Assembly (NCBI GenBank): GCA_903904875.1
Contig: CAIVEC010000034.1
Coordinates: forward strand, 1 to 43,392
Source: an uncultured bacterium
GTDB lineage: Bacteria; Patescibacteriota; Gracilibacteria; Absconditabacterales; Absconditicoccaceae
Direction: 5' to 3'
DNA length: 43,392 nt
Numbering within the stretch: position 1 is the stretch's first letter; every line of letters starts with the position of its first letter. Under the pieces are notes generated by a model that saw only the letters and a program-made list of their open reading frames with translations, was not told where the DNA came from and made no database searches. A program made the position numbers and the translations under genes. Below, one piece after another: positions 1 to 43,392 of this stretch.

Positions 1-24
1 ACTATAAAAAGTCAATTTTAAAAT

Positions 25-43
25 ACCTAGTGTGACCTAGAGA
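25..43. promoter_or_regulatory. Spaced motif TACCTA-N5-ACCTAGA, copy 1
   Basis: The plus strand carries TACCTA, five bases, then ACCTAGA. The same arrangement recurs at about 17142-17160, overlapping a near-consensus promoter. The two half-elements sit about one helical turn apart, as expected of a protein-binding site. The gene served here would lie left of the window or be the small genes nearby. Function is inferred only from recurrence. Confidence 0.3.
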
Positions 44-65
44 ATTATTTTGTATCTGATCTGCA

Positions 66-95
66 ATAAAAAAAGCCCCGGATTTCCGGGGATTA
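66..95 (-). terminator. Rho-independent terminator
   Basis: A CCCCGGA/TCCGGGG stem with a short loop is followed, on the minus strand, by a run of seven T. It lies just past the stop of the small minus-strand gene at 109-309 and would end the ligA / DUF2461 / small-protein transcript. Positions 1-65 hold no gene; they carry the TACCTA-N5-ACCTAGA motif listed separately. Confidence 0.85.
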
Positions 96-108
96 TAATT
101 ATGCATTA

Positions 109-309
109 TTATGCATTTTTTTTAATTTTCATTTCACTTTCATCCTTTTTGATGAGTGCAAATATCACTGCTTTGGGATGTTTGGTCAGGATATCAGTAT
201 TTTCATGTACCCATCGCTGTCCACCATACCGATATTGTTTCCAATATCTTTTGAAGATTCGGTATCTGCCACGAGAACGTGGCGCAGCCGTATAGATAAT
301 ATTTTCCAT
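109..309 (-). CDS. Small basic hypothetical protein (66 aa)
   Basis: An ATG-started frame of 66 codons ending in TAA. The product is rich in Arg, Lys and Tyr in its first half (RSRGRYRIFKRYWKQYRYGG) and ends in a charged tail, so it could bind nucleic acid. I do not recognise a family. It starts 48 bases after the stop of the DUF2461 gene on the same strand and is followed directly by a strong terminator, which fits the last gene of that transcript. No UGA codon occurs in it, so the frame is open under either code. Coding status rests on position and composition only. Confidence 0.5.
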   Translation of the reverse strand: MENIIYTAAPRSRGRYRIFKRYWKQYRYGGQRWVHENTDILTKHPKAVIFALIKKDESEMKIKKNA

Positions 310-356
310 GGTGTATCTTTTATTATTGGTTTATATTTTATCCTCTTATATTTATT

Positions 357-1019
357 CTACAAAAAGAGTCAAGCCTCATTCAGAAAGTCATTCAGTGGCT
401 TTAGTACTTTAAATACGGAAATGCAATAGTCTATAAAATCCTCTTGGAGGACTTTTTTGTCTGAAAGATTATGACCGATGTAGAATGATTTCATTTTCAA
501 AAACTTAGCCGCCTTATGATCCTTATCGAATCATCTCGGTACTTTCTGTAGTTCATCTCCTTGCAATGAACCGAAGATTTTCTTGAATGCTGGCGTACTG
601 ATAATCTTCTCTAATTGCTTATAATGTTTTGCGATATAATTTCTCACTCTTTGTAACGTCAGTGCCGGTGGCATATATAATCCCCCTCAAATAAAACATT
701 CTCCTGGCTCTATATGGACGTAATATCCTGCTCCGATTCAGTGTTTCCCTTCTTCACGGATGATGACTCAGAAATTTCATTTGTAGGGAGACTTATCTTT
801 GGTGAAACGGATATCCCTGTTGAAACGGAATGTCGCATCTTTGACTTCCAGCTTACCGATATTCTTATCAAGCGCACATGTCTTCTCTATCAGCTTCTTG
901 GCGAAATCAAAAAAATTATCCCTTTCCATATGATAGAGATCCCTGTTCTTATTCATCCGTTCGAGATTATTATTCTCTTTGACCGCTTTGAGGAAAGCAA
1001 GGGTTACTTTGGTAATCAT
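357..1019 (-). CDS. DUF2461 family protein (TIGR02453-like)
   Basis: Reads as 220 aa with UGA as Gly, about the usual family length. Family hallmarks are visible: the N-terminal RDIRFTKDKSPYKGNF segment at about residues 69-84, then a YYVHIEPGE stretch and the glycine-rich GGGLYMPPALTLQRVR segment near residues 110-125. Several of those glycines are UGA, so the gene is broken under the standard code. The ATG lies 9 bases after the ligA stop, with an AAGAG sequence five bases upstream, so it is probably co-transcribed with ligA. The family is widespread in bacteria and its biochemical role is not established. Confidence 0.88.
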
Positions 1020-1028
1020 ATACTCTTG

Positions 1029-3149
<2,121 letters not shown>

Positions 3150-3191
3150 TTTTACTTGACTTTTATATGTAAATAATTATATTCATCACAA

Positions 3192-3208
3192 TCAAGATTG
3201 TATCTTGA
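3192..3208. promoter_or_regulatory. Short perfect inverted repeat upstream of ligA
   Basis: TCAAGAT-TGT-ATCTTGA, seven paired bases around three, in the gap between the glycosyltransferase gene and ligA. It is followed toward ligA by ATATAAT-like sequence. It could be an operator or the tip of an RNA hairpin; there is no T-run, so it is not a standard terminator. Confidence 0.3.
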
Positions 3209-3250
3209 GTAGGTATTACTCTGGCGTACAGATGGTACTGATTACCTTAG

Positions 3251-3287
3251 AAAAAGTTCTTCGGCTTGTCCTTAGAACTTTTTTTTT
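3251..3287. terminator. Terminator hairpin after the glycosyltransferase gene
   Basis: AAAAAGTTCT pairs with AGAACTTTTT around a 13-base loop. On the minus strand the stem ends in a five-T run and lies about 10 bases past the stop at 3297. The longer T-run is on the plus strand, so it may work in both directions. Confidence 0.7.
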
Positions 3288-3296
3288 GTATTAGAT

Positions 3297-4688
3297 TTAT
3301 CTTCCTTTAAATACTACGCCAAAGGTAGCTAAAATGATATATGCATCTAAAAACAATGATCGATTCTGGATGTAATAGAGATCCAGTTTTGCTTCTTCTT
3401 CAAAGTCTAAACTATCTCTGCCGAATACTTGCGCATATCCGGTAATTCCTGGTTTGATAGAGAGTAATCTCTTCTGCCGTGATTCATAGTTTTTTACTTC
3501 ATCTGGCAAATGCGGTCTTGGTCATACTAATGACATCGTTCATCGAAGCACACAAAAAAACTGTGGAAGTTCATCGAGCGATGTTTTTCTCAAAAATCTT
3601 CCTACTCTGGTCACTCTTGGATCATTTGCTATTTTTGGCAGAACTCATTGTCTGACATTAGCGTCAGATTGGATAAGTTTTTGATAGAGTTCGTCAGCTT
3701 CTTTACCTCCGTATCCGACACTCATATGGGTGTACATACTGCGAAATTTGAGGAAGGTAAAAAGTTTTCCATGTCTTCCTACTCTTTTGGACTTATAGAA
3801 TATCGGTCAGCGAGAATCTATCTTGATAGCTATAGCTATGAGTATCATCAATCGTGAGGTTATAATAACCAAGAATAATGATGCGAAAAGATCCATAAGT
3901 TTTTTGAGGATGATAGATCGTCCATCAAGCTTGGAATGCTTATATTCCAATGCGATAATATTGTCGATATTTTCTGGCGAATATACAACATCCTCCAAGA
4001 AAAATCATTCGCTGATATGATAAAATCTCGTATTATCGCTGAATCTCACCCTTTCGAACATATTTTGTAATACGTCTTTTTCAAAGCTTCCTACGGCTAC
4101 TACAATGAAATATTCCGTGATATCAATATCATTGATTTCATTATGCGTAGCAAATTCCGTCTTAAAGGAAAATCAGTTTTTGATCTTTTCTATGGCTTTA
4201 TAACTTTCCAAAGTATTGCTTCCTACGATAAGTATCTTATTATTCCCTTCTCTATGTCTTCTCGCTTCCATATAATTCCGCACCTGATCAAAGAGGAAAA
4301 GCACGATAAAGCTCACGAAGGCGCCTACGAGAATGATAAATCTTGAAATTCAGAAAAAGAAAACGAATCCTTGTCCGAAGTATCAGATGAAGGTAATGGT
4401 AATTATCCGATAGAGCCATGTTTTGGTAAATGTCTGGAAATATCTTTGGATAGGTTTATGAAGTTCATAGAGATCTTTGACGATACCGATGATCACAAAC
4501 GCAAATGCGGCAATGATACCGAACGCCATATTCTCCTGATAGTTGATTATCGGTATCTTAAGCTGGACTCCTGGTATCAGATCAGTAAAGAGACGGATTC
4601 TGTACATTACATAGAATATGACAATAATCAAACCAAGATGAAGCATTGGTCTAAACAAACGAAGTAATACATTGTACTTTTGTTTCAT
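3297..4688 (-). CDS. Undecaprenyl-phosphate glycosylphosphotransferase (bacterial sugar transferase)
   Basis: 463 aa membrane enzyme that would load a sugar-1-phosphate onto the polyprenyl phosphate carrier, the first step of surface polysaccharide synthesis. The N-terminal half has several hydrophobic helices (the first near residues 15-30) and a nucleotide-binding-like middle region. The C-terminal third is a typical bacterial sugar transferase domain: [40 protein letters not shown] and [14 protein letters not shown]. The start lies 24 bases after nrnA on the same strand, so dnaE, nrnA and this gene probably form one transcript. It resembles WbaP/EpsL-type enzymes, but the sugar cannot be told from sequence. 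Confidence 0.92.
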
Positions 4689-4711
4689 GGTAGTAGATAC
4701 AGAAGATAAAA

Positions 4712-5719
4712 CTAATGTTCTGTTTTTACCATTGTATTGATATATTTTACTATCTCTTCTATCTGCTGTTCAAATTTCCCTTTGGCAGGCACACCGAATC
4801 CTGCAGCTAATCTATGTCATCATCATCATAACGCTTTTGCTATTTTATTGCAATCTATTTTTCCCTTGCTACGCATTTCTCCTTCAAGTTTTTTCGCTCT
4901 GAGCGATCCTCTGATGATATTTCCTATTTTTCTGATCAAAAGCACCATTTGCGGTCCATCAATATTCTGGATGATATGTAATCCATAGGCGGCTTCTTCC
5001 TGATCAATGTCGTATTTTTTCAATTCATCTTCATCATAATACGTATAGAGTAAATCATCTTTTTGTTTGATCCTATTGAGAAGCAATTGAAGGAATTTTA
5101 TAGAATTCAATGATCTCTTGCGCATAAGATTGTTTACCACAAAATCTTTATCAGCACCAAGTTTAAGCAGTTTCAATACATTGGTAAATGTTCTTATGTG
5201 GTCTTCTTCAAAAAGAAAATTTCCCGAATCCGATGTGATACCTAGATAAAAATAGGTGGCTATCTCCTTATCATAAAATTCTGGTCGCCATTTGTAGGTA
5301 TGTTCAAATAATATTTCACACGTACTTATACTTTTTACGTCTTTTATTAAAATACCATGATCTAGTCCATCGCCAAGATGATGATCAAATGTTATGCTAG
5401 GTTTTTGATTGAAATAACTAGGTTTAGCCTGGCTTAATATTCACATGCGATTGATGCCTGTAAAATCTACGAAGATAAGAAGATCATACTGTTTGTAATC
5501 AAAATTTGTTTTAAGTCTTTTTATCCCCTTGATAAAATCGAATAATTTACTTGGTTTATTGGGTACAAAATACCTTACCTGTTTTTTTTGTTTTTCCAAT
5601 AATCTTCACAATCCCAACATAGCACCTATACAGTCTCCATCTGGACTCATATGTCCAAAAAGCGCTATTTTTTTAGCGTGCTCGATCATGTGTTTAGCTA
5701 TGCTACTGTTTTTGTGCAT
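4712..5719 (-). CDS. DHH/DHHA1 phosphoesterase, NrnA-like
   Basis: 335 aa. The family hydrolyses short oligoribonucleotides or nucleoside phosphates (oligoRNase/pAp phosphatase, or cyclic-dinucleotide breakdown). DHH motifs are present: GHMSPDGDCIG near residues 22-32, FVDFTG, DHHLGDG at about 85, and TSDSGNF. The C-terminal DHHA1 domain ends with GGGGHRLAAGFGVP. Those four consecutive glycines are encoded by four UGA codons in a row (4817-4828), a strong internal proof of the recoding. The ATG lies only 5 bases past the dnaE stop, implying coupling. The stop is TAG. Whether it is NrnA or a GdpP/PgpH-like enzyme cannot be settled here; there are no PAS or GGDEF domains, so NrnA-like is preferred. 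Confidence 0.9.
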
Positions 5720-5724
5720 GCATA

Positions 5725-8604
5725 TTATTTAGCAAGTAAAGTATGTATTTTTTCTATTCCTTCTTCATTGAGAAAAAATGTTTTGTTGCTTATAGTGATT
5801 TCTTGATCACCCTTATGTGTTTGTACTAAAGTTATGAGTTCATTGATTTTTTGCGCACTATCGGGCAAGATGAATGTTGTTTGCTGATGCGGTGATGTTG
5901 TTGATATCTCTTCTGCTTTATGTTCTTCTGATTTGGATTCTCCTAACACCTGTTCTTCTACCGCTGATTGCAATCTCAATGATTTCGCTCTTACTACGGT
6001 CATTTCCGGATCATATTTACTTCCTGCTTGTTTGATCAATTGATCACGAGATACCTTGACTATTTTTTCTATGCTTATCGATCTTCACTTGAATCCTGTA
6101 ATCATCAGGATATCAAATTTCTGGAAATCTAAAACCTCTCTTACGAAAATTTCCGTACTTCCTGATATATCCTCTATCTGGATAAAAAATCATTTTTTCT
6201 TGGCTCTTTGGATATTTTTGATATATCCTACAATCATAAGATTTCAGAAATTCTCTTTTTCCTTGAATTGCGAAATGAAGTTATATCTCTTGATATAGGT
6301 ATAGAGCCCGTCCAATGGATTTCCTGATACAAAGACCTTGAATACTTCGTATTCCAGCATCAGTCTTTCCATCATCGTTGTAGTTGGTCATGGTTTGAGC
6401 GTCATTTTGGTGCTCATTTCCATCATACCAAAGAGTCATGCTCCGGAATCCTTGGATTTTTTCGCTCGTTCCAGGATAGTCTCTACATTCAACAATAAAG
6501 TTCCGCGATCACCGAATTCATCGAATGCTCATGATTTGATCAATCATTCTGTAGATTTTTTGTTGACGATAGGCGCACATCTTTTGATGAAATCCTCCAA
6601 TGTTTGATATGTTCAGTTGGTTTCTCTTTCTTTTTGGATTACTTCACCTATTTCCCATCACAATCCTCTGATACAGAAAAATCATAATCTGATCTCATTT
6701 CCGATTGCAGCTACATGATTGAAGGATTGATTGATATGCGGAGGCAGGACGGGAATTCCTTGATTCTGCGCTTCATAGATATAGACGCTCAATTCGTCGG
6801 TATCCTCTTCTACAGACCTGATCAATGATGCATAAAATTCTACTGGATAATATGCTTTGAGGTAAGCAGTCTGATAGGCAATCATTGCATAACATACCGC
6901 GTGTGATTTATTGAATGAGTATGCTGCCGCCGGTTCTATCATCTTTTCATAGACGTAGATCGCTGTCTCTTTTTTGTAGTCCCTGTATTCCTTGCATCTT
7001 TTTACAAATTCTTTTTTTATCTGGTCGATGATCTCCTTTTTTTTCTTACCTACTCACCTTCTGAGTACGTCAGCTTCTGCAAGTGAAAATCATGCCATGG
7101 ATTGTACCAGGAACATGAGCTGTTCTTGATAGACAGCAATTCCGTAGGTAAGGTTCATGATAGGTGCAAGATCTTCCACGAGTTTAATATTCTCTTTGTC
7201 AGTTTCCTCTTCTCCGTATTTTTCCACTAATACTTCCCTGAGTTCCGCACTCATATAACTGATAGGCTCTTCGCCGTTTTTCCTTGCAATATAATTGGGG
7301 ATAAATTCCATAGGACCTGGACGATAGAGTGCATTCATTGCTACAATATCATTAATAGAATCTGCTTTTAATTTAATTAAGAATTTTCTCATCCCGCTCG
7401 ATTCAAATTGGAATATCCCTGTAGTATTCCCCGCTTGAAATACTTTCTGGAAGGTAAACGGATCTTCCAATGGCGGCTGGAACGAGGTATCGTCAAAGAA
7501 ACGCTGAAACATGTCCGGAAGAGGTTTATGCTCTTTTTCATGTCTTTTCTGGATGATCTTGATGCAATTTTTGATGACGGATAAGTTCCTGAGTCCGAGG
7601 AAATCCATCTTCAAAAGTCAGATAATCTCCAATGTTAATCAGTCATATTGGCTTACAATAGTCGTATCATTTTCTTTGGCATATTGTACAGGTGAATATT
7701 TTGTCACTTTATCTGGTGCAATAATAATACCGCAGGCATGCACACCGAGCTGTCTCATATTGCCTTCCAGTTTTTCTGACAGTTCTGCTGCTTGTTTTAC
7801 TTTTGCATCTGATTCATAGAGTGCTTTGAGTTCTTCTCATACATCTTGTGCTTGCACTGCTTGCATAAGCGACATTTTATCCGGCATGAGTCATGAGATC
7901 TGATTTGATCTTTCAAACGGCACGCCAAGCACTCTGGCTACATCCTTGAATGCTGCTTTGCTTGCCATCTGCATATAGGTTCATATAGAACATACTTGAT
8001 CTTGACCGTATTTTTCCTTTACATATTGTACGACTCTTTCTCTCTGTACATCTTCAAAATCAATATCAAAATCAGGCATTGAAATACGCGCAGGATTGAG
8101 AAATCTCTCAAAGAGCAATCCGAATTGCAAGGGATCAATATCGGTAATCCTTGTCATCCATGCTAATATCGATCATGCTCCTGATCATCTTCCGGGACCT
8201 ACAACAATCATATTCTTTTTGGCCCGACGGACAAAATCCGCTACAATAAGGAAGTAGGAATTGAATCCCATCTCTTTGATCACTTTGAGTTCATATTCCA
8301 AACGATCGATATATTCACCTAAGGTTCCGAATCCTAGTAGTTTATCCTTATTCTCTTCGACAAATTGCTTTTTGAAATTCGTGTATGTCTCTATTGTTAT
8401 TTCATGCAATTCTTCAGGTTTGATTTCCTGTACAGGTTTGGTCAATACTCCTTGATCTGAAATTTTTGTCATTTCCAAAACAGTGTCTTGATCCCATTCC
8501 AGGTCAAATTTATAGTTCATTCATTTATACGCACGGTAACGGAGTTCAAATTCGTGGATATGCATCCGTAAAGAGCTGGCTTGGAAAATAAAATATCGTA
8601 ACAT
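5725..8604 (-). CDS. dnaE: DNA polymerase III alpha subunit, lacking the PHP domain
   Basis: 959 aa replicative polymerase. Catalytic palm motifs are intact: GPGRGSGAGS (about 138-147, two glycines are UGA), the two-aspartate motif SMPDFDIDF (about 174-182) and [10 protein letters not shown] (about 332-341). The fingers ([31 protein letters not shown]), a KSGAFD helix-hairpin-helix region and a C-terminal OB fold follow. The usual N-terminal PHP domain of about 270 residues is absent: PDFD falls near residue 177 instead of about 400 in E. coli. An in-frame TAA (8611-8613), a terminator and another gene lie just upstream, so the domain is not hidden by a frameshift. Starts at 8604, 8565 or 8520 are possible; I give the longest. 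Confidence 0.94.
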
Positions 8605-8662
8605 ATATACTTACGAAAATCCTTATTTTTTTCAAACTAAAATCCATTTTTTTCTATAAAGG

Positions 8663-8690
8663 AAAACCCTGCAGTACTGCAGGGTTTTTT
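8663..8690. terminator. Bidirectional terminator between pilin gene and dnaE
   Basis: A perfect 26-base palindrome, AAAACCCTGCAG/CTGCAGGGTTTT around TA, with a T6 run on the plus strand and TTTTCCTTT on the minus strand. It ends the minus-strand pilin transcript and separates it from dnaE. Confidence 0.8.
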
Positions 8691-8711
8691 ATCTTGGAAA
8701 TCAAGACCGTA

Positions 8712-9101
8712 TTATACTCCAATAACTCCTAACAACCGGAAGATTACACTTACTACCAACCAGCTCACTCCGATAAATATCAGTCCGATAGCTGCTTGTT
8801 TCAAAATTTTGAAACCGTTTTTATATTTGGTATCGTCTCCAGCAGCAGTTACCATTTGGAAACCTCCCCAAAGCAAAATAACCAAAGCAATCAATGCTAA
8901 GATTCCTAATGCCCAGTTGATGAAACTTTTGATAACATCGATTAATTTTCCTCATTGAGCCGTTCCAGTTCCTGAAATTCCTACATTAGATGTAGAAGTT
9001 ACATCACCAAATCCTCATCATTGAGCTAGCGTCACCAAATTTCCTACGCTAAGTATTCCGAGTACTACCACAGATAAAACTTTTAACGATAATTTTTTCA
9101 T
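8712..9101 (-). CDS. Small exported membrane protein, VirB2/TrbC-type pilin-like
   Basis: 129 aa. It has an N-terminal signal sequence (Lys-rich start, hydrophobic run LSVVVLGILSVG), a short Gly/Ser/Thr-rich segment with several UGA glycines, then two hydrophobic helices separated by a charged loop (WGGFQMVTAAGDDTKYKNG). This signal-plus-two-helices plan with a W-G-G-x-x-M motif matches small pilin-like proteins of the TrbC/VirB2 type that are common in candidate-phyla-radiation genomes. No secretion-system genes are nearby, so the role is inferred from topology. A TTGATT-17-ATATAT promoter candidate lies about 60-90 bases upstream. The gene stands alone between a terminator and a divergent promoter region. 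Confidence 0.65.
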
Positions 9102-9232
9102 TTTTTTCTTTTTTTAAACAAATTAAAAAGACTAAGTTACTAATATATATAGATTTATAGAATACAAAATCAAGTTTTTTCTACAAACCGTATTTTATAT
9201 GATACTACAAATTTTTACCCCTTTTGCAACTA

Positions 9233-9313
9233 TTTTTTCCACCCGGGTGGAAAAACCAGTTAACTTAGTTTAGAAGCTGAATTACTAATCATTACACCGC
9301 GGTGAAATGTGGG
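9233..9313. promoter_or_regulatory. Palindrome-rich divergent intergenic region
   Basis: The 270-base gap between the divergent pilin and PBP genes holds a perfect 22-base palindrome TTTTTCCACCCGGGTGGAAAAA (9233-9254) and a second near-palindrome CATTACACCGCGGTGAAATG. Both share a CACC-SS-GGTG core. A longer inverted repeat (TTACTAATCATT ... AATGATTACTAA) encloses the second. Divergent genes need no terminator here, so paired operators or a small RNA are possible. Confidence 0.4.
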
Positions 9314-9371
9314 TTGAAAAAAAACAGCGAATGATTACTAACTGATTTACGACTTTACTGTTATTTTTTTG

Positions 9372-11792
9372 ATGATAAAATCACTATCACATTATAAAAG
9401 TTTTGATCAGAAATTGGAACATTGGTTACAGACCAAGACGTTTTTGAAATATATCAAAGTAAGCAAGGATTTCTATCTGCTCTGTTTTTTCTGATTTCTC
9501 TTCCTAATACTCATACTCAGATTATTTTATCTTCAAGTGATACAGCACAACTATTATGATACTCTTCTCAATCAGCAGCATGTAAGTGAGACTTCGCTCA
9601 AAGCCAAGAGAGGAAATATCTTTGCTGATGATAAAGCGGAAAAGCATATCCAGCTTACCGACAACATCACTATGTATAATATTTTTGTCGATCCAAAATT
9701 TATTTGGGACAAGCAAAAATTTATTGATATCATTACGCCTGTAGTATATAAGCATTTTTGTGAACTCTATGGCATGCAGGAAGTAACAAAACTTCAATGT
9801 ATAAATAATATAGAACAATTTACCCAGACACAAATCATTCCTACTAAACCGCAATTCTTTTACTATGGAAGCGGGATCATTTCCACAGGATACCTTTTAT
9901 ACGATCAGACAGGATATGATCTTCAACTCCAACAAATCCTCAGCGGGTTTACTCCAAATACTGCGTCAAGCCTTATCAAGACAAGACTCAATCAAATGGT
10001 CTATATAGGTATCAAACCAAAAAACTATATTGGATTCTTTGCCAATACCAATTTTCTTGCAGAGCTAGCAAAACTCAATCTCGACTATATAGATATTCAG
10101 AGCAAGAATTACGTATATATAGTACCTGATAGAGTCGGGAATGTGAATAAGGATATCGAACCGCTCAAAAAAATCCTTGATAAGTATTGATATCTTAATA
10201 ACTTTCCAAACCTGGAAAAATCATTTTACAAACAAGAAAATAGGTACGTAAAAATCATTTCTGATGCTAATCCTCTGATTGCCCAACAAATCAAGGATCT
10301 GAAACTTCAATATTATCAAGAACGTTCCCCTGATAAAATCCCTCTGCTTCATTGATTAGGTATGGAATTTTATACTAAGAGATACTATCAATATGGTTCG
10401 TTTCTTTCCAATGTCCTATGATTCGTAGATAAAAGTAATAATGCTTATTATGGCGTGGAACAATATTTTGATGATGTGCTTCGTGGAAAAGACGGAAAAA
10501 TTGTCTGACGTACTTCTGCACGAATCGGACCTGTGGGAGCCAATGAATTTGAATTAGAAAACGCACAAGATGGAAACGATGTCTATCTTACTATAGATAT
10601 CGGTATTCAAAAAGAAGTGGAAAGTATTATCAAAGCATATCATGATATATTGAAAGATGATTCGATCAGCGTATTGGTATATAATCCTTTTAATGGATAT
10701 GTAATATCATCAGCAAGTTATCCTTCGTACAATCCGAACAATTATAATGATGCATTCACCTTGCAGCCTCTTGGGCCGGAATATGGATATATGATTGATG
10801 ACCTGAGTTATATAGAAAATCCCGTGTATATCCAAACAGGAGGAGAATACAGGCTTGCTACCACATACGAAAGAATAGACACTACTATCCCGAAATACAT
10901 AGCAAAAAATGGGTATGGTCCGCAAGTATTGGTGGATAAAAATACTGCTATGGCGTATGAGCCATGAAGCGTCTTTAAGGCATTTACGGTTGCTATATGA
11001 CTTGATACCGATGAAATCAGATTCTATGATCCATATAACGATCCAGGTAAAGTGAAAGTATGACCATTTACCATTAAGAATGCGGATGATGTATGTATGG
11101 GAGATCGGAATTTTCTGCATGCCTTCGTCTGGTCATGTAATATCGGAATGGTTAGGATAGCGCAAAAATTAGGTAAAGAGATCTTTTATAATTATGTGGA
11201 TAAGCTTGGATTCGGAAAAATCACCTGAATAGAAGTAGCGAATGAGGACGCAGGATTTGTAGAATGAGTGACAACTGTTTCTGATGCAAGATTTTTCAAT
11301 AATACCTTTGGACAATGACTTCTGGTCACTCCGATCCAATTGGCTGCTGGATATGGAGCTATCGTCAATGGCTGATATTATGTGAAGCCTACAATAGTAA
11401 AATGAATATTCGATAGAAAAACCAATACCTACTACCCTACCACCAAAAAAATAACGAAACAGATATTCAGACCTGAAACAGCAGAAGCGCTCAAGGTCTG
11501 ACTTTTTGATGTTATGGAACAGAATCCAGAATTGAAATACGCTAAAGTGGAAGGATATCTCCTTGGAGGAAAAACCTGAACATCACAGATTTCCTATAAA
11601 GGGAAATATATGCAAGGTATCTGATGGACCAATGGATCATTCGTCTGAATCATCACCAAAGACGATCCGCAATATGTTATCATCGTTCAGGTACGTAGAC
11701 CAAGGCAGAATCAATGGTGATTTGCAACGGCAGGAAAAATATTCTGAGATATAGCAAAATTCATCATCAATTATTCATTGATAGAGAAATAA
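9372..11792 (+). CDS. Class B penicillin-binding protein (FtsI/PBP2-like transpeptidase)
   Basis: 806 aa. Cross-links peptidoglycan outside the membrane for division or elongation. It has a short cytoplasmic start, one membrane anchor (about 38-56, FGFLFLILILRLFYLQV), an N-terminal dimerisation region with the usual RGNIFADD segment, and a C-terminal transpeptidase domain. Active-site motifs: SxxK is SVFK at S533-K536, SxN is SCN at 588-590, and KTG begins at K734, in GGKTGTSQ. The Gly of KTG is UGA (11577-11579), as is the Gly before SVFK. The ATG at 9372 follows TTTTTTTG with no Shine-Dalgarno sequence. There is no shape or division cluster beside it, so PBP2 and FtsI cannot be told apart. 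Confidence 0.93.
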
Positions 11793-11891
11793 AAAAATAT
11801 TATTGAACAAATGACACGAAGTTAATATTAGTTGAAAACGTGAATGGTTTGTTTACATTTATAGCAATATTTTATATTATTATACTTCAGT

Positions 11892-12260
11892 ATGTTTGGA
11901 AAATTATGAGAAATGAAAAAAATGTACGATAAGTACAAGACTTTACAGAAAGCGCTCAAAAACCTTGTTATCAGAGGAAAGGAAGGAAAATTCACGTGAG
12001 CAGATGGTCTTGAACAAGACGCTATCGTCGTAGATATCAGTGGAGAAATGAAATTGAGAGAACTACATATCAATGATGATTCTTTATTAGACCCTATGAA
12101 AAAATCTCAACTTGAATCACTCATCACCTCTTGTTTCCAAAAAGCACAGACAAAAGCGCAAGAGATAGTCGGAGAAAAAACAAAAGAGATCCTCTGAGTG
12201 GATCCTTCCGATATGGCTAGTATGCTTGGTGGAGGTTGATGAATTCCTGGAATGAACTAA
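11892..12260 (+). CDS. ybaB: YbaB/EbfC nucleoid-associated protein
   Basis: 122 aa DNA-binding nucleoid protein. The start MFGKLGEMKKMYDKY closely matches the family start (MFGKLGDMMKQ-type), which decides for the ATG at 11892 over the internal ones at 11913 and 11922. Also family-like are DAIVVDISGEMKLRELHI in the middle and the Gly-rich tail MLGGGGGIPGMN, where two of five consecutive glycines are UGA. In other bacteria the gene usually sits with dnaX or recR; here it follows the PBP gene by 99 bases. A TATATTATTATAC box lies just upstream of the ATG with no ribosome-binding site. Confidence 0.9.
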
Positions 12261-12269
12261 TACCATATA

Positions 12270-12359
12270 TAATTTTAAGTTTTCCCCTTCGAGGACAAGT
12301 AAGTGCTAAGTTTTAAATAAAATTTTTCTTATACTTAACATTTATCACTTAGCATTGAA
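12270..12359. repeat. Intergenic repeat family 1 (TAAGTGCTAAG), copy 1
   Basis: AT-rich block with TAAGTGCTAAGTTTTAAATAAAA on the left and CTTAACATTTATCACTTAGCATT on the right, the arms being partly complementary. A close copy lies at 23086-23166. This copy fills the gap between the converging ybaB and ispH genes, so it may also work as a two-way terminator. Confidence 0.65.
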
Positions 12360-13265
12360 TTAATGTAATTCCAGCATCCTTGGCTCGTAACCGTGATTTT
12401 TGTAGTAATCGAAAACCTCTTTGATATCTTCTATAGGCGTAGACGCTCATCCGGTGATAGCTACATATTCATGAGCGAACAACTCCTCTTCAGGATATTG
12501 GAGGATATCTTCCAATGATTCTCCATAAAAGCTTTTCTTATTATTCTGGACTCATATATTGTACAATTCTTTGGTATTATTACTTTCTTTTCCTCAGATT
12601 ACGATAAACGTATCAAACTTTTTGAGGTTTTTGAGAACCACTTCCTGTCTTTCGTAGGTAGCTTTGCAGACATCAGATGTTGTTGGCAATGCTGCATGAG
12701 GATATTGATGTTTTATTTCTTTGAAAATCTCCTGCACATGTAGAAAGTTGAGTGTTGTCTGTGATAATACCGCAAAAATCGTTTCCTTATCTATCTGAGG
12801 TATAGATGCTTTATCATGAAATACATAGGATATTCATCACTCTGAAGCGATATATTCCAAAATATTTTTTCCTTCCTGATGATTTTCTTTTCCTATGTAA
12901 AAAAATGTTGTCACCCCTTGCTGGATAAATCATTCGACTTCAGCATAAATCTTACTAACAAAAGGACATTCTAGGTTGTATACTGCTTTAAATTTTTGTC
13001 TGGCTTTGGTGAGTATTTCCCTATTGGTTCCATGTGCAGAAAATACCACGATGGCTTTTTCGTATCGTACTTCATCGATTGATTCTACGAATATCACTCC
13101 TTGTTTTTCAAAATCTTTGGTGACTTTGGGATTATGTACAAGCGAATGAATACAAAAAATCTTCTCTCCTGGATGGTTGGAGATAATATCATCAAGCTGA
13201 TCTATAGATCTCTTCACTCCGAAACAGAAACTTGAAGGAGTAAGATAATATACGGTTTTTGCCAT
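12360..13265 (-). CDS. ispH: 4-hydroxy-3-methylbut-2-enyl diphosphate reductase IspH
   Basis: 301 aa iron-sulfur enzyme making IPP and DMAPP in the last step of the MEP pathway. The three cluster cysteines are visible: SFCFGV (C14), LECPFVSK (about C100, where most family members have TCP) and SDVCKATYERQ in the C-terminal third. VHNPKV and SAHG segments and a Gly-rich TGGASTP stretch also match the family. The next gene upstream, a YjbQ-family protein, lies 24 bases away on the same strand. No other MEP-pathway gene is in the window. The final TAA lies at the edge of an intergenic repeat. Confidence 0.93.
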
Positions 13266-13289
13266 AGCAAAAAATAAACGGTAAAACGC

Positions 13290-13745
13290 TTATTTTTCTC
13301 CTATAAAGGAAAATATTATTTCTCTTTCTCTCGCATGATCGAGTTCGAATAACAATACTCTCTGCCATCTTCCAAACATGAGTTTACCATCATGTACAGG
13401 AATGGTTTCACTGCTATTTCCCATAAGCATACCTCTGATATGTGCATGTCCGTTGAGACATTCCTCTTTGCTGTCGCACATGGTTTTTGGATCCCTATTT
13501 TCGAGATCATTATGTCTATATACTTCATCTACGGAAACATATGTATCGCACCGCTGTTTGAGATCATTCCGGAATCCATCCTCCGCTTCGTTGATTTTTA
13601 GTACTGCCGTAGTATGGCGAGTAAAGATGTTGAGGAGTCAATCCTTATATTTATGATCAATGATAAATTTTTTTATATCGTCAGTAATATCTATGATATC
13701 AAAAGGTTTCTTCGTATGATATACTATGGACTTGGAATAATACAT
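13290..13745 (-). CDS. YjbQ / UPF0047 family protein
   Basis: 151 aa, the usual family length. It carries the family core: FTRHTTAVLKINEAEDG, the histidine-rich LNGHAHIRGMLMGNS and the C-terminal IPVHDGKLMFGRWQRVLLFE. The conserved histidines are thought to bind metal. Some members have weak thiamine-phosphate synthase activity, but the true role is not settled. It starts at the only ATG in frame before an upstream stop and is probably transcribed with ispH. A second long frame on the same strand (13316-13528) is a shadow of this gene. Confidence 0.9.
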
Positions 13746-13824
13746 TTTTTCTGACTATAAATAAAAAAACACGTCCTGTGATTATACAAAAACTTACCTC
13801 CATTTCAATGATTTTCTCTTATCC

Positions 13825-13852
13825 TTGACTTTCTATCTTAAATATTTATGTA
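13825..13852 (+). promoter_or_regulatory. Candidate sigma70 promoter
   Basis: TTGACT, 16 bases, then TATGTA. The -10 box ends at the base before the ATG at 13853, so that ATG would lie at or ahead of the transcription start. This favours the next in-frame ATG at 13892 for the gene that follows. Confidence 0.5.
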
Positions 13853-13891
13853 TTGTACACAAAAAAACAAAAAAACTTAAAACAAAAGCCT

Positions 13892-14278
13892 ATGAGCAAT
13901 TTTAAATGGAAAAAAATCATCGAGCAAGCCTTTCAAAGCATGATAGAAAGAAAGGAAAAAAGCGTGATTGTCCGTCGCTTTGACGGCAAAAGAAATCTTG
14001 TACTTCTTTCAGGAGGAATACTTCAAGTAGATTTCGTCAAAATCATCCTGGTACATATCTCTAAAGTGTATGTCATCAAAGTATTGTATAAAGATGATAA
14101 TATTTATGAAGCTTTAGTATTTATGTCTCATGAGGAGAAAACGTTAGCTGTACAATATCTACGCTACAACAATATCATGCCCACGCCGAAAGAATTTTTT
14201 GAAGCCAAATCATTACAAAATTCTATGAGCTGTGAAGCCGTAGAAAAAATACTACATGGTGATATGGTACATTCCTAA
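13892..14278 (+). CDS. Hypothetical protein (128 aa)
   Basis: Starts MSNFKWKKIIEQAFQSM and contains no UGA codon. I do not recognise a family. It looks like a compact soluble alpha/beta protein: a basic amphipathic N-terminal helix, an RRFDGKRNLVLLSGGILQVD segment suggestive of beta strands, and an acidic-basic C-terminal helix region. An alternative ATG at 13853 would add 13 residues but overlaps the candidate promoter. It is a single-gene unit: its own promoter, then a strong terminator 22 bases past the stop. Confidence 0.7.
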   Translation: MSNFKWKKIIEQAFQSMIERKEKSVIVRRFDGKRNLVLLSGGILQVDFVKIILVHISKVYVIKVLYKDDNIYEALVFMSHEEKTLAVQYLRYNNIMPTPKEFFEAKSLQNSMSCEAVEKILHGDMVHS

Positions 14279-14299
14279 TGTATTAACAACATTTATCCT

Positions 14300-14324
14300 G
14301 GTCCGTTATTTACGGACCTTTTTT
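14300..14324 (+). terminator. Rho-independent terminator
   Basis: GGTCCGT-TATTT-ACGGACC followed by TTTTTT, just past the hypothetical gene at 13892-14278. The structured element that follows (14326) begins within two bases of the T-run. Confidence 0.9.
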
Positions 14325-14325
14325 A

Positions 14326-14439
14326 AATTGAGACGCAATAAAAAGCTGAAATAAAATGAAGTTTTTTATGACGTCGAAATTATAGTTGCTATCAAAATAA
14401 GTCTGAAATATAATGAGGAATTATTGTGATAGCAACTAT
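14326..14439 (+). ncRNA. Structured two-hairpin element, copy A (proposed)
   Basis: The first 59 bases match copy B at 39062 at both ends: AATTGAGAYGCAATAAAAA and TTTTTATG-MCRTCGAAATTATA. The ends pair (GACGCAATAAAAA with TTTTTATGACGTC) into a stem, and the third pair is C-G here but U-A in copy B, a compensatory change. A second hairpin follows: ATAGTTGCTATCA (14382-14394) with TGATAGCAACTAT (14427-14439), 13 perfect pairs. Copy A lacks a clear -35 box because the terminator stem occupies that position. It could be an orphan RNA leader, a small RNA or a small mobile repeat. Strand is taken from copy B. Confidence 0.5.
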
Positions 14440-14474
14440 GCATCCTTCAATCAAAATCCAAAACCTTTTGAAGG
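14440..14474. other. Imperfect inverted repeat at the end of the antiporter gene
   Basis: GCATCCTTCAA pairs with TTGAAGGAGGATG around an AT-rich loop. It lies between the structured element and the antiporter stop and may end antiporter transcription, although no long T-run follows. The AAGGAGG in it abuts an ATG with no spacing, so it is not a credible ribosome-binding site. Confidence 0.35.
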
Positions 14475-14517
14475 AGGATGTATAATTTTATTTCAAAAAT
14501 ATATTATTCAAGCAAAT

Positions 14518-16236
14518 TTATTTTTGTAATGTTTCTATCATAAGATCTTGATGTCTGTTTTTTAAATCATGGACTAATGTTTTTTTATTCTCCATAAACT
14601 TCTGAATATCAAATCCATATTCTTCCAGCATCAGCGATGTATGATCTACTCAGATATAATGCGGTAAGATAACGTAGTCAGCGCCTTGTTCGTAGAGTTT
14701 TATCGCTTCATGAATGTGATTGGATACGAGGATGATGATCAGATTTGGATTATGTTGTTTTATGGTTTTGAGCAAGATCATGTTCTCGTCAAATTTCTTT
14801 ACCGTACTGATGATCATTTTGCTGTTTTTGAGATTCAGCTCTTGGAGAAAATCGATATCACCTATATCACCATAGATGCATGGGATTTTCTTTTTCTGTA
14901 AATGTGCTATGATTCATGGATTTTCATCTATCACGAGAATGTGCTTATGTGTTTTATGTAACATTTCATAGAGATTGCTGCCGAATCTTCCATATCAGAA
15001 AATCGCTATTTCATAGTTTTTTTTGTTGATTTTTGTATATTCCTTATTCCGCACTCACGGAAGCAGTGACAAAACCGGTTTGAAGAAATGATATATTTTC
15101 TCTCCGTAGATTAGGAAATAACTTGAACCTGCAATCGTGATCAAACCTATCAAGGTGATCATGGAAAGTATCGTCGGATCTTTGATATATCATGAAGTTA
15201 TTCCCATGGCTATGATGAGAAAGGAAAATTCGCTGATTTGGCCGAGTGATATTCCCGTAAGAAAATTATTCTTTCTTGTATGACCAAGAAATCCAAGTGT
15301 TATCATAGTGATGATCGGCTTCACGATAAGGACGAATACGACGAAGATCAATAACGGTATCAACATCGATGTTGTAGTCGTTCAGAAACTTACCTGCGAT
15401 CCAAGCAAGACGAAAAATATGACGATAAAGAAATCTCTCAACGGTTTGATTCTGCTCGTTATTTCAAATCTGTACGATGAATTGGCTAAGGTGATTCATG
15501 CGATCAAAGTCCCTATCTCTATTCAGAATCCAAGCCGATGGAATAACGCTCCGAGGATGAAACATCGTCCTATAGAAAACAAGAAAAGATATTCTTGGGA
15601 TTCAGCGATTTTTTTTGTTATTCTTGGAATGAAATATTTGCTTATAAAATACAATCCTACTGCCAATCAAATAACTTTAGCTATCAAACCGACAATGATA
15701 ATCATGGATGGCGCATGTTCTACGCTTTTGAACGTTGCCATTCACAAGATCAATAACATAACCAACAAATCTTGGACGATAAGTATTCCTATGCTTAATC
15801 TTCCGGAAGTGGATTCCATCTCATCCCTATCTCACAAAAGTTTTAATACCACGATGGTACTGCTAAAGGCGAATCCTATAGCTAAGAAACTTGATGTCAT
15901 CCCGTCGAATCACAATACCGTAGCGATGAAATATCATAGAACTCCAGTAATCAGTACTTGGAAACATCAAGCGATGAGTGAAGTCTTTCCAAGATCTTTG
16001 ATGATTGTAGGATTAAGCTCCATACCAACGATGAAAAGCAGCAAAGCGATACCTAAGTTTCAAAACGACTGGAAAGCGGTATTTGCATGGAGCAATCATG
16101 GTAAAAACAGACTGATAGCGGTACCAGCGATAATATATCAGATAATCATAGGCTGTTTGAGCGCCTTCATCAAACCGACGCTCAAAAGGACGATTCAGAT
16201 AACGATACTGAGTGAAGTAAATACTTGTTCTGCCAT
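14518..16236 (-). CDS. Kef-type monovalent cation/proton antiporter (CPA2) with TrkA-N domain
   Basis: 572 aa. The first ~390 residues form about a dozen hydrophobic helices of the sodium/proton exchanger type, with CPA2 family segments (LLLFIVGMELNP, GFAFSSTIVVLKLL, SIGILIVQDLLVM, GISLGQISEFSFLI). The C-terminal ~170 residues are a TrkA-N nucleotide-binding regulatory domain: IAIFGYGRFGSNL, VIDENPG, IYGDIGD. It would exchange K+ or Na+ for H+ across the membrane, gated by nucleotide. Many membrane glycines are UGA. The long open plus-strand frame across it is only the complement of a UGA-free reading. It is monocistronic, with a 49-base gap to the upstream gene. Confidence 0.93.
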
Positions 16237-16285
16237 ATACTTAACAAATTAAAAGATTAAAAGATTACGAATCATGGATTGCGGA

Positions 16286-17119
16286 TTATTTTGTTTCAAT
16301 AATCTCCCACATGATTTTTTTAACTTCTTCTCCATAGTCCCTGGTTTCATAATATTTTAGCAATGTTTCTCATTTTGTACCATTAAACATTCTTCTTAAT
16401 TTTCCATAGGCATGTTCTTTGATTTCGTGTTCTTTTCTCTTTTCGATAAATTCGCTTCATTCGATATACTTTACTAACTCATCCAATGACATTTTTTCGA
16501 TTTTTCTGCATTCTGTGAATATCATTTCTTGCACCTCTTTCTTGTGCTGATATTCTATTTTTTTGATCACAAACTTTTTGATGTATGGCAATTTTTCATT
16601 TTCGAATGCTTCAGAATTGAAATAGTCAGTCAAATCATCTTTATGCATATTTTCCAACAATGTCTGTGTCGCTATTACCTTTTCTGCTGTCGGCTGATCA
16701 ATATCTTTTATAATATCTACGGCTATATCGTCTTTTCGATCAGTAAGGATCTTTTCTGGGTTGTTCTTATATTTTTCCACTTCATCATAATGGTTGCTTA
16801 ATATAGAATATTCAAATGTCCCGAAAGGGAACTTAACAATTATGGGATAACGTTTCCCATCATAGAATCATCCTGCAGATGTGTTGTATTTTACGATTAC
16901 TCAAATATCAGGTTCATTATATCTTTGTACAAATGTACCTGGTACGTATCCCAATTTCTCATATATATTATGAGCTGTGGATATCTCCTTTTCTGAAGGT
17001 GCTTGCAATTTTAATGCTTTTACAAGGTCATGAATGCTATTCAGAGCTTGTTCCTTTTTTTCAAATGATATCTTAGTATCCTTTAAGATATTTTTGGCTG
17101 CGTCTGCGATGATATGCAT
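16286..17119 (-). CDS. Hypothetical protein (277 aa)
   Basis: I do not recognise a family. The N-terminal third looks helical (MHIIADAAKNILKD, SFEKKEQALNSIHDLVKAL), followed by a likely beta-rich core (VIVKYNTSAGGFYDGKRYP, VKFPFGTFEYSIL) and a long charged helical C-terminal half rich in Lys and Glu. No signal sequence or membrane segment is seen, so it is probably cytoplasmic. UGA glycines join the parts into one frame. It has a near-consensus promoter and is divergent from another unrecognised gene at 17241, suggesting a functional pair. Confidence 0.8.
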
Positions 17120-17148
17120 TTTGATTTTTTAGAAAGTAAATCTACCTA

Positions 17149-17177
17149 AGTATACCTAGAATTGCCATATTTGTCAA
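17149..17177 (-). promoter_or_regulatory. Near-consensus sigma70 promoter with overlapping direct-repeat motif
   Basis: On the minus strand: TTGACA, 17 bases, TATACT, about 30 bases ahead of the ATG at 17119. The -10 region lies inside TACCTA-N5-ACCTAGA (plus strand, about 17142-17160), which recurs at 25-43. Overlap with the -10 box suggests a repressor site. Confidence 0.8.
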
Positions 17178-17240
17178 ATTCTAGTAATCTATTTGACTTT
17201 TGTATTAAATTCACTAATATGCTTATTATAAATACAAAAA

Positions 17241-17822
17241 ATGGAAGTAAAAACGTTAAATACCTACATTTTACTTTTTACCGGATTTATCATGTCAGAA
17301 ATTACGAAAAGCATAGCCTCTGTCTGTCATCACCTAATAGAGAAACCTACAAATGCTAAGACAAAAAATAGTGATGAATGTGATAAAGCGCTTCATGAGG
17401 CAAAGACAAATCCTGAAGCAAACCAAGAAATTCTTGCCAATGGAAACTTTTATATAAACGTCAAACATAATATATGTGTGAAACTCTATAAAGAAATCAG
17501 CATAAATCCTTCTTTTAATGATATGGAAGACCATATCGTCTATAGATCGTTGCACGAAAAGGATCAGATCATAAAAACATGAGGATGGTATCGTGTTGCA
17601 ATGCAACCATGAGATATCGAAATCAAATTTAATGATTCAGTCATCTCCAAAAAAATATCTGACAATGAACATGTTCAGAAGAACGGAGCAATAATTAAAG
17701 GAGAAGAGTGTTTTATAGAAAAAGTATCTCCAGGCTGAAAAGGCTGAGATTGCTATCGTCTGGTTGAATCTACACAAGACGATCTAAAAGCAATCCTAAT
17801 TTGACTCACGGAATTATTGTAA
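17241..17822 (+). CDS. Hypothetical protein (193 aa)
   Basis: Not recognised. Two starts are possible: ATG at 17241 (MEVKTLNTYILLFTGF, which adds a short hydrophobic stretch) or ATG at 17292 (MSEITKSIASVCHH). A TATTATAAAT box ends about 8 bases before 17241, so the longer form would be almost leaderless. The body is soluble-looking, with an N-terminal helical part rich in Asn/Lys/Glu and a C-terminal beta-like part (GGWYRVAMQPGDIEIKF, GGKGGDCYRLVES) in which most glycines are UGA. Five cysteines are present. It is divergent from the gene at 16286-17119. Confidence 0.75.
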
Positions 17823-17945
17823 AATTCATCTAAAATATTTCACTATTTTACTGGATAATTTCATTATTTTTTCTAGATTTTCTTGATTTATCACCAATTT
17901 TCTCTATGGTTTGGCTATCTTTTATATTATAATAAAAACTAAACC

Positions 17946-18182
17946 ATGGTTACTACAAGCAAATTTCAAGGTAAATTCATGTATTATGAAAACATCAACG
18001 GTAAGGAAAAAAAGCTTTCCAAAGAATTTACTGATCCTAAGAAATTCAATGAATTCGCTAAAAAGTACCCTATGCCAACGTTAGGAAGTATGTTTGGACT
18101 TATTACACCTGCTAAAAAGGCGCTTCCACACAAGAAAATCGCTAAAAAAGCAGTCAAAAAAGTAGTTAAGAAGAAAAAATAA
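17946..18182 (+). CDS. Small Lys-rich protein with histone-H1-like tail (78 aa)
   Basis: Starts MVTTSKFQGKFMYYENINGK and ends with a strongly basic AKKAVKKVVKKKK tail after an Ala/Pro/Lys linker. The tail resembles the AKKA-type repeats of bacterial H1-like proteins, so binding to DNA or RNA is plausible. I do not recognise the N-terminal domain. TATAAT lies at 17928-17933, only 12 bases before the ATG, so the transcript would start about 5 bases ahead of the start codon and have almost no leader. No UGA codon is present. It is a single gene between two unlinked units. Confidence 0.75.
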   Translation: MVTTSKFQGKFMYYENINGKEKKLSKEFTDPKKFNEFAKKYPMPTLGSMFGLITPAKKALPHKKIAKKAVKKVVKKKK

Positions 18183-18511
18183 TCCATTCGTAATACACCG
18201 TATATTTGACTTTTTGAAAAAATATTTTAATAACTTGCTAAATAATTTGTCTATTTTGGATAAATTTTCCTTATTTTTTTGTTTTTCTCTGTTTTTGCTT
18301 AGATGCTTTCGTAGGCGTAAAAGCGTATACGCTTTCAAAGCATAATCACCAAATAATCTATTTTTCTGCTTTTGTCAACTGGTTATGACCGGAAAGCATT
18401 GAATTTTCGTTCGCTTTTGTTATCTCTCTTGTCAAGAACACATTCAAACTTTTGGGGCACCTGCCTTAAAGTTTTTTTGTCTCATAGGATTTTATATTAT
18501 TATCATACTCT
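18183..18511. other. Gene-free region with a nested palindrome upstream of gyrA
   Basis: This 329-base stretch has no supportable gene. It holds a nested palindrome at about 18302-18342: ATGCTTT ... AAAGCAT enclosing AAAGCGTATACGCTTT. It also holds the terminator-like hairpin at 18446-18478. A TATTAT box lies about 12 bases before the gyrA ATG. Confidence 0.6.
18446..18478 (+). terminator. Terminator or attenuator ahead of gyrA
   Basis: AAACTTT, a GGGC/GCC inner pair, then AAAGTTT running into T7. It lies just upstream of the gyrA promoter region and may end leftover transcription from the small gene at 17946 or control gyrA expression. Confidence 0.65.
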
Positions 18512-21121
18512 ATGAAGAACGAACAAGATGATAAAGTAATCGCTACAGGAACCGTTATACAACATCCTATCGAGGATGAAATTTCCAAATCGTATATCGA
18601 ATATGCGATGTCCGTCATCATATCGCGTGCGTTGCCTGACACCAGAGACGGATTTAAACCGGTATTGAGAAGGATTCTCTTCTGAATGTATCAGATGAAT
18701 AATTTTTTCAATCAGAAACACAAGAAATCAGCGAGAATCGTCTGAGAAGTCATGGGTAAATATCATCCGCACGGAGATAGCAGTATCTATGAAGCGATGG
18801 TTCGTATGGCTCAGCCATGGGCGTTCAGATATCCATTAGTCGATGGACAAGGAAACTTCGGTTCTATTGATGGTGATGGACCTGCAGCGATGAGGTATAC
18901 GGAAGCAAGATTAACTAAAATAGCCGAAGAAATGCTGAATGATCTTGAACAAGATACCGTAGATCGAAGAGATAATTTTGATGGATCACTTCAAGAACCT
19001 ATCATGCTTCCTACAAAGTTTCCTAATCATCTCTGTAATGGTACTATGGGTATCGCTGTAGGTATGGCGACAAATATGGCACCACATAATCTGAATGAAG
19101 TATTGGATGCGTGCTTATTGTTGCTTGAAAAAGAAGGCAAACCGTTGCCACAGAAAGCGAGCAAAGCGAAAGCTGTTGCTGCAGAAATATTGATTGATGT
19201 ACCTACAACTACTGTTGTTTCTATCGATGAGATCATGGAAATCATCAAGGGACCTGATTTCCCTACTTGAGGTATTATTTATGACTCTAATAATATCAAA
19301 GAAGTCTATAAAAAATGAAAATGAGGGATTATAATGAGAGGGAAAACTCATGTAGAAGAGAATAAACACGGAAATATGATTGTCATCGACGAAATCCCAT
19401 ATGTAGTGAACAAATCTACGCTTGTATCAAAGATCGGTGAATTGGTCGTCGATAAAAAATTGGAAGGTATCTCAGATATGAGAGATGAATCAAGCAAAAA
19501 TAAAATCAGGATTGTTATCTATCTCAAATCCGGTATCGATGCTAATAAGATCTTAGTAGAATTATATAAATATACGGAATTACAATGTGCGTTTAATATA
19601 AATAATGTATCGCTTGTAGAAGCTGGAAAACAACCAAGACTTTTGAATATCAAGGATCTCTTGATGGAATTCGTTACGTTCAGAAGATCTGTCGTTTACC
19701 GCAGATCTGTATTTCAGCTTAACAGAGCAAAAGACAGATTACATATCCTTGAATGATTGAAAAAAGCGATTGATGTCATCGATCAAGTAATCGAGACCAT
19801 AAAAAAATCAGAAACCAAACAAGATGCGAAAGAAAATCTGATAAAAAAATTCGAGTTCTCTGAGATGCAGGCAGAATATATTTTGATGATGAGATTGCAA
19901 TCATTGGTCGGTCTGGAAATCAAGAAAGTCATTGATGAAATAGAAGAGAAAAAGAAGATTATTGAAGAACTTCAAGATATCATCGATCATCCGGAAAAAC
20001 TTGATGGAGTGATCAAAGAGGAATTTAAATATATGAAGAAACATTACGGAGATGAGAGAAAAACTGATCTCTCACAAGATCTCAGTGTCTACAATATCTC
20101 CGGAAGTCTGAAAGCATTCATGGATGCTGCTGATAAAATGAAAGAAGATGTAATCGTACGGATCGGAAACGACTACGGCATCAGGATTTTATATCAATCT
20201 AGAATCCAGGCGATACCTGAAGAAACTATGGATCTTATCTATACTCACAACCAGGATAAACTTATCGTGATTACGGATATCGGTGAATTAGTCGTCCAGA
20301 GATTGAAAGATCTCGGAAGTTTCGTGATGAAACAGAACGCATTGAATCTGAATGAACATTTCTGACTCAAAGGAAAGGTCGTGTTTGCTAAGACGCTTCA
20401 CTTCGACTATCATCATCTTATCTTCCTTACCAATCAGAATAGCTGTAAAAAAATAAAGAAAGAATTAGTGCTTTCGTTCAAAAAATTTCCAACAGTCATC
20501 ATGAAACTTGCCGATAAGGAAAAAATCTTGAGCGTAGAAGCAGTGAACGATACCGATAATGTAGGAATCGTAACGAAACATGGATGGATGTTGCTCTTCA
20601 AAAGCAGTGATCTCAGACCTATGGGAAAAACCGCTGGATGAGTTAAATCTATCGAGCTTCAAGAAGGCGATGAAGTAGCGAATATGTTCTTGCATAAAGG
20701 CGAACCGTTTATCCTTATCCATGCAAACAAGAACGGTAAACTGCTTAATCTCGAAGATCTCAAGATATGGAAGAGAGCAAGGAAAGGTCAGGTGGTTATG
20801 ACAGGTAAAGAGATTTTGGAATGAGCAATCAGCATCATCGAATGAGCGATCAGAATCAGATTCAAAGATACTACTATCAAGACCTTACATTCCAATGATA
20901 TCCATCTCGATGAAACCGAGACGCCTTTAGCAAAAATGGTAGATAAGGATATCGAGGTCATCTACAGACCGCGAGAAGAAAAAGACGAAAACCTCAGATA
21001 CAAAGAAGAAAGGAAAAAGGCTGAAAAAGAAGCAGAAAAGATGGAAAAAGGGATAATCAGTGAAGATACGGAAGAACCAGAAATTTCTGAACCAGAAGAA
21101 GAGACTCCTGAAACCAAATAG
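18512..21121 (+). CDS. gyrA: DNA gyrase / topoisomerase IV subunit A
   Basis: 869 aa type II topoisomerase breakage-reunion subunit. The N-terminal domain carries [35 protein letters not shown] and the active-site tyrosine Y129 in [12 protein letters not shown] coiled-coil follows, with the [11 protein letters not shown] region. The C-terminal beta-pinwheel segments include GKTAGGVKSIE and ARKGQVV, which resemble degenerate GyrA-box turns; no exact QRRGGKG box is seen, so ParC cannot be excluded. It ends in an acidic/lysine-rich tail of about 40 residues. UGA glycines join the pieces. The TAG stop lies 34 bases ahead of the protease gene. No subunit B is nearby. Confidence 0.93.
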
Positions 21122-21155
21122 TAGATTATATATTTATCATCTCCCCTCTTACTCT

Positions 21156-22316
21156 ATGCAAAAAAAACAGATCACGATGCTCGTTGTTTTTAATGTTTTT
21201 CTTATATTTCTTGGATGTCTTATTGTACGATGAATCACAAATAACAAGCTTAAAACATTAGGGACTTCTATAGAATCTCAAATGGGAAGTAAAGTAAATG
21301 ATATCAAAAAATCCAATTTCTTGGCATTACAATCCTCTCTTGTAGATACTATAGCTACGGCAAAAAAATCTGTCGTAAGTATCACTATAAGCAAAGACGT
21401 AAAATTTTACGTAGAAGATCCATCGCAAATGAATGGACCTGGTACTGTTCAGCAACAAACTACTAAAGTATGAGGATGAAGCGGTATCATCGTTTCCAAA
21501 CAAGGATATATCATTACAAATAAACATGTCGTACAAGATACGACCGCTAAATATTCTGTCACCTTATATGATGGGAAAACCTATAATGTAGATAAGATAC
21601 GGTTTGATGATCTTTTGGATTTGGCGATTTTGAAAATCGTGGATTCCGAAGGAAAATCTGTTGCTGATCTTAATGCTGCTTCTTTCCTTCCTTTGGATAC
21701 GCAAGTAGATATTGGCCAATTTGTTTTGGCTATAGGAAACGCACTCTCTAATTATTCAAACAATGTGACTCTAGGTATTATCTGAGGCAAAAACAAACAA
21801 CTCACTATAAATAAAAATAATCTCTATATCTGACTCTATCAGACGGACGCACTCGTGAATCCTGGAAATAGCGGTGGTCCTTTGCTTGATATCGAAGGCA
21901 ATGTCCTTGGTATTACCACCGCTATCGCTGAAGGAGAAGGGATAGCGTTCGCTTTGCCGATAAGCAAAGAATTCATTGCAGGCACCATCAAATCCATAGA
22001 GACGTTCTGAACAATCACTAGGCCGATTATCGGTATCCAATATGTAGATATCACTCCTGCTCTCAAAGCAGAAAAAAAGATTACGATAGATAATGGTATT
22101 TATATCCAAGACATCCTTGCTGATTTACCCGCATCGCAAGCAGGACTTAAAATAGGAGATATCGTTCTCAGCATCAATGGCAAAAAAATTTCCAATCAAT
22201 TACCATTCCTTTATCAGCTTTATACCTATATTCCTGGTGATACTATTGTTTTAGATATCCTGAGAAATGGCAAACAGCTTACATTGAACGTTGTTTTAGG
22301 CTGAAATACACAGTAA
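21156..22316 (+). CDS. HtrA/DegP-type serine protease with PDZ domain
   Basis: 386 aa. One N-terminal membrane anchor (about 6-24, [19 protein letters not shown]), then a trypsin-like domain facing outward, for quality control or processing of envelope proteins. The catalytic triad is H124 (TNKHV), D155 (LDLAILK) and S239 (GNSGGP). A C-terminal PDZ domain (about 290-380) includes [18 protein letters not shown]. The stretch VGGGSGIIV before the histidine uses two UGA glycines. It follows gyrA by 34 bases and could share its transcript. A TATATA box lies about 22 bases ahead of the ATG. Confidence 0.93.
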
Positions 22317-22463
22317 AAAGCCTTATTTTTGCCAAAATTAGCTAGTTATGTCATTATTTCTATAAATGTAAATCTGAATGCCTTTGGTAAGCCAAGAAAA
22401 TTTGAAAATAGGCGCTTTTTGGAGTACACTTGAGTATCAACATTTATTTCATGAATTGATAGT

Positions 22464-23084
22464 ATGCCTACCTATATACCTGACTCACTTATCAACGAGA
22501 TAGAAGAACTCAAGGAATTGTGAAAATTTGATGAAGCCATCAAAAAAGTTAACACGATTCTTTTCAGGGATCCGAACAATGAAGATGCACTTTTGCAAGT
22601 GACGGATATCCAGTACAGGAAAGGTGAAATCGGAAAAGCGACCAAAGCGATTGATTTTTTGAATGCGAAGAAAAACAATACCGATCCATTGTGACTCTAT
22701 ATCAAAGGCGTCCTGGAAATGGAAAAAAATCATCGGATGGAAGCGAAAAAATATCTTCAACAGGCATTGGAACTCACTAAGGCAGAAAACCATGAAATCC
22801 TCAGATGCTATGGGCTCTGTGAATATCGGTATGGCAATAGAGAAAAGGGGCTCAATTTCCTCAAGGATGCATTCCAGATCAATAATACCGATGCTGAAGT
22901 CATCTACAATCTTATAGAACTCTATATTCTCGAACACAAATATAAGAAAGCAAAAGATATGATCAGATATTTTTACAAACATCGTGATAAATTACAGACC
23001 ATCGACAAGGGTATGGATTTTTATGACCAGAAAATATCACTCTTTGAAAAATTCATTACTACGCAACACATGTTTAAAAAATAA
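22464..23084 (+). CDS. TPR-repeat protein (206 aa)
   Basis: All-helical protein with consecutive tetratricopeptide-like helix pairs: GKFDEAIKKVNTILFRDPNN, GEIGKATKAIDFLNAKK, AKKYLQQALELTKAENH and GNREKGLNFLKDAFQINN. These usually form a scaffold for protein-protein contacts. No signal sequence or membrane segment is seen, so it is probably cytoplasmic. Two glycines in the N-terminal part are UGA. It precedes ftsX, from which it is separated by a repeat element, so a shared role in division is only suggested by order. Confidence 0.85.
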
Positions 23085-23085
23085 T

Positions 23086-23166
23086 TTTAAGTTTTAAGTT
23101 CTAAGTGCTAAGTTTAAAATAAAAAAATACCATAACTTAACACTTAACATTTAACACTTAGCATTA
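23086..23166. repeat. Intergenic repeat family 1 (TAAGTGCTAAG), copy 2
   Basis: Contains TTTTAAGTTCTAAGTGCTAAGTTTAAAATAAAA and, in reverse orientation, AACTTAACACTTAACATTTAACACTTAGCATT. It matches the copy at 12270-12359 in order and orientation. Here it lies between two genes on the same strand. Confidence 0.7.
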
Positions 23167-23201
23167 AAGGAATTAAGTCATTTATCATCTACCAATTTAC
23201 A

Positions 23202-24152
23202 ATGCTAAAAAGTTCACTCTCAAAAATTTTTAAACATGACCTCGCTTCTTTGCTCAAGACCTCTTGGACGAATGTATTTTGAGTGAGTATCTTCATCTGA
23301 TTCTTACTTTTTCTCTTAAATATCTTCTTGTGAGTATCTCTTTATGCCAATCAATTTACCGGTCAGCTCAAGGACAGGCTTGGTATGTATTTCTATATCA
23401 AAGATGTCGCTTCTGATCAAATAAGTGGTAGTGACGAAATCTATAAAAGAGTAATCTCCCTCAAAGATGAATTGGAATCCAAAGGATTGAAAGTTATGTT
23501 CTCATCAAAGGACGATGCATTAGCGTTTTTGCAAAAAAAGATTCCTGACGTTGTCAGCAACTTCCAGAAATTCGGTATAGAGAATCCTCTGCCAGCTACC
23601 TTATATGTAATGTTTGATAGTGATAATAAATATGAATCGCTCAAAACCATCATCCTCAAAAACAAAGATATTATCCTCAATACCAAGGATATCGATGCAT
23701 GATCTACGCTCAAACAGCAAGAGAACAGAGTCCTCACCATCATCAATCTGAGTAATTTCGTCGTCGGACTCTCCTATGTGATTATTGCTATCTTATTCGC
23801 CATCATTATCTCATTCCTATGATTCTTGCTCAAAAATATCTTCCATACGTTCCATAGGGAACTTGAAGTGAAAAAAATATTATGAGCCACCTACAATCAG
23901 ATTATGCAATGATTCGTAGCGCTTACGGTGAATGTACTCTGATTTTCATTCCTTATCTGTTTAGCGTTATTACTCATTAGCTGAATAACCATCAACTATT
24001 ATGTATATAGTCTCTTTGATGTGACGCTCTGGAGCGTATTTAGCAATATCGTTCTTATCATAGGTATCTTCATAGCGGAAATCGTCGTCGTAGCATGAGT
24101 TGGATTCGGATTTTCGTATTTCTTTGCTCGTGCATTAAATAGAAAACTATAA
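23202..24152 (+). CDS. ftsX: Cell division protein FtsX-like permease
   Basis: 316 aa. Membrane partner of the FtsE ATPase that controls peptidoglycan hydrolases at the septum. Topology is typical of FtsX: one N-terminal helix (about 26-46), an outer domain of about 130 residues with the FtsX-ECD pattern (GMYFYIKDVASDQI, LPATLYVMF), then three helices near the C-terminus, with REVELKKILGA-like RELEVKKILGATYNQI on the cytoplasmic side. UGA supplies many glycines in the helices. ftsE is not adjacent, which is unusual since the two genes are normally a pair. A strong terminator follows. Confidence 0.9.
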
Positions 24153-24170
24153 TCACTATTTTCCGATATA

Positions 24171-24206
24171 TAAAAATCCCGGAAGTGTTTCACGGGATTT
24201 TTTTTA
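24171..24206. terminator. Bidirectional terminator between ftsX and rplA
   Basis: AAAAATCCCG ... CGGGATTTTT with an 11-base loop and a T8 run on the plus strand. It sits between two converging genes and has the A/T symmetry to serve both. Confidence 0.88.
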
Positions 24207-24217
24207 TGTAATGACAT

Positions 24218-24892
24218 TTACGCTTCTATCTGAATACCAGGTCACATCGTAGGAGCGATGAACACTTTCTTGATCAATTTCCCTTTTACTCCTGCAGGCT
24301 TATTATCTTCCAATGCCTTGAGAAATGCTCTGATGTTTTCTTCGATCTGTGTTTCCGTGAATGATAATTTTCCTACAGCTGCGTTGATATTTCCTGTCTT
24401 ATCAAGTTTGAATTCCATCTTCCCTTTCTTGAATTCTTCTACGGCCTGCGGGATATTCGCTACTACGGTTCCTGCTTTTGGAGATGGCATAAGCCCTTTT
24501 GGTCCAAGCTGTTTAGCAACCGGAGCTAAATCTCTGATATGTTCAGGAGTAGTCAATAATATATCAAAATTGAATTTTCCTGCTTTGATATCATTGAGCA
24601 ATGCTTCCGTACCGGCTATATCCGCTCAAGCTTTTTTCGCTTCAGCTTCGTCTGAGGTAAATACTGCGATCCTTTTGCTCTTTCCTGTTCCATGAGGAAG
24701 GATGGTCGTCCCTCTCATCATCTGATCATTGTACTTTGCATCTGCAAAAGTCTTGACAGCGATCTCTACTGATCCGTCGAATTTTGTGTATCCGGATTTC
24801 TTGAGCAAAGCTACTGCTTCACTGAGAGGATACGCTTTAGTTAAATCTACCGCTTTAGCGGATTCACGATACTTTTTTCCGTGTGTTGCCAT
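24218..24892 (-). CDS. rplA: Ribosomal protein L1
   Basis: 224 aa, normal length. Binds 23S rRNA at the L1 stalk and may bind its own mRNA. Conserved features: KYRESAKAVD at the start, GTTILPHGTGKSKRIAVF, and the signature LGPKGLMPSPKAGTVV. The ATG at 24892 gives the standard N-terminus (MATHGKKYRE), so an upstream start in the leader is rejected. The end GPGIQIEA is reached only if UGA is Gly. It follows rplK by 122 bases that hold leader-like hairpins. Confidence 0.97.
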
Positions 24893-24915
24893 TATACATA
24901 CATAATATAATAAAA

Positions 24916-25010
24916 GTGGTCCAAACGTACGCCTAGGCGCACTCCCACAAAAAAATACCATTAGATAGAAACGACGTTAAACTTCTTGTCGAAGTTTCGG
25001 CGTTTTATTC
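24916..25010 (-). promoter_or_regulatory. Structured rplK-rplA spacer, possible L1 autoregulatory site
   Basis: On the minus strand a GTGGGAGTGCGCC/GGCGTACGTTTGGACCAC hairpin (24916-24948) lies 24 bases before the rplA start, and a second inverted repeat (AAACTTC/GAAGTTT, about 24970-25000) follows the rplK stop. L1 represses its operon in many bacteria by binding an mRNA hairpin. The GGGAGTG segment is suggestive, but I could not match the full binding motif. Confidence 0.4.
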
Positions 25011-25014
25011 TAAA

Positions 25015-25458
25015 CTATTTTTCTATATCTATTCACATATTTTTTGCTGTTCCTGCGATGGATTTCATCATGGATTCAAGATTATCTGAATTCATATCTC
25101 ATTTTTTGAGTTGAGCGATCTCTTCCAAGTCTTTTTTGGTGAGTTTTCAGATTTTCGTCTTATTCGGTTCTCCTGACCCTTTAGGTTGTTTGAGTTTCCA
25201 GAGAATCAAGTTTGAGGTCACCGGGCTTCAGATTTTGAGGTCAAAAGATCTATCTGCATAGATAGTCAATATACATTTGACTTTGACGTCTGCTCCACCG
25301 AACTGTTTCATCAATTCCATCGTCTTTTCGTTGAACTCCTTGATGAACTGTCCGATATTCACTCCGTTCGCTCCAAGCATAGGTCCTAACGGAGGCGCTG
25401 GTTGGGCTTTTCCTGCGGGTATTTCGAGATTGAGAATGTTAGTGATTTTTCCTGCCAT
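25015..25458 (-). CDS. rplK: Ribosomal protein L11
   Basis: 147 aa, normal length. Part of the GTPase-associated centre of the large subunit. N-terminal domain with NLEIPAGKAQPAPPLGPMLG and GANGVNIGQFIKEFN; C-terminal rRNA-binding domain with the GSGEPNKTKIGKLTKKDL segment and SMMKSIAGTAKNMGI. The start MAGKITNILN at 25458 is the family start; a longer in-frame extension runs into the upstream gene and is rejected. The stop is TAG. It follows the membrane-protein gene by 7 bases. Confidence 0.97.
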
Positions 25459-25465
25459 TGTGATA

Positions 25466-26155
25466 TTATTCAGTAAATAAAGATTTGAGATATGATTTGG
25501 ATTTATGATATAATGCATATTCCATCTGTATCAGCCATATGCCGTCATTCATATATACGAGCATAACCACTTGTTTATCCTTGTATTCAGGAAGATTGAT
25601 ATAGACTACTTTGTTTCCAAACAATTTGTTTTGTATCAATTCCTGTTCTGTAGCAACGGTATATAAGCTTCCTTTGAGCGCTCTCGCTATGCTGGCAAAG
25701 TCATAGCTTGGCGTACCCAGATAGATGTACCATATATCTTTATCATCAGTCAATGCATATTGATATTTGATTCATAATTTTTCTATGACTTCTATCTGTC
25801 AGTAATAAATACTCGTTCCGGAAAGCATTTTGATGCTCGTATTGTTCTTCATCGTTCCTGTAGTCGTTTCGGGTACAGAAATAGTGATTCAGGTTTTGGT
25901 TGTTGTTCATGTTTTGGTTGTTACACTTCCTGTTGTAGTGAATCATAGATTTGTAGTATCCACGGCTGAAGTGATAGTAAGGGCAACATCTCAGCTTTGG
26001 GTGAGAATCTGTATGCCGGATCATGAAGTTTGCGGTTGAATCAGTTTTTTTAATTCTGTTCCTTTTACCTGATACCGCACGATATATACGATCATCAGTG
26101 CCAAAAAGAGCAGCATCATAGAGAATCTGAGGATTTTTTGCTCTTTGGTATACAT
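25466..26155 (-). CDS. Hypothetical single-pass membrane protein inserted in the nusG-rplK operon
   Basis: 229 aa. The short cytoplasmic start MYTKEQKILRF is followed by a hydrophobic helix (about 12-29), then an outer region with a Thr/Ser-rich linker (about 45-95, many Thr and UGA glycines) and a C-terminal folded part (YQYALTDDKDIWYIYLGTP, VVYINLPEYKDKQVVMLVYM). No family is recognised. It sits between nusG and rplK, genes that are normally adjacent, and ends 7 bases ahead of rplK. Its low-complexity linker suggests a surface domain held off the membrane. Confidence 0.75.
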
Positions 26156-26202
26156 CCTGACAATCAGCAGATAAAAGCTATGGAGAGAAGCGACACCTTC
26201 AT

Positions 26203-26284
26203 TAATTCAGAATGTAGAGTTCAGAATTCAGAATATATTTTCATTATATTAATTCTGCATTTTGAATTTTTAATTCTGCATTAT
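26203..26284. repeat. Intergenic repeat with AATTCAGAAT / ATTCTGCATT units, copy 1
   Basis: Direct and inverted copies of TTAATTCAGAAT, TTCAGAATTCAGAAT and TTAATTCTGCATT occur within 80 bases between nusG and the membrane-protein gene. A related block lies at 38948-38985. Confidence 0.6.
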
Positions 26285-26311
26285 TTAGACGTGTCCTCCA
26301 TGGATATATGA

Positions 26312-26896
26312 TTAGCTCATGAGTTCAACTTTATCCAAATCAATCACTACTGGTGTCAATCTTCCTAACATTTCTATATTTACTATTGCTGTTCATTTGT
26401 CTGGATCTATATTTCTTACGCTGCCTTTCATTCATTTGAAGTCTCCTGTTTTGAGTAGGACGACATCACCTTCTTTGAACGGTATTTTGAGTTCTGATCT
26501 TTCTTGTGATTTTTTGATCTGTTCTATGATTTTGATATATTCATCTTCGGTCAATGGGATAGGGCGTGTCTCAGCTCCTACAATCAATCTCACTCCCGGA
26601 GTATTTCTGATGACGTACCGTATCTTGTCGTTCATCTTGGATTTGATGAATACATATCCAGGATAGAGTTTTTTTTGTTTGATGATCTTTTCTCACTTCT
26701 TGAGTGAGGATTCGTTGATCATAGGTGACATATAATCCTCTACAACCGTTTCGAGTTCTTGTTTTTTCATCCTTTCTTTGAGGTTTTCTATGACGAGCTC
26801 TTCCTGGCCTGATACTACGCTCAACACATACCATCTGAAATTATTATCTTCGATCTGCCTTTTGATCTCTCAGGTATTCACTTCTGATTTTTGCAT
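26312..26896 (-). CDS. nusG: Transcription termination/antitermination factor NusG
   Basis: 194 aa. Binds RNA polymerase and links it to Rho or the ribosome. NGN domain at the N-terminus (FRWYVLSVVSGQEELVIENL, LYPGYIFIKSKMNDKIRYVI, NTPGVRLIVG) and a C-terminal KOW domain (FKEGDVVLLKTGDFKGMKGSV). The Gly-UGA codons join the two parts. It follows secE by 60 bases, the usual secE-nusG order, in a gap that holds an AACGCTTAAGCGTT palindrome. Confidence 0.96.
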
Positions 26897-26908
26897 ACTA
26901 AGATACGA

Positions 26909-26942
26909 TAAAACGGTAAAACGTTTAAACGCTTAAGCGTTT
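26909..26942. repeat. Nested palindromes in the secE-nusG spacer
   Basis: AAACGCTTAAGCGTTT (26927-26942) is a perfect palindrome, preceded by AAACGGTAAAACGTTT. The string AAACGGTAAAACG also occurs near 13277 in the ispH-yjbQ spacer, so this is probably another small dispersed repeat. Confidence 0.5.
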
Positions 26943-26956
26943 GGTCATTAACTTCT

Positions 26957-27145
26957 TTATTTTATTGTCATGATACCATAAAATCGTTTGTATATACCTG
27001 AAAACACGGTATCTGCAGCGATAAAGTAGATTCCTGCAACTATGATAGCGACAAAGATCGCAATCGTAAGATTGATAAAATCCTTTTGTGTAGGATGTTT
27101 CAATTTTTTGACAGTTTCTAGACTATCATAAATAAATTTCATCAT
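26957..27145 (-). CDS. secE: Preprotein translocase subunit SecE
   Basis: 62 aa, the short single-helix form. It has the amphipathic SLETVKKLKHPTQKDFINLT segment (W/V-P-x-x-x-E region), one transmembrane helix (about 28-45) and a short tail. Clamps SecY in the Sec translocon. It starts MMKF, so either Met may be used. It leads the secE-nusG-rplK-rplA unit, with the terminator of the preceding gene just upstream. Confidence 0.92.
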   Translation of the reverse strand: MMKFIYDSLETVKKLKHPTQKDFINLTIAIFVAIIVAGIYFIAADTVFSGIYKRFYGIMTIK

Positions 27146-27164
27146 GGGTTCTTTTTTTTATCAA

Positions 27165-27198
27165 TAAAAAAAAAGTTTGGCACCATACTTGTACCAAA
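27165..27198 (-). terminator. Rho-independent terminator
   Basis: On the minus strand TTTGGTAC-AAGTATG-GTGCCAAA followed by C and a T9 run. It lies past the stop at 27246 and separates the regulator gene from secE. Confidence 0.85.
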
Positions 27199-27245
27199 AT
27201 TCAAGGAGTTTTCAAGTGAAAATGATATTTTCTTGTAGTTTGTTA

Positions 27246-27785
27246 TCATTTTTTAGGTATGAGGCTTTTTTTGATTTGTATCACGAATCTATCTGCCAAT
27301 CTGTCACGTTTCTGTCGTTCTTCGATGCTCATAAATACTACATTAACAACTTCGATAAAATAACCTCTGAATATTTCGTTGATATTTTCCTTGATCATAT
27401 CTATCTGAGGTTTCTCGCAGTTTTTGTATATGACAACAAGATCCATTTCCAATTCTATATTGAATCTCTTGCCGAAATAATACTGATCGATCATCACCTC
27501 GTAGGTCTTAAATAAGATAACAAGATCATTTTGTAGTCAGAAATAGAAGACGTTCTTGAGCGTATCATGGAATTCGGGTTTGATGGAAATAGCTCGTCAT
27601 TGGTTATCTTTGTTTACATTGATCACGTTCGATTCATTAAGAGAATCCACCTGTTTTTTGATTGCAGGAAAAGTCCGACCGATTTCGCCTTCGAGCGCTC
27701 TCATGGAGATACCTTGTCTCCTGAATAAGAGGTATTTGAGGATATCGACTTTTGTCTTGCTGCCGAAGAGTTTCTCCAGATTCAT
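27246..27785 (-). CDS. Winged-helix regulator, possibly with nucleotidyltransferase-like C-terminus
   Basis: 179 aa. The N-terminal ~65 residues form a winged-helix fold typical of transcription regulators: MNLEKLFGSKTKVDILKYLL, RRQGISMRALEGEIG, and a wing ending in SNVINVNKDNQG. The rest is reminiscent of the MNT/HTH class, where a helix-turn-helix precedes a nucleotidyltransferase-like domain (GKRFNIELEMDLVVIYKNCE), but no G-S-x-A-R-G-D motif is seen. The start at 27785 matches the usual LEKLFGS start of such regulators; the longer frame from 27881 would overlap the previous gene. It lies last in a three-gene unit. Confidence 0.75.
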
Positions 27786-27868
27786 ATAAAAAAAGAGAAG
27801 ACCAAATAAAAGATCTTCTCGGATATAGGGATTTGGTTGAAAATTACAAGCGAAGCGGGGAAAATATT

Positions 27869-29488
27869 TTATAACCGGCATTTCAAGTTATCGATTGCTG
27901 ATGATAGTATTTCTTCTATTTTTTGCTTAATTGCTCATCAAAACCACTCATTATGTTGGACAGTAGTAAACAAATCTTTTATCTTATTTAAATATTCTAT
28001 TTTTCATAAATTATAATCTGAACTGTCTTTTTTAACTCAATATCAGTATTCTTCTATATAATTTTTACTTGTATCGATAAATTCTTGTGCGTTTTCTCTG
28101 CTAGAAAAAGGTAGGGTTGATATACTAGAAAGAAAATAATTCGCTAATGGTATTCTCACATTATTTTTGATATAAAACTTATCACCTGTTTTATAAATGA
28201 TTAATGAGTTGGGAAATATTTTATCGCTATATATGCTAGCTTTCTCTTTCCTTCCTTTTTCTATTTCTTCTTTTTTAATAGTTTCTTTTCTTGCTGTGAA
28301 TTTACTCTTTGAATCAAATATTTCTAGTCAGGTAGTAGTGATCATAATATAAAGAGTATCATATCAAAATGGAAATGATTCTTCATTGTTTAATATTGCT
28401 ACGGCAAGAGCATGATGATATTCAGGGTCTTCGCTAAGATCACTAGAATTTTTTTCTAAATATGTTTCTAATTCATTAATCGCTTTTGTTTCATCAGTTT
28501 TATACAGAGTTCTTGCTTCTTTTATAAGATTAATGATATTTACTTCTTCAATATTTTCCGTTGTTTTTCCTTTATTTATTGTTTCCTTGTTTCTTACTTT
28601 GTTTGTTTTTTTATCTGTTCATATATTTATGTTTGTCGTTCATGGTAATGTTCACGTATTTATATTCCCTGTTCCTGTATATTTCACTACCGTACCTGCT
28701 TCGAGATTTTTCAAGCTCATTGGACCGAATATTCCATCAGCTTTTTTATACAAAAATTTTGCATCATCTGTCATCCCAAGCTTTTCTTGTACTTCTTTAG
28801 CAGTACCTGATTTGAGTAATGGAATAATAGTATTTGCCAATGTAGGATTTGATTTTTTGAGTGTATCAATAGCTTTTACTACCTGATCTGGTGTTACTTT
28901 GTATAAAGTAATCTTAATTTCTTCTGATTTTAATGTCTCTGTAGTTGTAGGCACGACATTAACTGTAGGATTTGCTGTAGGAGCATTTACTGTAGTAATT
29001 GCTGTAGGAGCGTTTGCTGTAGGAGTTGCTGTAGGAGCGTTTGCTGTTTTATCAGGAGGTGGTATTACTTTTTTGAGAGCTTCCAGCTGTGTTTTTGTTT
29101 TTTCTCCAATCTTTTTTGCTTCTAGATTTGCTACTGGAGTCACATTCAAGAACCCTGAAACTTTATACAGAAAATAAGCGAAATCATTCTCTTCAGGTTT
29201 TTTGATAAGAATTTTTAATCGATTTGGAGCTTTCTCATCACAAGTAAGTCCTGCTGGTATTACCTCTATACCATTATTTGTTTCTTTTGTATAACTTACA
29301 TACTTAACAAACTCATCCGCCATAGAAAGAAAGTTTTCATTAGTACCTTTTATTACTTCGCTTGCGAGTGCGGTTTTAAGTGAAGAAATTTTAAGCACAT
29401 CAGTAGCTGGATCTAGAGCATCGATAGCTGCTGTTTCTTCAGGCGTCAGCTCATTATTTATCGTAAGTTGTTCAAATTGTCCTGTCAT
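27869..29488 (-). CDS. Repeat-containing hypothetical protein with PG-binding-like motifs (539 aa)
   Basis: Not a recognised full-length family. No signal sequence or membrane helix is seen. Two motifs resemble the end of peptidoglycan-binding domain 1 (IGEKTKTQLEALKKV near 128 and KADGIFGPMSLKNLE near 255). Between them lies a low-complexity Thr/Ala/Pro/Asn linker made of NAPTA-type repeats (about 147-180), encoded by tandem GCTGTAGGAG-type DNA (about 28950-29045). The C-terminal half is charged and helical with scattered UGA glycines. The gene follows a 72-aa gene by 26 bases and ends 83 bases before the regulator. With no export signal, a cytoplasmic or unusual-export role is possible. Confidence 0.75.
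28950..29045. repeat. Tandem repeat inside the 539-aa gene
   Basis: Short units built on GCTGTAGGAGCATTTACTGTAG / GCTGTAGGAGCGTTTGCTGTAG run head to tail in frame, encoding the NAPTA/NPTV linker. The unit length is a multiple of three, so copy-number changes would keep the frame and only vary linker length. Confidence 0.7.
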
Positions 29489-29514
29489 GATAATGGGAAT
29501 AAAATGTTAAAAGA

Positions 29515-29733
29515 TTATTTTTTTTGACCATTGTATACTAAATTCATCACTACGGCATACATCGCATCCAAGGCATGTTCCTGGATATCTTTTTGGTTCT
29601 TGAAGTGATTCCGCAAATCAGCGAAAAAAGATGACTTTCTGCTCAAAAGCTGCAAAGCTTCTTTTACCTTTTTTAGCTTTTGGGTATGAGCCAAAGTAAC
29701 GAATTCTGTTTTAGCTTTTTTGGTATCAAACAT
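29515..29733 (-). CDS. Small charged helical protein (72 aa)
   Basis: Starts MFDTKKAKTEFVTLAHTQKL and is mostly helical and Lys-rich, with an acidic-hydrophobic C-terminal helix (EHALDAMYAVVMNLVYNGQKK). No family is recognised. The longer frame from 29796 is rejected because its first 21 codons overlap a consensus promoter. The gene is first in a unit with the 539-aa gene and the regulator. Confidence 0.7.
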   Translation of the reverse strand: MFDTKKAKTEFVTLAHTQKLKKVKEALQLLSRKSSFFADLRNHFKNQKDIQEHALDAMYAVVMNLVYNGQKK

Positions 29734-29767
29734 GGTATTTTTGTAAAGGTATAAATATTCACCTTCT

Positions 29768-29796
29768 ATTATATCCGGGACAGGCAATTTTGTCAA
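29768..29796 (-). promoter_or_regulatory. Consensus sigma70 promoter
   Basis: TTGACA, exactly 17 bases, TATAAT on the minus strand, followed by AGAAGGTGA. It drives the 72-aa gene and probably the two genes after it. It fixes the start codon at 29733. Confidence 0.88.
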
Positions 29797-29826
29797 ATCT
29801 TGGAAGGACTTTTATACTGCCAAAAT

Positions 29827-29854
29827 TTGCTTTTTTTGAAATTCTATGTATAAT
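29827..29854 (+). promoter_or_regulatory. Candidate promoter for the potassium channel gene
   Basis: TTGCTT, 16 bases, TATAAT, 32 bases ahead of the ATG at 29887. It is divergent from the consensus promoter 30 bases to the left. Confidence 0.6.
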
Positions 29855-29886
29855 ATATTGTGTAATTTATATTTTATCTACAAAAG

Positions 29887-30327
29887 ATGCATGCTATCAA
29901 AAGATTCTTCAACGAACTTATAGCTGAACATACGATACTTTTCTTTATTATGATCATTCTTATCATTATCCTTATAGGTACGATTGCGTTCTATAATCTG
30001 GAGGGATGGAGTTTTTTCAATTCGCTCTATTTCACCTCAGTAACGATGTCAACCATCGGATACGGAGATATGGCTCCTATTACTCATGCCGGTAAATTAG
30101 TCTCTATGTTTTATGGATTTATGGGTGCTCCGTTATTCATCGGTTTCACGTGAATCGTCTTCCAGTCAAAATTTCAGAAGATACTTAAAGCAAGCATCCA
30201 TGCCTATCATAAAGAAGCTAAAGAAGCTGAAAAAATTGCTCTTGAACTAGAGAAAGAGAACAAAAAACAGGACAAGGAAATCAAAGAAATCCAAGATGAA
30301 GTGGAAAAAGTGGAAGAAAATAAATAA
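29887..30327 (+). CDS. Two-helix potassium channel protein
   Basis: 146 aa. Two membrane helices (about 18-40 and 77-97) flank a pore loop with the selectivity filter TIGYGD in TSVTMSTIGYGDMAP. One UGA glycine lies in the second helix. The C-terminal ~45 residues form a strongly charged coiled-coil (EAKEAEKIALELEKENKKQD), likely a tetramerisation stalk, and there is no RCK domain. It would conduct K+ across the membrane as a tetramer. It converges with ruvC, with a repeat between them. Confidence 0.9.
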
Positions 30328-30335
30328 ATTTCATA

Positions 30336-30412
30336 AAAAAAAACAGGAAGCAGGTTCCAGGGAGCAGGTAAAAAAAACCTGTAACTTGTAACCTTCAACC
30401 TGTAACTATTTT
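30336..30412. repeat. Intergenic repeat family 2 (CCTGTAACTTGTAACC), copy 1
   Basis: ACAGGAAGCAGGTTCCAGGGAGCAGGT on one side and ACCTGTAACTTGTAACCTTCAACCTGTAACTA on the other, joined by an A-run; the arms partly pair. Related copies are at 32751-32812 and, within mutY, at about 37790-37822. The TAG stop of ruvC lies inside this copy. Confidence 0.7.
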
Positions 30413-30876
30413 GTTTTTCATGCTATGTAGGCTAGTGCCAACGCATCAGCAGCATCGGCGAATTCCGGACATTCCTTGAGTCCGTAGAGTTTCGTGACGC
30501 ATTTCTGCACCAATTTCTTTTCTGCCTTGCTATTTCAGGTGACGAATTTTTTGAGCTGGATGGGCGTATATTCTTTGATCTGAATTTTCTGTCTAAGAAA
30601 CAAACTGATCAACGCTCACCTGACGCCATAGACAAATTCCGCGTTATTTTGGTTGAATTTTGTAAAGAAGAGTTTTTCTATGCTTACCATAGAAATCTTA
30701 TGTTCCTTGATGAATTTTTCAAAAAAATCATATATTTTCTGGATCCTGATGAACTGATCATCTCTCGTCGGATGTTTTTCCTCCAATAACAAAATACCCG
30801 AATCCACGATATTTAAATTCTTATTTACTAATGCGTATCCTAGTTTTCTAACTCATGGATCGATACCCAAGATCAT
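30406..30876 (-). CDS. ruvC: Holliday junction resolvase RuvC
   Basis: 156 aa, normal length. Cuts Holliday junctions in recombination. Conserved motifs: the first catalytic aspartate in MILGIDPGVRKLGYA (D6, with the following PG glycine as UGA), the glutamate in VSIEKLFF, and the C-terminal aspartates in FADAADALALAYIA. Under the standard code the gene would end at that IA; with UGA = Gly it continues GKTK to a TAG stop that lies inside a repeat element. ruvA and ruvB are not nearby. Confidence 0.94.
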
Positions 30877-30916
30877 GACTATAAGATTAAGAAATAAGAA
30901 TCATTACACTCCATTA

Positions 30917-30983
30917 CGTCATTCCCGCGAAAGCGGGAATCCAGTTTGCTAAGTGTAGATTCCCGATCAGGTCGGGAATGACG
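30917..30983. repeat. Palindromic repeat left of the GIY-YIG gene
   Basis: CGTCATTCCCGCGAAAGCGGGAATCC, a short spacer, then GATTCCCGATCAGGTCGGGAATGACG. There are two nested hairpins whose outer ends (CGTCATTCCCG / CGGGAATGACG) form a perfect inverted repeat. Such TCATTCCCGC elements are found in many unrelated bacteria. Confidence 0.8.
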
Positions 30984-31004
30984 CTAAAACATTGGGAATC
31001 CATA

Positions 31005-31289
31005 CTATTCCATCTCATGATACAAATCTTTCCGTTCCGGATTTTCTTTTTCGAAAAGTTCTATTTTTCGTTTTCTATTTCGTTTTTTTAATTGTTTCTC
31101 TCTTATTATAGCATCGGTTATGGAGCCAAACTTTTCGTAATATACTAATATTTTTACGCCATATTTCTTTGTAAATCATTCATCGAATCATTCCTTATGT
31201 TCATATGTCCTTCTGCCGATATTATTTGTAACGCCTATATATAAAGTACCGTTTTTCTTACTCGCTAATATGTATACATATCATGCCAT
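31005..31289 (-). CDS. GIY-YIG endonuclease-like protein
   Basis: 94 aa, a single GIY-YIG domain. The first motif is GYVYILASKKNGTLYIGVT (the GY is UGA-encoded Gly plus Tyr), then RRTYEHKEGFDEGFTKKYG and a basic REKQLKKRNRKRKIELFE segment. The UPF0213-type group acts on DNA, but no biological role is settled. Palindromic TTCCCG/TTCCGG repeats flank it on both sides (30917-30983 and 31324-31360), suggesting that gene and repeats move or evolve together. The stop is TAG. Confidence 0.9.
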
Positions 31290-31323
31290 ACGGTAATGTT
31301 TATAAGTAAATGCTTTTTTAGTA

Positions 31324-31360
31324 TGGATTCCGGCTGCAATTCCTTGACGCCGGAATGACG
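31324..31360. repeat. Palindromic repeat right of the GIY-YIG gene
   Basis: GGATTCCGGC ... GCCGGAATGACG, with a 14-base loop holding AATTCC. The end AATGACG matches that of the element at 30917-30983, placing both in the same broad family. Confidence 0.65.
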
Positions 31361-31372
31361 TTTATATGGTTG

Positions 31373-32155
31373 TTAAAATAAGTCTTCTGTAATTCAAGAT
31401 AAAATCTCGTATCAGTCCTTAGTTATAAGTATTGTGTATTCCCGCTGTGCTCAGAGATCTCCGTCTTTGCAATAGAGATTCCGATTATTTCCTGGCTTAT
31501 GCGTGAAATCAGTGGAAGTCACTGCGGTTATCGGTTCAAACGCCAATACCATCCCAGGTTGAAAGACGATATTTTTCATCTCAGGATTCGGTGTATTGTA
31601 TACATACGGTTTTTCATGCACTTTGCTTCCTACGCCATGACCGGTCAATTTTCATAATACGGAAAATCAGGCATTCGTGATGATAGCATATACGCGATGG
31701 GAATATTCGAATATCGCTTTTCCCGGTCAGATATGTTTGATGGCTTCATCAAGTCATTTTTTAGTGGCTTTGGTCAATGCATATCCTAGCGGATTAGCTG
31801 CTTCTCCTCAGATTGGGATAGTGATAGCGGAATCGGTGATTCACCCATTGTAGGTAATTCAGCAATCGATTTTAAGCAAATCTCCTTTTTTCAATACATA
31901 GTCATCAGGGATTCCATGGACGACACAGTCATTTACCGATAGACATAAATTAGCAGGATATCATTCATATCCTTTGAATGATCATTTGAGCTTATGGGTT
32001 GTGATATAATGCTCTGCGACGAATTCCAGTTCTATCAGAGAAATACCAGCTTTTGCTTTGCTGTACAATAAATGTAAAAGCGCGGTCAGATGTTTTCCTG
32101 ATTCCCTGATATTCGCTATCTGCCTTTTATCTTTTATCTGTATTTCATTTTGCAT
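31373..32155 (-). CDS. map: Type I methionine aminopeptidase
   Basis: 260 aa. Removes the initiator Met. Metal ligands are visible: DCGITYNGGITDS (two Asp), the GHGVG histidine, the glutamate in LAFEPITA, and the final one in [13 protein letters not shown]. The C-terminus TKDGYEILSG is reached only through UGA glycines; the standard code would truncate it before the last metal ligand. A TATACT box lies 14 bases ahead of the ATG. It is divergent from the CYTH gene with 61 bases between the starts. Confidence 0.96.
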
Positions 32156-32216
32156 AGCTGCAAAAGATTAGTATAGTAAATCGTAAGTTTTTATATTCAA
32201 TAATCTCCCAATAGCA

Positions 32217-32750
32217 ATGAAAAATATAGAAGTGGAGGTCAGATCGTTCATAGATGAAAGCAAATATCATCAACTGATAGATTTTTTCGAGCAGCATGCA
32301 AAATTTCTGAAAGAAGATTCTCAAGTCACCCATTATTTCACTGGAGACCACGATCTGAGGATCCAGAAAAACAATTTCTTTTCCAAAATCTGGATGAAGA
32401 AATGACAGATTCATGACGATCATAGGGAGGAATTGGAAATAAAATTCGATAAGGAAAATTTCGAAAAATTACAGCAGCTTTTTCTAAACTTATGATACGA
32501 GATCGAGATCACCTGGCTGAGAAAACGTCTGCAGTTTGATTGGGACGGAATAGATGTAAGCCTGGATTTTACTAAATGATACGGTTATATCATCGAACTT
32601 GAAATACTTACTACGGACCTGGAAAAAGACGAAGCATTAGATGTCCTTCGCAAAAAATTCGCTGAACTGGAAATACCTATCACTCCCAAAGAGGAATTCA
32701 AAAAGAAATATGAACGGTACAAACAGAACCGGAAAACGCTTATAGAATAA
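32217..32750 (+). CDS. CYTH-domain protein
   Basis: 177 aa with the CYTH tunnel fold. N-terminal charged strand MKNIEVEVRSFIDESKY (ExEx pattern), HYFTGDHDLRIQK, EELEIKFD, and C-terminal EIEITWLRKRLQFDWDG and IELEILTTD. Members are class IV adenylate cyclases or thiamine-triphosphate/tripolyphosphate hydrolases binding triphosphate in the tunnel with metal. Which substrate applies here cannot be told. Two glycines are UGA. Confidence 0.85.
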
Positions 32751-32812
32751 AAACAGGATGCAGGGAGCAAGGCGCAAGTTCCTGTAACCTTCAACTTGTA
32801 ACCTGTAACTAT
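32751..32812. repeat. Intergenic repeat family 2, copy 2
   Basis: AACAGGATGCAGGGAGCAAGGCGCAAG followed by TTCCTGTAACCTTCAACTTGTAACCTGTAACTA. It fills the gap between the converging CYTH and dut genes, in the same position as copy 1 between the K+ channel and ruvC genes. Confidence 0.7.
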
Positions 32813-32816
32813 AAAT

Positions 32817-33251
32817 TTAATTCTTTCATGTACTTCCTCGTGATCATTCCCCTCTCTGGCTTTCAGTGAGTTCCTGGACTTCTTGCCGCTCGACGTAGTG
32901 GCATTTTTCTATGATGAATTGTGCTATCTTATCTCATTCATTGATGGGAAAATCCTCTTGTCAGAAATTAATGAGAATAATTCAAATATCACCCCTATAT
33001 CCTGAATCTATGACTCCGGCCAATACATCTATTCCATGTTTGTATGCCGATCATGAACGTGGTGCTATCCTGCCGTAATATCCATGAGGGATAGCGGTAG
33101 CTATATTTGTCTTGAATAATTTCCTTTCTCCTGGTTTGAGGATATAATTTTCCGTAGAGAATAAGTCATATCCGGCATCGGAAAATGTCGCTTGGGAAGG
33201 TATTTTCGCTTTCTCGGAAAGTCTTTGGAACGGGATAGTGATTTCTGTCAT
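32817..33251 (-). CDS. dut: dUTP diphosphatase (dUTPase)
   Basis: 144 aa trimeric dUTPase that removes dUTP and supplies dUMP. All five motifs are seen: SDAGYDLFS, RIAPRSGSA, GVIDSGYRGD, GDKIAQFIIE and the C-terminal lid RGEGSRGSTGKN. Three of the motif glycines are UGA, and the lid would be lost under the standard code. The ATG at 33251 gives the family-typical start; a longer frame from 33362 has no support. The next gene on this strand begins after a terminator. Confidence 0.94.
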
Positions 33252-33345
33252 TTTATGTAAGAAAAAATAAATCTCTGTATCCACTCTTACATAAGTGATT
33301 TTTGTTTTCAATGATATATTTTCTGAAAGGAGAATATACAATTTC

Positions 33346-33375
33346 GATGTCACCCCGACCATTCGGGGTTACATC
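33346..33375. repeat. Palindromic repeat (GATGTCACCCCG / CGGGGTTACATC)
   Basis: An 11-pair hairpin with one mismatch and a six-base loop in the gap ahead of dut. Its GTCACCCCGA form resembles palindromes common in other bacteria. It could be a dispersed element; no second copy was found in the window. Confidence 0.6.
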
Positions 33376-33382
33376 TCAAATG

Positions 33383-33409
33383 AAAAAAACTCTCCGAAAA
33401 CCAGAGAGT
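33383..33409 (-). terminator. Rho-independent terminator
   Basis: ACTCTC ... GAGAGT hairpin followed on the minus strand by a seven-T run, 12 bases past the stop of the secreted-protein gene at 33422. Confidence 0.75.
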
Positions 33410-33421
33410 AAAATAATGTCG

Positions 33422-33907
33422 TTAATCCTTATCCATTTCCAGGAAAATCCTTGTATCCTTGGAATAATCAACCGTATCCGTCTTTTGGAGCAGGGAATCC
33501 AATATCGGTTTGAGAATGTCGAGATCATTCAGCGGCTGCTGGTCAAATTCAAGCTGTTTGATAGGTGTTTTCAATGCAAGTTTGAAAACATGTCCGTTGA
33601 TATCATTTAATTCTACAGATGTGCACCACAGCGGGTAAAATGACGTTATTGTAGAACCATAGAAATTAGACACCAAGTAGGCTGTACAAAACAATGAAGA
33701 ATCGACATTGAATGCAACCTCCATGTTTTTGACGTAAATGAAGTCATCCACATCATCAACCTTGCAGAAGATGACATCAGCCTGTTTGAAAAGATTAACC
33801 AGATATTCTTCGTCAATCTCGTAATGAAGAGAATCTGCAGCGGTAAAAGTTTGAGCTCCAGCTAGAGAGCTCATTACCATCAAAAGGAAAACATAGACGT
33901 ATTTCAT
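33422..33907 (-). CDS. Secreted hypothetical protein (161 aa)
   Basis: A clear signal peptide: MKYVYVFLLMVMSSLAGAQ with an A-G-A cleavage site. The mature part is acidic (many Asp) with aromatic-rich strands (DVDDFIYVKNMEVAFNV, YLVSNFYGSTITSFYPLW) and two cysteines. No UGA codon occurs. No family is recognised. Codon and residue use differ slightly from the neighbours (fewer Lys and Ile, more GTC and CTG), and the MVMSSLAGAQTF-type leader looks like that of Bacteroidetes proteins, so transfer from outside is possible but unproven. Confidence 0.75.
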   Translation of the reverse strand: MKYVYVFLLMVMSSLAGAQTFTAADSLHYEIDEEYLVNLFKQADVIFCKVDDVDDFIYVKNMEVAFNVDSSLFCTAYLVSNFYGSTITSFYPLWCTSVELNDINGHVFKLALKTPIKQLEFDQQPLNDLDILKPILDSLLQKTDTVDYSKDTRIFLEMDKD

Positions 33908-33978
33908 AGAGTATTTTTTGTTTTTAGAAAATATACATATTTCTTTTTAAAAGTCAATGTTTCATGGAAATGTGGTAA

Positions 33979-35004
33979 TTACTTAGCCGAAGCAGTCCGA
34001 TCCTGGATAAATTGGTCAGAAAATTGGTTGATGATTCAGGTATCTAAGAGAATTATTCAGATTTCCCTATTTTTGTCCAACGACGTAGCCGATAAATTCA
34101 TACTTCCGAGCAATAAGGTTTTGTGGTCTATGAGAATCATCTTGGTGTGATTGTAGTATTTCTTGAATTTCCTCGCGTAGGTAGTTCCGAAATACCTGAT
34201 AAGTTCATCATTATCGCTCGTATCAGCCACGAGGAGCTTGAATTCAGACAATTGTTTTTTGGATTTGAGAATCGTTCGAAGTCTGTCATCAGTAATATAT
34301 TGCGTCTGGATGATGATGGATGTTTTGGCTGATTGAAGTAATTGCTCAATGACTCCCCTGCAATTAATATTACAGACCACGAGATTCGGATGAATATCTT
34401 TCATGGTGATTTTTGTTCCTACCCGATCTTTCTCGAATATCGTGTGCAAACTTGCTCGAATTCAACTATCAGTGCTTTGGAAAAAGTGTTCGCGATTGGC
34501 AGCGAATGAGCTGTTCGTTAAATTCGCCGTCTGAATGATGAATCCACTGTCGATGAGATTAACCTTGGCATGAACATATTCCGTACCCATCTGCTTATCG
34601 GACTTGAGCTGGATATTTTGATATCAACTGAAATACTGACTGAGGACCTTCAAGGTATTCCGATATTGCTGGAATTTATTGTCTTCTACGATTATCCTGA
34701 TATTCACGCCGCTTGCAGCGAGTTTCTTGAGCAATGATTTGAAGTCTTTTTGAGTGAATTCGTATGTCCGCAGGTCTAAATTCTGCTTTGCTGTTGCAAA
34801 GCTTCATAGCTCTTTGGCTAAGCTCTCTTTGGGTGAACGGAAAAACGATCAGCTGATATTCTGAAGTTTAGTTAACTGTGTTTGAATTGTTCTCGTGCTG
34901 GCTTGAGGTGAATAGGTACCTAGTTGTATCTGTGCATCACCGAGGACAAGTCCTAGAATAAGTATTGCTATCACTACTCCAAAGCCTATCAGTTTTTTCT
35001 TCAT
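33979..35004 (-). CDS. Phospholipase D-like protein with two HKD motifs
   Basis: 341 aa. N-terminal membrane anchor or signal (KKKLIGFGVVIAILILGLVL), then two PLD domains. The HxKxxxxD motifs are HAKVNLID in the first half and HTKMILID near the C-terminus, each followed by a G-S/T-x-N-like stretch (TANLTNSSF and GSMNLSATS). The family includes phospholipases, cardiolipin synthases and nucleases such as Nuc. With an export signal and a single protein of this size, an outer-face nuclease or phospholipase is likely. UGA glycines link the parts. It is divergent from the gene at 35083. Confidence 0.88.
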
Positions 35005-35011
35005 CAAAAAT

Positions 35012-35039
35012 TTGACAAATAAATAATTATATATATACT
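35012..35039 (+). promoter_or_regulatory. Near-consensus promoter
   Basis: TTGACA, 16 bases, TATACT, 43 bases ahead of the ATG at 35083. It should drive the 35083-36824 pair. Confidence 0.75.
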
Positions 35040-35082
35040 AATACTAATTATAGCAAATCGTTTTATTTTTTCAATAGCTCTC

Positions 35083-35619
35083 ATGAGAAAAACAGACCCA
35101 AAAAAACAATATAATCCATCACTTCAAACTTTTATACCCGATAGCATTCGTGATGATAAAAACGCATATAAAGAAGTTTGAACATACATCCAAGAAAATC
35201 TTTGGAAATATATGGATAAAGATCGGGTCAAAAAGGCTGTTTTCGTGCTTGATGATCCATTACAAGAATATGGAAACGACATTGAAATGGTCAAGGTGAT
35301 GCTAAGGCATTTTCTTCCCAAGGTAAAAAAAATACTCAATGTAGATGATAAGCATCCGCTCAAAGACCGTATCGATAGCAAATTGAAAGATAAACATCTC
35401 CTCGATCGTCTTATCAATCAACAAATCAATCTTTATCGGGAACAGAGAAATACGTGATGATTGATCACGAAAATACTTCAAGAAGGACCGGCTATCGATA
35501 TGAATCAGCCTCATAAGAAACAATTAACAACTAAACTTGTTCCCCAAACACAGAAGACCATTATCGCGAATATTCTGACCTTCATGATTTTAGAAGAAGA
35601 GTTACAGAAAGCATGATAG
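35083..35619 (+). CDS. Hypothetical protein upstream of the lytic transglycosylase (178 aa)
   Basis: Highly charged, helical, no signal sequence: MRKTDPKKQYNPSLQTFIPD at the start, then DRVKKAVFVLDDPLQEYGND and KDRIDSKLKDKHLLDRLINQ, ending ILEEELQKAG. No family is recognised. It ends GCA-UGA-TAG, while the next gene begins at the ATG that overlaps these codons (ATGATAG). So the stop under the standard code would have been the UGA overlapping that ATG; under table 25 the protein gains one Gly. The tight overlap means the two genes are translated together, so it is likely a partner of the transglycosylase. Confidence 0.78.
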
Positions 35620-36824
35620 AAACTTTACGACATGACGATAAAGCTTCAGAATTGGATATCTTGGCTCAATCGACCAAGAAAGCATTATCTGAATTTAAAA
35701 AAAGCGTACTAGAAAAATCTGACGGACAGAAAATAAATTTATACAAGAAACCGATCCAATTATGATATAATGAAATCAACAAAGAGAGAAAAATAACTAT
35801 TAATTTACCTGATGAATACTCCGCTCAATGAAGGATACTTAGATGCCTCAGACGAAAATCAGCTACTGATGCCGTAGAGAAAAAATACGGAATCCCAAAA
35901 TGACTGCTTTTGGCTATGATGGCGCAAGAAGGGATGTGAGATCCTACGATGCCTAACCTTTCCGGTGACGGCGGATTATGATTGATCCATATCCAGGCGG
36001 TGAATGCAGCGAACTTCTGATTAACAACATTACCAAGATACACTAAAAATATGCAGGATTTCAAACATGGAAAGGAAATCACTTCCGTATTGAAAAAGAA
36101 TAATTCTGAAACGAAAAAACTGATCGCTTACGACGATAGATTCCATCCTATCATGTGACTTGACTGCTCAGCCAGGTTTTTGAAAAATCTCTACAATCGT
36201 ACAGAAAGCGGTAAGGACAAGCGAATAAACGCTTTGAGAAAATACTCTTGAAGAGCGCTGAACGACTATCTTCGGCCTGTCGTAAAATATCGGACACTCA
36301 TCAACCAATATACATGAGAACCTCTTCCTGATTTTTCTGAAAACACCAACAAAGAAATCGCAAACATGAAAAAGGCATGATCAGTTTCGATCAGCGGAGT
36401 AGATGTTCCTTTGGATATCGTCAGCAAATCAATCCAAAAGCTTTCTATCACCATAGACGGAAAACCTGTCACCTATCAGCAATATCTAGCGTATTTCACC
36501 TGACAGGTCCAGAACTACTGATTGAATACGTATATCATCAGTAAATCAGCTTTACTCAGTCCAAATAAAAAAACTGCAGAAAAAATAGAAAATTTTCAAT
36601 ATCTCAAAAAAAGCAAGGACGGAAAACGGTTGGTATATAAATATACTATCCCTTCAGATAATTATGCTACCGATCCAAAAGAATTCCTTACACTTGCCAA
36701 ACTACGCAATACATTTGCATGAAAAATAGTTCAGCTTACCGACGAAAACGGATTACCTATAAATCCTTTGAATTTCCCTAAAAAGAAATGAAACGCCGTG
36801 TACATCAAAGAGAAAATTATATAA
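35613..36824 (+). CDS. SLT-type lytic transglycosylase-like protein
   Basis: 403 aa. Residues ~85-150 match the lytic transglycosylase core: AVEKKYGIPKGLLLAMMAQE with the catalytic-type glutamate, then the PTMPNLSGDGGLGLIHIQ segment, where several glycines are UGA. The rest is an unassigned, Lys-rich region with a C-terminal part (KIVQLTDENGLPINPLNFP). No signal peptide is obvious, which is odd for a peptidoglycan cleaver; a soluble spanin- or phage-like use, or export by another route, is possible. It starts inside the last codons of the upstream gene. It converges with rsmI, leaving 3 bases between the stops. Confidence 0.75.
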
Positions 36825-36827
36825 TAT

Positions 36828-37496
36828 CTAATTTTTTATCCCGACAACAAACTCTCCCTTGATGAGAAGTTTTTTTGTTTTGATCAAATCCAAAGCCTCC
36901 TCTACCGTTCACGTGAAATGCTGTTCGAACATCTTGCTCAATTCTCTCGCGAGTGAAATCTGACCGTGGAATCCAGCCTGAGAAAGTTCTTGTAAGAATT
37001 TTTCCATCCTATGGACGGACTCATACACAAAGACGGGTATTTTTGACTGTAGAATCTCTTTGATTTTGGTCTGTCTCCCCTTCTTGGTCGGAAGAAATCA
37101 GAGGTAAATGAATTCAGAGGTATCGAATCATGCAGCAACGATAGCTGGAATAAGTGCATTAGCACCTGGTAAAATCGTGTAGGGAATCTTATTTTCGTTG
37201 CAGAGCTGGATCAATATCTTTCCTGGATCGGAAAGTCCTGGCGTCCCTGCTTCAGACATCATTCATACATCAGCATCACGAATAATGTTCAGATAATGAG
37301 CTAATTTTCCTTTATCGGTAAAACTCGTAAGCGAAAGAAAATCTTTATCCTGATATGCGATATCGTACATGCCAAGTAGCTTTTTCGCCGTCCTCGTATC
37401 CTCGCAGATAAGATATTTGAGTTCTTTGAATAAGCGTAAAGCGCGAAGCGTGATATCTTCTTTGTTACCGATTGGCGTTGGGATGAAATAGAGCAT
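36828..37496 (-). CDS. rsmI: 16S rRNA 2'-O-ribose C1402 methyltransferase RsmI
   Basis: 222 aa SAM-dependent methyltransferase of the tetrapyrrole-methylase fold. Motifs: FIPTPIGNKEDITLRALRLF at the N-terminus, ICEDTRTAKKLL, the SAM loop SEAGTPGLSDPGK and PGANALIPAIVAAGF. The C-terminal extension found in many RsmI proteins is short. Methylates C1402 of 16S rRNA at the decoding site. The UGA glycine before MMSEAGTP is needed to join the two halves. The region before its start is filled with repeats. Confidence 0.93.
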
Positions 37497-37534
37497 GGTT
37501 GTAAAGTAAACATAAAATTTATTTTATTTTTTTT

Positions 37535-37680
37535 CCTCACCCCCTCTCCTTCAGTATTGTAGTTTTTCCTCACCCCCTTTTTCCCCCTCTCCTTCAGAGA
37601 GGGGGATGATTACTGTTCCCTCTCTGAAGGAGAGGGTTAGGGTGAGGATATCGCTATCAAGCTGAGAGGTGGGGTGAGGT
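37535..37680. repeat. CCCTCTCCTTCAGAGAGGG palindromic repeat cluster
   Basis: Contains several related palindromes, including CCCCCTCTCCTTCAGAGAGGGGG (37583-37605) and CCCTCTCTGAAGGAGAGGG (37618-37636), plus the strings CCTCACCCCC and GGTGGGGTGAGG. It fills the gap between rsmI and the mutY stop. Similar elements are known in several bacterial phyla. Confidence 0.8.
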
Positions 37681-37686
37681 TGTTCG

Positions 37687-38520
37687 CTATTCTGCTATCG
37701 TGATTACTCATTTACTGACTTTTATCAATCATTCTTTTTTCATATCCTTGATAATTTTCTCTACATTTTTATGAGGAAAATCTTCTTTCAAACTTGTAAC
37801 TTGCAACCTTCAACTTGTAACTAGCTGCTTTAGCAGCGTTCAGCGGACTTGTCTATCGGAACCTTCGAACTTCGATTGTTTGGAAAGTGGCTTTATCTTT
37901 GTCTTACGAGCTGTCAGAAGCAACGCTCATTGATCCATGAGTGCGTTGTGCCGGTCACGAGAGCACCCGGGTGGAATTATTTTAGTTGCAAATTCTTCGA
38001 GTTCTTTAGCGGTAATTGTTTCAGGGATTTTGAATAAAAAAATCAATACTCTTCTGATATTCGTATCAATTACCGGTATAGGTAAGTTCCATGCGAATGC
38101 CATGATAGCGGCTGAGGTATACGGACCGATTCACGGTAGTTTTTGTAATTCAGCTCTGTCTTTTGGCAAATGGAGGCGATTGGTAATCGCCCCTACAGTC
38201 TTATCTTTTCTTGATACTTGATACTTGGTACTTGATACTATCTTCGCGCATTTTTGTAATCTTAACGCTCTGCTGTTGAATCATAATCCCGATCGATGTT
38301 TGAGCAGATCCGTTTTCGAAGCTTTGGCTAAGGTTTTATAATCAGGAAAATCTTTCATCCGCTGATGAAAATATGGTACTACCCTATCAACCTGCGTCTG
38401 CTGGAGCATCACTTCGGAAATATGGATAGCATACGGATCCCTAGTCTGTCTCCATGGAAGTTTTCTCCCGTTTTTAGCGTATCGAGAAAGGATATTTTTT
38501 TGGATGGTTGGGGTATTCAT
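37687..38520 (-). CDS. mutY: A/G-specific adenine glycosylase MutY, cluster-less, with apparent repeat-derived insertions
   Basis: 277 aa. Removes adenine opposite 8-oxoguanine. The N-terminal core is typical: LPWRQTRDPYAIHISEVMLQ with the catalytic Glu, QTQVDRVVPYFHQ, KLPGIGPYTSAAIMAF helix-hairpin-helix and PVIDTNIRRVL with the catalytic Asp. The four cysteines that hold the [4Fe-4S] cluster are absent: the region reads LLTARKTKIKPLSKQS. There is no MutT-like C-terminal domain; instead a short winged-helix-like tail ends in KKEGLIKVSKG. Two stretches (about residues 95-116 and 224-246) coincide with repeat DNA and look inserted in frame. The TAG stop lies beside the 37535-37680 repeats. Confidence 0.85.
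37785..37822. repeat. Repeat family 2 fragment inside mutY
   Basis: TTTCAAACTTGTAACTTGCAACCTTCAACTTGTAACTA matches the right arm of the family 2 elements at 30336 and 32751. Read in the mutY frame it encodes VTSGRLQVTSLKE, a segment with no clear counterpart in other MutY proteins. Confidence 0.65.
38170..38240. repeat. Repeat fragment inside mutY (GGCGATTGGTAATCGCC and CTTGATACTTGATACTTGG)
   Basis: GGCGATTGGTAATCGCC (38174-38190) is a perfect seven-pair hairpin, followed by CCCTACAG and then TTGATACTTGATACTTGGTACTTGATACT, a tandem ACTTGATA-type repeat. Both are types of sequence usually found between genes. Here they encode about 20 residues (VSSTKYQVSRKDKTVGAITN) without breaking the frame. 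Confidence 0.7.
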
Positions 38521-38544
38521 ACATCAATAAAAAACACTAAATTT

Positions 38545-38660
38545 TGTCTCCCTTTGTAAGGGGAGAAGGCAAAGCCAGAGGGGTTTATGGACAAATAGTA
38601 CAATAGTCCATAAATCCTCCACCACTTCCGTGGTACCCCTCCTTTTAAAAGGAGGACAAT
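38545..38660. repeat. Complex nested palindromic repeat
   Basis: Four hairpins in a row: TCTCCCTTTGTAAGGGGAGA, TTTATGGAC ... GTCCATAAA, ACCACTTCCGTGGT and CCTCCTTTTAAAAGGAGG (38638-38655). It fills the gap between the DUF1294 stop and mutY. CTCCTTTTAAAAGGAG-type elements are common in several phyla. The last hairpin may also act as a terminator. Confidence 0.8.
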
Positions 38661-38670
38661 TCTTTTAAAT

Positions 38671-38946
38671 TTACAGAGAGAATAATAATACGATAGTGAG
38701 AACAATCCAAGCACCAGCAATCAATCGGAATTTAGTTAGGAATTTTCCCTTGATGGTCTTGTGACGGAAGGCTTGCATGCCAATCACCGCTCCAAGCCGT
38801 CAGCCAAGCGCCGTGCAGATAAGCAGATTCTTTTCGGAAATTCTTCGTTTCTGAGCGGTTGCCTTGTATTTATCCACTCATCGGATGATGAAAGTGATGA
38901 GGTTGATAAGGAGCAAATATCGTATTAGTAAGCTGGTTCGTGACAT
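38671..38946 (-). CDS. DUF1294 family small membrane protein
   Basis: 91 aa with two or three hydrophobic helices (about 5-21 and 75-90 are clearest). The family core is visible: DKYKATAQKRRISEKNLLIC, then ALGGRLGAVIGMQAFRHKTI and KGKFLTKFRLI. The function of the family is unknown; it is a small integral membrane protein in many bacteria. The start MSRTSLLIRYL is the only ATG in a suitable place. It is divergent from the giant surface-protein gene. Confidence 0.85.
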
Positions 38947-38947
38947 T

Positions 38948-38985
38948 TTTTTAATTCAGAATTTAAAATTCATAATTCAGAATAA
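38948..38985. repeat. AATTCAGAAT intergenic repeat, copy 2
   Basis: TTTTTTTAATTCAGAATTTAAAATTCATAATTCAGAATAAAATG; shares TTAATTCAGAAT and TAATTCAGAAT units with 26203-26284. Confidence 0.55.
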
Positions 38986-39035
38986 AATGTAGTCTTATGG
39001 TCAGAATTTTCAATGTAAAAAAAGTCCTCGTTTTT

Positions 39036-39064
39036 TTGACAAAAAGACCTTCCGTCAGTATAAT
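39036..39064 (+). promoter_or_regulatory. Perfect sigma70 promoter for the surface-protein gene
   Basis: TTGACA, 17 bases, TATAAT. The transcript should begin about six or seven bases past TATAAT, at the base of the first stem of the structured element that follows, so that element is the 5' leader. Confidence 0.92.
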
Positions 39065-39143
39065 TGAGATGCAATAAAAACTTGAACCTTTTTCTGAGAG
39101 TTTTTATGCCATCGAAATTATATTTTACAGAGTAAAATATAAT
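39062..39143 (+). ncRNA. Structured two-hairpin leader element, copy B (proposed)
   Basis: Hairpin 1 pairs GATGCAATAAAAAC (39068-39081) with GTTTTTATGCCATC (39100-39113), 12 of 14 pairs. Hairpin 2 pairs ATTATATTTTAC with GTAAAATATAAT around AGA (39117-39143), all 12 pairs. Copy A at 14326 shares the sequence of hairpin 1 at both ends and has the third pair changed from U-A to C-G. Placement right after a perfect promoter and 42 bases ahead of the ATG makes it a 5' leader of the surface-protein mRNA. Possible roles: mRNA stabiliser, thermosensor, or a binding site for a protein. Confidence 0.55.
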
Positions 39144-39185
39144 AGTAATAAGAAAAATATTTTTTTATTATATACCACAGAACCA

Positions 39186-42100
39186 ATGGAACCAATTCAA
39201 AATCTCAGTACGCCAACCGATCAATCAACCCCTAAGTACCACAAGCATTTTCGGAAGTTCGTCTTCGGAGGAATGGTCTTGCTTACCGGGCTTGCTATCG
39301 GACTGATTTTCGTCTTTAATAAACCAGCACCTGCTCAAGCGCAGACAAACGCTAGCATCACGGGAACTGCAAGTGTAGGATCATTATTCACAGGTACGTA
39401 CACTCACACGAATGGTTGGCAACCAGTAGGGATAAAAGGATTTTCAGAATGATGAATAGGTGAGTCTTCACTCTTTCTCTATAACAGAACGCCATATATG
39501 GCATTTAGAGATTATACAAACCCTTCCTTTGGATCACCAGCGACCGTCATGAAATATGCTAGTGGAACTAATTCTTGGGAAGCTGTAGGCCCAACATGAT
39601 TTTCAGATGGCGAAATACAATCTCCTTCACTATATATATATAATGGAATCCCATATGTGGCATATTCAGATGGTGCAACTGGATACAAAGCGACCGTCAT
39701 GAAATTTGATGGTACAGGATGGGTAGCAGTCGGAAATAAAGGATTTTCAGATGGAGCGGCAGGTACTACTTCACTCTCTATATATGACGGAACACCATAT
39801 GTGGCATATAGAGATAGTACAACGATGAAAGCGACCGTCATGAAATATACTAGTGGAACTAATTCTTGGGATCCAGTAGGACCAGCAACAGGATTTTCAG
39901 ATTGATCAGCGTATTTTACTTCACTCTCTATATATAACGGAATCCTATATGTGGCATATTCAGATAATGCATACGTTTGAGGAAAAGCGACTGTCATGAA
40001 ATATACTAGTGGAACTGATTCTTGGGATCTAGTCGGAAATAAAGGATTTTCAGATGGACGAACTGATTATGTTTCACTCTCGGTTTATGATGGAACGCCA
40101 TATGTGGCATACAAAGATAATGCATATACTGGAAAAGCGACTGTCATGAAATATAATAGTGGAACTGATTCTTGGGATCCAGTAGGAAATAAATGATTTT
40201 CAGATGGAAAAGCAAATTATACATCACTCTCTATGTATGATGGAACGCCATATGTGGCATATACAGATTATGCAAATGGAACCAAAGCGACCGTCATGGA
40301 ATATAATAGCGGAACTGATTCTTGGGATCCAGTAGGAGATAAAGGATTTTCAGATGCACTGGCAATTTATCCCTCACTCTCACTCTCTATGTATAACGGA
40401 ACGCCATATGTGTCATATTCAGATGGTTTAGTTTTAGGAAAAGCGACCGTCATGAAATATATTACTGGCGATGAAGGGACCTCCCTCTACAAATGGTATA
40501 GAAACGGTGCAGAAATAACGGGAGCGACAGGAATAACATATACACCAACCATTGATGATATAGGTACAACAATCACTTTTGAAGTAACTCGAACAAATAC
40601 ACTATGAGAACAAGAAACTCCAGTACAAAGTTCAGGAGTGATGATACCATTCTCCTGTAGTGGTGTAACTGATATATCTATATGAGAATGTGAAGCATTG
40701 GTTGCACTCTACAATAGTACCGATGGAGATAATTGGTCTAATAATAACTATTGGTTAGAACCCTGAATTGTTTGTAATAATTGGCATGGTATTTTTTGTA
40801 GTTGAGGCCATGTAAGTGAGATTGATTTACAATCCAACCATTTATCTTGAGTTGTTCCTGTGGAAATTGGTAATCTTTCAAGTTTACAAATATTAATCCT
40901 TTGATGAAACCAGATTACTTCTATTAAGACTGGTGCTTTCCTCTGACTTTCTAGTTTAACTGATTTGATACTTAACAATAACCTGATCACTTCTCTTGAT
41001 AGTGGTACTTTCCTCTGACTTTCAGGTTTAACTACTTTGGTCCTTTATTATAACCAGATCACTTGATCTCTTGGGAGTGATGTTTTCAACTGACTTCCTA
41101 GTTTATGAAGACTATATCTTGATCATAACCAGATCACTTCTATTGAGAATGATGCTTTCAACTGACTTCCTAGTTTAGATTATTTGTATCTTAATAATAA
41201 CCTGATCAATTCTCTTGAGAGTGATGCTTTCAACTGACTTCCTAGTTTAACTCGTTTATATCTTCATCATAACCTATTAACTTCACTTTCTGCTTCTTTT
41301 ACGTGATTAACTACTATAACTACAGGAGATATCACTAATAACTGTCTCGTTATCGATCAACCTTCTCCCTTGCAAAGTTTCTTGGTAAGTCATGATATCG
41401 GCTATAATCCACAGAATCCTGGATGTGGAGGAAGCATAAATATAATTTTTACTCCTGATATGTGTAGCTGAGTGACAGAAATCCCTGAAAATGAATGTGT
41501 CGCTCTCATCGCACTCTACAATAGTACTGATGGTACTCATTGGATTAATAACAATCAGCGAGGAAATACTTGAGCTATTTGTAATAATTGGAATGGTATA
41601 TATTGTGCTTGATGACATGTAAATTATATTAATTTACAATGGAATAATTTATCCGGAGCTATTCCTACAGAAATCAGTGATCTTTCGTATTTAACTGATT
41701 TGTACATTGTTTCTAACCATATTAATTCTCTTCCAGAAAGTTTCACAGGATTAACAGGATTAACAAATCTCTATATATACAACAATTATCTATCACCATG
41801 TACTATGAGTACAGGACTCAAAGATTTTTTTGATAGTAAAAACCGATCTTGGCAATTATTACCATCTTATCAAATCAACACTTGTCCGGTATGTGGAAAC
41901 AGTATCACAGAAACAGGTGAAGTCTGTGACGATTGATGAAATAATGGCCGATCATGATATTGTGATATGACCTGTGACGGACCAACACCACTATTTTCTT
42001 GTGATAACGTCACTGATGTCTCTACGGGAGCTACGGGAGAATGTGAAGCATTGCTAGCTATCTACGATAGTATGAACGGTGCATGATGGTGAAGTAAACA

Positions 42101-43392
42101 ATACTGGTATGGTAATGCGGATCCTACTCCGACAACTGTCTGTGATTGGTATGGTATCAATTGTAATCCTAATCCTGGTCATGTAAGTCAGATTTTTTTA
42201 CGGTCAAATATTTTATCTGGAGCTATCCCTGCAGAAATCGGTAATCTTTCGTATTTGACTACTTTGTACCTTAATAATAACTCTATCACATCACTTCCTA
42301 CAGAAATAGGTGATCTTACTCATCTCACCCAATTAAATATTTCAAATAATCAACTCACCTCACTTCCTACAAGAATAGGTGATCTTTCTGGTTTACAATA
42401 TCTTGATGTAAGTCATAATCAGATAAGTACATTGCCTACAACAATAGGAGGACTTTCTGGTTTACAAACTCTGTATTTATATAATAATTTATTAACAGAA
42501 CTTCCAGATGAAATCGGTGATCTTGGTAATTTATATTATTTATACGTAAATAATAATCAACTAACATCGCTTCCTGAAAGCATAATTACCGGATTAACTA
42601 ATCTTCAATCTATAAATCCTAATTACAACTTTATACCCGTATGTACTATGAATACAGGACTCAAATATTTCATCAATAGTAAAGCATGATGAACTAGTCG
42701 GCAAACAACTCAAACCACCAGTATTTGTGGATCATGTGGAAACGGCGTCATAGAAACAGGTGAGGTTTGTGATAGTTGAATTAACAATGGAAATTTTTGA
42801 GCTTGTAATATAAACTGTGACTGACGAGTACCGCCATTTTCATGTAACGATATAACCGATGTCCCTATAAATGAATGTGAAGCATTGGTTGCTATATACG
42901 ATAATACATATTGATCTGGTTGGTACGATAGTACAAATCGGTTGAATTCACTTATCGTAGGAAATTGGCAGGGAGTAACAGTGACTACTAATACAAGTTA
43001 TTCATGTTGTATGATGGGCATGGGTTCCTGTCCCGCTGACCCTGCAAATGATTGAAATTGTTGTTTGGTTTGATGAACATGAATGTGTAATATGCCTATG
43101 TGTATGCCGTGGCAAATTATAACTTGTAATGTAGGAACAGGAAATGTAACTCAACTCAATCTACCATGAAATAATTTAGTATGAACTATCCCTACAGAAA
43201 TCGGTGATCTTTCGTATTTGACTGGTTTGAACTTAAATTCTAACCAGATTACTTCTCTTCCTGTAAGCATGACAACAGGATTAACCAATCTTCAATCCAT
43301 GGATCCTAATTATAACTTTATACCCGTATGTACTATGGATACAGGACTCAAAAATTTCATCAATAGTAAAGCAGGATGATATAGTCGGCAGA
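39186..43392 (+). CDS. Giant exported repeat protein: beta-propeller-like, leucine-rich and Cys-rich modules (3' end outside window)
   Basis: At least 1402 codons, running off the right edge. N-terminal signal/anchor (about 21-46, then APAQAQ). Next, seven repeats of about 48 residues (GFSDG ... SLSIYDGTPYVAYSD ... KATVMKY ... SWDPVG), likely a seven-bladed propeller. Then an Ig-like segment near residue 435 (YKWYRNGAEITGA), and LRR blocks, each opened by a cap like ECEALVALYNSTDGDNW ... C-W-GI-C ... LSGAIPTEIG. Two blocks are followed by Cys-rich modules (CGNSITETGEVCDDG type). In the LRRs the conserved Gly of F-x-G-L is UGA nearly every time. Probably a surface adhesin for attachment to another cell; that role is inferred from architecture. 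Confidence 0.88.

Follow-up and report, generated by a model that had tools for sequence, protein, structure and literature searches.

Repeat DNA of several classes in one loop of a cluster-less MutY across a genus of Absconditicoccaceae that reads TGA as glycine

The DNA-repair gene mutY of an uncultured member of the Absconditicoccaceae carries repeat DNA, in frame, in a loop that is an insertion hot spot among the mutY sequences of its genus. The explanation that we favor, and that we consider highly probable, is that the intergenic repeats of the genus (REPs tagged GTAG or CGTC, and period-7 DNA) also enter genes, and that a tolerant MutY loop has independently gathered different inserts in different species while the enzyme was kept. 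Intragenic repeats themselves are already known; the recurrent in-frame landing site in mutY is a striking example of them.

The analyzed stretch (the window) comprises 43,392 nucleotides on contig C34 of a draft genome of 0.97 Mb that is 87% complete (G000), whose genes are open solely under code 25, in which TGA encodes glycine. The gene and the elements of its first repeat segment are as follows:

37687..38520, minus strand: mutY, 277 amino acids under code 25, of the cluster-less MutY (MutYX) type
38167..38235, minus strand: segment 1, the variable loop, residues 96-118 (SSTKYQVSRKDKTVGAITNRLHL), net +15 residues relative to the short form, with low pLDDT
38175..38196, minus strand: GTAG-tagged REP, GTAGGGGCGATTACCAATCGCC, of the 22-nt family GTAGGGGCGnnTAnnAnnCGCC
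38207..38240, minus strand: period-7 tandem array with the coding-strand sequence (AGTATCA)n and 19/21 lag-7 matches

Both this segment and a second one, described below, lie where the initial annotation of the sequence had placed them, in frame and with the catalytic residues intact. The sequence that it quoted, CTTGATACTTG..., is the complement, as mutY lies on the minus strand. In the spacer directly downstream of the gene (37540-37660), inverted repeats of the type CCCTCTCC...GGAGAGGG are also found.

The mutY product matches HhH-GPD (PF00730, E 1.1e-16), and its best solved structural match is the cluster-less MutYX 8uuc (TM 0.82). The two are alike in fold, in the catalytic residues and in lacking the iron-sulphur cysteines, whereas 8uuc has a short loop at the place where the mutY product has repeat-coded residues. 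The product thus presents what characterizes MutYX, namely a MutY fold in which the catalytic Glu/Asp are present and the four cluster cysteines are missing. In the alignment of relatives, Glu36 and Asp152 are invariant and the iron-sulphur cysteines are missing in all family-level MutY relatives; the structure alignment drew on distant MutY genes from the contig scan. The AF2 model has a mean pLDDT of 91, and the loop, which lies just before the helix-hairpin-helix and adjoins it, is its main poorly ordered part (pLDDT 59-65).

Loop length was taken as the span from RLQ to LPGIG, where an alignment of MutY with 25 relatives shows extra residues; nine congeners are considered here (G000-G008, G000 counted in). 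G001, G007 and two neighboring genera represent the short form, with a span of 26 residues, while G000 has 41, a net gain of 15. In the six remaining congeners, the span is 31, 45, 40, 32, 32 and 53 residues. Extra loop residues are hence present in seven of the nine congeners, and in at least six of these seven they come from recognizable repeats of differing kinds. The insert DNA of G000 consists of a period-7 array followed by the GTAG REP, so that different repeat types are indeed involved, as had been expected, while that of G008 is a GTAG REP at the same position. G002 carries CGTCATTCCGG...CCGGAATC, a CGTC REP with a nested palindrome, G006 carries AAATTCA heptamers, G003 carries GGGTTGA heptamers around a palindrome, and G005 carries GGGTTGA heptamers with a further palindrome, GTAAAGACGC...GCGTC. 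No clear repeat was found in the insert DNA of G004. Because relatives show a clean gap at segment 1 and sister species hold different repeats in the same loop, there is good support for reading segment 1 as repeat DNA inserted in frame.

One could also consider that the inserts were domesticated, such that the repeat-coded loop tunes MutY through DNA contact, partner binding or mRNA structure, and that their diversity comes from selection. The presence of extra residues in most congeners and the position of the loop beside the helix-hairpin-helix would suit such a role, as would the frequency of intragenic REPs that Di Nocera et al. 2013 (PMC3733652) report in repair genes. Nonetheless, the inserts have no common sequence, the loop is predicted to be flexible, two congeners do without an insert, and arrays also occur in the non-repair genes gatA, gltX and mltG; we therefore regard domestication as improbable.

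The REP in segment 1, a short palindrome with GTAG at one end, belongs to a 22-nt family with 35 exact pattern matches across the genus, where reversed-pattern controls gave 0-1 per genome. G005 has 18 copies and G008 has eight, mostly outside long ORFs, and both elements of segment 1 have intergenic copies in congeners. In G000, however, the REP has a single further copy, which is degenerate with two mismatches, and the TACTTGA array has no second copy; multiple dispersed, mainly intergenic copies of the GTAG REP are thus a property of the congeners and not of G000. The REP in mutY should therefore be seen as a copy of a genus-level family rather than of a family active in G000, and the original claim that this segment coincides with repeat DNA found between genes is borne out in the congeners but not in terms of common G000 repeats. 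For G003, G005, G002 and G008, the type of loop insert is abundant in the species' own genome, which is not so for G000: GTTGARRGTTGA occurs 84 times in G003 and 23 times in G005 (and is absent from five of the nine genomes, G000 among them), and the CGTC REP occurs 11 times in G002. By pattern, nine CGTC-tagged REPs are found in G000. In the window, an inverted pair and a single CGTC-tagged REP lie between ORFs, at 30918-30982 and 31326-31359.

G000 and G008, which share the REP site, are not sisters in the MutY tree or in the DnaE tree, of which the latter is weakly resolved. Simple inheritance between sister species is thus unsupported by the MutY tree, and repeated insertion, loss elsewhere and exchange, whether as one event or two, cannot be told apart for this REP.

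In the mechanism that we propose, GTAG-tagged REPs, CGTC-tagged REPs and period-7 tandem DNA, which normally lie between genes, also end up inside them. The REPs may be moved by RAYT-like Y1 transposases, and slippage or template switching may spread the period-7 arrays. In the cluster-less MutY, the surface loop would tolerate added residues, so that in-frame inserts would survive there and accumulate independently, with repeats that differ by species; the inserts themselves presumably have no function beyond being tolerated. Y1_Tnp is present in G001, G003, G005 and G008, an assignment at the Y1_Tnp level in which the RAYT-like nature is presumed. Against the mechanism stand the observations that no Y1 transposase was found in the G000 draft (87% complete) and that the elements of segment 1 are nearly without other copies in G000, as does the REP shared by G000 and G008.

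Segment 2 differs from segment 1. It and its closest other copy are located as follows:

37791..37823, minus strand: segment 2, a period-7 repeat copy in the C-terminal helical region, without length change relative to relatives
30376..30408: nearest match to segment 2 elsewhere, with 30/33 identity, intergenic, its end falling at the stop codon of ORF 30406-30876 (minus strand)

Several further G000 copies match segment 2 at 26-28 of 33 positions, while shuffled queries reach 21-22. Here, the claim that the segment is repeat DNA also found between genes holds within the window itself. The segment lies in ordered helices of the predicted structure, and at the same site G006, G003 and G005 carry period-7 DNA with units of other types. 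Seven of the nine congeners, G000 among them, have a SDRQVRG-to-FPxK span of 27 residues. In-frame insertion, which the initial annotation had proposed for both segments, naming a clean gap in relatives at each as what would support it, thus stands for segment 1 only, and for segment 2 it is rejected, as relatives show no gap. Since repeat identity comes without a change in length, segment 2 is repeat-derived but not a net insertion, and it is best read as a stretch that was overwritten by repeat DNA.

Simple insertion does not account for the unchanged length at segment 2, nor for that at a period-7 array in miaB of G000, which also keeps the length of its relatives. Tentatively, and with less chance of being right than of being wrong, period-7 DNA may overwrite coding DNA besides inserting into it, with gene conversion or template switching replacing a helix or linker at equal length (mutY segment 2, miaB) and the fold surviving; a few permissive loops of repair genes would then be recurrent entry points for several unrelated repeat classes. 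Such replacement would be possible because a period-7 array encodes the same heptapeptide whichever frame is read and because TGA encodes glycine. Indeed, the three frames of an array yield a single cyclic heptapeptide, of which NSEFRIQ and KYQVSSI are examples, and several in-gene arrays hold in-frame TGA codons, which are stops under the standard code. Period-7 DNA is thus easily tolerated, as 7 = 1 mod 3 yields the same heptapeptide whatever the frame, and as TGA=Gly keeps open several array types that would otherwise carry stops.

Period-7 DNA is widespread in the genus. Arrays, defined by at least 18 of 21 lag-7 matches, were counted in 1.32 Mb sampled from four congeners, which yielded 149 arrays of period 7; most other periods gave 0-4 per genome, and period 8 reached 27 in G003. 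G000 shows the same excess, with 28 period-7 arrays in 312 kb and 0-1 for periods 5, 6 and 8-11, although it should be noted that the stretches of G003 and part of those of G000 were picked near repeat matches, such that array densities are biased. Of the 149 arrays, 33 lie deep inside ORFs of at least 150 residues, and the genes with in-frame arrays (NCBIfam names) include gltX, mutS, priA, rsmE, uvrA, mltG, tsaD, gatA, elp3 and miaB. In MutS, two linkers that are gapped in relatives hold different in-frame period-7 DNA in G008 (L110:2725-5451), G004 and G003 (L313). The tsaD gene of G007 (L048) contains an in-frame TACTTG-type array with a palindrome nearby, and has added residues relative to the tsaD of G008, which has another array. 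In uvrA of G008 (L113:18120-20000), three period-7 arrays of differing unit types lie in one ORF.

These counts also bear on whether the loop and the linker are simply A+T-rich coding sequence of low complexity that evolves fast and looks like repeats by chance alone. Both sites are variable within the family, and the lack of length change in the miaB array and in segment 2 would be in line with this. Nonetheless, the REP fits a strict 22-nt family with nearly empty pattern controls, segment 2 scores well above its shuffled queries, and the arrays are specific to period 7, on which grounds we reject chance resemblance as very unlikely. In addition, the mutY genes of the nine species (7.4 kb) hold four period-7 arrays, against an expectation of 0.21 (P about 7e-5, a post hoc value for which sampling favored repeat-bearing contigs in G003 and part of G000). 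That mutY is decaying, with the repeats as the mark of a pseudogene or an assembly artefact, is hardly credible and was rejected, for while the gene comes from a single contig of a draft genome and the heptamer part of segment 1 is seen in G000 alone, a separate assembly, G008, has the REP part at the same position, the predicted fold is confident, the frame is open with invariant catalytic residues, and pN/pS of the G000 gene is 0.20-0.26 against all congeners (loop excluded, with synonymous sites near saturation). From sequence comparison, purifying selection appears to maintain the MutY enzyme.

Repeats inside genes have precedents. Di Nocera et al. 2013 (PMC3733652) describe GTAG and CGTC REPs, their link to RAYTs and their presence inside genes, many of which serve replication and repair; they also describe different REPs at about the same recB site in two Xanthomonas and recall the RPEs of Rickettsia. 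The mutY case resembles these intragenic REPs in the tags, the palindromes, the in-frame intragenic place and the involvement of repair genes, but occurs in a TGA=Gly lineage, where one loop of a single gene has received several classes of repeat within a genus, tandem period-7 DNA as well as palindromes. The parts of that paper that were consulted do not name mutY. The comparison with Rickettsia RPEs made in the initial annotation is apt, as in both cases repeat DNA lies in frame inside functional genes, although the phenomenon is broader and has been described in many bacteria for GTAG/CGTC REPs, also within repair genes (PMC3733652). The likeness to RPEs concerns the mode of insertion only, sequences not having been compared; RPE-1 elements are longer palindromes, whereas mutY holds one 22-nt REP and heptamer arrays. 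Heptanucleotide repeats, such as TAACTGA, are known in cyanobacteria, Beggiatoaceae and others (PMC4679880), and are like the arrays of this genus in having period 7, in forming short arrays and in being mainly intergenic; here, however, the unit types are numerous and degenerate, and a substantial part of the arrays lies in frame inside core genes. Our searches brought up no literature specific to repeats in Gracilibacteria or other Patescibacteria.

What is new here is the recoded lineage, the one enzyme loop that takes several repeat classes across a genus, and the period-7 DNA in many core genes. The loop offers a natural experiment in which one repair-enzyme loop holds different repeat DNA in sister species, so that the cost of turning repeat into protein is directly measurable. 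The results also suggest two rules for repeats inside genes of recoded bacteria, namely that period 7 is frame-neutral and that fewer stop codons mean wider read-through. Repeats of another kind occupy the right end of the window (39417-43390), where large tandem coding repeats with units of about 150 nt are followed by leucine-rich-repeat-like units.
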